In this document: one piece after another, positions 1 through 35,362 of the stretch
Numbering within the stretch: position 1 is the first letter of the stretch
How the letters are laid out: each line of letters starts with the position of its first letter
DNA from: a virus
Length of the DNA stretch: 35,362 nucleotides
Direction: 5' to 3' (one strand)
IMG/VR virus record: IMGVR_UViG_3300027973_000015
Location: 1 to 35,362 of that record
Made by a program: the position numbers and the translations under genes
The notes under the pieces: model-generated
What the model was told of the DNA's origin: nothing
The model's database searches: none
Seen by the model: only the letters and a program-made list of their open reading frames with translations

Positions 1-127
1 AATGTACAAAAAGAAGATGTAGATAATGTAATTGAAAAAGCAAAGCAATCTGGGGGGGAAATAGATAAATTAGGAAAAGATTTAGCTTCAAAATATGGTG
101 GAGTTGTTACACCTATAAACTATAAAT
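1..127. repeat. Terminal direct repeat, left copy (circular-contig overlap)
   Basis: The first 127 bases are identical to 35236-35362. The repeat lies inside one open reading frame that continues correctly through the join, so the molecule closes into a circle of 35235 bp. A length of 127 equals a common maximum assembly k-mer, so this is most likely an assembly overlap and not a physical terminal repeat. Confidence 0.95.
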
Positions 128-597
128 CAGAGGAATCTATTACCAGAAAGGTCAATAATGACTATGGGGGAAATATTAATGAATTAAAGGACTCTGTTAG
201 AAATACTGTAATAATAGACAATGAACAAGGTTTAAAATCAGCCGTCAAGGATTTGACTGATAACCCAAATACTTTAAGAATTAAAGTACAAAATCACGAA
301 TCTGACCCTTTAGGATATAGTGGTACTATTGCAAACGTTAAAATGAGTAATGGGTTAATTGGAGAAGTGCAAGTAAATAGTGCTAAAATGATTTATGCAA
401 AAGAAAACGAAGCCTCTGCAAAAGCAATTTTAGGTAATAGCAAATACAATCAAATAGCTAAGGAAACAGGAAAACCAGGGGGATTAGGTCATAAATTATA
501 CGAAGAGTATAGATTATTAGACCCTAAAAAAGATGCCAGTAAGATGTCTGAAATCGCAAATAAATCCAAAGAATATTATAAAAATTTTAGAGGATAA
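1..597 (+). CDS. Capsid protease fusion, C-terminal part: RelA/SpoT-like alarmone synthetase domain (5' end is at 34573)
   Basis: This is residues 222-419 of the gene that starts at 34573 and crosses the circular join; base 1 is a codon start, so there is no break in frame. The segment reads as a RelA/SpoT nucleotidyltransferase domain, the fold that moves pyrophosphate from ATP to GTP/GDP or, in toxSAS relatives, to other acceptors. Motifs in family order are: K263-S264 followed by SITRK; D285 in LKDSVRNTVI (metal ligand position); G326-Y327 (guanine-stacking loop); E343 in LIGEVQV (second acidic catalytic position); and GHKLYEEYR at 384-392, typical of the toxin-like branch. The His that often follows the GY motif in housekeeping enzymes is not evident. 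The DNA is visibly richer in A/T than the protease half, which suggests a swapped-in C-terminal module. Catalytic activity and the acceptor are inferred, not shown. Confidence 0.85.
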   Translation, partial: NVQKEDVDNVIEKAKQSGGEIDKLGKDLASKYGGVVTPINYKSEESITRKVNNDYGGNINELKDSVRNTVIIDNEQGLKSAVKDLTDNPNTLRIKVQNHESDPLGYSGTIANVKMSNGLIGEVQVNSAKMIYAKENEASAKAILGNSKYNQIAKETGKPGGLGHKLYEEYRLLDPKKDASKMSEIANKSKEYYKNFRG

Positions 598-623
598 TTT
601 AAAAATAATAAGTATATTTGATT

Positions 624-842
624 ATGAAACATACGGAAATTTTAAATCTTTTAGCCTCAGGTAATGAAGTTTATTTTATCAATTCTTTTGATGAAATAGC
701 TTTTAAAAGTATTCCTAATGGGGGATATGAAGCTAAATTTAAAAATGGCAAACCATACACAATAGAAATTGGTTCTGAGCCATTAACACAAGCATTTTTA
801 GAAGGAAAAGTAATTACTAAATCGGAATACGAAAAATATTAA
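624..842 (+). CDS. Small hypothetical protein downstream of the synthetase fusion
   Basis: A 72-residue acidic-to-neutral protein starting MKHTEILNLLASGNEVYF. A TTG at 618 would add two residues, but the ATG at 624 is preferred. It lies 26 bases after the synthetase fusion on the same strand, so it is probably translated from the same message. It has no signal peptide, membrane segment or recognisable domain. Its last 26 bases overlap the convergent hydrolase gene tail to tail. Small genes directly after polymorphic-toxin domains are often immunity or accessory proteins; that role is only a guess from position. Confidence 0.7.
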   Translation: MKHTEILNLLASGNEVYFINSFDEIAFKSIPNGGYEAKFKNGKPYTIEIGSEPLTQAFLEGKVITKSEYEKY

Positions 843-1338
843 TTAATATTCCTTTTAAGTAAAATAACTTAAGCCTATTTGATAAAGGCTTATTAAATTT
901 GAAGTATATAATTTTGAATTGTTCTGATTCATTTATATACTTTTTAAATTTATGGTAATTCTTATTTCTTATAGATTCTCTAACATTACATATCCTATCA
1001 CATATCTTTACTATTGAAGCTATTTTGCTTTTAGATATTTCTTTGTAATAATTATCTATTGTATTTTTTTTAGTTAATAATTTTACATTATTATAAACTA
1101 TAATACTTATTTCTTTTATTTTATTTTCGTCCATATCAGTATCTTCTAATATATCGTGCAAAGCGCATACAGAAAGGATTTCATCATATTTATTACCTGT
1201 GATATTGTTTTGTTTACAAAATCTTTCTGCTTCAAACCAAACATCTAATAAATGATAAATGTAAGGCTTAGACCCATACTGCTGATACTTATGGTATTCA
1301 GCAGCAAGGGCAAGTGATTTATATCTTAGTGTTTGCAT
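817..1338 (-). CDS. Small alarmone hydrolase (HD domain, MESH1/SAH-like)
   Basis: A 173-residue single-domain HD phosphohydrolase of the RelA/SpoT hydrolase family, which removes the 3'-pyrophosphate of (p)ppGpp and related products using Mn2+. The expected motifs are present in order: H16 in the first helix, KPYIYH with H29, the HDILEDT motif with H61-D62 and E65-D66, LLTKK at 87-91, and VKICDRICNV with D114 and N118. All metal-binding positions are intact, so activity is predicted. There is no synthetase or regulatory domain, as in MESH1 and in SAH antitoxins paired with toxSAS synthetases. It is the second gene of a two-gene minus-strand unit, 3 bases after its neighbour, and converges on the RelA/SpoT-like fusion gene. 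The likely role is to neutralise the product of that fusion. The gene is AT-rich compared with the structural genes. Confidence 0.88.
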   Translation of the reverse strand: MQTLRYKSLALAAEYHKYQQYGSKPYIYHLLDVWFEAERFCKQNNITGNKYDEILSVCALHDILEDTDMDENKIKEISIIVYNNVKLLTKKNTIDNYYKEISKSKIASIVKICDRICNVRESIRNKNYHKFKKYINESEQFKIIYFKFNKPLSNRLKLFYLKGILINIFRIPI

Positions 1339-1341
1339 ATT

Positions 1342-1917
1342 TTAAGCGTACCAACTTGAATAAACTCCAGATTCTTGATTTTTGTACTCATAAAAGCCTC
1401 CGTATTGTGCTTTGATATGATAACCAATGTTGCCGTTATATCCAACTGAAAGGATAACCCTTTTTAAAATCGGCTCTCCAATAAAAGCATTTTCAACTGG
1501 CTTAACATTCGCACACATAAAACCTTCGCTTCCTTCGACAAAACTTTTAGCTATTTTTTGAATCATTATCGATTTTGATTTGACTTCAATAACTTGGTAA
1601 AAGCTAATGTTTGTCTGTTCATATCCCCAACTATTGTAGAATATTGAACCAACCTCAAAGTTATGACTCATATTTTTTTGAGCCTCTTTTTTAAGAGCCT
1701 TTCTCTCATTTTCAGCTTTAATGTTTTTTTCAACCTTTTCAATCCATTCATTACAAAATTCAATCATACGTTCAACGCTTCTGAATCTGTAATTAAATAA
1801 AGCTTTTGGGAAACGAGCCTTACTTGCTTTTTTCATACAACAACCAATAATCATTGGTTCATTTTTAAGAATGAGAACAAATCCCAAACTTTCATACTTT
1901 TCAATCAAATTTTTCAT
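1342..1917 (-). CDS. Conserved-looking hypothetical protein, first gene of the minus-strand unit
   Basis: A 191-residue soluble protein. The N-terminal half (about 1-80) is basic and helical (EWIEKVEKNIKAENERKALK). The C-terminal half (about 85-191) resembles a compact beta-rich domain with aromatic motifs such as FYNSWGYEQTNISFYQV and ends YSSWYA. I have seen this kind of GxxFYxSWGYEQTNxxFYQV protein as an unnamed family in mobile elements but cannot assign a function. It precedes the alarmone hydrolase and shares its promoter, so it may help control or support it. Confidence 0.8.
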   Translation of the reverse strand: MKNLIEKYESLGFVLILKNEPMIIGCCMKKASKARFPKALFNYRFRSVERMIEFCNEWIEKVEKNIKAENERKALKKEAQKNMSHNFEVGSIFYNSWGYEQTNISFYQVIEVKSKSIMIQKIAKSFVEGSEGFMCANVKPVENAFIGEPILKRVILSVGYNGNIGYHIKAQYGGFYEYKNQESGVYSSWYA

Positions 1918-1948
1918 AGTGTTTTGTTTAAGTGGTTAACTGATATAT

Positions 1949-1982
1949 CAAATATACAAACTTTTCACAATCCACAATCAAA
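1949..1982 (-). promoter_or_regulatory. Bacteroidota-type promoter for the minus-strand hydrolase unit
   Basis: Read on the minus strand, TTTG (1982-1979) is followed after 22 bp by TATATTTG (1956-1949), a perfect match to the Bacteroidota -7 box TAnnTTTG. The start codon of the first minus gene (1917) is 31 bases further. This predicts expression by the unmodified host polymerase, independent of the capsid genes. Confidence 0.65.
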
Positions 1983-2004
1983 AGGGTAAAGTTTTTTATA
2001 AAAT

Positions 2005-2050
2005 AATGATAAGCGGTAAATATCAATGATGAATGGTAAATTTAAATGAT
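2005..2050. repeat. Three direct repeats with 20-bp period between divergent units
   Basis: The hexamer AATGAT occurs at 2005-2010, 2025-2030 and 2045-2050, exactly 20 bp apart. The first two units also share GGTAAA at 2015-2020 and 2035-2040, and a further GGTAAA is at 1985-1990. A period of two helical turns places the units on one DNA face, as expected of an operator. The array sits between the minus-strand promoter and the scaffold gene. Confidence 0.55.
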
Positions 2051-2075
2051 AAACATATTATTCTCTTTATATTTA
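2045..2075 (+). promoter_or_regulatory. Candidate phage promoter before the scaffold gene
   Basis: AATGAT (2045) is followed by TATATTTA at 2068-2075. The same two elements with the same 23-bp offset occur before the capsid protease gene (34537 and 34560, there AATATTTA). The box differs from the host TAnnTTTG only at its last base. It may be a late promoter used with a phage factor. Confidence 0.4.
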
Positions 2076-2089
2076 AAGAAAAAAGTATT

Positions 2090-2674
2090 ATGAACGCAAG
2101 AGATGCAATTATGCAAATTAGGGCTTTGTTCGAAGATATGCCAATGGATGCTCCTGCACCTGTTGAAGCACCAATCGAAGAGGTACCTGTTACATTCGCA
2201 GAATATAGCCTTATGGACGGAACGAAGGTTATGATTAGCGAACTTGCTATTGGTGGCGAAGTTACTTTAGCAGACGGAAGTCCTGCTCCTGTTGGCGAAC
2301 ACCAATTAGCTGACGGCACTAAAATTGTTTTAGACGATGCTGCTAAAATCTTATCTATTGAAACCCCAGAAGCAGAAGCTAAAGAAGCTGACGAAAACCC
2401 TGCTGAAATGGGTAAAAAGTATGATGAGAAAATGGCTGACGAAATTACAAACTTAGTAGCTGAAAACGAAAATCTTAAAACACAAGTAGCACAATTAGAG
2501 GCAAAAGTTAAGAATGGCTTTAGTCAAGTAGCTGAATTAATAGAGGCACTTACTAAGACACCTAACGCTGAACCTATTGCGCAACCAAAACAAAACTTCG
2601 GTTCTAACGTAACAACTCATTCAATGAAGTACGATAGAATTGAGAAATTTAGAAACGCTTTATTAAACAAATAA
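2090..2674 (+). CDS. Probable head scaffolding protein
   Basis: A 194-residue acidic protein from the ATG at 2090 (MNARDAIMQIRALFEDMP). An in-frame ATG at 2033 would add an AT-derived tail (VNLNDKHIILFIFKEKS) unlike the rest and is rejected. The middle carries a small Gly/Asp-rich beta segment (DGTKVMISELAIGGEVTLADG). The second half is a coiled coil (about 125-155) rich in Glu, Lys and Leu, and a short basic helix (YDRIEKFRNALLNK) ends the protein. This is the usual plan of scaffolds, whose C-terminal helix binds the major capsid protein. It lies 12 bases before the major capsid gene. No sequence family was recognised with certainty. Confidence 0.7.
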   Translation: MNARDAIMQIRALFEDMPMDAPAPVEAPIEEVPVTFAEYSLMDGTKVMISELAIGGEVTLADGSPAPVGEHQLADGTKIVLDDAAKILSIETPEAEAKEADENPAEMGKKYDEKMADEITNLVAENENLKTQVAQLEAKVKNGFSQVAELIEALTKTPNAEPIAQPKQNFGSNVTTHSMKYDRIEKFRNALLNK

Positions 2675-2686
2675 AAATAAAATAAA

Positions 2687-3640
2687 ATGGGATTTGATGT
2701 ATCTGCATTAGCAAACTATACAAAAGAAAACGAGGCTCTACTTGTAACATCTTCTGTATTAGGTTCAAAAACTGCTTCTCTTATTAAGAGCGCAGGAAAC
2801 GTTATGGTTGGCGTAAAGTCAAGCGAGAAGATTAACATTATGCAAACTGACGCTATCTTCCAAGATGGTGCTGCTTGTGGTTTTACTGCTTCTGGCTCTA
2901 CAACTTTCACTCAAAGAACTGTAACTCCGGGCAAGATTAAAGTAAACGAAGCTTTATGTCCTAAAGACTTAGAAGCAAAGTATTTACAAAAGGCTTTACC
3001 AACAGGTTCAAGTTATGACTCAGTACCTTTTGAGCAAGAGTATAGCGAAAAGAAAGCTAAGACTATTGCTGCTCAATTAGAGACTGCGCTATGGACTGGC
3101 GATACCGCTTCTGTCAATGTTAACCTTAATAAATTTGACGGGCTTGTAAAATTAATAGGCGCTGCTTCAGGTGTTGTTGCTGCTAACGCTTCAACTTATA
3201 TCTCTGGTGCTCCTTTAAGTTCTATTACTGCTGCTAACGTAATCTCTATCTTTGATGGTGTTTACGCTGCAATCCCTGCACAAGTTGTAGCTGCTGACGA
3301 TATGACTATCTTCTGCGGTCAAGATTTATTTAGAACTTACACTATTGCTCTTAAGAATGCTAATAGCTTCTCTTATAGCGTAGATGTTAAAGCTGATAGC
3401 GAATTTATCTTACCAGGTACTACAATCAAAGTTATTGCAGTTGCAGGTCTTAACGGAACTAACAAGGTTTACGCTATGCGTTTATCAAATATGTTCTTAG
3501 GTACAGACTTATTGAACGAAGAAGAAAAATTCGAAATCTTCTACGCAAAAGAAGCTGACCAAGTACGTTTTGTATCTCAATTTAAGATGGGTGTAAACAT
3601 CGCATTCCCTGACGAGACTGTGAAGTTTATCCTTGCATAA
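2687..3640 (+). CDS. Major capsid protein
   Basis: A 317-residue protein, probably of HK97 fold, forming the head shell. The features are the early helix and strand region, a central part with SSYDSVPFEQEYSEKKAKTIAAQLETALWTGD (shown here only as the region near residues 107-140), Ala/Ser-rich turns, and a C-terminal beta segment VRFVSQFKMGVNIAFPDETVKF-like ending at residue 317. Strong codon bias toward GCT/AAC/ACT differs from its neighbours and fits very high expression. It follows the scaffold and is followed at once by a strong terminator, as is common for the most abundant virion protein. Confidence 0.85.
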   Translation: MGFDVSALANYTKENEALLVTSSVLGSKTASLIKSAGNVMVGVKSSEKINIMQTDAIFQDGAACGFTASGSTTFTQRTVTPGKIKVNEALCPKDLEAKYLQKALPTGSSYDSVPFEQEYSEKKAKTIAAQLETALWTGDTASVNVNLNKFDGLVKLIGAASGVVAANASTYISGAPLSSITAANVISIFDGVYAAIPAQVVAADDMTIFCGQDLFRTYTIALKNANSFSYSVDVKADSEFILPGTTIKVIAVAGLNGTNKVYAMRLSNMFLGTDLLNEEEKFEIFYAKEADQVRFVSQFKMGVNIAFPDETVKFILA

Positions 3641-3646
3641 TTTATC

Positions 3647-3677
3647 GGGTAGGTTGAAATATACCTACCCATTTTTT
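3647..3677 (+). terminator. Rho-independent terminator after the major capsid gene
   Basis: GGGTAGGT (3647-3654) pairs perfectly with ACCTACCC (3663-3670) around an 8-base loop, followed by a T run at 3672-3677. Confidence 0.85.
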
Positions 3678-3698
3678 AAACTAATTAATTTTTAAAAT

Positions 3699-4220
3699 AT
3701 GCCTTGCGCTTTATCCCAAAATTACTCCCTTGATTGTAAAGATTCATTGGGCGGAATTACTGAGGTTTATTTCATAGCAGCAGCAGATGTTACTTCTACA
3801 ACAGAAGCAAGTGGTGTAATTACCGCACTTGTAAAAGCATCTGGTAAAAAGTTTTTCAAATACGAACTTGTAAAAGGCACTTCTCAATTAGTTGAGAATG
3901 TTAATGCAAGTGTAGAAAACGGAACTATTTTTTATGCTCCTGAATTGACCATAGTATTAAACAAACTTCAAACTAACACAAGAAACGAAATCTTGTTGTT
4001 GGCTCAAAACTTATTAGTAGCAGTTGTCAAAGATAACAATGGCGCATTCTGGTACTTAGGCAAACAAAGAGGCTTAGACCTTACAGGCGGTAGCGCAGGT
4101 ACAGGAACGGCGATTGGGGATAGAAGTGGTTACACTTTAACCTTCACAGGTGCAGAAGCTGCCCTTGCTCCATCAGTAAACTCTACTGTATCAGCAGCAC
4201 TTACTACACCAGGTACTTAG
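3699..4220 (+). CDS. Structural protein, possible major tail (tube) protein
   Basis: A 173-residue protein beginning MPCALSQNYSLDCKDSLGG, with mixed beta-strand character, a helical KLQTNTRNEILLLAQN segment (about 90-105), then DRSGYTLTFTGAEAALAPSV near the C-terminus. It is isolated between two strong terminators next to the major capsid gene, a setting that suggests a separately and highly expressed virion protein. The GYTLTFTG ending resembles tail-tube proteins of Bacteroidetes siphophages, but I cannot prove this; a head decoration protein is the main alternative. Confidence 0.6.
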   Translation: MPCALSQNYSLDCKDSLGGITEVYFIAAADVTSTTEASGVITALVKASGKKFFKYELVKGTSQLVENVNASVENGTIFYAPELTIVLNKLQTNTRNEILLLAQNLLVAVVKDNNGAFWYLGKQRGLDLTGGSAGTGTAIGDRSGYTLTFTGAEAALAPSVNSTVSAALTTPGT

Positions 4221-4245
4221 GTTGTTTTGGTTTTGTATATAGATG

Positions 4246-4275
4246 CCCTCGCCTTTAATTAGGTGGGGGTTTTTT
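4246..4275 (+). terminator. Rho-independent terminator
   Basis: CCCTCGCCT (4246-4254) pairs with AGGTGGGGG (4261-4269) over nine pairs including two G-T pairs, with a 6-base loop and a T run at 4270-4275. Confidence 0.85.
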
Positions 4276-4277
4276 AT

Positions 4278-4307
4278 TTTGCAAACATTCGCAGTTAATT
4301 ATATTTA
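4278..4307 (+). promoter_or_regulatory. Candidate promoter giving a leaderless message
   Basis: TTTG (4278-4281), an 18-bp spacer, then TATATTTA (4300-4307). The GTG start at 4313 is five bases after the box, where a transcript would be expected to begin. It lies directly after a terminator, so a new start is needed here. Confidence 0.5.
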
Positions 4308-4312
4308 TAGTT

Positions 4313-4687
4313 GTGATAAGACTTACAAAGGGACAAACCGAAAATATTATACTTACCTTGACTGAGAAGCAGCTTTTAACAAGCCCGAACTATCTATTCA
4401 TATTTGAGAATAGAAGCACAAATACGGAGATTAAATTCGTAAGGCTTAACAATACGGATATAAGTGCTTACAAGGAACGTTACAATGAGTTTAGCATAGT
4501 AGTAAATAGCTTCTTTAATACGGCTTTAAACGGGCAATACACCTACACAATCTACGAACAAGCAAGTACATCAAACCTTAACCCGACGGGCTTAAACCTG
4601 CTTGAAAGCGGCATTATGGAACTAGAGGGTACAACTATATCATTCACGGAATACGAAACAACAAGCACATTCACAATAAGACAATAA
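4313..4687 (+). CDS. Phage structural protein of unknown role before the portal
   Basis: A 124-residue protein with GTG start, predicted mostly beta (alternating hydrophobic strands such as NYLFIFENRS and GQYTYTIYEQ). The only start compatible with the reading frame in this gap is the GTG at 4313, five bases after a TATATTTA box. The stop overlaps the portal start by one base (TAATG), implying translational coupling. Probably a minor virion or head protein; function not identified. Confidence 0.75.
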   Translation: MIRLTKGQTENIILTLTEKQLLTSPNYLFIFENRSTNTEIKFVRLNNTDISAYKERYNEFSIVVNSFFNTALNGQYTYTIYEQASTSNLNPTGLNLLESGIMELEGTTISFTEYETTSTFTIRQ

Positions 4688-6663
4688 TGGAAATACAAGT
4701 ATTGACATTTGCGGAAGCAAAGCAACCGGAATATAAAGAGAAAAAAGGCGAAGGGTATATGCAGTATGGTCAAAACAATGACTATCCGCAGTACTTATTA
4801 GACCTATTTAACAAATCAGCAAAGCATAACGCAATCATTCGTGGCAAGGTTAACTACATTGTCGGCAATGGTTGGGCAGGAGAAGAGGCTTTAGTTAAAA
4901 AAGTAAATAGAGAAGAGAGCCTAATTGACCTAACTAAAAAGGTTGCTTTAGATTTAGAACTATTTGGCGGTTCTTACATCCAAGTTATTTGGAGTGTAAT
5001 GGGCGAACAAGTAGCTGAGTTATGGCATTGTGATTATACAAAGATTAGAACCAACAAAGACAATACGCAGTTCTGGTATAAAGACGATTGGAAAGTTACA
5101 CGCAATCAAGAGAAGGCAGAGATTTACAATGCTTTTAACCCTGCTAACCCACAAGGTGTGCAGATACTTTACGTTAAAGAGTACAGACCGGGAATGAATG
5201 TTTATAGCCTTCCTGGTTATTTCGGTGCGCTTAACTACATTGAAAGTGATGTTGAAGTTAGTAAGCACGTTTTGGGTAATGCTCAAACAGGGTTTTCTGC
5301 CAGTAAACTTATTACTTTACCAAACGGAGAGCCAAGCCCTGACGAGAAGCGAAGCGTAAGTAAGCAGTTTGACAATATGTACACGGGTGCGGACGGCAAA
5401 AAGTATTTACTTGCTTTTGTAAACGATGTAAGTCGTAAGCCTATTGTTGACGATTTGGGTGCAAGTGATTTAACTAAAGAGGACTTTGGTAGAGTAGACG
5501 AGTTAATACAAACTAATATATTTAGCGGACACCAGATTACAAGCCCTGACTTATTTGGCATTGCCGTTCCAGGTCAATTAGGCAACCGCCAACAGATGCG
5601 TGATAGTTACGAGATATTTAACAATACCTATGTACGTTATAAGCAAATGCAACTTGAAGGTGTGTTTAATATGTTAGCGCAGTATGCAGGGGTAACAGTA
5701 GAACTTAAACTACAACCTGTTGACCCGATTGGAATTGATTTTAGTGAGAATGTTATTTTACAAGTAGCACCAAAAGAGTGGATATTAGAGAAATTAGGCA
5801 TTGACCCTACACAATACGGAATAGTTGCAGAAACAGAGCAACCAATGGCTGCAAGTCCTTTAAGTGTAAACGAACACATCAAAGGATTGAAAGGTCGTGA
5901 GTGGCAAAATATGCAGCGCATAATTAGGGACTTTAACAAGGGTAAGATAACAAGAGAACAAGCAAGTTCAATGCTTAAAGGTGGATATGCGCTTACAGAC
6001 GAAGAGATATTTACTTGGTTAGGTGCAGAAGACGAGCAATTTAGTGAGCAAGACTTTCAGGTTTTCTTTGAGTTCGGAGAAGACAGAAGTGGTTACGAAG
6101 TATTTAAAAGCAAGACAAGATTTAGTGACGATGCAGACTTTGAAATGTTTGCAGATGTAACACAGTTACAATCTAATATCTTGGACTTAATTGTTAAGGA
6201 TAAGCGTATTACTCCAGAGGTAATAGCTGACACACTTAAAGAAGACATTGGTGCGGTAAAGCGTGTTATTGATGCGTTAATTGAGAAGGGGTTTATTAAG
6301 ACAAACGATGTAAAGCAAGGCAAAGGAATTGATAGTAACGTTATTATTGAGAGACAACTAACTGCGCCTATCGGAGAGATTGTTGAAGCTATGAAGCCAC
6401 AAACTACGCAGATATTAATTAGATATAGCTACGAGTGGAAAGCAGGTTTTAACGATGGCGATTTAGATACAAGCAGACCTTTTTGTAAGTACTTAGTAAC
6501 TGCTAATAAGTTTTATACTCGTAGCGAAATAGAGACAATGAGTGCAAGGCTTGGTTATTCTGTATGGGACAGACGAGGCGGTTGGTACACTAAGCCGGGA
6601 ACAAATACAGTATCGCCAAGTTGCAGACACGAGTGGCGCAGCAATATCGTGAAAAGAAAATAA
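4687..6663 (+). CDS. Portal protein with a C-terminal winged-helix and MuF-like extension
   Basis: A 658-residue protein. Residues 1 to about 400 have portal features: QYGQNNDYPQYLLDLFNKS near the start, IIRGKVNYIVGNG, the LELFGGSYIQVIW segment, and the long helical stem and crown region ending near GVTVELKLQPVDPIG. The portal is the dodecameric head vertex through which DNA is packaged. Residues about 490-545 look like a winged helix (ITPEVIADTLKEDIGAVKRV). Residues about 574-658 hold a Cys/His/Trp-rich module with SRPFCKYL, YTRSEIETM and SCRHEW, similar to the C-terminal part of MuF minor head proteins. The extension may replace a separate MuF protein, which I do not find. Portal is normally next to terminase; here it is about 15 kb away on the circle. 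Confidence 0.85.
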   Translation: MEIQVLTFAEAKQPEYKEKKGEGYMQYGQNNDYPQYLLDLFNKSAKHNAIIRGKVNYIVGNGWAGEEALVKKVNREESLIDLTKKVALDLELFGGSYIQVIWSVMGEQVAELWHCDYTKIRTNKDNTQFWYKDDWKVTRNQEKAEIYNAFNPANPQGVQILYVKEYRPGMNVYSLPGYFGALNYIESDVEVSKHVLGNAQTGFSASKLITLPNGEPSPDEKRSVSKQFDNMYTGADGKKYLLAFVNDVSRKPIVDDLGASDLTKEDFGRVDELIQTNIFSGHQITSPDLFGIAVPGQLGNRQQMRDSYEIFNNTYVRYKQMQLEGVFNMLAQYAGVTVELKLQPVDPIGIDFSENVILQVAPKEWILEKLGIDPTQYGIVAETEQPMAASPLSVNEHIKGLKGREWQNMQRIIRDFNKGKITREQASSMLKGGYALTDEEIFTWLGAEDEQFSEQDFQVFFEFGEDRSGYEVFKSKTRFSDDADFEMFADVTQLQSNILDLIVKDKRITPEVIADTLKEDIGAVKRVIDALIEKGFIKTNDVKQGKGIDSNVIIERQLTAPIGEIVEAMKPQTTQILIRYSYEWKAGFNDGDLDTSRPFCKYLVTANKFYTRSEIETMSARLGYSVWDRRGGWYTKPGTNTVSPSCRHEWRSNIVKRK

Positions 6664-6675
6664 AGAAAATAAGAA

Positions 6676-7257
6676 ATGAGTTTAAACACATTATTCATAA
6701 GCGTACAGAATATTAAAGACCGCTCTGGCTTACACGCAAACGTGGACGAGAAACTTGTATTGCCTGAGATAAAAACTGCACAAGATATGTATATCCTACC
6801 GGCTTTAGGTAGTGCCTTATATAGTCGTTTACAAGCAGGTATCACGGCAAACAACTTGAACGGCAACGAGGTTATCTTGTTAGACCAATACATAGCAGAT
6901 ACTTTAGTACACTATGTACTTAGTGAGTTGCCAATGGGCTTGTCTTATCAGTTCTATAACAAAGGATTGTTAAGGAAGGGCGGAGAAAATACCGAGAACC
7001 CTTCGATGCAAGATATGATTGACGTGGCTAATAGATACAAGACCCGTGCTGAGTTCTACAAGCAAAGAATGATTAAATACTTAAAAGAATATTCTACACT
7101 TTATCCTGAGTACCTTAATCCTGGCAGTGGTATTGATGCGATACACCCTGAGAACGATGCTTACACAACGAGCATTTGGTTAGGCGATTTTGATTGCTGC
7201 GCAGGTAAAAGCTTTGAGGAACTTTATCAAGGGGACAAAGGTTGTAGTAGCTGCTAA
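6676..7257 (+). CDS. Head-tail connector (adaptor) protein
   Basis: A 193-residue mainly helical protein. It begins MSLNTLFISVQNIKDRSGLHANVDEK, with a helical pattern TAQDMYILPALGSALYSRLQ typical of gp6-like adaptors that ring the portal. A Cys-rich end (DCCAGKS, CSSC) could bind metal. It directly follows the portal, the usual place for the adaptor. Confidence 0.7.
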   Translation: MSLNTLFISVQNIKDRSGLHANVDEKLVLPEIKTAQDMYILPALGSALYSRLQAGITANNLNGNEVILLDQYIADTLVHYVLSELPMGLSYQFYNKGLLRKGGENTENPSMQDMIDVANRYKTRAEFYKQRMIKYLKEYSTLYPEYLNPGSGIDAIHPENDAYTTSIWLGDFDCCAGKSFEELYQGDKGCSSC

Positions 7258-7259
7258 TT

Positions 7260-7391
7260 ATGAGTAAAGTAACAACAATAAAGAACCAAAATAAACTTCG
7301 TGTTTATTTAGAAAAAATTAAGAATGAGCCTAACGTTAAACCAAATAACAAAGCAAATAACGACACTCGGAAACGACCACGAACAAATTAA
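7260..7391 (+). CDS. Small basic protein overlapping the next gene
   Basis: A 43-residue, Lys/Arg/Asn-rich ORF (MSKVTTIKNQNKLRVYLEKI...) that fills the gap between the connector and the next gene, then overlaps that gene by 68 bases in another frame. No domain. It may simply carry translation across the gap; a real product is uncertain. Confidence 0.4.
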   Translation: MSKVTTIKNQNKLRVYLEKIKNEPNVKPNNKANNDTRKRPRTN

Positions 7392-7767
7392 CTTTGTTTA
7401 CTTTGGCGATGTGTGGGAACGTTTAAGCAACGGAGAGGTAACTTATCCAGCTATGTTCTTTACATTAACGGGTGCTAATATCTTAGCTAAGAATATAGAG
7501 TACCAATTTAGCTTGTACTTTATGGACAGAATGCTAATGGAAGAGACCAACGAAACCGAAGTACTTAGTGATATGACTTTAGTAGGTCAAGACATAGTGG
7601 CGCAGCTTAGATACCCTAAAGCTATTTGGGAGATAGGCGATAACGCAGCTATTACGTTCTTTACTGAAAGCGACCCTGACTATCTTGCAGGAGTTAAGAT
7701 TGATATTACAATGCAATTACCTTACTTAAACGATAGATGCCAAGTGCCTTCTATTTATACATACTAA
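7324..7767 (+). CDS. Probable neck / tail-terminator protein
   Basis: A 147-residue protein with alternating strands and a long central helix pattern (EVLSDMTLVGQDIVAQL). Size, composition and place between connector and fibre fit the tail-terminator or head-closure group. Identity rests mainly on context. Confidence 0.55.
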   Translation: MSLTLNQITKQITTLGNDHEQINFVYFGDVWERLSNGEVTYPAMFFTLTGANILAKNIEYQFSLYFMDRMLMEETNETEVLSDMTLVGQDIVAQLRYPKAIWEIGDNAAITFFTESDPDYLAGVKIDITMQLPYLNDRCQVPSIYTY

Positions 7768-7768
7768 G

Positions 7769-10252
7769 ATGATAGGAAAAAAGATTAACCAATTAGCGAC
7801 CGAGTTAGCACCTGCTACAACCGATTTAACTATTATAGGTAACCCAGTAACGGGAGTAAGTAAAAAAATTACGTTATCGCAAATAGCTAATTTGTTTGCA
7901 ACTTCGGGTACAGTTACAAGCGTAGCAGTTACTGAAACAGGAAATGCTTTAACAATAACAGGCAGTCCAATAACAACTGCTGGAACTATTAATATAGGAT
8001 TTGCAGGAGCAGCTACTCAGTATGTAAGAGGCGATGGGCAATTATCTGACTTCCCAACTTCAACAGGTGGCGGGAGTTCTGTTTCTTATTATTTAAATTC
8101 AAGTGTAAGTCAAGGTACATTAGGGGGTGTTGCTTATAGACAATTTAGTAAGACACCGATTGCAGGTGCAGGAACTGATATTAGTGTTTCGGCTAACGGA
8201 TATATAGCTTCTTACATTACTGATGCCAATGACCCAGCTTTATTAGAAGTACCTGCCGGAAACTTTAATTGTGAGTTTTATTTTAGTGTAAATTCTAATA
8301 ATCATAACCCTTATGTTTATGCAGAAGTGTATAAATATGATGGAACTACTTTTACTTTATTAGGTAGCAGTCAATCAATTCCTGAGTATTTAACATCTGG
8401 AACTACATTAAGTCCTTACTACTTTGCTGTCCCTGTTACTGCAACTGTTTTAACAATAACAGATAGGATTGCAATTAGAATATATGCAAACGTAGATACA
8501 AGAACTGTAACTTTACATACAGAAAATAGCCATTTATGTCAAGTAGTTACAACTTTTTCTAAGGGATTGACTTCGTTAAATAACTTAACAAGACAAGTAC
8601 AATTTTTAGCGACAGGTACAACAGGAACTGATTTTAACATAGCAAGTTCTACTGCTACACATACCTTTAATCTACCTACGGCAAGTGCTACTAATCGTGG
8701 TGTTTTGTCAAGTGCAGATTGGACAACATTTAATAATAAGCAGAATGCTTTAACTAACCCGATTACGGGAACGGGAGCAAGTGGGCAAGTAGCATTTTTT
8801 AACGGAACTACAAGCTTAACAGGAACTAATAATTTCTTTTGGGACACGGCTAATAATCGTTTAGGTATTGGCTTAACAAACCCACAAAGGTCTATTGAAA
8901 TTTTCAATTCTACGGCTGATAATCATTTGCGTTTAAGCGGTAATGCTCCGAGTGTATCAATGGGAGAGGCAGTAACGGGTTCAGTATATCAAGCTAAGTT
9001 CGGTCTTGTAACTGTTAACGGGCAGTTTGTTTCGGCAGGTGTTGCAGGGGACTTTGTTATTATATCACAAACGGGTGCTACTATTATTGGTACAAGTAGT
9101 ACCGAAAAAATGAGGGTTAATACTTCTGGTAACGTATCGATTAACAATACTAACAATACTTATAAACTTGATGTAACGGGTACAGGAAGATATACAGGTC
9201 AACTGAGATTAGAGTCCACTATTACAGACGGAACTTATACTTATACTTTACCAAGTGCTACGGGTACTTTAGCTTTAACTTCACAATTAACGGGCGGCAC
9301 TGTAACAAGTGTAGGCTTATCTTCTGCAACAAGCGGAGTAACTATTGGCTCTACACCTATTACAACAAGTGGAACTATTACTTTAGCTATTGCAACGGCA
9401 AGTGGTTCTCAGCAAGGTTTATTATCAAGCACCGATTGGACTACTTTTAATGGCAAACAAGCTGCTTTAAACGGAACAGGTTTTGTAAAGATTAGCGGAA
9501 CAACTATAAGCTATGATAACTCAACTTATTTAACTACAAGTGCTGCAAGTTCTACTTACCTTGCATTAGCAGGTGGAACGCTTACGGGTGCTTTGGGTGG
9601 AACGAGTGCAAGTTTTAGTAGTAATGGTTCATCATTTGGTAGTGCTTCTGCCGGTAGTTATCCTTTAACTATTCAAACGAATGTTAGTGAACAAAGTATT
9701 AAATTTATTGGCAAAAATGATAATAATAATATACAATTTTTTGATAGTGCTGGAACTACTTATCAAGCAGTAGTTGGAACTATTGGAACTAATTTTATTA
9801 TTGGAACAGGAACAAGTGGAACAACTCGTTTAACAATAGCCTCTACAGGAGCAGCTACATTCTCAAGTAGTGTACAAGCAGACGGAAGCGGAAATGGATT
9901 TTTAATAAACCAAAATGGAGGTGCAGCAGGTTTAGCAACTTATTCAGCAAATACAGATAGGGCGCAAATAGCTTTTAAATTTGCTCAAAACTTTCCGGGT
10001 TCAAATAACTATACAAGAGTTTTAGATATTGTTTCTACAGGAGATGCAACAGGTGGTGGTGCAATTAGGTTAATGACTACTGTAAATGGTAGTGCTCCTG
10101 CAACTTCAATGTATGTTTCTCCAGCAGGTTTAGTTGGTATAGGTACTACCACACCGGGAAGTAAACTTTCAATAGTAGGATTACCTACATCAAGCGCAGG
10201 TTTATCAAGTGGAGATATTTATGTATTAGCAGGTGCTTTAATGATTGTATAA
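7769..10252 (+). CDS. Tail fibre / receptor-binding protein
   Basis: An 827-residue Ser/Thr/Gly/Asn-rich fibrous protein. It starts with a short capping segment (MIGKKINQLATELAPATTDL) and carries repeated fibre units: GTVTSV-type strands near residues 46 and 508, and the paired helix-turn elements GVLSSADWTTFNNKQ (about 310-325) and GLLSSTDWTTFNGKQ (about 550-565), a hallmark of Bacteroidetes phage fibres. A globular insert at about 105-270 (rich in Tyr and beta strands) may bind the receptor. The end, LPTSSAGLSSGDIYVLAG, is typical of these fibres; no self-cleaving chaperone domain is seen. Located between neck and lysis genes. Confidence 0.85.
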   Translation: MIGKKINQLATELAPATTDLTIIGNPVTGVSKKITLSQIANLFATSGTVTSVAVTETGNALTITGSPITTAGTINIGFAGAATQYVRGDGQLSDFPTSTGGGSSVSYYLNSSVSQGTLGGVAYRQFSKTPIAGAGTDISVSANGYIASYITDANDPALLEVPAGNFNCEFYFSVNSNNHNPYVYAEVYKYDGTTFTLLGSSQSIPEYLTSGTTLSPYYFAVPVTATVLTITDRIAIRIYANVDTRTVTLHTENSHLCQVVTTFSKGLTSLNNLTRQVQFLATGTTGTDFNIASSTATHTFNLPTASATNRGVLSSADWTTFNNKQNALTNPITGTGASGQVAFFNGTTSLTGTNNFFWDTANNRLGIGLTNPQRSIEIFNSTADNHLRLSGNAPSVSMGEAVTGSVYQAKFGLVTVNGQFVSAGVAGDFVIISQTGATIIGTSSTEKMRVNTSGNVSINNTNNTYKLDVTGTGRYTGQLRLESTITDGTYTYTLPSATGTLALTSQLTGGTVTSVGLSSATSGVTIGSTPITTSGTITLAIATASGSQQGLLSSTDWTTFNGKQAALNGTGFVKISGTTISYDNSTYLTTSAASSTYLALAGGTLTGALGGTSASFSSNGSSFGSASAGSYPLTIQTNVSEQSIKFIGKNDNNNIQFFDSAGTTYQAVVGTIGTNFIIGTGTSGTTRLTIASTGAATFSSSVQADGSGNGFLINQNGGAAGLATYSANTDRAQIAFKFAQNFPGSNNYTRVLDIVSTGDATGGGAIRLMTTVNGSAPATSMYVSPAGLVGIGTTTPGSKLSIVGLPTSSAGLSSGDIYVLAGALMIV

Positions 10253-10268
10253 TAAATAAAAATAAATA

Positions 10269-10601
10269 ATGGCAACAACTTACAAATGGGTAATATCCCA
10301 ATTAGACACCGCACCAAGCGAAGATGGTTTAACCGATGTAGTTAAGGTAGTACATTGGCGCTATCAAGCAGAACAAGTAGACGGAGACAAAACTTACAAC
10401 GCAGAGGTTTACGGGGCAATGGGTTGCGCTACACCTTCGGAAACGGACTTTACTGCTTACGCTGATTTAACTTATGACCAAGTATGCGAGTGGTTAGTAG
10501 CCGGTAATGATGTCGCTGCTTTGGATAGTAACTTAGTTTCTCAAATTGAGAACCAAAAGAACCCACCGATTGTAAACTTACCTTTGCCGTGGAATAATTA
10601 A
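10269..10601 (+). CDS. Small phage protein associated with the tail fibre
   Basis: A 110-residue acidic protein starting MATTYKWVISQLDTAPSEDGL and ending VNLPLPWNN. It contains a strand-rich N-terminal half (VVKVVHWRYQAEQ) and a helix (DLTYDQVCEWLVAG). Proteins of this pattern are frequent next to fibre genes and are probably virion or fibre-assembly components. It starts 16 bases after the fibre gene. Exact role unknown. Confidence 0.7.
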   Translation: MATTYKWVISQLDTAPSEDGLTDVVKVVHWRYQAEQVDGDKTYNAEVYGAMGCATPSETDFTAYADLTYDQVCEWLVAGNDVAALDSNLVSQIENQKNPPIVNLPLPWNN

Positions 10602-10631
10602 AATCTATATATCTTTACCAAAATTTAAACA

Positions 10632-11018
10632 ATGAAATACAAACAACTATTACAACTTGTCGGTAACTTAAACGCAGTTATTGGCGGTACAGAAACAAAG
10701 ACACAAAAAAAGTTAGTACAGATTTACAACAAAGTAAAGCCTTATCACGAAGCATATAATACGGAAGTAGAAAGCCTAAGATTAGATGCAGCGCAAACCG
10801 ACGATAAGGATTGCTTACTATTAGATGACAAAGGAAATTACAAGTATTCTAAGGACGGCATCAAGAAACTAACTAAGGACATTGAGGCTTTAAATGATAA
10901 AGAATTTGACTTTGTAATAATTAACATAGTCAATCCAAAAGGTCTTGAAGACTTTACATTCTTAGAAGATTGGACTACCGGAATAGAATTTAACAAACAA
11001 GAAGAAGAAGAATTATAA
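10632..11018 (+). CDS. Hypothetical helical phage protein
   Basis: A 128-residue helical protein (MKYKQLLQLVGNLNAVIGG), with a very acidic end (NKQEEEEL). The plan (N-terminal helices, then KGNYKYSKDGIKKLTKDIE) recalls DUF1617-like phage proteins, which I offer only as a resemblance. It lies between the fibre region and the lysis cassette. Confidence 0.65.
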   Translation: MKYKQLLQLVGNLNAVIGGTETKTQKKLVQIYNKVKPYHEAYNTEVESLRLDAAQTDDKDCLLLDDKGNYKYSKDGIKKLTKDIEALNDKEFDFVIINIVNPKGLEDFTFLEDWTTGIEFNKQEEEEL

Positions 11019-11189
11019 ATGGCAAATAACAACCAAGCAGACCAATCAACAATCGTTTCTTTAATTAGTGCTACTCTTAGCATTACAAGTATTCAACCAC
11101 TATTCACATTGATTGCAAGTTTGGTGGCTATTGTTTCTGGTGGTATGGCTATTAGATACTATTACAAAATGACTAAAAAGCTTAAATGA
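11019..11189 (+). CDS. Small membrane protein, holin candidate
   Basis: A 56-residue protein. Residues about 13-45 are hydrophobic (PLFTLIASLVAIVSGGMAI) and the C-terminus is basic (RYYYKMTKKLK). One transmembrane helix with a charged tail is the plan of class III holins. The stop overlaps the next start as ATGA, coupling it to the lipoprotein gene. Confidence 0.6.
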   Translation: MANNNQADQSTIVSLISATLSITSIQPLFTLIASLVAIVSGGMAIRYYYKMTKKLK

Positions 11190-11617
11190 GATTAATACTT
11201 TTAGCCTTATTACTTACTTCGTGTGCCTCAGTTAAGAAGGCATCGGAAAAATTAGATAGCACAGTTGTCAAGACATTTGACTCGGTGCGTGTTGTCGTTT
11301 ACGATAGCGTAACTAAAATAGTAGAAAAGGAAGAGTATTTTACCAAGACAATAACTTACTATGATACCTTATGGCTTACTAAGGATAGTATGATTTCTGT
11401 CCCTAAGTACACAGAGACATATACAAAGGGTACAAAAGAAAAGCAGACAGATAGTAAGCAGACCAAAACGGACTCAATGGCTCTCAATCGCACAGAAAGT
11501 ACCCAAATTTCGAAGATAACTAAAACTAAGGATAAGTCCTTTAGCGAATTTTATAAGGCTCTAATAGCCCTTATATTGATAATTACGCTAATCTTATACT
11601 TTTGGAAAAAGAAATAA
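11186..11617 (+). CDS. Unimolecular spanin candidate (lipoprotein with C-terminal membrane anchor)
   Basis: A 143-residue protein. The N-terminus is a lipoprotein signal (RLILLALLLTSC, lipid-bearing Cys13). A long polar periplasmic stretch rich in Ser/Thr/Lys follows (about 14-118). The C-terminus is one membrane helix and a basic end (ALIALILIITLILYFWKKK). Outer-membrane lipid at one end and inner-membrane helix at the other is the defining plan of u-spanins such as T1 gp11, which fuse the two membranes in the last step of lysis. Position in the lysis cassette agrees. Confidence 0.7.
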   Translation: MRLILLALLLTSCASVKKASEKLDSTVVKTFDSVRVVVYDSVTKIVEKEEYFTKTITYYDTLWLTKDSMISVPKYTETYTKGTKEKQTDSKQTKTDSMALNRTESTQISKITKTKDKSFSEFYKALIALILIITLILYFWKKK

Positions 11618-11618
11618 T

Positions 11619-11891
11619 ATGGCAAAAGCAGCAAGAAGCGTAAACGTATCGACTAACCCTTTACCGATTTCATTCAAAGAGTTCAGCAAAAACCCTGTTG
11701 TCGGTATGCTATTTTTATGTATCTGCGGTATTAGTTACCTCTACATCGACAATGCAAAGCGTAACGAAAAGCAAGACGATAAGATAGGTGCTTTGTATGA
11801 AATGGTGCGTAAAAGTGATAGCAGCAACGCAGCAAGTACGGCTCGTTTGGAAATGGCAGTAGACCTTAAGGCTTTAAAAAGCTTTAAGTAA
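11619..11891 (+). CDS. Single-pass membrane protein of the lysis cassette
   Basis: A 90-residue protein with one central membrane segment (VVGMLFLCICGISYLYI, about 27-43) and a charged helical domain after it (KRNEKQDDKIGALYEMVRK). Could be an inner-membrane spanin subunit or a holin regulator. Its stop shares a base with the next start (TAATG), and the next gene is a small lipoprotein, so the two could form a two-part spanin. Confidence 0.6.
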   Translation: MAKAARSVNVSTNPLPISFKEFSKNPVVGMLFLCICGISYLYIDNAKRNEKQDDKIGALYEMVRKSDSSNAASTARLEMAVDLKALKSFK

Positions 11892-12181
11892 TGCGCTATT
11901 TATTACTGGTTGCTTTGATAGGTTGCGGAACTAAAACCGATAACCAAATCAAAGAGTTGCAAGACAAAGTAAAACAAAGCCAGGTGCAAAGCGACTCGGT
12001 GCAAGTGATGGCGGCTGAGGATAACAAGAAGGTAATTACTAAGACAGTAAAAACTATTGTTACTTTAAAGCAAGAAGTAAAAGAATTAAAAACGGAACTA
12101 AATGAAGTTAAGGCTAAATTGGACTCCGCTAATTTTGTTGATACTAATAGCACCAAGTTTAAGTTACGCCCAATACGTTAA
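11891..12181 (+). CDS. Small coiled-coil lipoprotein (outer-membrane spanin-like)
   Basis: A 96-residue protein. It has a short lipoprotein signal (MRYLLLVALIGC, Cys12) and then a heptad-like coiled coil (about 18-80, KELQDKVKQ... LKQEVKELKTELNEVKAKL). This matches outer-membrane spanin subunits, though those are often Pro-rich. Its last 80 bases overlap the next gene in another frame, as in many Rz/Rz1 pairs. Confidence 0.65.
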   Translation: MRYLLLVALIGCGTKTDNQIKELQDKVKQSQVQSDSVQVMAAEDNKKVITKTVKTIVTLKQEVKELKTELNEVKAKLDSANFVDTNSTKFKLRPIR

Positions 12182-12542
12182 GAAGATTGGTGGCGAGGAT
12201 AAGATTGTTATTAGTAAAGCAGAAGGCGAAAAGATAAACGCTGCGTTTGATAGCGTGAGTAATTTAGTTACATCAAGAGAAGCCCGTATTGATAGCTTGA
12301 TAAGGGCAAACATCAAAACAAGGGATAGCCTTCGCATTGACTTACTTACTTTAAAAGACACCCTTACCCAACGCAATAAAATAGTAAACGATACGTTAAA
12401 CGATTATCGTAATAGGTATTATAAAAACATAGCTATTTACGAGAAGTACGAGAAGGCAGTAGATTTTGAAATAAAACTACACAGGCTTAACTCAGTTTTG
12501 TTTGCTATGCTAACATTATTTTTATACTCTCAAATAAATTAA
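12102..12542 (+). CDS. Secreted coiled-coil protein with C-terminal membrane helix, spanin-like
   Basis: A 146-residue protein. The N-terminus is a signal peptide (LILLILIAPSLSYAQ, cleavage near Ala-Gln). A charged helical periplasmic region follows (about 40-125, with VSNLVTSREARIDSLIRAN). The C-terminal hydrophobic helix is VLFAMLTLFLYSQ. It overlaps the upstream lipoprotein gene by 80 bases. Probably acts at the cell envelope during lysis; the exact partner is not clear. Confidence 0.6.
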   Translation: MKLRLNWTPLILLILIAPSLSYAQYVKKIGGEDKIVISKAEGEKINAAFDSVSNLVTSREARIDSLIRANIKTRDSLRIDLLTLKDTLTQRNKIVNDTLNDYRNRYYKNIAIYEKYEKAVDFEIKLHRLNSVLFAMLTLFLYSQIN

Positions 12543-12543
12543 A

Positions 12544-13143
12544 ATGAAACTAGAAGCATTATCGACAAAGATACCTGCAAACGTATTAGACCAAATCCCA
12601 GATATTGAAGCAAAGTTTGGCTTGAATAGTAATATTAGGTTAGCACATTTTTTATCTCAATGCGCACACGAAAGCGGAAACTTTAAAGCGGTTACTGAAA
12701 ATCTTAACTATGGTGCTAAAGGGCTTAGGTCTATTTTTGGCAAATACTTTAAAGACGATGCTACTGCTGCTGCTTACGAAAGGAAGCCTGAGAAGATAGC
12801 CAATAGGGTTTACAGTTCAAGAATGGGTAACGGAGACGAAGCAAGTGGGGACGGGTGGAAATTTAGAGGTCGTGGCTATATTCAATTAACAGGCAAAGAT
12901 AATTACACTCAGTTTGATAAGGTTGTAGAAGATGACATTTTAGCTAACCCAGATTTAGTAGCTACAAAATATCCTTTGATGTCGGCTGCATTCTTTTTTG
13001 AGAGAAACAATCTATGGAAAATCTGTGATGGCGGTGCTGACAAAGAAGATGTTATTGCTCTTACAAAGCGCATCAATGGGGGAACTCACGGGCTTGAAGA
13101 CAGATTAACAAAATTTGCTTTATTCAATTCTTTACTAAAATAA
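12544..13143 (+). CDS. Endolysin, glycoside hydrolase family 19 (chitinase-like lysozyme)
   Basis: A 199-residue GH19 enzyme that cuts the glycan strands of peptidoglycan. The active-site region AHFLSQCAHESGNFKAV carries the general acid E43, and TENLNY supplies E52. Other GH19 marks are WKFRGRGYIQLTGKDNY (about 106-122) and the C-terminal ITKRINGG-like motif (LTKRINGGTHGLEDR). It has no signal peptide or wall-binding domain, so release depends on the holins encoded beside it. Confidence 0.92.
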   Translation: MKLEALSTKIPANVLDQIPDIEAKFGLNSNIRLAHFLSQCAHESGNFKAVTENLNYGAKGLRSIFGKYFKDDATAAAYERKPEKIANRVYSSRMGNGDEASGDGWKFRGRGYIQLTGKDNYTQFDKVVEDDILANPDLVATKYPLMSAAFFFERNNLWKICDGGADKEDVIALTKRINGGTHGLEDRLTKFALFNSLLK

Positions 13144-13153
13144 AATATATACT

Positions 13154-13372
13154 ATGAAATGGTTAGCCAATTTATTAGCAGACGAAAGGGGTTCGGTATC
13201 TACAAAGCGAGTAATTGCTTTACTATCGGCTTTATTTATCTGCATTACCTTATTAGCTAATAGCTTTACACATCAAGAGATTGCCCCTTCGGATAAGCTT
13301 GTAGATGCCGTAATGGTTATTTGCATAGCTGCTATGGGTACTACAACTATAGATAAATTCAGCCAAAAATAA
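13154..13372 (+). CDS. Holin
   Basis: A 72-residue protein with two membrane helices (about 22-41, VIALLSALFICITLLANSF; and 50-66, VDAVMVICIAAMGTTTI) separated by a short acidic loop. It lies directly after the endolysin. Size and topology fit a class II holin, which forms the membrane lesions that free the endolysin. Confidence 0.8.
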   Translation: MKWLANLLADERGSVSTKRVIALLSALFICITLLANSFTHQEIAPSDKLVDAVMVICIAAMGTTTIDKFSQK

Positions 13373-13375
13373 ACA

Positions 13376-14110
13376 ATGCTAAAATCAAAACGACAACGCC
13401 TTTTTTTCGATATTGAAGTGAGTGCAAATATCGGCTTCTTTTGGAGTTCCGGTTACAAGCTTAACATCGGTCCGGAAAGTATTATCAAAGAACGTGCAGT
13501 AATTTGTATCTGCTACAAATGGGAAGACCAAAAAGAAGTACATTCTTTACAATGGGATAGTAAACAATGCGACAAAAGAATGTTGCAAAAGTTTATTGAA
13601 GTAGCAAACACGGCTTCCGAAATTATAGGACACAACGGCGACAAGTTCGATATGGCTTGGATAAGAACCAGGTGCTTATTTCACAAGATAGAGATGTTCC
13701 CTTCTTACGTTACTATTGACACTTTAAAGGTAGCACGACAAAAGTTTAGATTTAATAGCAACAAGCTTAATTACATAGCTGACTACTTAGGCATCGGCAC
13801 TAAGATAAAAACAGAATATAGTTTATGGAAAGATATTGTTCTGCATAAGGATAAGATTGCAATGGCTAAAATGATTAAGTACTGCCAGAAGGATGTTGTT
13901 TTATTAGAGCAAGTATTTAACGCATTAAAATTACACATAGAACCTAAAACACATTACGGAGTTATCTTCGGTCAAGACAGAGGTACTTGCCCTGAGTGCG
14001 GAAGCGATGAGATTACAATACAAATGAGGCGCACAACTGCAACAGGAGTTAAGAAGATATTATACAAGTGCAAGACTTGTTTTAAAATACATAGCAAAAC
14101 AGACAAATAA
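13376..14110 (+). CDS. DnaQ/RNase H-like 3'-5' exonuclease with zinc ribbon
   Basis: A 244-residue protein. Exo I is FFDIEVS (D12, E14), Exo II is IIGHNGDKFD (N87, D92), and Exo III is YCQKD (Y169, D173). These are the DEDDy residues that bind two Mg2+ ions in DnaQ and family B proofreading domains. A four-Cys ribbon follows (C205, C208, C232, C235), probably for nucleic-acid binding. No polymerase domain is present. It may act in recombination with the ERF protein or in host DNA breakdown. Confidence 0.88.
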   Translation: MLKSKRQRLFFDIEVSANIGFFWSSGYKLNIGPESIIKERAVICICYKWEDQKEVHSLQWDSKQCDKRMLQKFIEVANTASEIIGHNGDKFDMAWIRTRCLFHKIEMFPSYVTIDTLKVARQKFRFNSNKLNYIADYLGIGTKIKTEYSLWKDIVLHKDKIAMAKMIKYCQKDVVLLEQVFNALKLHIEPKTHYGVIFGQDRGTCPECGSDEITIQMRRTTATGVKKILYKCKTCFKIHSKTDK

Positions 14111-14334
14111 TGGATAGTAAAATATTAGCAGCAGTTATAGAAGATATGCGCAGGCGTGAAAAAGTAGGCAAAGAAAAGTATGACTGCACAATGGATAGGC
14201 AAGACTTATCTACGGGGCAATGGATAACACATTTGAAGCAGGAATTACAAGATGCAATTTTATACCTTACTAAACTCGAACAGATACACAATGCGCCTCA
14301 AGAAGATTTACAGCTTCGGGAATATCTTAGATAG
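14110..14334 (+). CDS. MazG-like / dNTP pyrophosphohydrolase-like small protein
   Basis: A 74-residue all-helical protein. The pattern KYDCTMDRQDLSTGQWITHLKQ followed by ELQDAILYLTKLE matches the small phage proteins in the all-alpha NTP pyrophosphatase (MazG-like) group. Acidic residues on the LKQELQDA helix would bind Mg2+. Its start overlaps the exonuclease stop by one base, and its end overlaps the next gene. Confidence 0.7.
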   Translation: MDSKILAAVIEDMRRREKVGKEKYDCTMDRQDLSTGQWITHLKQELQDAILYLTKLEQIHNAPQEDLQLREYLR

Positions 14335-14722
14335 AGAAGTTTACGAAGACCTAAAGCAATTAGATTACACGAACCCAAACTTTAAAGGTTGCGGAGATGA
14401 GTTCCAGTTTAATCGTGAGTGGTGGGTAATGCTTGACGATATGAGCCGTATCGTAGCATATTGCGGCTCAATTTATTCTAAGGGCATTTGCATATTTAAC
14501 AGGGCTTGGGTTAAAAAAGAATATAGAGGGCAGGGCATACAGAGACGAATGATTAGAACCAGGTTAAAGGCTGCATCTACTTTTTGCCACATAGCTATTA
14601 CATACACTACTTTAGACAACTTCCCTTCGGCTAATAACCTTATAGATTGCCGGTTCAAGCTTTACCTTCCTGAGTATTCTTACGGGGGTTCTGACAAACT
14701 TTACTTCCAAAAGTTACTTTAG
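14291..14722 (+). CDS. GNAT-family N-acetyltransferase
   Basis: A 143-residue protein from the ATG at 14291 (MRLKKIYSFGN). An in-frame ATG at 14252 lies deeper in the upstream gene and is less likely. The GNAT core is clear: strand IVAYCGSIY, then FNRAWVKKEYRGQGIQRRMI with the acetyl-CoA pyrophosphate loop RGQGIQ, and a late strand with the substrate part. The substrate is unknown; phage GNATs can modify host proteins or small molecules. Confidence 0.8.
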   Translation: MRLKKIYSFGNILDREVYEDLKQLDYTNPNFKGCGDEFQFNREWWVMLDDMSRIVAYCGSIYSKGICIFNRAWVKKEYRGQGIQRRMIRTRLKAASTFCHIAITYTTLDNFPSANNLIDCRFKLYLPEYSYGGSDKLYFQKLL

Positions 14723-14934
14723 ACCTTTAAAGTACAATAAAGGTAGTAATACTACTACTTTTGGCTGCATTTTACTTCCGAATTTGTCAATCAATAAAGT
14801 TGTATTTATCAATCAATAGATAAGTTTTACCCTTACTTTATGTCGGAATTTTACATCATTAGATACCTTTTTTTGACATAATGTGCGATAAAATGCACAT
14901 TACTCGGTTTTTTGTCCTATGTAAAACCCATTAT

Positions 14935-14961
14935 TTGCAACAAGGTTACAAAAATAAATTT
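14935..14961. repeat. 27-bp repeat, copy 1, operator-like dyad
   Basis: The 27 bases are identical to 24707-24733. They begin with a near-perfect dyad TTGCAAC-AAG-GTTACAA (one mismatch in 7-bp arms). In both places the repeat lies just upstream of a TAnnTTTG promoter. Confidence 0.8.
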
Positions 14962-14967
14962 ATTACT

Positions 14968-15001
14968 TTTGCACTTTGTATTGTGTAATGTGTTATCTTT
15001 G
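14968..15001 (+). promoter_or_regulatory. Early promoter, Bacteroidota type
   Basis: TTTG (14968-14971), 22-bp spacer, TATCTTTG (14994-15001). It would drive the recombination and replication genes from 15019. A second TAnnTTTG match (TACTTTTG, 14964-14971) overlaps the -33 element and might be an alternative start. Confidence 0.7.
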
Positions 15002-15018
15002 TTGAAACAAAACACAAT

Positions 15019-15225
15019 ATGACACATTTAACCACCTACCAAATGTTCCAATTCGAGAGATACGGGAACATATTAATTGACGGAGATAGGAGTACTACAA
15101 ACCCTTATGACCCTGCTCTATTGCCTAAAAACTACGACTACGAAGATGACGATTACACGTTTACTCGTTGGGTTGAAAACAATGCAGAACAAGAACTTTT
15201 AAAAACCGAACAATATGAAGATTGA
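15019..15225 (+). CDS. Hypothetical early protein
   Basis: A 68-residue acidic protein (MTHLTTYQMFQFERYGNIL), rich in Asp, Glu and Tyr. It is the first gene after the early promoter, the usual place for small host-takeover proteins. No domain recognised. It overlaps the next gene by 11 bases. Confidence 0.75.
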   Translation: MTHLTTYQMFQFERYGNILIDGDRSTTNPYDPALLPKNYDYEDDDYTFTRWVENNAEQELLKTEQYED

Positions 15226-15412
15226 ATTTATCAAAGAAACTAAGCCAGACGGCACGATTTTCTACTATACTTTAGTAGATAACAAATACGATAGTATGAG
15301 TATGTACTTAGAATACTCACAGGCTTACGAGTACTTTGTGAGCCTAAAGAAAAGACAAGAACCTATTATCGAAATTTTAGAACACTATTCAGTAGACATT
15401 CAAAACCAATAA
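15215..15412 (+). CDS. Hypothetical early protein
   Basis: A 65-residue protein (MKIEFIKETKPDGTIFYYTL) with beta strands at the start and a helix later (SQAYEYFVSLKKR). No known domain. It ends two bases before the ERF gene. Confidence 0.7.
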   Translation: MKIEFIKETKPDGTIFYYTLVDNKYDSMSMYLEYSQAYEYFVSLKKRQEPIIEILEHYSVDIQNQ

Positions 15413-15414
15413 CA

Positions 15415-15948
15415 ATGAGCCTAATTAAAATACAACAGGAATTAAAAGCACCTAAAAATCAATTCAATGCTTTTGCTAAATACAAGTACCGAAGTGCAGA
15501 AGATATTATTGAAGCTGCAAAACCTATCTGCCATAAGTACGGCTACGCTTTAATGTTAAGCGATGAGGTCGTAGAAGTAGGCGGCAGGGTTTATGTAAAG
15601 GCTACTGCTTGTCTAAGTAACTTAGAAGATAACATTACTTGCACAGGGTTAGCGCGTGAAGAGGAAAACAAAAAAGGTATGGACGCTTCACAGATTACCG
15701 GAGCAGCAAGTAGCTACGCCAGGAAGTACGCCCTTAACGGACTCTTTGCAATAGACGATACCAAAGATGCAGATGCTACTAACGAACATAAAGACGAAGT
15801 AAGCGAAGGACAAAAGGCATTCTTAATTGAAGCACTTGATAAGACAAAGTTTACTGAAGATCAAAAAGTAAAGGCTGCTTTGAAAATCAATGCTATCAAG
15901 ACCTTAGACGAGTTTAACAAGATTAAAGAAACAATAAAGAAAAGCTAA
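15415..15948 (+). CDS. erf: ERF-family single-strand DNA annealing protein
   Basis: A 177-residue recombinase. Family marks are the N-terminal YKYRSAEDIIEAAKPI (about 24-39), strands around VYVKATACLS, and the strongly conserved GMDASQITGAASSYARKYAL with the following LFAIDDTKDAD. ERF proteins form rings that anneal complementary single strands in phage recombination and genome circularisation. The C-terminal part (about 125-177) is a separate helical module. It probably works with the exonuclease and with the small SSB-like protein at 16316. Confidence 0.92.
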   Translation: MSLIKIQQELKAPKNQFNAFAKYKYRSAEDIIEAAKPICHKYGYALMLSDEVVEVGGRVYVKATACLSNLEDNITCTGLAREEENKKGMDASQITGAASSYARKYALNGLFAIDDTKDADATNEHKDEVSEGQKAFLIEALDKTKFTEDQKVKAALKINAIKTLDEFNKIKETIKKS

Positions 15949-16187
15949 TGAGAGACTTGCTACCATTTGAAAGGCAGATGCTCCTGGCAGAAGTATACCA
16001 CTACGCTTGGTATAACGAAGAGGCATACGCTGACTTATTAACATTCATAGAAAAGTATCAAACCATTTTAGACAAACCAGTATTTTTAACCCATATCAAT
16101 AACAATGACACAGAAACAACAAATCTTGAACCACTTGCTTTCGGGCAAAACCTTGACACCGATCCAGGCATTAACGAAGTACAATAG
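15948..16187 (+). CDS. Hypothetical protein
   Basis: A 79-residue acidic protein with a helical, aromatic N-terminal half (MRDLLPFERQMLLAEVYHYAWYNEEAY). It shares a base with the ERF stop. Its last 83 bases overlap the next gene in another frame, so its C-terminal third may be little constrained. Confidence 0.6.
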   Translation: MRDLLPFERQMLLAEVYHYAWYNEEAYADLLTFIEKYQTILDKPVFLTHINNNDTETTNLEPLAFGQNLDTDPGINEVQ

Positions 16188-16314
16188 CCTTCGACTTGCA
16201 GCCGTAGTGTTTGAATTAAAACGCAAAGGCTACAAAGTACAAACGGAACTAATTAACGTAGGTACAAAAAAACAAAGTAAATTAGTAGCTAAATATTCAA
16301 TTAAAATCAAATAA
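16105..16314 (+). CDS. Helix-turn-helix protein (HTH_39-like)
   Basis: A 69-residue basic DNA-binding protein. The winged-helix pattern is KQQILNHLLSGKTLTPIQAL, then RLAAVVFELKRKGYKVQTE, then a basic beta tail. It matches the small helix-turn-helix proteins common in phages, which act as regulators or replication accessory factors. It overlaps the previous gene and is followed one base later by the next. Confidence 0.75.
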   Translation: MTQKQQILNHLLSGKTLTPIQALTKYNSLRLAAVVFELKRKGYKVQTELINVGTKKQSKLVAKYSIKIK

Positions 16315-16315
16315 A

Positions 16316-16510
16316 ATGACAGAGAAAAAATGGAGTGCAGGTGCTTGGAAAAAGACAACTGCTAAAGGAGAGGTAATTAATTTTACTATTGAAAATGTTA
16401 AATACTCAATGTGGGTTAATTCTTACAAGACAGAGGACAAGCAACCAGATTACAAAATTTATGTAAATGATTTTAAACCAAAAGAAGATACGGAAGGATT
16501 GCCGTTTTAA
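16316..16510 (+). CDS. Small protein with SSB-like C-terminal tail
   Basis: A 64-residue protein with a small beta core (SAGAWKKTTAKGEVINFTI, VKYSMWVNSYK) and the ending PKEDTEGLPF. An acidic stretch ending in Leu/Ile-Pro-Phe is the protein-docking tip of bacterial SSB. Together with ERF and the DnaA-like gene next to it, this suggests a minimal SSB-type or SSB-mimic protein that contacts host replication and repair enzymes. The core is too short for a canonical OB fold, so the function is inferred. Confidence 0.6.
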   Translation: MTEKKWSAGAWKKTTAKGEVINFTIENVKYSMWVNSYKTEDKQPDYKIYVNDFKPKEDTEGLPF

Positions 16511-16512
16511 TT

Positions 16513-16941
16513 ATGCTAACGAGAAAAAGAGATATATCAATTAGACAGTTAAAGGACTTGTATTTTGTGCAACGTAACACACATTTACAGCTACACGAAA
16601 TGATGATGCAATTAGGTTTATTAGGCATAGAAGATAACGAGCCTCTTGGGTTAGACATTGGCGCGAGAACTATTGTTAAATTGGTAGATCAAGAGTTTGA
16701 GTGCGATGTTCTGGTTAAGGATAGAAGTTTGAAAACAACGTTTGGACGCAAAGCTGCGGCTTACTTACTAAGGCGGTACACCAAATTAAGCCTTAAGGAG
16801 ATAAGCCAATACACAGGAACAAGCGACCATACGACTGCTATCCATAACATTAAACAAGCAAATAACCTAATAGAAACTGAGGACTGGTTTAAAACCAAGC
16901 TAAAAAAACTTTGTTTAAAATTGGAACTTAAAGAAATTTAG
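16513..16941 (+). CDS. DnaA domain IV-like replication protein
   Basis: A 142-residue protein. The C-terminal part (about 70-140) reads as the DNA-binding domain of the initiator DnaA: TFGRKAAAYLLRRYTKLSLKE, then ISQYTGTSDHTTAIHNI, where DHTT is the signature that contacts the DnaA box. The AAA+ ATPase domain is absent. The N-terminal 65 residues are unassigned. It may mark the phage origin or compete with host DnaA. It lies between recombination genes and the replisome organizer. Confidence 0.8.
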   Translation: MLTRKRDISIRQLKDLYFVQRNTHLQLHEMMMQLGLLGIEDNEPLGLDIGARTIVKLVDQEFECDVLVKDRSLKTTFGRKAAAYLLRRYTKLSLKEISQYTGTSDHTTAIHNIKQANNLIETEDWFKTKLKKLCLKLELKEI

Positions 16942-16951
16942 TGTATATTCG
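16921..16951 (+). promoter_or_regulatory. Possible promoter for the structured leader
   Basis: TTG (16921-16923), 20-bp spacer, TATATTCG (16944-16951), one mismatch from TAnnTTTG. It lies at the end of the DnaA-like gene and would start a transcript near 16958, just before the structured region. Confidence 0.4.
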
Positions 16952-16979
16952 CAGCATAAATAAAAGATACATTAACGGA

Positions 16980-17050
16980 AGTCCAGACGATAATGTGTTT
17001 AGTGGTTAAATAATAGCCCCTGATAGCTGGACTCTATTGGGGGCTTTTTT
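16980..17050 (+). ncRNA. Structured leader with interleaved stems ending in a terminator-like hairpin
   Basis: AGTCCAG (16980-16986) pairs perfectly with CTGGACT (17027-17033), and AGCCCC (17015-17020) pairs with GGGGCT (17040-17045), with two possible extra G-U pairs. The strands alternate A-B-A'-B', the order of an H-type pseudoknot. A T run follows (17045-17050). The first loop contains a 6-codon ORF (16993-17013, Met-Cys-Leu-Val-Val-Lys, TAA). The next gene starts at 17060. This looks like an attenuator or regulatory RNA for the replisome organizer. The pairing is visible; the function is inferred. Confidence 0.6.
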
Positions 17051-17059
17051 ATTTTTATT

Positions 17060-17785
17060 ATGGCAAAAGACCCTGCATTCCTATTTTATAGCAGCGACTT
17101 TCTAAATGGAGTAGCTGACTTAACAATGGAAGAGAGAGGACAATTTATTACTCTCTTATGTTTACAACACCAAAAAGGAAGGCTTACAGACAAAACCATT
17201 AGGTTATGCTTAGGTTCTGTTTCGGTTGATGTTTTGAGCAAGTTTACAAAAGACAAACAAGGAAATTTTTACAATGAACGGCTAAGTGAAGAGATTGAAA
17301 AACGCATTCAATTTACTGAAAGCCGTAGAAACAATGGCTCTAAGGGTGGTAGACCTAAAAATAATACAAAACCATTAGGTTTACCTAAAGATAACCTTAT
17401 GGAAGATGTAAATGAAAATGAAAATGAAGATATAATTATAAATAAAAGTAAGTGTACATTTGACCAGGTTTACGAATATATGGCAATTCGGATAGGAACA
17501 GATCAAGCAAAGATTGAAGCCGAGAAGTTTGTAAATTACTACGAAAGCAATGGATGGAAAGTAGGTAAGAACCCTATGAAAAGTTGGGGAGCAGCCGCAA
17601 ATAATTGGATAACAAACACTAAACAATATGCAAAAGGAACTACAAACAATAAGCCAAAACTTAATAAGCACGAACTCGACAACCTTGCCAATTACAACTA
17701 TATCCACTCTACTACCTATGGAGCAGGAGATTATGCAAAGCTTTTCGGGGGAACGGGTACGGAACCTGAACTCTACCATATTTAA
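17060..17785 (+). CDS. Replisome organizer-like protein (DUF1376/YdaU type)
   Basis: A 241-residue protein. The N-terminal domain is of the DUF1376 kind: AFLFYSSDFLNGVADLTMEE, GQFITLLCLQHQKGRL, then FYNERLSEEIEKR and the basic RRNNGSKGGRPK linker at about 90-102. The C-terminal part (about 130-200) has helices ending in the NPMKSWGAAANNWI pattern seen in DnaT/replisome-organizer C-terminal domains. Such proteins bind the phage origin and recruit the host helicase. It is preceded by the structured leader. Confidence 0.8.
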   Translation: MAKDPAFLFYSSDFLNGVADLTMEERGQFITLLCLQHQKGRLTDKTIRLCLGSVSVDVLSKFTKDKQGNFYNERLSEEIEKRIQFTESRRNNGSKGGRPKNNTKPLGLPKDNLMEDVNENENEDIIINKSKCTFDQVYEYMAIRIGTDQAKIEAEKFVNYYESNGWKVGKNPMKSWGAAANNWITNTKQYAKGTTNNKPKLNKHELDNLANYNYIHSTTYGAGDYAKLFGGTGTEPELYHI

Positions 17786-18386
17786 ACAGAACCTTGTTTA
17801 TCTTATGCAGCTTGTGGGTATTAACAATCCTGGAGAAGTTAAGTTAGCAATCCTTGAAGATTGGGTTAGGACTGAATACGGGAACTTTACAATAAACGAA
17901 GTGAAAGTAGCGTTTAAGCAAATGGTAGCTAATGACTTTATAGACCACTACCAGAACTTCAGCCCTGCATACTTTAGTCAAGTTATGGATAGGTACAAGA
18001 AAAAAGCAAACGAAGTTAGAAAAATGATGCCACAAGAACGAGTAGAAGCAATACCACACTTAACTGATTTAAAGATAATTGATTACAGTTATCAAGAATA
18101 TAAGGTTCTAGAAAATAGAACTTTTGACAGAGTATTTAACCCTTTATCAGTATTTACAAAGCTTAATACTTCCGGCATTAAGGTATGGACAAAAGAAGAT
18201 GGGGCTATCGCCAAAAAGAAACTTATGGAAATAATAACTTTTAAGGCAAGTAAAATGGACTTCGCAACCGCAAAGCAGTACAGAGACGAATGGACTGAGC
18301 AATGGTTAAAGAACCAGGCTCGAGCAGTTGCAGTAGCTTTATTTTTTGAGGACCAAATAAAAATTGGCAAAGTATCGTTTTCTTAA
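17733..18386 (+). CDS. Putative replication accessory / helicase-loader-like protein
   Basis: A helical protein of about 217 residues from the ATG at 17733; ATGs at 17628, 17718 and 17805 are alternatives, and the start is uncertain because the region overlaps the organizer gene. From about residue 15 the pattern is regular (TIFKQNLVYLMQLVGINNPGE, INEVKVAFKQMVANDF, FSPAYFSQVMDRYKK). That plan resembles proteins encoded beside replisome organizers, so a loader role is suggested by context only. No Walker motif is present. Confidence 0.6.
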   Translation: MQSFSGERVRNLNSTIFKQNLVYLMQLVGINNPGEVKLAILEDWVRTEYGNFTINEVKVAFKQMVANDFIDHYQNFSPAYFSQVMDRYKKKANEVRKMMPQERVEAIPHLTDLKIIDYSYQEYKVLENRTFDRVFNPLSVFTKLNTSGIKVWTKEDGAIAKKKLMEIITFKASKMDFATAKQYRDEWTEQWLKNQARAVAVALFFEDQIKIGKVSFS

Positions 18387-18400
18387 TATAGTTTTGTATT

Positions 18401-18706
18401 ATGACCGCAAACGAATTAACCAAAGAAGCAATCCAAACCCTAAATAAAAACGGGTGCTTTGTATGGCGCAATAACAATTTAGCGGTTAGGGGCAGAACCT
18501 TCATAGGCTTAAAGGGAGTTCCAGATGTAGTAGGCTTTCACACACAAACAGGAGTAGCGGTTTACTGCGAGACAAAAGCCATAGGCGATAAGTTAAGCAG
18601 CTATCAAATAGCATTTTTAAACTTAGCAAAGACGGCAAATTGTTTTTGTTACATAGCTACCGAAGAGAACGGCAAACTAATCTTAAAGGACTATGAACAA
18701 GAATAG
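18401..18706 (+). CDS. VRR-NUC domain nuclease
   Basis: A 101-residue single-domain PD-(D/E)XK nuclease. The core is KGVPDVVGF (D42), then VYCETKAIGD (E57, K59), then SSYQIAFL (Q69), the family order for VRR-NUC. Stand-alone phage members act on branched DNA such as Holliday junctions. Its stop region overlaps the next gene by 14 bases. Confidence 0.88.
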   Translation: MTANELTKEAIQTLNKNGCFVWRNNNLAVRGRTFIGLKGVPDVVGFHTQTGVAVYCETKAIGDKLSSYQIAFLNLAKTANCFCYIATEENGKLILKDYEQE

Positions 18707-19169
18707 CATCATATTAGAACTTTGGGAAAGCCGAGAACTAAAGGAAGCAATAGATAAAATGCAGCCTGAAGATTTAAGAGACGATTTAAGAAGCGAACTA
18801 TTTAAAGTGCTATGTGAAATGGACGAGGAACGATTAATTGATATGCGCACCCGTAACGTATTAAAGTTCTACTTAGTTAGGACTATGATTAATATGATGC
18901 AAAGTAATACAAGCCAATTTTATAGGACATACAGAAAACCTTTAGAGGTTGAATTAATAGTACACGACAGAGACGAAGATTTACTTAACAAAGTAGAAGA
19001 CGAACTATCCAAGATGCACTGGTACAAAGCAGAACTTTTAAGAGTGTATGCTATTAACCATAACTGCAACGCTAAAGAACTTAGCAGAGTTACAGGCATA
19101 CCTTATATGTCAGTACACAGGGAACTTAAATTAACTAAACGAGAACTTAAAAAACAATTACGCAAATGA
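18693..19169 (+). CDS. Helix-turn-helix protein resembling sigma region 4
   Basis: A 158-residue acidic helical protein. The N-terminal part (about 10-75) is helical with EDLRDDLRSELFKVLCEMDEE. The C-terminal part (about 110-158) is a helix-turn-helix: LLRVYAINHNCNAKELSRVTG then IPYMSVHRELKLTKRELKKQL. This is the layout of small sigma-70-like phage proteins. It could direct host polymerase to the late promoters with the altered box described at 4300, 28351 and 34560; that link is a hypothesis. Confidence 0.65.
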   Translation: MNKNSIILELWESRELKEAIDKMQPEDLRDDLRSELFKVLCEMDEERLIDMRTRNVLKFYLVRTMINMMQSNTSQFYRTYRKPLEVELIVHDRDEDLLNKVEDELSKMHWYKAELLRVYAINHNCNAKELSRVTGIPYMSVHRELKLTKRELKKQLRK

Positions 19170-19399
19170 TAATTATCGCAGCAGTATGCTTTGCAATATT
19201 CTTTGTAGAGATACACCAATTTCATAGAAAATGGTATTTAGATTACAAGCCTTTTAGTTGCACCAGTTGTTTAGCAGCTTGGGTAGGATTAATTTTATAT
19301 TTACTACCTGCAATATGTACCGATGTATTTGCGTTTGTATTTATACCAGGAGTATTAGCACCTTTATTATCTAAACTAATGTGGAACTTATGGAAATAG
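19166..19399 (+). CDS. Small membrane protein with CxxC motif
   Basis: A 77-residue protein with an N-terminal hydrophobic helix (IIIAAVCFAIFFVEI), the motif FSCTSCLAAW at about 30-39, and a second hydrophobic stretch (VGLILYLLPAICTDVFAFVF). The plan resembles DUF1360-like small membrane proteins. Possible roles are envelope modification or superinfection exclusion, neither shown. ATGA overlap with the previous gene. Confidence 0.65.
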   Translation: MIIIAAVCFAIFFVEIHQFHRKWYLDYKPFSCTSCLAAWVGLILYLLPAICTDVFAFVFIPGVLAPLLSKLMWNLWK

Positions 19400-19629
19400 A
19401 ACACAGAAATTATTTAGACCATTACAGAAGTAACTACGAAATGGTGCAGAACGGATATGTAAGAAATATAGATTTAGACATCTTAAAAATGTACGAGCAT
19501 ATTTATCGAAAGTATATGAGTCCAGATTTCATATTAACAGTATGGTGCAGCCATTGTATATTTGATATGATTAAAAGGCTTTACGAATGGTACGATTTAC
19601 AACCTAAAAATAAAAAAAAGAATGGCTAA
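19381..19629 (+). CDS. Hypothetical helical protein
   Basis: An 82-residue protein starting MELMEIEHRNYLDHYRSN (ATG at 19381; a second ATG is three codons in). A conserved-looking stretch is YRKYMSPDFILTVWCSHCIF, with CSHC that might bind metal. It ends in a Lys-rich tail. It overlaps both neighbours by 8-19 bases. No function assigned. Confidence 0.6.
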   Translation: MELMEIEHRNYLDHYRSNYEMVQNGYVRNIDLDILKMYEHIYRKYMSPDFILTVWCSHCIFDMIKRLYEWYDLQPKNKKKNG

Positions 19630-20101
19630 CTTTATCCACCCTACCGCTATTATTGGCGATAACGTAATTATTGGAGACGGAAACTACATTGGTGCTTATT
19701 GTATTATCGGAGACCCTGCTGAACATAAGAAGTTTTGGAATAAAAAAAAGGGCAAAGTTTACATAGGCGATAACAATGTTATTACAGGACTTGTAACAAT
19801 AGATGCCGGAACTGAGATTGATACCTTTATAGGCAATAATTGTTTTATAATGAAACACGCACACATCGGACACGATTGCACAATCTTAGACAATGTAACA
19901 ATTAGCTGCGGAGCAAAAATAGGTGGGCATTCTATTGTAGATAAAGGTGCTAACATAGGACTTAATGCAGTTCTACACCAGTTTGCAAACGTAGGAGAGA
20001 ATTGTATGGTGGGGGCAAGTGCCTTTGTAAAAGGAGATGCAAAACCAAATACTAAATATGCAGGAGTACCGGCAAGGGAAATAGGCTCAAACATAAGATA
20101 A
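19622..20101 (+). CDS. Left-handed beta-helix acyltransferase (LpxA-like)
   Basis: A 159-residue protein made of hexapeptide repeats ([IV]-G-x-x-x-x): IHPTAIIGDNVIIGDGNYIG, IGDNNVITG, then FIMKHAHIGHDCTILDNV (His as likely catalytic base) and a final VPAREIG turn. Such trimers transfer acyl or acetyl groups to sugars. It heads a three-gene sugar set with the two glycosyltransferases, with one shared base to the next gene. Confidence 0.88.
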   Translation: MANFIHPTAIIGDNVIIGDGNYIGAYCIIGDPAEHKKFWNKKKGKVYIGDNNVITGLVTIDAGTEIDTFIGNNCFIMKHAHIGHDCTILDNVTISCGAKIGGHSIVDKGANIGLNAVLHQFANVGENCMVGASAFVKGDAKPNTKYAGVPAREIGSNIR

Positions 20102-20784
20102 TGAAAGTAGCTATTTTATTACTTGCACAAAACAGACACGACTTAACTCAGCGTGTAATTAAGCAAAACTTTTTTAACTCTGGTTACAATGCGGACTGCT
20201 TCTTAATAGATAACGGCAGCGACACACACGAAAACTTTAACTACTCTTTTGCCGGTTATGACTTATCAAAAGAAAAGAGGGGCATAGCAGCCGGAGTAAA
20301 CGCAGGACTTAGGATAACTCAGAATTATGATGCGGTTTGTTTATTAGCTAATGATATTTTATTGCCGCAAGATTGGTTAGCTAAGTTTGTTTTGTTTGCA
20401 CAACGAATAGAGAAGACAGGCATAATAGGAATACATTGCGTAGAAGATTTGCCACCAATAGTAGACGGGGTACATAAAACACACACACCCTTTGGAGATA
20501 ACTTTATCACTCGTGAACTTATAGATGCGGTTGGCGGTTACAATGAAGCCTATGACCCTTACGGAATGCAGGACAGAGATTATGGGGAACGTGCAACAAT
20601 ATCAGGCTTTACTAATTACTACCTACCGGATATGAGGTCGGAACACATAGGACACGATGTAGGCAACGGAACAGATTACAGACGAATGAAGGACGAAAGT
20701 TTACAAAGGGCGCAAAGCGTCTGGGAAAAATACCAAGATATATATCACAACCAAAAGAATGTAAGATGCGAATACTTTGTATAA
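20101..20784 (+). CDS. Glycosyltransferase family 2-like (GT-A fold)
   Basis: A 227-residue protein. The N-terminal nucleotide-sugar fold is MKVAILLLAQNRHDLTQRVI with DNGSD at 37-41, the GIAAGVNAGL helix (about 62-71), and LLANDI near 81-86 in the place of the DxD motif. The C-terminal acceptor part includes DPYGMQDRDYGERA, the typical ED/QD-type base region. It would transfer a sugar from a nucleotide donor. Confidence 0.85.
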   Translation: MKVAILLLAQNRHDLTQRVIKQNFFNSGYNADCFLIDNGSDTHENFNYSFAGYDLSKEKRGIAAGVNAGLRITQNYDAVCLLANDILLPQDWLAKFVLFAQRIEKTGIIGIHCVEDLPPIVDGVHKTHTPFGDNFITRELIDAVGGYNEAYDPYGMQDRDYGERATISGFTNYYLPDMRSEHIGHDVGNGTDYRRMKDESLQRAQSVWEKYQDIYHNQKNVRCEYFV

Positions 20785-21761
20785 CTTCAGCCAACTCAGG
20801 CGTAGGACTGCATAGAATAATGATGCCGATAGTACACTTAGAAAAAGAGTACGCACTTATAACCGATGTATTGAATGACGAACTACTTGAGCAGGGTTGG
20901 GACATTGTGTTAATGAATAGAATGCTTAACGAGATTGATGCAAAGCAAATGGACACTTGGCGCACTAAGTACGGCTTTAAGTTAGTAGTCGATAACGATG
21001 ACCATTGGGAACTTAGCGAAAGCCATTTGTTATATTACCGATACAAATACAATAACATCGGCAAACAGATTACCGATTACTTAGAGATTGCAGACCTTTG
21101 CACAACCACACACGAAAGGTTAGCAGCAGAGATAAGCCTTTACAATAAGAACGTTCACATATTACCAAACGCTTTACCTTATGGGCAAGAGCAGTTCCAG
21201 GATAATAAGACCGAAGATTACAAAGTAAGATTGTTTTGGTCAGGTAGCGGAACGCACGAAAGGGATATTGAAATACTTAGGCAGCCGTTTAAAAGGTTAC
21301 AAGGTATGAATATAAGAACTGTGATAGCAGGTTACAACGATGCAGAGAAACCTATCTGGGATAAAATGATTGACGCCTTTACTTGCGGACTAAAGCTTAA
21401 CCCTACGATTTATAATTATGCAAGGGTTACGGAATATATGGGAGCATATACGGACTCAGACATTTCAGTTATCCCTTTGGTAGATAACAAGTTCAACGCT
21501 ATGAAGTCAAATTTAAAGGTATTAGAAACGGCTGCTAAAAAGAACCCTGCCATTGTAAGTATGGTTAATCCTTACTTAGATATGCCGGTACACTATGTAA
21601 AAAGCCAGAAGGATTGGAACATACATATAAGAAATTTGGTCAATGATGCGGATATGAGAAAGGAAAGCGGACAAAAGCTATTTGAGTTCTGCGAAAAGAA
21701 GTATAACTTTGACGAGATAAATTTAGACCGAAAGTATATTTATAGTAAACTATGCCAGTAA
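20766..21761 (+). CDS. Glycosyltransferase family 1-like (GT-B fold)
   Basis: A 331-residue protein. Marks are RILCITSANSGVGLHRI at the start, the VVDNDDHW segment, ADLCTTTHERLAAEI, NVHILPNALPY, and a C-terminal donor-binding half beginning VRLFWSGSGTHERDIEIL and containing DSDISVIPL and NLKVLETAA. The acceptor is unknown. It overlaps the GT2 gene by 19 bases, so the two are translated together. Confidence 0.88.
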   Translation: MRILCITSANSGVGLHRIMMPIVHLEKEYALITDVLNDELLEQGWDIVLMNRMLNEIDAKQMDTWRTKYGFKLVVDNDDHWELSESHLLYYRYKYNNIGKQITDYLEIADLCTTTHERLAAEISLYNKNVHILPNALPYGQEQFQDNKTEDYKVRLFWSGSGTHERDIEILRQPFKRLQGMNIRTVIAGYNDAEKPIWDKMIDAFTCGLKLNPTIYNYARVTEYMGAYTDSDISVIPLVDNKFNAMKSNLKVLETAAKKNPAIVSMVNPYLDMPVHYVKSQKDWNIHIRNLVNDADMRKESGQKLFEFCEKKYNFDEINLDRKYIYSKLCQ

Positions 21762-22168
21762 TAAAATGCTCAAACGGGAAATGGCGCATCGGAAATGGTG
21801 GGTGCGTATATGACACTCAGGAGAAAGCGACTAAAGTATGGCAAGCAATCCTGGCAAGTGGTGCTTATGCTGCTGAAAAAGTAAGCTATGACTATGACGA
21901 TGTACTAAGTACAGACAAAGGTAAAGCACAAGCAGAAAGTGATGTGAGAGCCGGTAAGATAGTTTATATAATTTCAGCAAGGCAAAGCGTAGACGGAATG
22001 TTATCTACGGCATCAACATTAGGAATACCTAAAGGAAGGGTTTACGCAACCGGTAGCAATAAAGCTAAAGTAGATAAAATCAAAAGTTTAGGAATAAAAG
22101 TACATAAAGATAATAACCCAGATGTGATTAAAGAACTTAGTGGCATTGGTAAAATATTTCATACTTAA
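21752..22168 (+). CDS. Fusion of a small KWRIGNG domain with a HAD-like phosphatase domain
   Basis: A 138-residue protein. Residues 1-40 (KCSNGKWRIGNGGCVYDTQEKA) match a short module often attached to phage head proteins. Residues 44-138 form a compact HAD-like unit: YDYDDVLS (D47, D49), YIISARQS (S75), GSNKAKVDKI with Lys106, and HKDNNPDVI (D120). All four HAD motifs are present, so phosphatase or phosphotransferase activity is plausible. Substrate unknown. Confidence 0.75.
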   Translation: MPVIKCSNGKWRIGNGGCVYDTQEKATKVWQAILASGAYAAEKVSYDYDDVLSTDKGKAQAESDVRAGKIVYIISARQSVDGMLSTASTLGIPKGRVYATGSNKAKVDKIKSLGIKVHKDNNPDVIKELSGIGKIFHT

Positions 22169-22205
22169 ATTATTTTTTAACAAAAGAATTATTTAATGGG
22201 AAAGT

Positions 22206-22460
22206 ATGAAAAAACACACACAAATTTACTTACAAGGAATGGGCTATGACGCTACATCGTTTGTTCCTTGTGAGGTTTGTGGTGGTGTTGGGGTTGACAT
22301 ACATCATATTGAGGCGAGAGGAATGGGAGGCAATAAGAACGCAGATGTAATAGAAAACCTTATGGCTTGTTGTCGTGAATGCCATATTAAGTACGGAGAC
22401 AAGAAACAATATAAAGAGTTTTTAAAAGATATACACGCAAAGAATTATGGCAAAGATTAA
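22206..22460 (+). CDS. HNH endonuclease
   Basis: An 84-residue protein with the HNH core CEVCGGVGVDIHHIEARGM (zinc Cys22, Cys25; His33-His34), then IENLMACCRECH (Asn51, Cys56, His60). It is free-standing and next to the packaging genes, where small HNH nucleases often assist terminase cutting. A homing role is possible but no intron is seen. Confidence 0.88.
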   Translation: MKKHTQIYLQGMGYDATSFVPCEVCGGVGVDIHHIEARGMGGNKNADVIENLMACCRECHIKYGDKKQYKEFLKDIHAKNYGKD

Positions 22461-22569
22461 AGAGAACAATAACAAAGTTAGCTTTGGCAAACGCAAAAGA
22501 GGCTCTGCAAAGAAGTCCTTTAATAAGCACACGCCAAGAGAAAAAGCATACAAAGGACAAGGCAGATGA
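22447..22569 (+). CDS. Very small basic protein
   Basis: A 40-residue protein, strongly basic: VSFGKRKRGSAKKSFNKH, ending YKGQGR. Patterns of this kind recur in Bacteroidetes phages. It probably binds nucleic acid. It overlaps the HNH gene by 14 bases and joins the next gene through ATGA. Confidence 0.65.
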   Translation: MAKIKENNNKVSFGKRKRGSAKKSFNKHTPREKAYKGQGR

Positions 22570-22787
22570 GAAAACTAAACGCTATTTGGCTACTCCTAAC
22601 TCACAAAGTTTACTTCCTTGCGGTATGTAAAACAGGTAAAGACGGAGACGATATGACCACAATAGGACACTACACCTACTCAATGGCAGAAACTTTAATC
22701 AATAAGCACATAGCAGACGTAGATAGCTACTTAGACCAAGAGGACGCAATAGACGAAGCAAACGATATAATCAACGGCATACTATGA
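22566..22787 (+). CDS. Hypothetical protein
   Basis: A 73-residue protein (MRKLNAIWLLLTHKVYFLAV) with a hydrophobic N-terminal half and an acidic helical C-terminal half (DSYLDQEDAIDEANDIINGIL). ATGA-type overlaps on both sides. No family recognised. Confidence 0.65.
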   Translation: MRKLNAIWLLLTHKVYFLAVCKTGKDGDDMTTIGHYTYSMAETLINKHIADVDSYLDQEDAIDEANDIINGIL

Positions 22788-23137
22788 TAATACTATCAAG
22801 CCAAATTGAAAGCATAGCATCACGCAAAGACAAAACAATCAAGCTTACAATAGCAACGCAAGAACTTAGTCCTAAAGATGCAGCCGACATTTTTCAGCTT
22901 AACCAACAGTTCTGCTACTTAGCAATCAAAGAAGAGCCTTTTAGCAAAGAAGAGCAAGACATAGTAGAAAACTTAAAAGCAGACGTAGACACATTTAAGA
23001 CACCAAGTCAAAGACTTAGAGGCATCTTATACAGAAGATACGAACAAGATAACGAAGGGTACAAAGATTTTAACACATATTATTTATCTGTAATGGAAAG
23101 GATATGTATACACTATAAAAATAAAATAGATGGGTAG
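22784..23137 (+). CDS. Conserved-looking phage protein before terminase
   Basis: A 117-residue protein: MIILSSQIESIASRKDKTIK, then a strand-helix unit (TIATQELSPKDAADIFQL, QFCYLAIKEEPFSKEEQD) and a basic helical end (SQRLRGILYRRYEQ). The pattern is known from phage genomes as an unnamed family. It overlaps the terminase small subunit gene by 8 bases. Confidence 0.7.
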   Translation: MIILSSQIESIASRKDKTIKLTIATQELSPKDAADIFQLNQQFCYLAIKEEPFSKEEQDIVENLKADVDTFKTPSQRLRGILYRRYEQDNEGYKDFNTYYLSVMERICIHYKNKIDG

Positions 23138-23540
23138 GTTTAAACTTATAGAGACACCAGAGTTAATGCTTCAATACTTTACCGAGTACGCAGAACATTG
23201 TAAAAGCAATCCAATTAAAGTACACGACTTCGTAGGTAAAGATGGAGACGAAGTTTACAGATTAAGAGAGCGACCTTTGACGATAGAAGGCTTTGAGAAT
23301 TATTGTTATAATCAAGGAGTTATAGGCGATTTAAGTCATTACTTTGCTAATACAAATAATGCTTACGCAGATTTTTTAACTATCTGTTCGCGTATTAGGA
23401 AATCAATTAGGCAAGACCAAATCGAAGGGGGTATGGCAGGGGTATATAATCCAAGCATAACTCAGCGATTGAATAGCTTAGTAGAAAAGTCCGAGAACAA
23501 ACACGAAGTAAGTGAGATTAAAATAACTTACGATAAGTAA
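23130..23540 (+). CDS. terS: Terminase small subunit
   Basis: A 136-residue protein. Typical marks are the N-terminal LIETPELMLQYFTEYAEHCK, the ERPLTIEGFENYC stretch (helix-turn-helix-like) and the C-terminal EGGMAGVYNPSITQRLNSL, seen in small subunits of the gp3-like family. It recognises the packaging site and controls the large subunit, which starts at its last base. Confidence 0.82.
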   Translation: MGRFKLIETPELMLQYFTEYAEHCKSNPIKVHDFVGKDGDEVYRLRERPLTIEGFENYCYNQGVIGDLSHYFANTNNAYADFLTICSRIRKSIRQDQIEGGMAGVYNPSITQRLNSLVEKSENKHEVSEIKITYDK

Positions 23541-24706
23541 TGCAGACAGTAGGCTTGAAATTACATAACCCACACCCTGCGCAAAAGCAAGTAATTGACT
23601 GCGATAGTAGGTTTATTGTAATGATGGCAGGGAGAAGATTTGGCAAGTCCTTGATTAGCCAAACGATTAGCATAGACACGGCAGTAAATAAAAAGCGAGT
23701 AGCTTACATTACACCTACTTACCAATTAGGTAAAATATTCTTTAAAGATATTATAGACCTATTACCTTTAGAGATATACTCTAAAAATGAAAGCGACCTG
23801 GTTATAACTTTTATAACGGGTGGCAGCATACGTTTCTTTACAGGCGAAAGGTTAGATAATCTTCGTGGTTTAAAGTTTCACTTGGCAGTAATAGACGAAG
23901 CGTCTTACATACCTAACTTAGAAGACGGGTGGCTTAATTCAATAAGACCTACCTTAACGGACTATAAGGGTAAAGCTATATTCTTAAGCACCCCTAAAGG
24001 TAAAAACTACTTCTTTAGTTTGTTCAGCAAAGCCGAACCCGATTGGCAAAGCTTTAAGTTTACGACATACGATAACCCTTACATAGACCCTAACGAAATA
24101 GACGATGCAAGGAAGCAACTGCCCGAAGTTGTGTTTGAGCAGGAGTATATGGCAAACCCGGCTGAGAACGCGGCAAACCCTTTTGGTAGCCAACACATAC
24201 GCAAGTGCTTACACCCTGTTACAACTATGCCGGTAGTGGCTTATGGAATTGATCTAGCCAAGTCGGTCGATTGGACAGTTATCATAGGTTTAGACGAAGA
24301 CGGGAATGTGGCTTATTTTGACCGCTTTCAAATGGATTGGCACAATACTAAGCAAACTATCCTTAGGCTGCCTAAATGCCCTATCCTTGTCGATTCTACG
24401 GGGGTTGGAGACCCGATACTTGAAGACCTACAAAGAGAAGGGGTAATGATACAAGGCTTAAAGTTTACAAGTTCAAGTAAGCAGCAGCTTATGGAAGGCT
24501 TACAGGCTGCCATACATCAAGGCAAGATTGGTTACCCTGAGGGAATAATCAGCCAGGAGTTAGAAGTATTTGAGTATCAATACACGGCAACGGGGGTAAA
24601 GTACTCAGCACCTTCAGGCTTTCACGATGACGCAGTTGTGGGGTTGGCTTTGGCTTGGCAGAACTTTAGCCTTAAACGAGGTACGGGTAGGTATGCCTTC
24701 CTATAA
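23540..24706 (+). CDS. terL: Terminase large subunit
   Basis: A 388-residue packaging motor and nuclease. ATPase: Walker A AGRRFGKS (31-37), Walker B LAVIDEAS (D119, E120), coupling motif FLSTPKG (149-154). Nuclease (RNase H fold): GIDLAKS (D238), LVDSTGVGD (D285) and FHDDAVVGLA (D363/D364). It is somewhat short but complete. It pumps DNA through the portal encoded at 4687. Confidence 0.95.
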   Translation: MQTVGLKLHNPHPAQKQVIDCDSRFIVMMAGRRFGKSLISQTISIDTAVNKKRVAYITPTYQLGKIFFKDIIDLLPLEIYSKNESDLVITFITGGSIRFFTGERLDNLRGLKFHLAVIDEASYIPNLEDGWLNSIRPTLTDYKGKAIFLSTPKGKNYFFSLFSKAEPDWQSFKFTTYDNPYIDPNEIDDARKQLPEVVFEQEYMANPAENAANPFGSQHIRKCLHPVTTMPVVAYGIDLAKSVDWTVIIGLDEDGNVAYFDRFQMDWHNTKQTILRLPKCPILVDSTGVGDPILEDLQREGVMIQGLKFTSSSKQQLMEGLQAAIHQGKIGYPEGIISQELEVFEYQYTATGVKYSAPSGFHDDAVVGLALAWQNFSLKRGTGRYAFL

Positions 24707-24733
24707 TTGCAACAAGGTTACAAAAATAAATTT
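24707..24733. repeat. 27-bp repeat, copy 2, operator-like dyad
   Basis: Identical to 14935-14961. The dyad TTGCAAC-AAG-GTTACAA occupies 24707-24723. The repeat starts just after the terL stop and its end overlaps the -33 element of the promoter below. Confidence 0.8.
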
Positions 24734-24761
24734 GGTGGATTGTGTAAAACTTGTATATTTG
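24731..24761 (+). promoter_or_regulatory. Bacteroidota-type promoter for the accessory genes
   Basis: TTTG (24731-24734), 19-bp spacer, TATATTTG (24754-24761): a full match to the consensus. It would transcribe the small genes from 24790 onward. The overlap of the 27-bp repeat with the -33 box suggests repression or activation by a protein bound there. Confidence 0.75.
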
Positions 24762-24789
24762 GTTATTATTTAATCAAAACACAAACACA

Positions 24790-24876
24790 ATGAAAAAAGA
24801 AACCGCACAACTTTTAGCAGTATTTTTAGTAGCTTGTTACCTCATAGGGCAACTTCAAGACATCTACTCAAAATGA
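24790..24876 (+). CDS. Very small membrane protein
   Basis: A 28-residue ORF (MKKETAQLLAVFLVACYLIG) with one hydrophobic helix, 28 bases after the promoter box, with ATGA overlap to the next ORF. Short, so only moderately certain. Confidence 0.5.
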   Translation: MKKETAQLLAVFLVACYLIGQLQDIYSK

Positions 24877-25001
24877 TTTACGCTATCTGCCTTCTGCTAA
24901 TTGCAACAGGCTTTGCAATGGCAGCTACATTTGATTACCTTATAACCCTAAACAATGACACAAAGCACAAAAGAATACATAGACAAGTATTACGCAAGTG
25001 A
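24873..25001 (+). CDS. Small membrane protein
   Basis: A 42-residue ORF (MIYAICLLLIATGFAMAATF) with one N-terminal membrane helix and a basic tail (KHKRIHRQVLRK). It overlaps the next gene by 47 bases. Confidence 0.5.
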   Translation: MIYAICLLLIATGFAMAATFDYLITLNNDTKHKRIHRQVLRK

Positions 25002-25167
25002 GCCTATTAGTATAATGATGTCTAACATCAATGCGACATACTTAGAGATACTTACCTACTGCCAGAGCAAAGGGTATGAACCTTCTAAGCGTAGATTAAG
25101 GAAACCAGAACATAAGTCAGAAATCGGCTTTTTTGACATTGAGAATTATAAGCCTGAAACAATATGA
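24955..25167 (+). CDS. Hypothetical protein
   Basis: A 70-residue soluble protein (MTQSTKEYIDKYYASEPISI) with a basic middle (KRRLRKPEHK). No recognised domain. ATGA overlap with the next gene. Confidence 0.6.
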   Translation: MTQSTKEYIDKYYASEPISIMMSNINATYLEILTYCQSKGYEPSKRRLRKPEHKSEIGFFDIENYKPETI

Positions 25168-25388
25168 GAAAATTAATTATACCTTTAGCAATAACTTTAG
25201 TATTTGCTTATTACATCTCAGTTCAAAGGAATAAAATGAAGCTTGAATTGGCTGCGATACAATTTAGGGCAGATAGCTTATATGATGAGATTATGCCATT
25301 AAAGTACCAAAATCAAAGGTATGAGTACATATATGACCAGTTAAGCACAAATCCACAGGTAATAAAAGCATTTAACGAAACAGAATAA
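25164..25388 (+). CDS. Small protein with N-terminal membrane anchor
   Basis: A 74-residue protein: an N-terminal hydrophobic helix (LIIPLAITLVFAYYISV) and a helical soluble part (MKLELAAIQFRADSLYDEI). Topology like an anchored envelope protein; function unknown. Confidence 0.6.
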   Translation: MRKLIIPLAITLVFAYYISVQRNKMKLELAAIQFRADSLYDEIMPLKYQNQRYEYIYDQLSTNPQVIKAFNETE

Positions 25389-25392
25389 ACAA

Positions 25393-25521
25393 ATGAAACC
25401 AAAATTTAAACTAATCTGCAATGCAGGTACTTACGAAGCTAACACATTTTTTTCCTTAATTATTGAAGTATTAAAACATAGATTTTGGCATCTAAGAACT
25501 CACGGTAAGTGGATGGACTAA
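25393..25521 (+). CDS. Small hypothetical protein
   Basis: A 42-residue ORF (MKPKFKLICNAGTYEANTFF, ending THGKWMD) with a strand-helix pattern and good codon structure, starting 4 bases after the previous stop. No function assigned. Confidence 0.55.
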   Translation: MKPKFKLICNAGTYEANTFFSLIIEVLKHRFWHLRTHGKWMD

Positions 25522-25723
25522 TTAAAAAAATAACCTACAAACCAGAAACGATATAAAATTAGAAACATAATTCTAATTATTTAAAAACAAGCTATTTAAA
25601 AACAATTATTCAATCAAATTAGAAATATAATTCCAATTTAAAAATTTAGTATTTATACTTAATATTAATTAAATAAATTAAATTAACTTTCTACTTTATT
25701 AAAAAAATTAAAACAAATAATCT
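25522..25723. other. Very AT-rich intergenic segment with two dyads and direct repeats
   Basis: A 202-bp gap with almost no G or C. It has a perfect dyad AATTAGAA-N6-TTCTAATT (25557-25578) and a related dyad with one change, AATTAGAA-N6-TTCCAATT (25617-25638), exactly 60 bp apart. Between them is a 13-bp direct repeat TATTTAAAAACAA (25578-25590, 25593-25605), 15 bp apart. No gene. Candidate operator or origin region. Confidence 0.6.
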
Positions 25724-25960
25724 ATGAAAACAGCAATGCAAGAATTAATTGAAAAATTAGATTATTCAATTAAAAACTCAGAAGATGATTATAAAATAAA
25801 TTTTGAATGGATAAAATTTCACGCTGAAATATTACTTGAAAAAGAAAAAGAGCAGATAATAGATGCTAATAGACAAGGTAGATGTAATGATTGTCCATTT
25901 ATGTATTCAAATGAAGATGCAGAAAAATACTACAACCAAACCTATAACCAAAACAAATAA
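25724..25960 (+). CDS. Tandem-family small protein, member 1
   Basis: A 78-residue acidic helical protein: MKTAMQELIEKLDYSI, then LLEKEKEQIIDANRQG, then CNDCPF and a YYNQTYNQNK end. The same N-terminal, central and C-terminal motifs recur in the genes at 25964 and 26246. This family is seen widely in Bacteroidetes genomes and phages; function unknown. Each copy has a near-identical start context (ATAAYCTATGAAAAC). Confidence 0.7.
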   Translation: MKTAMQELIEKLDYSIKNSEDDYKINFEWIKFHAEILLEKEKEQIIDANRQGRCNDCPFMYSNEDAEKYYNQTYNQNK

Positions 25961-25972
25961 CCTATGAAAACA
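25922..25972 (+). repeat. 51-bp direct repeat, copy 1
   Basis: This spans the end of the first family gene, the gap and the start of the second. It matches 26429-26479 with one difference in 51 bases. It supports gene duplication in tandem. Confidence 0.85.
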
Positions 25973-26242
25973 ACAATGCAACAAGCAATTGAATATTTAA
26001 AATCATTCAATTTAGAAGCCTCAGCAATTATACTTGAAGATAAGTTTCTTGAGAAAGAAAGAGAGCAGATGATAAACTTTGGGTATGAATGTAGGGACTT
26101 TAAAAGTATTTTACCACAAGATAGATTTGAAGCAACCTATAACCAAAATAAATTACTTAAAAACTACATTAATAGTATAAAAGTAGACCCTATTAAAAGT
26201 CAAGTAACAACAACTGGTGTATGGACTCCAAAAACAAATTAA
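25964..26242 (+). CDS. Tandem-family small protein, member 2 (divergent)
   Basis: A 92-residue protein: MKTTMQQAIEYLKSFN, FLEKEREQMINFGYE, then a shortened form of the YNQNK motif and an added tail (QVTTTGVWTPKTN). It is the most diverged of the three copies. Confidence 0.7.
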   Translation: MKTTMQQAIEYLKSFNLEASAIILEDKFLEKEREQMINFGYECRDFKSILPQDRFEATYNQNKLLKNYINSIKVDPIKSQVTTTGVWTPKTN

Positions 26243-26245
26243 CCT

Positions 26246-26467
26246 ATGAAAACCGCAATGCAAGAATTAATTGAATTTATAGAAAGCACTAATAATACCC
26301 CATATGTAAATTTAACAATTATGGATAAAGCTAAAAAACTGCTTGAAAAAGAAAAAGAGCAAACTATAAGTTTTGCAAATGAATGGTATGAAGAGTATTG
26401 TGAAGGATTAGGTGATTTTAAAACACCAGAAAAATACTATAACCAAACCTATAACCAAAACAAATAA
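26246..26467 (+). CDS. Tandem-family small protein, member 3
   Basis: A 73-residue protein: MKTAMQELIEFIESTNN, KLLEKEKEQTISFANE, ending EKYYNQTYNQNK as in member 1. The middle differs, which indicates an old duplication with the ends kept or exchanged. Confidence 0.7.
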   Translation: MKTAMQELIEFIESTNNTPYVNLTIMDKAKKLLEKEKEQTISFANEWYEEYCEGLGDFKTPEKYYNQTYNQNK

Positions 26468-26479
26468 CCTATGAAAACA
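26429..26479 (+). repeat. 51-bp direct repeat, copy 2
   Basis: See 25922-25972. The two copies are 507 bp apart and could recombine, removing or adding one gene pair. Confidence 0.85.
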
Positions 26480-26692
26480 GAATTAAATGTATTTCCAAGC
26501 TATACACTTATTGCAACTAAAAACAATAATGAAGATTGTAAATGTTATGTAGTAGTATCTTGCAGTAAAAATGAAGGATATTATTTTAATAATTCTTATG
26601 TATTTAAAAATAGAATGGATGCTGAAAAGTATATTGAACAATTAGATAGTCAAGATACTTTTGATATAGTAGAATTAAACTTTATTGATTAA
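26471..26692 (+). CDS. Hypothetical protein
   Basis: A 73-residue protein (MKTELNVFPSYTLIATKNNN) with strands and a helix (NRMDAEKYIEQLD). It shares the start context of the tandem family but not its sequence. Unknown role. Confidence 0.65.
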   Translation: MKTELNVFPSYTLIATKNNNEDCKCYVVVSCSKNEGYYFNNSYVFKNRMDAEKYIEQLDSQDTFDIVELNFID

Positions 26693-26705
26693 AAACAAAT
26701 AACCT

Positions 26706-26792
26706 ATGACTATTATATTAATAATTACAATATGGGAACTACTAAAGAAGATAGTAAAGACAATCGTTTACAAGCACTTAAATTCAAAATAG
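26706..26792 (+). CDS. Very small hydrophobic peptide (alternative to the next ORF)
   Basis: A 28-residue ORF (MTIILIITIWELLKKIVKTI) that follows the same AAATAACCTATG start context as its neighbours. It overlaps the 26732 ORF in another frame. One or both may be translated. Confidence 0.4.
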   Translation: MTIILIITIWELLKKIVKTIVYKHLNSK

Positions 26793-26875
26793 CTTTTTTT
26801 ACTATTGGCATCTTAGCTTATATTGGCTTATTGATAATGGCTATAATACAAAAACTAAACATCTTTAAAAACTAA
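26732..26875 (+). CDS. Small membrane protein
   Basis: A 47-residue ORF (MGTTKEDSKDNRLQALKFKI) with a charged N-terminus and one membrane helix (AFFTIGILAYIGLLIMAII). Function unknown. Confidence 0.5.
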   Translation: MGTTKEDSKDNRLQALKFKIAFFTIGILAYIGLLIMAIIQKLNIFKN

Positions 26876-26879
26876 ACAA

Positions 26880-27344
26880 ATGGAATTACAACAAATCTTT
26901 GAAACAACAAAAGAACAAAGGACTGAGTTTACCTATCAATTAATTGAACGCTTAAACAATGGGGAGTTAGACCCGTTAAAAACACATCTTCAGGTTAAAG
27001 CTTTAGAGGATATGCTTGAAACACTAAAGGCAAACAAGGACTATAAAGATGCAGTATTACAAGCAGCCGTACTTAATGGCAAGGACTTTGAGTATATGAG
27101 TGCTAAGTTTAACATTCGTGAGGTCGGAGTGAAGTACGACTATACTAAATGCGAAAGTCCTGCTTACGAGGAAATTATGACCGAGTACAATAGCGCAGCT
27201 AAAGCCAAAAAGGATATGGAAGAGTTCCTTAAAAAAGTTCCGCATCAAGGACTTGATATTATTAACGGGGTTACTGGCGAGGTAACAAAAGTTTACCCAC
27301 CTGCCAAAAGCAGCACAACATCAGTAGCCGTATCACTAAAATAA
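26880..27344 (+). CDS. Hypothetical helical protein
   Basis: A 154-residue protein. The N-terminal half is helical (TTKEQRTEFTYQLIERLNNG, LQVKALEDMLETLKANKDYK). The second half has EYMSAKFNIREVGVKYDY and a helical stretch SAAKAKKDMEEFLKKVP. Codon use returns to that of the core genes. It may assist DNA or virion processes, but no family was identified. Confidence 0.7.
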   Translation: MELQQIFETTKEQRTEFTYQLIERLNNGELDPLKTHLQVKALEDMLETLKANKDYKDAVLQAAVLNGKDFEYMSAKFNIREVGVKYDYTKCESPAYEEIMTEYNSAAKAKKDMEEFLKKVPHQGLDIINGVTGEVTKVYPPAKSSTTSVAVSLK

Positions 27345-27349
27345 AACAA

Positions 27350-27430
27350 ATGATTATAACAATAATTGGAGTTATTATACTAATTTTAATGATTATAGAA
27401 ATTAGAGACGTATACAACCAGACAAAATGA
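27350..27430 (+). CDS. Very small membrane peptide
   Basis: A 26-residue ORF (MIITIIGVIILILMIIEIRD), nearly all one membrane helix. ATGA overlap with the next ORF. Low certainty because of size. Confidence 0.4.
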   Translation: MIITIIGVIILILMIIEIRDVYNQTK

Positions 27431-27543
27431 TAGTAGGTATTTTATGCTCTGTATTCTTTGCAACCATAATTTCAATAGTATGGGTAAGGTTAATAGATCA
27501 AAGCAACAAGATGTTAGAACAAGATAAAAAAGATAAGCAATGA
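27427..27543 (+). CDS. Small membrane protein
   Basis: A 38-residue ORF with a membrane helix (GILCSVFFATIISIVWV) and a charged tail (EQDKKDKQ). It joins the tail chaperone gene by ATGA overlap, which argues for real translation. Confidence 0.5.
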   Translation: MIVGILCSVFFATIISIVWVRLIDQSNKMLEQDKKDKQ

Positions 27544-28214
27544 CTTGGAACGAATTAACAGTATGGCAGTACCAACAGATTTATCCAATAGTAACTAAGC
27601 CCGAGAAGGATTGGACAACGCTTGATGTTGAAAGTAAGCTTGTAGGCATTTTATACAACATTACAGACACGCAAGTCGATAGCCTTAGCGTAGGGGAGTT
27701 TAATAAAATGAAGGCAACCTTAGGCTTCTTAGACGATAAGATTGAAGGTAAGCCTGTTAAGTACACGGAAGTAAACGGCAAACGCTATAGGTTTATTTAT
27801 GATGTGCAGCAGATCAAAGCAGCTAGATACATAGAAACTAAAGTATTTAGCACGGACTTAGTAGGTAACCTGCACAAGTTAGCAGCTTCAATGGTTATGC
27901 CTCAACGCAAAAATTGGTACGGAAAATGGGTAGATGACAAGTACGATGCCTCAAAGCATAGCATATATGCTGAGGACTTACAAGGTGCAAAGTTTATGCA
28001 CATATACCAATCGGTTGTTTTTTTTTATCAAGTTTACAGAAACTGGATAGAAGTTTCTCAGGGTTATTTGATACAAGAAATGATAGCGAAGGGGATGGAT
28101 ACGGAGACGGCACTAAAGGTGGTTCAAACTTTATGCGAGACTTTGGATGGCAATATTGTACCAAATCTGTTGCCGACCAAGAAAATATTACAGTTGACGA
28201 AGCTTATGAGTTAA
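27540..28214 (+). CDS. Tail assembly chaperone (gpG-like)
   Basis: A 224-residue helical protein (MTWNELTVWQYQQIYPIVTK). Its place before the other tail genes, its size, and an overlapping -1 ORF match the gpG/gpT system, where chaperones coat the tape measure during tail assembly. A nine-T run at 28018-28026 encodes Phe-Phe (codons TTT TTT at 28020-28025) and is an ideal slip site. The unshifted C-terminus is also well formed (MDTETALKVVQTLCETLDGN). Confidence 0.75.
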   Translation: MTWNELTVWQYQQIYPIVTKPEKDWTTLDVESKLVGILYNITDTQVDSLSVGEFNKMKATLGFLDDKIEGKPVKYTEVNGKRYRFIYDVQQIKAARYIETKVFSTDLVGNLHKLAASMVMPQRKNWYGKWVDDKYDASKHSIYAEDLQGAKFMHIYQSVVFFYQVYRNWIEVSQGYLIQEMIAKGMDTETALKVVQTLCETLDGNIVPNLLPTKKILQLTKLMS

Positions 28215-28297
28215 GAACAATACACTACTTAAATACACTATCCTATCTAAAGGCTAAAGCCGATTACGATAAAGAGCAACATAGGAAATTAAGATAG
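28025..28297 (+). CDS. -1 frameshift extension of the tail chaperone (gpT-like domain)
   Basis: The -1 frame is open from 27974 to a TAG at 28295-28297. A slip on the T run would give a 252-residue fusion: 162 residues of the first frame and 90 of this one. The last part reads as true protein (FGWQYCTKSVADQENITVDE, LNTLSYLKAKADYDKEQHRK). An ATG at 28133 preceded by AAAGGTGG is an alternative independent start. Frameshift is inferred from slip site, frame and gene order. Confidence 0.6.
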   Translation, partial: LSSLQKLDRSFSGLFDTRNDSEGDGYGDGTKGGSNFMRDFGWQYCTKSVADQENITVDEAYELRTIHYLNTLSYLKAKADYDKEQHRKLR

Positions 28298-28308
28298 CCC
28301 CAGACAAG

Positions 28309-28340
28309 CCCTGCCAATTTTGGTGGGGTTAGTTATTTTT
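28309..28340 (+). terminator. Probable terminator after the chaperone pair
   Basis: CCCTGCCA (28309-28316) pairs with TGGTGGGG (28321-28328) over eight pairs with two G-T pairs and a 4-base loop. A moderately T-rich tail follows (to 28340). Weaker than the terminators at 3647 and 4246. Confidence 0.6.
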
Positions 28341-28350
28341 AGACCTTCCT

Positions 28351-28358
28351 TATATTTA
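28351..28358 (+). promoter_or_regulatory. TATATTTA box five bases before a GTG start
   Basis: The same box and the same five-base spacing to a GTG start occur at 4300-4313. It follows a terminator, so transcription probably restarts here. No clear -33 TTG is present. Confidence 0.45.
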
Positions 28359-28363
28359 TTAGC

Positions 28364-29041
28364 GTGAGTATAGATAAAGCACAAATACAAGCATTAAGGG
28401 ATAACTTTATACAAAGCCTAGGCGGTAGCTTTGATAAGTACAAAGATGGAGATTTACCTATATTAGAGGAAACACTTGCTAAGTATGGTCAAGCCTTTAA
28501 CGATAGAATTACCGAAATACTTGATAAGGAAAATATTACAAGTTCTGGCAGATTAGCAGAACCTGCTTTGCCAATCATTACAAAATTTGGCACAGGATAT
28601 ATTTTAAGTGTTGGATATGCACAAGGAAGCGAGGCATCTAAATACTATGACTTTGTAAACAAAGGGGTAAAGGGTACAAAGAACACAAAGGCAGACGGCA
28701 AAACACCCTATTCATTCAAGACAAGTAAAAAAGCAGTACCGGTAAGTTCAATAGAAAAATGGCTTAGTTACAATAAGTTAAAATCGGTATCGGTTAAAAA
28801 GTACACAAAGCTTGGAGCAGAGAGCAAAGCAATACAAGGCAAGAAGTCTTTGGCTTGGGCGATAGCAAGAAGCATACACACTAAAGGACTTAGGTCAACG
28901 CACTACTTTGACAAAGCAGTAGCACAAATATTTAATAAAGAATTTATTGAAAGCATAGCAGTCGCAGTAGGTGGCGATGTGCAGATACAAATAAAGCAAA
29001 CAATTAACGAAAGTAAAAATGGCAATAACAGTAACAAGTAG
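28364..29041 (+). CDS. Putative tail completion / minor tail protein
   Basis: A 225-residue basic protein with GTG start (MSIDKAQIQALRDNFIQSLG). It has an N-terminal helix pair, a central RLAEPALPIITKFGTGYILSV region, and a Lys-rich segment with SLAWAIARSIHTKGLRSTHY, reminiscent of HK97 gp10-like neck or tail-completion proteins. It overlaps the next gene by 23 bases. Confidence 0.55.
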   Translation: MSIDKAQIQALRDNFIQSLGGSFDKYKDGDLPILEETLAKYGQAFNDRITEILDKENITSSGRLAEPALPIITKFGTGYILSVGYAQGSEASKYYDFVNKGVKGTKNTKADGKTPYSFKTSKKAVPVSSIEKWLSYNKLKSVSVKKYTKLGAESKAIQGKKSLAWAIARSIHTKGLRSTHYFDKAVAQIFNKEFIESIAVAVGGDVQIQIKQTINESKNGNNSNK

Positions 29042-30233
29042 CCCTGCACCCTATTCGTCAATGCACGATAACCTGTGGTTCGTATCAAGTTCTACTAATA
29101 GCGGAACTACAAACTTTAAGTTTGTCTACGATGTATATATAAACGGCAGCCAAGTAATTAGATCAAAGGTATTTCCTTCGCCAAGTGCAGAGGGTAGCTA
29201 TGGGGTGTTTAACGCATCTCCAATGGTTAGAAGTTTTGTAACTAATTACTTTGAGCCTTCAGGTAGTTCAATACTTGTAGCATCAAACGACAAGATTAAA
29301 GTAGATTACCAACTAAGGATAGGCGAAGAGGTTAGCGGTATTACAACTACTAACTTAGCATCTGGTAACTTCTCAGCCTACAACTTCGTGCCGCCATTGT
29401 TTGCCGATGTGTTTCTGACAAAGAACAATACACCTTTGGTGCTATCCGACTATTACGATAATTTACTATTGGAAAACTTTACCGATGACTTTTTAACCGA
29501 AAGGGACACGGACGATATTACGCTTGAGTACGGAGATAACTTTTACATCACGTTCCTGCGAATAGCATTAGGCGGTTACTCAGCTTGGGTAGAAGTGTTA
29601 GGGCAAGGCGATGTGGTTACAAGTACTGTATCGGGTAACATAACATTAGGCGGAGAATTTAATATGTTTAACTTACAAGCAGGACACATAAACGCATTTG
29701 CTTCTGGAACAATAATTACCGAAGATACATACGGCTATAACTTCTATTTAAAAAGAGGCGCAGCACAAACAAGGGTAATTAAGATAAGACATAAGTGCTA
29801 TCCTAAATACCAGCAATTTAACCTTGAGTTCCTGAATAGGCTTGGCGGTTGGGACACAAAGAAGTTTGCCCTCGTTAATAGAAGGTCAAGCGAATACCAA
29901 AGGGCATCATACAGGCGAAGCGATTATCAGCTTGTAGATGGGCAAATGACAAACATAGATGGATATAACAGATATAACGAAACGACTTTTAACTATGCTA
30001 TTCAGCATAAAGATAAATATAAGCTTATTAGCGATTGGGTTAGCGAACAAGATTATTCGTGGCTATCTCAACTCGTATCAAGCCCTATTGTATATATGGA
30101 GGTTCTTGGTGCTTACTTCCCTGTTACCATAAGCACAAGCAATTACGCTTATAAGTTAGATAGTGCAGACGGATTGTTTAACTTTGAGATTGAGGTCGAA
30201 GTGGGTAAATACTTAACAAGCCAATTCAGATAA
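29019..30233 (+). CDS. Tail / baseplate protein (distal-tail-like)
   Basis: A 404-residue beta-rich protein. The start is SSPAPYSSMHDNLWFVSSS, typical of a Bacteroidetes phage tail protein, followed by a jelly-roll-like central region and a C-terminal part with KKFALVNRRSSEYQRASYRR. It stands just before the large tail-tip protein. A role as distal tail hub is an inference from order and fold pattern. Confidence 0.65.
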   Translation: MAITVTSSPAPYSSMHDNLWFVSSSTNSGTTNFKFVYDVYINGSQVIRSKVFPSPSAEGSYGVFNASPMVRSFVTNYFEPSGSSILVASNDKIKVDYQLRIGEEVSGITTTNLASGNFSAYNFVPPLFADVFLTKNNTPLVLSDYYDNLLLENFTDDFLTERDTDDITLEYGDNFYITFLRIALGGYSAWVEVLGQGDVVTSTVSGNITLGGEFNMFNLQAGHINAFASGTIITEDTYGYNFYLKRGAAQTRVIKIRHKCYPKYQQFNLEFLNRLGGWDTKKFALVNRRSSEYQRASYRRSDYQLVDGQMTNIDGYNRYNETTFNYAIQHKDKYKLISDWVSEQDYSWLSQLVSSPIVYMEVLGAYFPVTISTSNYAYKLDSADGLFNFEIEVEVGKYLTSQFR

Positions 30234-32296
30234 TGATTAGCACAGAGATATACATAGAAAACGAGAAGATTGATCTATTGCAAGATATATCTACTGAGTT
30301 TACTTATGCCATTGACGATGTAAGTGAGTTCGGTAGTCGCAATACTTCTTTTAGCAAAACAATTAGCATACCAGGAACGGCAAATAATAACTTAATTTTT
30401 GGTTACATCTTTGAACTTAACAATGCTAACTTCACAGACAACACGCTTCCGAATGTAGGCTATAACTATAACGTAACTAAACAAGCAAACTGCAAAATCT
30501 TTATTGATAAAGTACAGATATTTAAGGGTACTTTACGAATATTGGAAATAGTTATCGACAAAGAAACTATTGAATACCAATGTAGCGTGTTTGGGGAACT
30601 TGGCGGTTTTATTAACCAATTAGGAAATAAGCGTTTAGAAGATTTAGATTTTAGCGCATACGACCATACTTATAGCGTAGCTAATATTAGTGCGAGTTGG
30701 GATAACGTAGGGGGTTCTGGGTATTACTATCCGCTTATTGATTACGGAAGTGTTAGCACGGGTACATACGGAGTAGCTAAAAAGGACTTTCAATACACAA
30801 CCTTTAGACCTGCTTTGTATGTAAAGGAATATATAGATAAGATATTTGCAGGTACAGATTATACATTTGATTGCTCGTTCTTTGACACGCCTTTATTTAC
30901 AAGGCTTATTATACCGCATAATCAAACTACAATTACTGCTCTAAATAATACAAGCTTTAGTGCAAGTGCTAATATAGAAACAGTTAATCTAACAGGTAGC
31001 AGAAACGTAAAATATACTATAATAACTGCTGGTAGCTTTAGTCCTAATGTTGCAGGAGATATATTTACTTATACAAGTGGAACGAGCCTTACAACAAATA
31101 TGGCTATATCTCTTAATTTTATTGTTACATATTTTGATGCTACAAGACCTAATATTTCTGTTGTATTATATAAAAACGGAGCGCAAATAGGCAGAGAAGA
31201 TTTCGATGCAAGTGTTAATAATATTATTAGTTCTTCTATACAAGTTGATAATATTACATTCAATAATACAGATACTTTTTATGTTCGTTTAGTAGCAAGT
31301 TTAATGACAGTTGATATAGATTATGGAAGGACTTATATAACTACTACTACACCTACACAAGTACAGATTAACTTAGGCGAAGGCATCAAAGTAAACGAGA
31401 CTATTCCAAGAGGTATATTCCAAAGAGATTTCTTTTTGAGCATAGTTAAATTATTTAATCTTTACGTTTATGAGAATAAGTTTAACGACAAAGAACTGGT
31501 TATTAGTCCGTTTGTGGACTTCTATCCTACTACATCAGCTAACGCAGAAGATTGGACTAATAAAATAGATAGATCAAAGCCTTTAAGCATTAAGCCAATG
31601 AGTGAGATTAATGCTCGTTACTATAATTATAAGTTCAAACAAGACAATGACTTCTATAACGAAAACTATCGCAAGAAGTACACAGAAGGTTATGGCGATT
31701 TTATATACGATACTGAATTTGACTTTGTAAAAGAAACCGATAATTTAGAAGTTATATTTGCGGCATCTGTACTTTACCAAGCAACAGGACAAGACAAAGT
31801 GTTTCCTGCAATCTATAAGAAGTCAAACACAAATAGTGCTGAGGACAGAATGGATAGCATCATTCGTATAATGCAGACAAAGAAGATTACAAGCGTAACA
31901 AGTTGGAACATTTTAAATACAAGTACTGTATTAGGTAGCTTTACAAGTTATGGTTATGCAGGACATTTAAACGACCCAATCAATTCTACAAGCGACATTA
32001 ACTTTGGCGCACCTAAAGAAGTACAATTTGCACCTTCTAACTTTACAGAGTTTAATGTGTTTAACGAATTTCATAGCCCTTACCTTGCAGAGATTACAAA
32101 CAAGGATAGTAAACTATTAAGTTGCTTTGGTTTATTAGACATAGTAGACATTTTCAATTTAGATTTTAGCAAGTATGTTTATATAGACGGGGTATTGTTT
32201 AGGCTTAATAAGGTCGAGAACTTTAACCCAATGGAATACAACACAACTAAACTATCATTTTTAAAAGTAATTAATACACGATACCCAATAATATAA
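30233..32296 (+). CDS. Large tail-tip / baseplate protein
   Basis: A 687-residue beta-rich protein. The start is MISTEIYIENEKIDLLQDIS, followed by SRNTSFSKTISIPGTANNN, a signature of tail-tip hub proteins in these phages. A central insert with many Thr/Asn strands (about 240-370) may be variable. The C-terminal hub-like part includes NARYYNYKFKQDNDFYNE. It starts at the stop of the previous gene. Confidence 0.65.
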   Translation: MISTEIYIENEKIDLLQDISTEFTYAIDDVSEFGSRNTSFSKTISIPGTANNNLIFGYIFELNNANFTDNTLPNVGYNYNVTKQANCKIFIDKVQIFKGTLRILEIVIDKETIEYQCSVFGELGGFINQLGNKRLEDLDFSAYDHTYSVANISASWDNVGGSGYYYPLIDYGSVSTGTYGVAKKDFQYTTFRPALYVKEYIDKIFAGTDYTFDCSFFDTPLFTRLIIPHNQTTITALNNTSFSASANIETVNLTGSRNVKYTIITAGSFSPNVAGDIFTYTSGTSLTTNMAISLNFIVTYFDATRPNISVVLYKNGAQIGREDFDASVNNIISSSIQVDNITFNNTDTFYVRLVASLMTVDIDYGRTYITTTTPTQVQINLGEGIKVNETIPRGIFQRDFFLSIVKLFNLYVYENKFNDKELVISPFVDFYPTTSANAEDWTNKIDRSKPLSIKPMSEINARYYNYKFKQDNDFYNENYRKKYTEGYGDFIYDTEFDFVKETDNLEVIFAASVLYQATGQDKVFPAIYKKSNTNSAEDRMDSIIRIMQTKKITSVTSWNILNTSTVLGSFTSYGYAGHLNDPINSTSDINFGAPKEVQFAPSNFTEFNVFNEFHSPYLAEITNKDSKLLSCFGLLDIVDIFNLDFSKYVYIDGVLFRLNKVENFNPMEYNTTKLSFLKVINTRYPII

Positions 32297-32299
32297 GTT

Positions 32300-34537
32300 A
32301 TGGCAGAAGAGAACGTAGGTATAAATATAACAGTAGGCGGTAACCAAGACCAAGCTTTAGGCTCTTTAAAAAAGCAGTTAAAAGAAGCGACCGCTGAAGT
32401 ACAAGAATTGTCTGATAAGTTTGGCGCAACGTCTGAGCAAGCCGTAAACGCAGCAAAAAAAGCAGCAGAACTTAAAGACCAAATCGGAGACTCTAAAGCA
32501 TTGATTGATGCCTTTAACCCAGATACAAAGTTTAAAGCGTTTTCACAAACACTTGGAGCAGTTGCCGGTGGCTTCTCTGCAGTACAAGGAGCATTAGGTT
32601 TAGTTGGTGTAGAAGGTAAAGATTTTGAAAAAACATTGCTTAAAGTACAATCAGCACTTGCACTATCTCAAGGACTTGAACAATTAGGGGACTTAGGCGA
32701 TGCGTTTAATAATGTAAAAACTGTAGCCGTAAATGGTTTTAAAGCAATCAAAACTGCTATTGGTTCTACAGGTATAGGACTTATAGTAGTTGCTTTAGGT
32801 GCAATCTATGCTTATTGGGATGACATTAAGGAAGTAGTAAGCGGAGTTAGTGATGAGCAAAAGAAACTAAACCAAAGTACAAATGATAATTTAAAGGCTC
32901 AACAAGAAAAGTTAAGTGCAATAGATGGGCAGTCTAATCAGCTAAGACTTCAAGGCAAAAGCGAAAGGGATATTTTAAATTTAAAGATAAAGCAAACTGA
33001 CCAAACTATTAAAGATGCTATAATTAGCATACAAAATGCAAAGAATACAAAGGCGGCTCAAGTAGCAGCAGCACAAAGAAACTTTGAATTTACAAAAGGT
33101 CTTTTAAACCTTTTATCATTACCAGTAACTGCGGTACTTGCAGCAGCAGACGCACTCGGTACGGCATTGGGTAAAAATTATGGATTGCTTGATAAATATA
33201 CAGGTGGTCTTGCAAAGTTTGCGTTTGACCCTGCACAAACTGCAAAAGATGGTGACGCTACAATTAAAGAAGCAGAAGCTACTTTAGAAAAATTAAAAGA
33301 AGGTAGAGCAACTGCTCAAATAGGTTTACAAAATTTAGATAAGCAAGGAGCGTCAGATGCTCAGGCAATAAGAAAACAAAAAGAGGAAGCTGAAAAAGAT
33401 GCACAAGCAATTTTAGCAGAAGCTAATAAAAAATTAAAAACAGAACAAGAACAAGAGTTATTAAATATAACACAAGCATATGCTGAAAAGAAAAAGAAGT
33501 TAGAATTAGCAGGAGTAAAAGACAATGGAGATTTAGCAGCAGCAGAACAAAAAGAAAGACAAGTTGTATTAGATAAATATACTAAAGAAGCAAAAGATTT
33601 AAAAGATAAAAATGATAAAGAGGCAAAAGAAAAAGAGGCTGCATTTCAAAAAGAATTAAATAAAATTACTCTTGAAACAAAGTTAGAAGGTATTGTAAAC
33701 GAAAACGCAAAGGCAAGAGAACAATTACTTGCAAGTTATGTGCAACAAAGATTAGATATAGATGTTAATGAAAATTTAACTGCTGAACAAAAGAGTTCTT
33801 TAAAATTAGCATTAGCAACTAAAGAAAAACAAGCACTTGATGCATTACAATTAACAGAAGATAAAAGATTAGCTGCTAAAGAAATAACTGACTTAGATGC
33901 AAGAATAGCTAAAAATAATGCTGATTTAGAAATAGAAAAGAATTTATTAAATGAAAAAGATATACTTCTCAAAGATGCGTATGCTAAAAAATTAATAACA
34001 GAAGAGCAATTTACCGCAGCAATAGATGCTAATGCAAAGGCAAGAACTGAGATAGATAAGCAAGAGACAGAAGCTAAAGTTAGAAACGCAGAAATCGCTT
34101 CTCAGTTATTAAACACTATTGCTGATGTACTTGGTAAAAATACTGCGGCAGGAAAAGTAGCAGCTATTGCTTCAACTACGATTGATACTTATTTAGGCGC
34201 ACAAAAAGCATATACTTCTCAGCTAATACCTGGAGACCCTTCGTCTCCTATTAGAGCCGCTATTGCTGCCGGTATTGCAGTTGTAGGTGGTCTTAAAAAC
34301 GTTAAGTCAATATTAGCAGTAAAAACTCCAGGAGGCGGAGGCGGAGGAAGTGTGCCAAGTATATCAGCAGCAGCACCAATAGCACCCCCACAACCTCAAG
34401 CACAAACGACAACTTTAGATAATAGAAGTATAAACGCAATAGGAAATCAAACAACGAGGGCTTATGTAGTGGAAAGCGATGTAACGGGTAGTCAACAACG
34501 TATGGCAGCTATTCAGCAAAGAGCAAGGTTCGGTTAA
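32300..34537 (+). CDS. Tape measure protein
   Basis: A 745-residue protein. It has an N-terminal helical region (LGSLKKQLKEATAEVQELSD), hydrophobic segments at about 88-108 and 155-172 (STGIGLIVVALGAIYAYW), then a very long Lys/Glu/Ala coiled coil (about 350-600), and a C-terminal hydrophobic region with AAGKVAAIASTTIDTYLGAQ and a Gly-rich stretch (GGGGGGS). This is the plan of the ruler that sets tail length. By the usual 0.15 nm per residue rule it predicts a tail of about 110 nm. It is unusual that it follows the tail-tip genes instead of preceding them. Confidence 0.88.
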   Translation: MAEENVGINITVGGNQDQALGSLKKQLKEATAEVQELSDKFGATSEQAVNAAKKAAELKDQIGDSKALIDAFNPDTKFKAFSQTLGAVAGGFSAVQGALGLVGVEGKDFEKTLLKVQSALALSQGLEQLGDLGDAFNNVKTVAVNGFKAIKTAIGSTGIGLIVVALGAIYAYWDDIKEVVSGVSDEQKKLNQSTNDNLKAQQEKLSAIDGQSNQLRLQGKSERDILNLKIKQTDQTIKDAIISIQNAKNTKAAQVAAAQRNFEFTKGLLNLLSLPVTAVLAAADALGTALGKNYGLLDKYTGGLAKFAFDPAQTAKDGDATIKEAEATLEKLKEGRATAQIGLQNLDKQGASDAQAIRKQKEEAEKDAQAILAEANKKLKTEQEQELLNITQAYAEKKKKLELAGVKDNGDLAAAEQKERQVVLDKYTKEAKDLKDKNDKEAKEKEAAFQKELNKITLETKLEGIVNENAKAREQLLASYVQQRLDIDVNENLTAEQKSSLKLALATKEKQALDALQLTEDKRLAAKEITDLDARIAKNNADLEIEKNLLNEKDILLKDAYAKKLITEEQFTAAIDANAKARTEIDKQETEAKVRNAEIASQLLNTIADVLGKNTAAGKVAAIASTTIDTYLGAQKAYTSQLIPGDPSSPIRAAIAAGIAVVGGLKNVKSILAVKTPGGGGGGSVPSISAAAPIAPPQPQAQTTTLDNRSINAIGNQTTRAYVVESDVTGSQQRMAAIQQRARFG

Positions 34538-34567
34538 ATGATAACAATTTATAAAAATTAATATTTA
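34537..34567 (+). promoter_or_regulatory. Candidate promoter before the capsid protease fusion
   Basis: AATGAT (34537) and AATATTTA (34560-34567) have the same 23-bp offset as in the scaffold promoter (2045, 2068). The ATG at 34573 is five bases after the box, matching 4313 and 28364. Confidence 0.45.
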
Positions 34568-34572
34568 CCATT

Positions 34573-35362
34573 ATGGACTTACCTGTTTATTTATTAGACA
34601 TTAGCGAGGATATGAATGACGATGCCGAGGTCGATTATGTGGCACTCGTTGACAAACCTGCTATACAAAAGAACTGGAATGCATTTAAAAATCAACAACG
34701 TTTTGAAGTGGTTAGCGAAGATAAGCGTATTATTTCTGGACCTCTTATGCTTGCTGACGTACCTATTTTTAGGAGCGATGCTACTTATGGCGATTACTAT
34801 GTTGTCTTTTCTAAAGATACTATTTTTAAGATTGCGCAAAAGTTTTTCAAAAGAGGCTACCAATCAAACGTAAACTTGATGCACTCTCCTGACAAACAAG
34901 TCGAAGGTGTTACTATGTTTGAAAGCTTTATTACAGACGAAAGCAGAGGCATACAACCAATGAAAGGTTTTGAAGATGCACCTGACGGGTCGTGGTTTGG
35001 TTCTTTTAAAGTAGACAACGAAGGGGTGTGGAACGATGTTAAAGAGGGTAAATTCAAAGGCTTTAGTGTAGAGGGATTGTTTACTTACAAGACAAAGCCT
35101 AACAAAGAACAAGAGTTAATGAATCAAGTATATAGAATACTTGAGCAAGTTAATTTTGGCGGACCTGGTAGTGGTAGAAGGTCAGAAGGTGGTGGGGACA
35201 AAGAAACAACTGTAAGCGCTCCTACTTCAAAAATAAATGTACAAAAAGAAGATGTAGATAATGTAATTGAAAAAGCAAAGCAATCTGGGGGGGAAATAGA
35301 TAAATTAGGAAAAGATTTAGCTTCAAAATATGGTGGAGTTGTTACACCTATAAACTATAAAT
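34573..35362 (+). CDS. Capsid maturation protease (XkdF-like), N-terminal part of a fusion with a RelA/SpoT-like synthetase
   Basis: The gene starts at ATG 34573 (MDLPVYLLDI) and continues across the join to 597, making 419 residues. Residues 1-175 have the plan of XkdF-type prohead serine proteases: YVALVDKPAIQKNW (about 22-35), VNLMHSPDKQVEG with probable catalytic His104, and FKGFSVEGLF with probable nucleophile Ser165. These enzymes cleave the scaffold and mature the capsid from inside the procapsid. Residues 196-207 (GGPGSGRRSEGG) form a Gly-rich linker common after phage head domains. From about 240 the protein becomes the synthetase domain described at 1-597. Self-cleavage in the linker could leave the synthetase free inside the head. 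The last 127 bases repeat 1-127. Confidence 0.85.
   Translation, partial: MDLPVYLLDISEDMNDDAEVDYVALVDKPAIQKNWNAFKNQQRFEVVSEDKRIISGPLMLADVPIFRSDATYGDYYVVFSKDTIFKIAQKFFKRGYQSNVNLMHSPDKQVEGVTMFESFITDESRGIQPMKGFEDAPDGSWFGSFKVDNEGVWNDVKEGKFKGFSVEGLFTYKTKPNKEQELMNQVYRILEQVNFGGPGSGRRSEGGGDKETTVSAPTSKINVQKEDVDNVIEKAKQSGGEIDKLGKDLASKYGGVVTPINYK
35236..35362. repeat. Terminal direct repeat, right copy (circular-contig overlap)
   Basis: Exact copy of 1-127. Removing one copy gives a circular sequence of 35235 bp. Confidence 0.95.

What the first reader, a model, noticed from the sequence alone, without database searches (positions are those of the whole stretch)
817..1338. Alarmone hydrolase encoded opposite the capsid-borne synthetase: candidate toxin-neutraliser pair
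A single-domain SAH with intact H29, HD61-62, ED65-66 and D114 converges on the synthetase fusion. SAH enzymes are known antitoxins of toxSAS synthetases and can reverse (p)ppGpp synthesis and tRNA pyrophosphorylation. Its separate host-type promoter would make it available early, before capsid proteins accumulate, so the producing cell could be protected while progeny virions carry the toxin. Possible uses are shutting down the next host, excluding rival phages or tuning host growth.
Basis: partly seen in the sequence, partly recalled or inferred. Interest (0 to 1): 0.88.

Follow-up and report, generated by a model that had tools for sequence, protein, structure and literature searches.

The report
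Swappable antidote for phage-borne alarmone toxin
A bacterial virus carries a poison enzyme fused to one of its head-building proteins, and the gene examined here encodes an enzyme that most likely undoes the poison's product; comparison with about 100 related viral loci shows that this antidote comes and goes strictly together with that particular poison.

Summary
In detail: window 817-1338 (-) encodes an intact small alarmone hydrolase (SAH) under purifying selection, with the PaSAH/Mesh1 fold. (1) The synthetase fused to the XkdF-type prohead protease is Tas1/Apk-like ((p)ppApp maker), not the tRNA-modifying type. (2) A second immunity gene was missed: ORF 624-842, whose model's best PDB match is Tis1, the protein that blocks Tas1. 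(3) The promoter-like box lies before orf1342; SAH is probably the second gene of that operon. (4) The trio resembles the known MuF-Apk2/IapK/Aph1 module, here on another carrier. Decisive test: among 99 unique protease loci, all 30 with the synthetase have SAH; all 15 with a zeta-toxin domain instead have a 57-aa ORF in the SAH slot and no SAH; all 54 without cargo have neither. Homology between near-identical phages breaks at the protease linker and at the orf1342 end, so toxin and antidote swap as one cassette, repeatedly. Conclusion: a polymorphic-toxin system with a prohead-protease carrier and a separately transcribed antidote slot, in which SAH is the enzymatic antidote. Catalysis, virion delivery and timing remain inferred.

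The parts
817..1338 (-). small alarmone hydrolase (SAH), 173 aa, enzymatic antidote
1342..1917 (-). orf1342, 191 aa, constant first gene of the antidote operon; function unknown (phrog_37844)
   Evidence: present in all 45 cargo-bearing loci
1949..1978 (-). Bacteroidota-type promoter-like box (TTG-N18-TATATTTG), 39 bp before the orf1342 start
   Evidence: consensus match, not evidence of function
624..842 (+). 72-aa Tis1/IapK-like immunity protein (listed as 618-842 from a TTG)
   Evidence: Foldseek top hit 6ox6_B Tis1; travels with the synthetase allele; conserved family
1..597 (+). Tas1/Apk-type alarmone synthetase domain (C-terminal part of the fusion)
   Evidence: phmmer to Tas1 6ox6_A E 6.5e-40; profile 1.6e-40
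34573..35157 (+). XkdF-type prohead protease domain, carrier part of the fusion
   Evidence: PF14550 E 2.4e-14; PHROG head maturation proteases
35158..35181 (+). GGPGSGRR linker, left edge of the exchanged cassette
   Evidence: constant linker in cargo-bearing loci, absent in cargo-less ones; homology breaks just behind it
35236..35362 (.). 127-bp direct repeat of window 1-127 (circular map)
2090..2674 (+). scaffold-like gene that follows the cassette; directly behind the protease in cargo-less relatives
24732..24761 (+). second copy of the promoter-like box, just behind the terminase gene
   Evidence: orf1342 sits at this place in cargo-less relatives

Best explanation
The SAH is the enzymatic antidote in a polymorphic-toxin cassette carried by a phage head protein. 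The phage fuses a Tas1/Apk-type alarmone synthetase to the C-terminus of its XkdF-type prohead protease, so the toxin should be built into the prohead (inferred). Directly behind it on the same strand lies a Tis1/IapK-like protein that would block the synthetase active site. On the opposite strand, in a separately transcribed operon behind orf1342, the SAH would hydrolyse the product (most likely (p)ppApp) back to ADP/ATP and so protect the producing cell, and perhaps a newly infected cell once the genome is expressed. Toxin domain, Tis1-like ORF and antidote are exchanged as one block between the protease linker and the end of orf1342; the alternative block is a zeta-toxin domain with a 57-aa ORF in the same slot. 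Shown: linkage, cassette edges, folds, conserved catalytic residues, purifying selection. Inferred: catalysis, nucleotide specificity, neutralisation, virion delivery, timing.
For: Perfect association over 99 unique loci: 30 synthetase/SAH, 15 zeta/57-aa ORF, 54 cargo-less with neither; 19, 15 and 54 in loci fetched without SAH or synthetase as query. At least 10 changes of the synthetase label forced on supported branches of the capsid tree. Homology breaks at the linker and at the end of orf1342. Synthetase = Tas1 homologue; small ORF has the Tis1 fold; SAH has the PaSAH fold and all catalytic residues. One SAH lineage serves two synthetase alleles while the Tis1-like ORF moves with its toxin, as expected of product hydrolysis versus binding (PMC12226406).
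Against: No activity was measured. The substrate of this SAH is untested; its motif CDRxCN differs from the KLxDLxxN of the MuF-linked SAHs, which form their own branch. Whether all Apk-linked SAHs share one origin is open. The promoter box is not universal. That the fusion enters the virion is not shown.
Confidence: 0.8

Rival explanations
1. The SAH is a general phage counter-measure against host alarmones (stringent response or host toxSAS defence) and is next to the synthetase only by gene order.
For: Orphan SAHs are common in other phages, e.g. 65 annotated records, mostly Pseudomonas phages, and this SAH scores higher against those than against MuF-linked SAHs.
Against: In this lineage SAH is never found without the synthetase: 0 of 69 cargo-less or zeta loci, including phages with up to 98% identical protease. 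A general counter-measure should not track the cargo.
Confidence: 0.08
2. The synthetase is a tRNA-pyrophosphorylating toxSAS and the SAH removes the pyrophosphate from tRNA.
For: SAHs can be toxSAS antitoxins (C. marina ATfaRel is listed among SAHs in PMC10434055).
Against: The only alarmone-synthetase match in the PDB by sequence is Tas1, and the motifs KD-x-x-RNT, GYSG and E-[VI]-Q-V-N are shared with it.
Confidence: 0.06
3. The Tis1-like ORF is the only working immunity protein and the SAH is a redundant or decaying partner.
For: In tests of MuF-Apk2, Aph1 rescue was only partial while IapK rescue was full (PMC12226406).
Against: The SAH has invariant catalytic residues, dN/dS 0.12-0.22 and is kept in all 30 synthetase loci.
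Confidence: 0.06

Closest known systems
MuF-Apk2 / IapK (Tis1-like) / Aph1 module of temperate-phage polymorphic toxins (PMC12226406; B. caccae and S. pneumoniae members)
   Same: Alarmone synthetase fused to a phage head protein, followed by a small binding immunity protein, with a separate alarmone hydrolase; binding protein toxin-specific, hydrolase interchangeable.
   Different: Carrier is an XkdF-type prohead protease, not MuF; hydrolase is on the opposite strand behind orf1342 with its own promoter-like box; hydrolase belongs to another SAH branch; cargo alternates with zeta toxin; no integrase seen among the genes scanned.
Tas1/Tis1 (Apk1) of P. aeruginosa type VI secretion (PDB 6ox6)
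   Same: Synthetase domain homologous (E 6.5e-40); small ORF has the Tis1 fold.
   Different: Carrier and delivery route; no phage head protein there.
P. aeruginosa SAH (PaSAH, 6yvc) and other stand-alone SAHs
   Same: Fold and catalytic residues; best PDB match by sequence.
   Different: Only about 22-24% identical; genomic context differs.
Bxa / Bsi / BAH of Bacteroides stercoris prophage (PMC11699363)
   Same: Same logic: head-protein toxin neutralised by one binding and one enzymatic immunity protein.
   Different: ADP-ribosylation chemistry and MuF carrier.

Membership tests
Small alarmone hydrolase (RSH hydrolase superfamily) | HD-type catalytic residues: H, HD, ED, D of the hydrolase motifs | tested here: met
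   invariant in 22 homologues
Small alarmone hydrolase (RSH hydrolase superfamily) | SAH fold | tested here: met
   pLDDT 92.7; Foldseek top PaSAH 6z3o/6yvc, prob 1.00
Small alarmone hydrolase (RSH hydrolase superfamily) | hydrolysis of 3'-pyrophosphate of alarmones | not testable with these tools
   needs enzyme assay
Aph1-type (p)ppApp hydrolase | grouping with MuF-Apk2-linked hydrolases | tested here: inconclusive
   MuF-linked SAHs form their own branch (99/97), but one clade of all Apk-linked SAHs is not rejected (p-AU 0.31)
Tas1/Apk synthetase | homology to Tas1 with shared motifs | tested here: met
   E 6.5e-40 over 188 residues
Tas1/Apk synthetase | makes (p)ppApp from ATP | not testable with these tools
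   needs enzyme assay
Tis1/IapK immunity protein | small ORF directly behind the toxin with the Tis1 fold | tested here: met
   Foldseek rank 1, TMq 0.66, prob 1.00 but E 0.011 on a pLDDT-75 model; position conserved
Tis1/IapK immunity protein | binds and blocks the synthetase | not testable with these tools
   no complex could be modelled
MuF polymorphic toxin (Apk2) | N-terminal MuF domain | tested here: not met
   N-terminus is PF14550 XkdF protease
MuF polymorphic toxin (Apk2) | temperate phage | tested here: inconclusive
   no integrase among the ORFs scanned, but not every ORF was scanned
Polymorphic toxins in general | constant N-terminal carrier with exchangeable C-terminal toxin domains | tested here: met
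   synthetase, zeta toxin or nothing behind the same protease
Polymorphic toxins in general | immunity gene exchanged together with the toxin | tested here: met
   homology edges at linker and orf1342 end; 30/30 and 15/15 pairing
tRNA-modifying toxSAS (FaRel2/PhRel/CapRel) | detectable sequence homology to that branch | tested here: not met
   no such PDB entry found up to E 10

The most novel reading that the evidence does not exclude
These phages, with no integrase seen, may inject the toxin with their DNA while the antidote sits in a separately transcribed operon on the genome: a cell that receives the virion but destroys or cannot express the genome is poisoned, a cell that expresses it is spared. 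The prohead protease would be a second class of head-protein carrier beside MuF, with cargo interchangeable between ATP depletion (Apk) and zeta-type poisoning.
Probability: 0.2. Interest if true: 0.9.

Novelty: new variant of a known kind. Interest (0 to 1): 0.7.

Why it matters
It ties an alarmone hydrolase to a phage-carried toxin by a natural swap experiment instead of by proximity alone. It adds a head-maturation protease as a polymorphic-toxin carrier (no earlier report found in the papers that could be searched) and shows an antidote transcribed apart from its toxin in all 45 cargo-bearing loci. That makes an open question directly testable: what head-borne phage toxins are for, and whether the producing or the receiving cell needs the antidote.

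Tried and rejected
Synthetase as tRNA-type toxSAS: not supported by the PDB sequence searches. SAH as cargo-independent anti-alarmone gene: rejected within this lineage by 0/69. Chance neighbourhood from conserved gene order: rejected by repeated cargo changes on the capsid tree. Sequence searches of orf618 against Pfam, PHROGs, NCBIfam, PADLOC and PDB found nothing; only the fold search did. PADLOC gave no match for SAH or synthetase. A universal promoter before the antidote operon was not confirmed: full motif in 19 of 46 loci. No intrinsic terminator was found between the convergent ends; the RNA fold of 800-880 is only z -2.3. The capsid protein has no match in the annotated phage collection. 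Whether MuF-linked and protease-linked SAHs share one origin stays open. In the script I labelled 6yvc 'RelH'; that entry is P. aeruginosa SAH, which does not change the result.

Full report
Observation. ORF 817-1338 (-) encodes a 173-aa protein. Matches: phrog_990 metal-dependent phosphohydrolase E 9e-30; P. aeruginosa SAH 6yvc E 5e-7 by sequence and 1e-8 by profile. An AlphaFold model (pLDDT 92.7) has PaSAH, Mesh1 and the B. caccae (p)ppApp hydrolase 7smg among its best PDB matches. dN/dS of diverged pairs is 0.12-0.22. It is a real, constrained SAH gene.

Surroundings. The record ends in a 127-bp direct repeat of its own start, so the map is circular and the synthetase fusion reads 34573-35235 then 1-597. 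It consists of an XkdF-type prohead protease (PF14550, E 2.4e-14), a GGPGSGRR linker and a synthetase domain whose only alarmone-synthetase match in the PDB is Tas1 (E 6.5e-40; profile 1.6e-40). Behind it on the same strand lies a 72-aa ORF (624-842). No sequence search identified it, but its model (pLDDT 75) has 6ox6_B, the Tas1 immunity protein Tis1, as first match among 350,542 PDB chains (prob 1.00, TM 0.66, E 0.011). The E-value alone is weak; that the partner protein is the partner of the synthetase's own best match makes it convincing. The SAH overlaps the end of this ORF tail to tail and lies 3 bp behind orf1342 (1342-1917, -), so the two minus-strand genes probably form one operon.

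Relatives. All 31 close SAH relatives in the viral collection keep the synthetase, the Tis1-like ORF, the SAH and orf1342 (a contig end cuts the fusion in a few). A diverged set (L215-L223; synthetase about 50%, SAH about 33%, orf1342 about 40-46% identical) keeps the same layout, with a 74-76-aa Tis1-like ORF in five of the six loci read in detail. To avoid circularity I then searched with the protease and with orf1342. The protease comes in three states: no cargo, where it ends at about 194 aa and the scaffold gene starts 46 bp later in 53 of 54 unique loci; synthetase cargo; or a zeta-toxin domain (PF06414, E 2e-27) behind the same kind of linker, with a 56-57-aa ORF in the SAH slot. Over 99 unique loci the association is perfect: 30 synthetase loci all with inverted SAH and orf1342; 15 zeta loci all with the inverted small ORF and orf1342 and none with SAH; 54 cargo-less loci with none of these. 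In loci fetched without SAH or synthetase as query the numbers are 19, 15 and 54. A capsid-protein tree forces at least 10 changes of the synthetase label on supported branches, so the coupling was kept through many cargo changes. The Fisher p-value printed ignores relatedness and should not be used; the number of changes is the sounder measure.

Cassette edges. In near-identical phages with different cargo (L193/L174, L060/L177, L020/L206, L052/L167) DNA identity is high through the protease and linker, falls at about nucleotide 630 of the protease gene, stays elevated along orf1342 and is gone past its end. The exchanged block is therefore toxin domain, Tis1-like ORF and antidote; protease and orf1342 are constant. 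Inside the synthetase group a smaller exchange is visible: L024, L029, L030 and L032 carry a synthetase and Tis1-like ORF 83-88% identical to the window, but SAH and protease only 68-69%. Between L017 and L029 the SAH has dS 0.31 while synthetase and Tis1-like ORF have dS about 2.0 and 1.1. So one SAH lineage has served two synthetase alleles, whereas the Tis1-like protein moved with its toxin. This matches the published behaviour of Aph1 (interchangeable, hydrolyses the product) and IapK (mainly toxin-specific, binds) in MuF-Apk2 modules (PMC12226406).

Promoter. A 30-bp box of the Bacteroidota type lies at 1949-1978 (-), ending 31 bp before orf1342, and recurs at 24732-24761 just behind the terminase gene; none is expected by chance at that similarity, though the pattern was written from these two sites. 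In cargo-less relatives an orf1342 homologue sits behind the terminase; in three of four read, the full motif precedes it, and the fourth has a near copy. This suggests that the antidote rides behind a relocated promoter-plus-orf1342 unit (inference). Only 19 of 46 loci (window included) show the full motif within 240 bp of orf1342, so separate expression follows from orientation, but early timing is not shown.

Comparison with the known. The trio of synthetase, small binding immunity protein and hydrolase is established for MuF-Apk2 prophage toxins, and I find it again, all on one strand, in Riemerella prophages and gut phages. The window system works like those but fails the MuF membership test: its carrier is a prohead protease. 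I found no report of such a carrier in the searchable papers, which is a limited library. Nonlabens phage P12024L, the nearest annotated phage by protease (32% identity), has a 349-aa protease gene; PHROG family phrog_24921, also 349 positions, spans both the protease and the scaffold of the window, consistent with cargo inserted between two halves of one ancestral gene.

Mechanism. Most likely the toxin is incorporated into the prohead with the protease, is held off by the Tis1-like protein while it is made, and leaked product is reversed by the SAH (Apk enzymes deplete ADP/ATP by making (p)ppApp; PMC12691689). Shown here: linkage, cassette edges, folds, conserved catalytic residues, selection. 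Inferred: enzymology, virion carriage, protection, timing. PaSAH, the nearest PDB sequence, is reported to prefer adenine alarmones 5-10 fold (PMC10434055), but the substrate of the window SAH was not tested.

Noticed in passing
L098:6001-7628, and L167, L168, L174, L177, L179, L184, L187, L191, L200, L204, L206, L210, L211, L213: Same protease and linker fused to a zeta-toxin domain (PF06414), with a 56-57-aa ORF of no known family in the convergent antidote slot: probable new zeta antitoxin family.
   Followed up: partly
window 1342-1917 (-); L181, L183, L186, L189: orf1342 is a constant gene before the antidote; in cargo-less relatives its homologue sits behind the terminase gene with a very similar promoter-like leader. 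Function unknown.
   Followed up: partly
window 24732-24761 (+): Second copy of the promoter-like box found before orf1342, here before a run of small genes.
   Followed up: partly
L062:4996-7272, L094:4966-7237, L095:4966-7240, L097:5743-7219: Apk-type synthetase, small ORF and SAH in a row on one strand; L062 and the Riemerella prophages L094/L095 are MuF-like fusions behind a portal gene, and L097 has a broken synthetase.
   Followed up: partly
L255:1501-1971, L256:1459-1962, L259:1453-1956: Stand-alone SAH genes in Pseudomonas and Vibrio phages, no synthetase seen in the searches: possibly anti-alarmone genes.
   Followed up: no
L258:179-1228 (Nonlabens phage P12024L): Protease relative in a single 349-aa gene matching the length of phrog_24921, which covers protease and scaffold of the window.
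   Followed up: partly
window 19622-21761 (+): Cluster of a hexapeptide transferase and two glycosyltransferase-like genes in the phage.
   Followed up: no
NZ_CP054617.1 438314-438886 (Azospirillum oryzae plasmid): Relative of the synthetase domain (35.6% identity) on a plasmid.
   Followed up: no

Follow-up and report, generated by a model that had tools for sequence, protein, structure and literature searches.

Host control of lytic phage genes through the site of a nutrient regulator has been described in the cyanophages, whose Pho boxes are bound by the PhoB protein of the host, as demonstrated by EMSA (PMC10976474). This host PhoB control of cyanophage genes is the closest known case to the phage locus analyzed here, since in both a site of a host nutrient regulator, a putative one in the present phage, lies before genes of a lytic phage, including, in the cyanophages, the gene for DNA polymerase. 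The cyanophage case concerns phosphate, a two-component activator and scattered genes, whereas in the present phage the nutrient would be zinc, the regulator would belong to the Fur family, and both forward promoters would be involved. A second point of comparison is the predicted ZUR site ATGCAACNNNGTTGCAT of Desulfovibrio, reported by Rodionov in 2004 upstream of znuABC-zur (PMC545781), which is the same 17-bp palindrome as the type of the phage dyad. The Desulfovibrio site serves a bacterial operon in another phylum, while the dyad described here belongs to promoters of a phage and precedes their -33 elements. Sites found in this study at FUR, ZigA/COG0523, TonB and MerC genes of Bacteroidota share the dyad, the phylum and the TAnnTTTG -7 box with the phage, but these bacterial dyads mostly overlap the core promoter (gap 5-19), whereas the gap in the phage group is 30-52. 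Class I activator sites, such as those of CRP, are found at about -61.5 or -71.5; like the phage dyad they lie upstream on one face of the helix and move in one-turn steps, although Zur, the presumed binder of the phage dyad, is normally a repressor.

The window, by which we mean the whole 35,362-nucleotide stretch of viral DNA analyzed, has identical ends (positions 1-127 and 35236-35362), so the contig is probably either a circular map of about 35.2 kb or a terminally redundant complete genome. Its terminase is at most 34% identical to those of cultured phages among the best matches listed, and its portal is about 25% identical to that of Nonlabens and Cellulophaga phages. Nearly all of the genes run in one direction. 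Exact copies of a 27-bp repeat, TTGCAACAAGGTTACAAAAATAAATTT, lie on the plus strand at 14935-14961 (site A) and 24707-24733 (site B). Site A heads a block that includes the ERF annealase and a DnaA domain IV-like protein and runs on towards the terminase; site B comes after the terminase stop and heads small genes and then tail genes, and the tape measure protein gene is at 32300. The features of the window used below are as follows.

1949..1982, minus strand: third canonical promoter, with a direct-repeat module upstream in place of the dyad
2007..2040, minus strand: two repeats in direct orientation, TTTACCATTCATCA and TTTACCGCTTATCA (period 20), on the upstream side of the minus promoter
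14935..14961, plus strand: copy A of the 27-bp repeat (dyad and A/T-rich tail AAATAAATTT)
14935..14951, plus strand: site A, dyad of the Zur type (TTGCAAC-AAG-GTTACAA) centred on 14943, at about -63 relative to the predicted TSS
14964..14971, plus strand: alternative upstream -7-like box of promoter A, TACTTTTG, gap 12 from the dyad
14968..14971, plus strand: -33 element of promoter A, TTTG, spacer 22
14994..15001, plus strand: -7 element of promoter A, TATCTTTG, 42 bp from the dyad end
15019..15225, plus strand: opening gene of the replication-side block that follows site A, without family match
15415..15948, plus strand: ERF-family single-strand annealing protein (Pfam ERF, 2.2e-36; phrog_155)
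16105..16314, plus strand: wHTH protein (HTH_39), the binder proposed by the preliminary description
16513-16941: protein with DnaA domain IV (Bac_DnaA_C, 2.9e-11)
23540..24706, plus strand: large terminase, its stop codon directly adjoining copy B
24707..24733, plus strand: copy B of the 27-bp repeat
24707..24723, plus strand: site B, dyad of the Zur type (TTGCAAC-AAG-GTTACAA) centred on 24715, at about -51 relative to the predicted TSS
24727-24734, plus strand: alternative -7-like box of promoter B, TAAATTTG, gap 3
24731..24734, plus strand: -33 element of promoter B, TTTG, spacer 19, also the end of the alternative -7-like box
24754..24761, plus strand: -7 element of promoter B, TATATTTG, 30 bp from the dyad end
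24790..24876, plus strand: 28-aa ORF, the first after promoter B, followed by small genes and then tail genes

A scan of the window for the canonical promoter of Bacteroidota, TTTG-N17-23-TAnnTTTG, gave three intergenic matches only, namely promoters A and B and the minus-strand match at 1949-1982, besides four further matches within genes. Promoters A and B are the only two such intergenic matches on the plus strand, and both carry the 27-bp repeat, so that a Zur-type dyad is located at each. The core of the repeat is a 7-3-7 dyad, TTGCAAC-N3-GTTRCAA, and compared with the Zur-associated palindrome TTGCAAC-N3-GTTGCAA the window's form has a single arm mismatch, while most site A relatives have none or one. 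The preliminary description had reported exact copies at these positions, a 7-3-7 dyad with one mismatch within them, a TAnnTTTG promoter at each copy, and offsets from the end of the 27-mer to the -7 box of 32 bp (A) and 20 bp (B); a check of positions and coordinates bears out all of these. A chance origin of the repeat was rejected, since the longest exact repeat in 60 dinucleotide shuffles of the window reached at most 18 bp (mean 15.6), and since a scan allowing up to three mismatches found three dyad matches, two of them exact, against 0.27 expected. With the 127-bp identical ends set aside, it is the second-longest exact direct repeat of the window; the longest internal one (39 bp) falls among the small paralogous genes that form an array at 25710-26709, downstream of promoter B, and whose starts are repeated (AAAACAAATAACCTATGAAAACA). 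The protein at 16513-16941, which has weak relatives in G301 and G303, is possibly a phage initiator or regulator.

Bacterial and archaeal genomes (257 billion bases) were searched with the pattern TTGCAACNNNGTTRCAAAAATA, which is rare there and occurred in 69 stretches, 12 of them with the fully symmetric form TATTTTTGCAACNNNGTTGCAAAAATA; many of the neighboring genes are concerned with zinc. By record title 58 of the 69 were Bacteroidota, and the others included Verrucomicrobia, Clostridia, Pandoraea and Arcobacter. Among 57 neighboring proteins, hand-picked as plausible genes with near-duplicates and loci without a plausible neighbor left out, so that counts refer to proteins and not to the 69 loci, there were 12 FUR, 15 TonB plug, 5 CobW, 3 DUF4625 and 2 MerC proteins, along with 2 metal P-type ATPases and 1 ZnuA (in an Arcobacter record). 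The five CobW (COG0523) GTPases match the NCBIfam zinc metallochaperone ZigA (best 8e-172). The palindrome is present in genomes of Emticicia and Runella. A search of 295 genomes, taken from the class of an Emticicia genome, with TTGCAACNNNGTTGCAA found 22 sites in 19 genomes and none for the reversed control; the Emticicia genome at the center of this set had itself been found through a motif match, and without it there were 21 sites in 18 of 294 genomes. The remaining 276 of the 295 have no exact site, and at least three of the sites fall within long, unrelated reading frames (L384, L385, L386). The second set of neighbors, taken from this search (24 proteins), contained 4 FUR, 4 MerC, 3 DUF4625 and 2 TonB plug proteins. 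A second dyad was present within 70 bp of 17 of 80 bacterial dyads (control, 0). Judged by its neighbor genes and by the absence of the reversed control from all 295 genomes, the palindrome is a mark of genes for zinc homeostasis in bacteria, and since it also agrees with the site predicted in 2004, we take the phage dyad to be an operator of the Zur type.

No report of a Bacteroidota Zur motif or of phage Zur boxes was found in the titles and abstract openings of the open-access papers that literature searches listed, no Bacteroidota Zur motif was found in the available parts of PMC3087516 and PMC2770081, and neither 'zur' nor 'zinc' occurs in the main text of PMC9723704. Next to Zur-type dyads in Bacteroidota, genes for DUF4625 lipoproteins and for proteins of the MerC family are met repeatedly (for example at L336 and L397), and our data suggest that these proteins have a zinc role.

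Relatives of the window were collected as the best 80 terminase loci and the best 80 ERF loci in searches, and after removal of identical regions 81 site A and 83 site B regions were left. The first 24 bases of the repeat occur exactly in at least 88 IMG/VR stretches, and each of the matches listed corresponds to one of the two window sites (A in 14 cases, B in 74). A loosened dyad pattern is matched by 77 of the 81 distinct site A regions, the commonest forms being ATGCAACATTGTTGCAA (n=22) and ATGCAACAATGTTGCAA (n=13); the exceptions are L218, which has a degenerate dyad, and L188, L194 and L221, which are without one. In an alignment of the 77 rows of 81 that were selected by this dyad pattern, the arm columns are 88-100% conserved, except for the outermost 5' position (56%), while the 3-bp spacer is variable. 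The tail AAAAATAA is 97-100% conserved and belongs to the invariant unit along with the dyad, and the columns upstream, -14 to -2, are 38-69% conserved. A further inverted repeat of a GTAC type (such as GTACGTATTTGCGTAC) lies just upstream of the site A dyad in many relatives (L230, for example) and is also present in L188 and L221, both without a dyad.

An inverted repeat just 3' of the terminase stop might also be an RNA hairpin or a terminator at the end of the upstream transcript. This we regard as barely credible and have rejected, since the RNA folds no better than shuffled sequences (z +0.46 and +0.62), giving no stable fold, and since the changes in the arms are one-sided, with no compensated pair in the 77 rows of relatives.

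Site B is less uniform. The dyad is present in 47 of the 83 regions, two direct repeats TTACCGYTYATC (period 20) are present in 23, as a module of the kind found at 2007-2040 in the window, and 13 fit neither pattern, several of the latter containing variants of the direct repeats. Since 36 of the 83 regions are without a dyad, it is evidently replaceable at this site. The direct-repeat module, which presumably resembles LytTR/BtsR sites, keeps a distance of 52-53 bp to the -7 box in 19 of these 23 regions. A strict form of its pattern (at most one mismatch) was found in none of 198 genomes of the class, and the idea that the module is a host site was set aside. In a search from a 68% relative, limited to site B and to the best 80 loci, which overlap the 83, the dyad was present in 15 of 38 distinct regions above 75% terminase identity and in 1 of 26 below it, which indicates that a dyad at B is characteristic of the nearer relatives. 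Thirteen other distinct loci contain both sites; eight have no dyad at B, and in the five with dyads at both sites the two are never identical. This last result suggests that a copying event lies behind the perfect match between the window's two copies.

Such copying might be taken to mean that the repeat is a recombination linker, that is, a conserved border sequence for module exchange with no part in regulation. The phage does have an ERF annealase, copy B adjoins the terminase stop, which is a module border, and the lack of A/B identity in the five other distinct pairs makes it probable that one copy was transferred. A linker of this kind, however, would leave unpredicted the variable spacer between conserved arms, the helical spacing to the -7 box and the presence of the palindrome at zinc genes, and we consider it highly improbable as an explanation.

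The position of the dyad relative to the promoter differs between bacteria and this phage group. Of 166 dyad sides examined at the bacterial loci, 46 have TAnnTTTG within 82 bp, and for 34 of these 46 the first such box follows the dyad at a distance of 5-19 bp, where about 2 would be expected; the dyad there covers the -33/-7 region, the usual place of a repressor. In the phage group the best -33/-7 pair leaves the dyad upstream of its -33 element, and the spacer of this pair is 22 at site A in 68 of 77 regions and 19 at site B in 40 of 45. The gap from the dyad end to the -7 box at site A is 52 (n=48), 42 (25) or 41 (1), and at site B 30 (n=27), 41 (13), 52 (3), 40 (1) or 51 (1), with two gaps undetermined across A and B. 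A 68% terminase relative (L236) has a gap of 52, and the less related L277, L283 and L290 have gaps of 43, 42 and 31, L290 having a further box at gap 3. The dyad thus keeps to a fixed face of the helix at a variable distance upstream of -33, with gaps of 30-31, 40-43 and 51-52 bp.

A Rayleigh-type test of the gaps gave R 0.93 with a simulated p of 1.5e-5 for nine arrangements, which were hand-chosen and not all independent, four of them (L236, L277, L283, L290) coming from phages found via the dyad; R was 0.89 and p 0.01 with n=5, and the null was a simple one, with gaps uniform from 25 to 55. Searches of IMG/VR for out-of-phase gaps returned 5 stretches at 33-38 bp and 13 at 44-49 bp. None of these matched the window ERF, terminase, portal or capsid, the only match to 12 window proteins was to the wHTH protein in one stretch (L485, 31%), and most look like coding sequence or chance matches. 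One stretch from another phage (L498, gap 49) is promoter-like and may be an exception, which would break the spacing rule. If transcription is taken to start 12 bp downstream of the first base of TAnnTTTG, as in the F. psychrophilum map (PMC9723704), the dyad centers are predicted at about -51, -62/-63 or -73. Gaps of 30, 40-42 and 51-52 bp, about one helical turn per step, suggest an activator-like placement, and phased spacing of this kind favors a protein that contacts RNA polymerase from upstream.

The dyad is also present in phages that are unrelated to the window or related to it only distantly. Counting the window, 18 viral records with the dyad contained 44 sites with at most two mismatches against one for the control, although 17 of the 18 records had been picked via the dyad and at least one site in each is due to this selection. 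At the same threshold G316 has nine dyads and G302, G309 and G313 have four each; G310 (L514) looks like an inverted duplication, and its four sites may be two. The stretches L548/L549 (G316), L552/L555 (G302), L550/L551 (G309), L516 and L519 are from Bacteroidota-type phages with 3-9 Zur-type dyads. In L519 the dyad lies 5-6 bp before TAnnTTTG ahead of the genes for portal (phrog_12, 8e-34) and head maturation protease (phrog_80, 1.5e-45) and of two other genes, and gaps of 5-7 are found ahead of the protease genes of G302, L500 and L518 and the small terminase gene of G316. Several late structural genes of these phages have the dyad between -33 and -7 (gap 5-7), and some other genes have it upstream (gap 31-43). 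In G309 it lies at gap 5 ahead of an HNH endonuclease gene and also ahead of the ERF gene, there with no TAnnTTTG in reach.

The preliminary description had proposed that one DNA-binding protein acts at two unlinked promoters. This part of the proposal is supported, since the arms are conserved while upstream sequence varies, and since the dyad is restricted in where it can stand with respect to the promoter. It had also named the wHTH protein at 16105 as the candidate binder, which we rejected: in a search that included the window, no homologue turned up in seven further phage records with the dyad, of which some are fragments, and the palindrome marks zinc (Zur) genes in bacteria. We instead consider it probable that both forward-strand promoters carry operators for the zinc regulator Zur of the host. 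Weighing against this are the 276 class genomes with no exact site, the relatives that have no dyad (36 of 83 regions at site B and 3-4 of 81 at site A), the conservation of the tail together with the dyad, and the up to nine dyads in single genomes of unrelated phages. No match to the FUR profile was found in the window at E<=10, in a search that was positive in 14 of 14 control genomes.

The dyads might alternatively be operators of a phage-encoded regulator that shares the DNA specificity of Zur, with no involvement of the host protein. The many dyads per genome in unrelated phages would fit such a regulator, and the window encodes three DNA-binding candidates, the wHTH protein at 16105, the DnaA domain IV-like protein at 16513 and the product of the gene at 18693, which has a weak match to a repressor family. 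None of the three is common to all of the dyad-bearing phages tested, some of which are fragments: at E<0.01 in the seven other records, 16513 matches only G301 and G303 and 18693 only G301, and no candidate was found beyond these two. FUR was above the cut-off in none of 17 dyad-bearing records, G303 having one sub-threshold match (E 0.001). The lack of a common DNA-binding candidate and of FUR above cut-off in these phages fits a host protein, and the motif already marks zinc genes in bacterial genomes. We therefore think a phage-encoded regulator unlikely.

If the binder is host Zur, Zn-Zur would bind sites A and B on phage entry, and since it is normally present when phage DNA arrives, both promoters would read the zinc status of the host from the first minute. 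The direction of the effect is less certain. Zur is normally a repressor, and direct activation by it is uncommon. With the box upstream of -33 on one helix face, however, bound Zur would more likely help RNA polymerase in a class-I-like manner than block it, and we propose, with less certainty than for binding itself, that it acts upward at both A and B. The two sites would respond in the same direction. The preliminary description expected that the different offsets might have different effects, but the difference of 12 bp is about one helical turn and the gaps of relatives (30, 40-42, 51-52) move in the same steps, so that the same effect is predicted at both sites.

The same operators could be sites of repression, with zinc-replete cells holding the promoters down until zinc drops or until phage DNA titrates Zur. 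This is the best explanation with the opposite sign, its odds overlapping with those of activation, and we regard it as a real possibility, though short of probable. It agrees with the bacterial loci, where the dyad lies over the core promoter and 34 of 46 -7 boxes are 5-19 bp away from it, and with other phages in which a dyad at gap 5-8 precedes portal, head maturation protease and small terminase genes. In the window, overlap of the dyad with the core promoter arises only if the upstream TAnnTTTG (gap 12 at A, 3 at B) is used; if this nearer box is the real -7 box, the geometry is repressor-like and repression is then as likely. The -33/-7 pair with the good spacer leaves the dyad upstream of -33 in most relatives, as given above. 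Moreover, the downstream -7 box is present in 77 of 77 site A dyad regions, compared to 60 of 77 for an upstream TAnnTTTG (gap 12 or 22), and the box at gap 3 is present in 26 of 45 site B regions. Finally, the site B dyad alternates with the direct-repeat module at its fixed distance from the -7 box, which also argues against repression.

A more speculative scheme would combine both signs, and we offer it as a doubtful one. Unrelated lineages of Bacteroidota phages might use the zinc repressor of the host in such a way that Zn-Zur assists early promoters that have an upstream, phased box (gap 30-52) and keeps late structural promoters silent when their box is between -33 and -7 (gap 5-8). Replicating DNA with 2 to 9 boxes would then titrate Zur, so that late genes are turned on and zinc uptake by the host is induced.

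Through these comparisons a repeat that looked anonymous receives an explanation, a Zur-type motif is supplied for the Bacteroidota, and a candidate protein and signal, host Zur and zinc, can be named that may govern the lytic genes of a group of Bacteroidota phages which is common but uncultured. If activation is correct, the phage would employ a repressor of its host in the position of an activator. If the proposal is true, the zinc status of the host would set the pace or the outcome of infection, as phosphate does for some cyanophages.

What the first reader, a model, noticed from the sequence alone, without database searches (positions are those of the whole stretch)
34573..35362. Capsid protease fused to a RelA/SpoT-type synthetase domain (gene continues at 1-597)
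One continuous 419-codon frame joins an XkdF-like prohead protease (His104, Ser165) to a full-length pyrophosphokinase domain with Asp285, Tyr327 and Glu343 in the right order. The junction is a GGPGSGRR linker, and DNA after it is more AT-rich. Capsid proteases work inside the head, so an enzyme attached to one could be packaged, cut free at the linker and injected with the DNA. MuF minor head proteins are known to carry polymorphic toxin domains; a protease carrier with an alarmone or toxSAS-type enzyme is, to my knowledge, not described.
Basis: partly seen in the sequence, partly recalled or inferred. Interest (0 to 1): 0.92.

Follow-up and report, generated by a model that had tools for sequence, protein, structure and literature searches.

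The report
Phage capsid protease carrying swappable toxins
In a family of environmental phages the enzyme that matures the virus head carries, after a conserved flexible linker, one of several interchangeable toxin domains with matching antidote genes next door (here an enzyme that turns ATP into a poison), which suggests a second route, besides the known MuF proteins, by which phages load toxins into their heads.

Summary
The contig is circular (127-bp identical ends), and one 419-aa frame joins an XkdF-type capsid protease (PF14550) to a synthetase domain. An independent contig (L003) carries the same 419-aa fusion internally, so the join is not a misassembly.

The C-terminal domain is a Tas1/Apk-type adenosine 3'-pyrophosphokinase (PDB 6ox6: sequence E 6.5e-40; predicted fold TM 0.89; D285, Y327 and E343 invariant in 24 of 24). 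A 72-aa ORF is Tis1/IapK-like (6ox6_B is the top hit by profile and by fold). A convergent HD gene is Aph1-like (best hit 7smg, a (p)ppApp hydrolase, E 5.6e-30).

The arrangement is polymorphic. Among 113 distinct loci the same protease is empty (63), or carries Apk (30), a Zeta-toxin kinase (18) or a short domain (2). Antidote genes track the toxin and are absent from all empty loci. Proteases 100% identical in protein carry Apk in one phage and Zeta in another, and the swap starts at the GGPGSGR linker.

Published Apk carriers are MuF, Sec, T7SS, XopAD, DUF4157 and Rhs/PAAR. I found no capsid protease among them. Head packaging, linker cleavage and delivery are inferred, not shown.

The parts
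34573..35157 (+). XkdF-type capsid maturation protease domain (residues 1-195), the carrier; putative catalytic His104 and Ser165
   Evidence: PF14550 E 6.1e-14; PHROG head maturation proteases 34096 and 3017; H104 and S165 in 19 of 19 relatives; a 194-aa stand-alone version is the commonest state
35158..35205 (+). GGPGSGRRSEGGGDKE linker (residues 196-211); consensus GGPGSGRRPEGGGDKE; predicted disordered; the switch point between effector types
   Evidence: motif position; shared by Apk and Zeta carriers; pLDDT under 50 at residues 189-220 of the L003 model; homology between Apk- and Zeta-bearing contigs stops here
35236..35362 (+). first part of the Apk (Tas1-type) synthetase domain; identical to 1-127 (contig-end overlap)
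1..597 (+). Tas1/Apk-type adenosine 3'-pyrophosphokinase toxin domain (residues 222-419 plus stop), with D285, Y327 and E343
   Evidence: PDB 6ox6_A E 6.5e-40; Foldseek TMt 0.89, E 1.5e-17; phrog_7625 C-terminal part E 2.5e-17; catalytic residues 24 of 24
624..842 (+). 72-aa Tis1/IapK-like binding immunity protein
   Evidence: family profile A5 to PDB 6ox6_B (Tis1, PA14_01140) E 6.3e-4, top hit; AlphaFold model (pLDDT 86) to 6ox6_B prob 1.00, TM 0.71, top hit; homologues directly follow MuF-Apk genes in L175 and L183
817..1338 (-). Aph1-like small alarmone hydrolase (HD domain), enzymatic antidote; tail to tail with the 72-aa gene
   Evidence: profile A6 to PDB 7smg_A '(p)ppApp hydrolase' E 5.6e-30, ahead of all SpoT/Rel HD domains; single sequence to PaSAH 6yvc/6z3n E 5e-7
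1342..1917 (-). 191-aa cassette-associated protein of unknown function (phrog_37844), shared by Apk and Zeta cassettes and absent from empty loci
1949..1956 (-). TATATTTG, Bacteroidota-type -7 box upstream of the 191-aa/aph1 gene pair: a candidate separate promoter for the antidote operon
   Evidence: consensus match only; a full TTTG-N20-TATATTTG lies upstream in L007, L008, L095, L097 and L099
2033..2674 (+). scaffold-like protein; in empty relatives it follows the protease directly, so the cassette (about 35128 to 2041) is inserted between the two
   Evidence: phrog_24921 joins protease (5-178) and this protein (210-318) in one gene; window versus L019 alignment

Best explanation
This is a phage-head polymorphic toxin whose carrier is the capsid maturation protease. 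Shown by sequence and structure comparison: the protease (residues 1-195) is followed by a flexible GGPGSGRRPEGGG-type linker and a Tas1/Apk-type synthetase. By homology to Tas1 and Apk2, the synthetase should pyrophosphorylate ADP/ATP to (p)ppApp and drain the energy pool. [quoted passage not shown] The effector and its antidotes form a cassette that has been exchanged repeatedly, at the linker, for a Zeta-toxin kinase with its own small partner gene, or for nothing. Inferred: in the late phase the fusion enters the prohead with the protease, antidotes keep the producing cell alive until lysis, protease autoprocessing at or near the disordered linker frees the enzyme inside the head, and the enzyme enters the next cell with the DNA. 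There it acts before or unless the incoming genome makes its antidotes, so it would weaken the host, rival phages, or cells that destroy the incoming DNA. Confidence by step: Tas1/Apk-type enzyme 0.95; paired antidotes 0.9; swappable effector on a protease carrier 0.95; built into the head 0.7; freed by cleavage at the linker 0.45; delivered to the next cell 0.5.
For: Toxin identity: PDB Tas1 E 6.5e-40, Foldseek Tas1 TM 0.89, E 1.5e-17, D/Y/E invariant 24 of 24. Antidotes: Tis1 is the top hit by profile and by fold; a (p)ppApp hydrolase is the top hit by profile. Cassette logic: 23 Apk loci have all of IapK, Aph1 and p191; 5 more have Aph1 and p191 and a diverged 74-aa ORF at the IapK place; 17 Zeta loci have p57 and p191 and never IapK or Aph1; 63 of 63 empty loci have none; the one remaining Apk locus and the one remaining Zeta locus lie on contig ends. 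Swapping: 17 state changes on the protease tree, at least 11 for Apk and 9 for Zeta forced by well-supported branches; protease protein-identical in L168 (Apk) and L110/L111 (Zeta), homology breaking at the linker and resuming at p191. Head link: the same toxin domain is fused to MuF head-morphogenesis proteins in L175, L176, L177, L180, L183 and L184, and the domain on the Zeta carriers matches part of a minor head protein family, phrog_16619: two different head proteins carry these domains. Function retained: dN/dS 0.06-0.24. Precedent: MuF-fused Apk2 followed by iapK and aph1, toxic in E. coli and making (p)ppApp (PMC12226406); MuF toxins proposed to be loaded in heads and injected (PMC5576092).
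Against: No virion, proteomic, enzymatic or infection data exist for these phages, and no close isolate was found in the phage collection. In HK97-like phages the protease and its debris normally leave the head, so a freed domain might be lost rather than kept (general knowledge). No tyrosine or serine integrase was found in 12 relatives, so the lysogen-competition model proposed for MuF toxins may not apply and the benefit of a toxin to a lytic phage is unclear. Most near relatives of the window's own lineage do without the cassette.
Confidence: 0.6

Rival explanations
1. The toxin acts in the producing cell, not in the next one. The fusion is a late-expressed alarmone/(p)ppApp synthetase used for host takeover or timing of shutdown, with antidotes tuning it; fusion to the protease only ties its dose to head assembly.
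For: The gene sits in the late structural block beside scaffold and major head protein. Antidotes are encoded in the same genome, and the HD/p191 pair is on the other strand with a candidate promoter of its own. The phages look lytic.
Against: It does not explain why the partner is always a head-internal protein (protease here, MuF elsewhere) or why unrelated toxins (Apk, Zeta) take exactly the same place behind the same linker.
Confidence: 0.25
2. A selfish addiction cassette uses the protease C-terminus as a permissive landing site. The toxin-antidote module spreads because phages that lose the antidote die, with no benefit from head loading.
For: Frequent gain, loss and exchange (17 changes). 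Empty and filled alleles coexist among near-identical phages. The cassette includes an unexplained extra gene, p191, found only with cassettes.
Against: A free-standing toxin gene would do for addiction, yet all intact copies in this phage group are in-frame protease fusions with a linker. No integrase-like mobility gene lies in the cassette.
Confidence: 0.13
3. The join at the contig ends is an assembly artefact and the two halves are separate genes.
For: The join lies at the 127-bp contig-end overlap.
Against: L003 and more than 30 independent contigs carry the fusion in mid-contig.
Confidence: 0.01

Closest known systems
Apk2 toxins (MuF-fused adenosine 3'-pyrophosphokinases of prophages, with IapK and Aph1)
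   Same: Same toxin family, same two kinds of antidote next to it, toxin at the C-terminus of a phage head protein (PMC12226406, PMC11699363)
   Different: Carrier is the XkdF capsid protease instead of MuF; aph1 is on the opposite strand, together with p191; no integrase found; linker shared with Zeta versions
Tas1 (Apk1) / Tis1 of Pseudomonas aeruginosa
   Same: Enzyme fold and active site (TM 0.89, 41% identity) and binding immunity fold (TM 0.71)
   Different: Tas1 is a PAAR-domain effector of a type VI secretion system; here the carrier is a phage head protein and a hydrolase is added
MuF polymorphic toxins, including MuF-RelA/SpoT and MuF-zeta fusions predicted by Zhang 2012, Iyer 2017 and Jamet 2017
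   Same: Variable toxin at the C-terminus of a virion head protein with adjacent immunity; both alarmone-synthetase and zeta effectors occur (PMC3482391, PMC5512222, PMC5576092)
   Different: No MuF domain in the fusion; a protease carrier is not described in those texts
T4 Alt and internal proteins
   Same: Enzymes enclosed in the head and injected with DNA, as summarised in PMC5512222
   Different: T4 effectors are not fused to the protease; here the protease itself is the carrier

Membership tests
Tas1/Apk adenosine 3'-pyrophosphokinase domain | sequence and fold of the Tas1 SYNTH domain | tested here: met
   phmmer E 6.5e-40; Foldseek E 1.5e-17, TMt 0.89
Tas1/Apk adenosine 3'-pyrophosphokinase domain | conserved catalytic residues (Asp of the LKDSVRNT motif, Tyr of GYSG, Glu of GEVQVN) | tested here: met
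   D285, Y327, E343 in 24 of 24
Tas1/Apk adenosine 3'-pyrophosphokinase domain | makes (p)ppApp from ADP/ATP, not (p)ppGpp or tRNA-CCA-pp | not testable with these tools
   inferred from closeness to Tas1 over CapRel and SAS enzymes and from the adjacent hydrolase whose best match is a (p)ppApp hydrolase
Apk2 system (MuF + Apk, IapK, Aph1) | IapK/Tis1-type binding immunity next to the toxin | tested here: met
   IapK-type homologues also follow MuF-Apk genes
Apk2 system (MuF + Apk, IapK, Aph1) | Aph1-type (p)ppApp hydrolase next to the toxin | tested here: met
   7smg_A E 5.6e-30; Aph1-type gene in all 28 protease-Apk loci whose contig extends far enough
Apk2 system (MuF + Apk, IapK, Aph1) | N-terminal MuF domain | tested here: not met
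   N-terminus is PF14550 protease; no MuF/head-morphogenesis match in residues 1-220
Apk2 system (MuF + Apk, IapK, Aph1) | carried by temperate phages | tested here: inconclusive
   no PF00589 or PF00239 integrase in 12 relatives; other integration routes not excluded; 0 of 396 genomes of the order of the Riemerella genome G001 hold the fusion
Polymorphic toxins | same N-terminal carrier with different C-terminal toxin domains, exchanged by recombination | tested here: met
   Apk / Zeta (PF06414 E 1.8e-27) / short / none on one protease
Polymorphic toxins | immunity gene adjacent and matched to the toxin type | tested here: met
   co-occurrence counts; for Zeta the 57-aa partner is a candidate only
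Polymorphic toxins | delivered into other cells | not testable with these tools
   none
XkdF capsid maturation protease (Peptidase_S78_2) | family profile match, position beside scaffold and major head protein, conserved His and Ser | tested here: met

The most novel reading that the evidence does not exclude
GGPGSGR-x-PEGG is a general processing or head-targeting signal of tailed phages. The same 12-residue linker joins effector-like or variable domains to XkdF proteases, S78-like proteases and portal proteins (portal + PBECR1 nuclease, portal + DUF4258-like), and also stands near the N-terminus of small proteins. It would mark where the maturation protease frees payload domains inside the head, making head loading of swappable toxins a broad, protease-operated system rather than a MuF peculiarity.
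Probability: 0.22. Interest if true: 0.9.

Novelty: new variant of a known kind. Interest (0 to 1): 0.73.

Why it matters
It shows that phage-head polymorphic toxins are not tied to MuF: the maturation protease has been used as a carrier, with repeated exchange of alarmone-synthetase and zeta-kinase effectors. A protease carrier suggests a built-in release mechanism and offers a testable system for the open question of what head-borne toxins do for a phage. Nearly isogenic phages with Apk, Zeta or no effector are a natural experiment.

Tried and rejected
Misassembly at the contig join: rejected by L003 and other mid-contig fusions. tRNA-targeting toxSAS identity (FaRel2/CapRel-like): less likely, Tas1 is far closer by sequence and fold. 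Pfam and NCBIfam gave no usable hit for the C-terminal domain of the window itself; the Pfam hits Fy-3 and AAA_lid are chance. The 72-aa ORF alone gave no meaningful PDB hit and needed the family profile. Fused protease in cultured hosts: 0 of 396 genomes of the order of G001; the genome-contig scan returned only two loci with the domain, both on MuF-type carriers. ADP-ribosyltransferase reading of the L233 effector: not supported by Pfam, NCBIfam or PDB search, left as a lead only. tblastn with the 23-aa linker in the phage collection: no match. Literature for 'GGPGSG': only unrelated papers.

Full report
OBSERVATION. The window is a viral record (G000). Its first and last 127 bases are identical, so it is a circular contig of 35,235 bases; the length suggests an assembler k-mer overlap. 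Read across the join, 34573-35235 + 1-597 is one open frame of 419 codons plus a stop, with His104, Ser165, Asp285, Tyr327 and Glu343 at the named places. The linker GGPGSGRRSEGGGDKE begins at residue 196 (window 35158). GC is 37.1% before and 31.3% after it. The join is not an artefact: L003, a different contig, encodes the same 419-aa protein in mid-contig, and more than 30 other contigs carry homologous fusions.

WHAT THE TWO HALVES ARE. Residues 46-168 match Peptidase_S78_2 (XkdF), E 6.1e-14, and PHROG head maturation proteases. The putative catalytic His and Ser are present in 19 of 19 aligned relatives. Residues 222-419 match Tas1 of Pseudomonas aeruginosa (PDB 6ox6_A) over nearly their whole length, E 6.5e-40. 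An AlphaFold model of the L003 fusion has two folded parts, with pLDDT under 50 at residues 189-220. Its best PDB match is Tas1 (E 1.5e-17, TM 0.89 on the target, 41% identity). SaEAS, SAS1/2 and CapRel follow at E between about 4e-6 and 1e-4. Asp285, Tyr327, Glu343, Lys355 and Glu356 are invariant in 24 homologues. dN/dS of the domain is 0.06-0.24. So the enzyme is of the Tas1/Apk class, which makes (p)ppApp from ADP/ATP in the tested members (PMC12226406; PMC12691689). Product specificity of this one is inferred.

ANTIDOTE GENES. Right after the fusion lies a 72-aa ORF (624-842). A profile of 20 relatives (A5) finds 6ox6_B (Tis1, PA14_01140) as its best and only significant PDB hit (E 6.3e-4). 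Its AlphaFold model (pLDDT 86) also has 6ox6_B as top fold match (prob 1.00, TM 0.71). Converging on it is an HD-domain gene (817-1338, minus strand). A profile of 11 relatives (A6) matches 7smg_A, named (p)ppApp hydrolase, at E 5.6e-30, ahead of PaSAH and all Rel/SpoT HD domains. These are the two antidote types of the Apk2 system, IapK and Aph1. The same two kinds of gene lie on the plus strand behind MuF-Apk genes in L176 and L183, and the small one also in L175.

A SWAPPABLE CASSETTE. Relatives of the protease fall into states. The empty form is 194 aa, ends ...AIKEILQRVK, and is followed directly by the scaffold gene. The Apk form has the GGPGSGRRPEGGG linker and a Tas1-like domain. The Zeta form has the same linker and a Zeta-toxin kinase (PF06414, E 1.8e-27). 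A rare form has a short C-terminal domain. After removing identical neighbourhoods there are 63 empty, 30 Apk, 18 Zeta and 2 short loci. Antidotes follow the toxin: 23 Apk loci have IapK, Aph1 and p191; 5 have Aph1, p191 and a diverged 74-aa ORF in the IapK place; 17 Zeta loci have a 57-aa gene and p191 but never IapK or Aph1; empty loci have none. One Apk and one Zeta locus lie on contig ends. On a tree of the protease DNA the effector state needs 17 changes; well-supported branches alone force at least 11 for Apk and 9 for Zeta. L168 (Apk) and L110/L111 (Zeta), from different samples, have protein-identical protease domains (99.2-99.4% DNA identity). Their DNA matches stop at the linker and resume at p191. 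Against the empty relative L019, the window insert runs from about 35128 to about 2041. The window's Apk domain is 87% identical to that of L007 although the proteases are only 68% identical, while L008, whose protease is 69% identical to the window's, carries an Apk domain about 55% identical to it. So the cassettes move independently of the carrier.

MECHANISM. Shown: composition, homology, conservation, exchange. Inferred: the carrier takes the toxin into the prohead, as proposed for MuF toxins (PMC5576092); cleavage near the disordered linker frees it; it enters the next cell with the DNA. Two facts favour a head-linked role over a producer-cell role. First, two unrelated head proteins, the protease here and MuF in L175, L176, L177, L180, L183 and L184, carry the same toxin family. 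Second, unrelated toxins occupy the same fusion site behind the same linker. The aph1/p191 pair is on the opposite strand, and in several relatives a full Bacteroidota-like promoter (TTTG-N20-TATATTTG) precedes it (consensus match only), so the antidote could be made apart from the late genes. No integrase of two major families was found in 12 relatives, so lysogen-based competition is not an obvious benefit. An injected toxin that the incoming genome must neutralise could instead punish cells that destroy the DNA, or block rival phages; this is speculation.

COMPARISON AND NOVELTY. MuF-Apk2 with IapK and Aph1 is known (PMC12226406, PMC11699363). MuF-RelA/SpoT and MuF-zeta fusions were predicted (PMC5512222, PMC3482391), and MuF RelA-like toxins were reported (PMC5576092). 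A 2025 survey of Apk1 homologues found Sec, T7SS, XopAD, MuF, DUF4157 and Rhs/PAAR export domains and no protease (PMC12691689). Searches for prohead or maturation protease together with toxin terms gave nothing matching. Only open-access papers were searchable. By the membership test this is an Apk toxin-immunity system, but not an Apk2 (MuF) protein. I rate it a new variant of a known kind.

WIDER LEAD. The pattern GGPGSGRxPEGG occurs in 76 stretches of the viral collection. Most are the protease carriers above. Others join portal proteins to a PBECR1 nuclease (L248) or to a DUF4258-like domain (L211, below Pfam's cut-off), lie in proteins resembling other head maturation proteases (L226, L247), separate a methyltransferase-like part from an XkdF protease (L202), or stand near the N-terminus of small proteins (L193, L205, L241). 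A shared linker in unrelated head proteins suggests a function of its own, cleavage or targeting; untested.

LIMITS. Loci were found by pattern seeds from a few sequences, so the counts are not frequencies in nature. The protease tree is a quick one. No isolate, host or expression data were available; the Bacteroidota host is a guess from the relationship to Nonlabens phages.

Noticed in passing
L248:1516-3423, L211:2773-4569, L226:11358-12590, L247:374-2704, L202:4488-6320, L193, L205, L241: The linker motif GGPGSGRxPEGG recurs in unrelated phage proteins: at domain junctions (portal + PBECR1, portal + DUF4258-like, protease-like proteins, methyltransferase-like + XkdF protease) and near the N-terminus of small proteins, sometimes twice or three times per protein. 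A possible general processing or targeting signal.
   Followed up: partly
L233:1626-2765: A further XkdF protease carrier with a different, unassigned C-terminal domain (ends ...EELIRGTYKVKEI...; ART-like by eye only, not confirmed by Pfam, NCBIfam or PDB search).
   Followed up: partly
L137-L139 (for example L138:4425-5384): Protease + linker + short C-terminal domain of about 115 residues with no recognised family and no antidote genes.
   Followed up: no
window 1342-1917 (-): 191-aa protein (phrog_37844) present in every Apk and Zeta cassette whose contig extends far enough and in no empty locus; distant homologues in Vibrio and other phages. Function unknown.
   Followed up: partly
L011:7455-7628 (-): 57-aa gene always next to the Zeta-type effector; candidate antitoxin without detectable relatives in Pfam, PHROGs or NCBIfam.
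   Followed up: no
L175:2496-5558: MuF-Apk protein of 1021 aa that appears to be interrupted by an intein-like segment within the MuF domain.
   Followed up: no
window 25710-26500: Several consecutive small ORFs share near-identical starts (MKTAMQELIE...) and 44-53-nt repeats at their boundaries: a run of duplicated small genes.
   Followed up: no
window 14932-14961 and 24704-24733: A 30-nt direct repeat (97% identical, TTGCAACAAGGTTACAAAAATAAATTT) about 9.8 kb apart, ahead of genes; possible shared promoter or operator.
   Followed up: no
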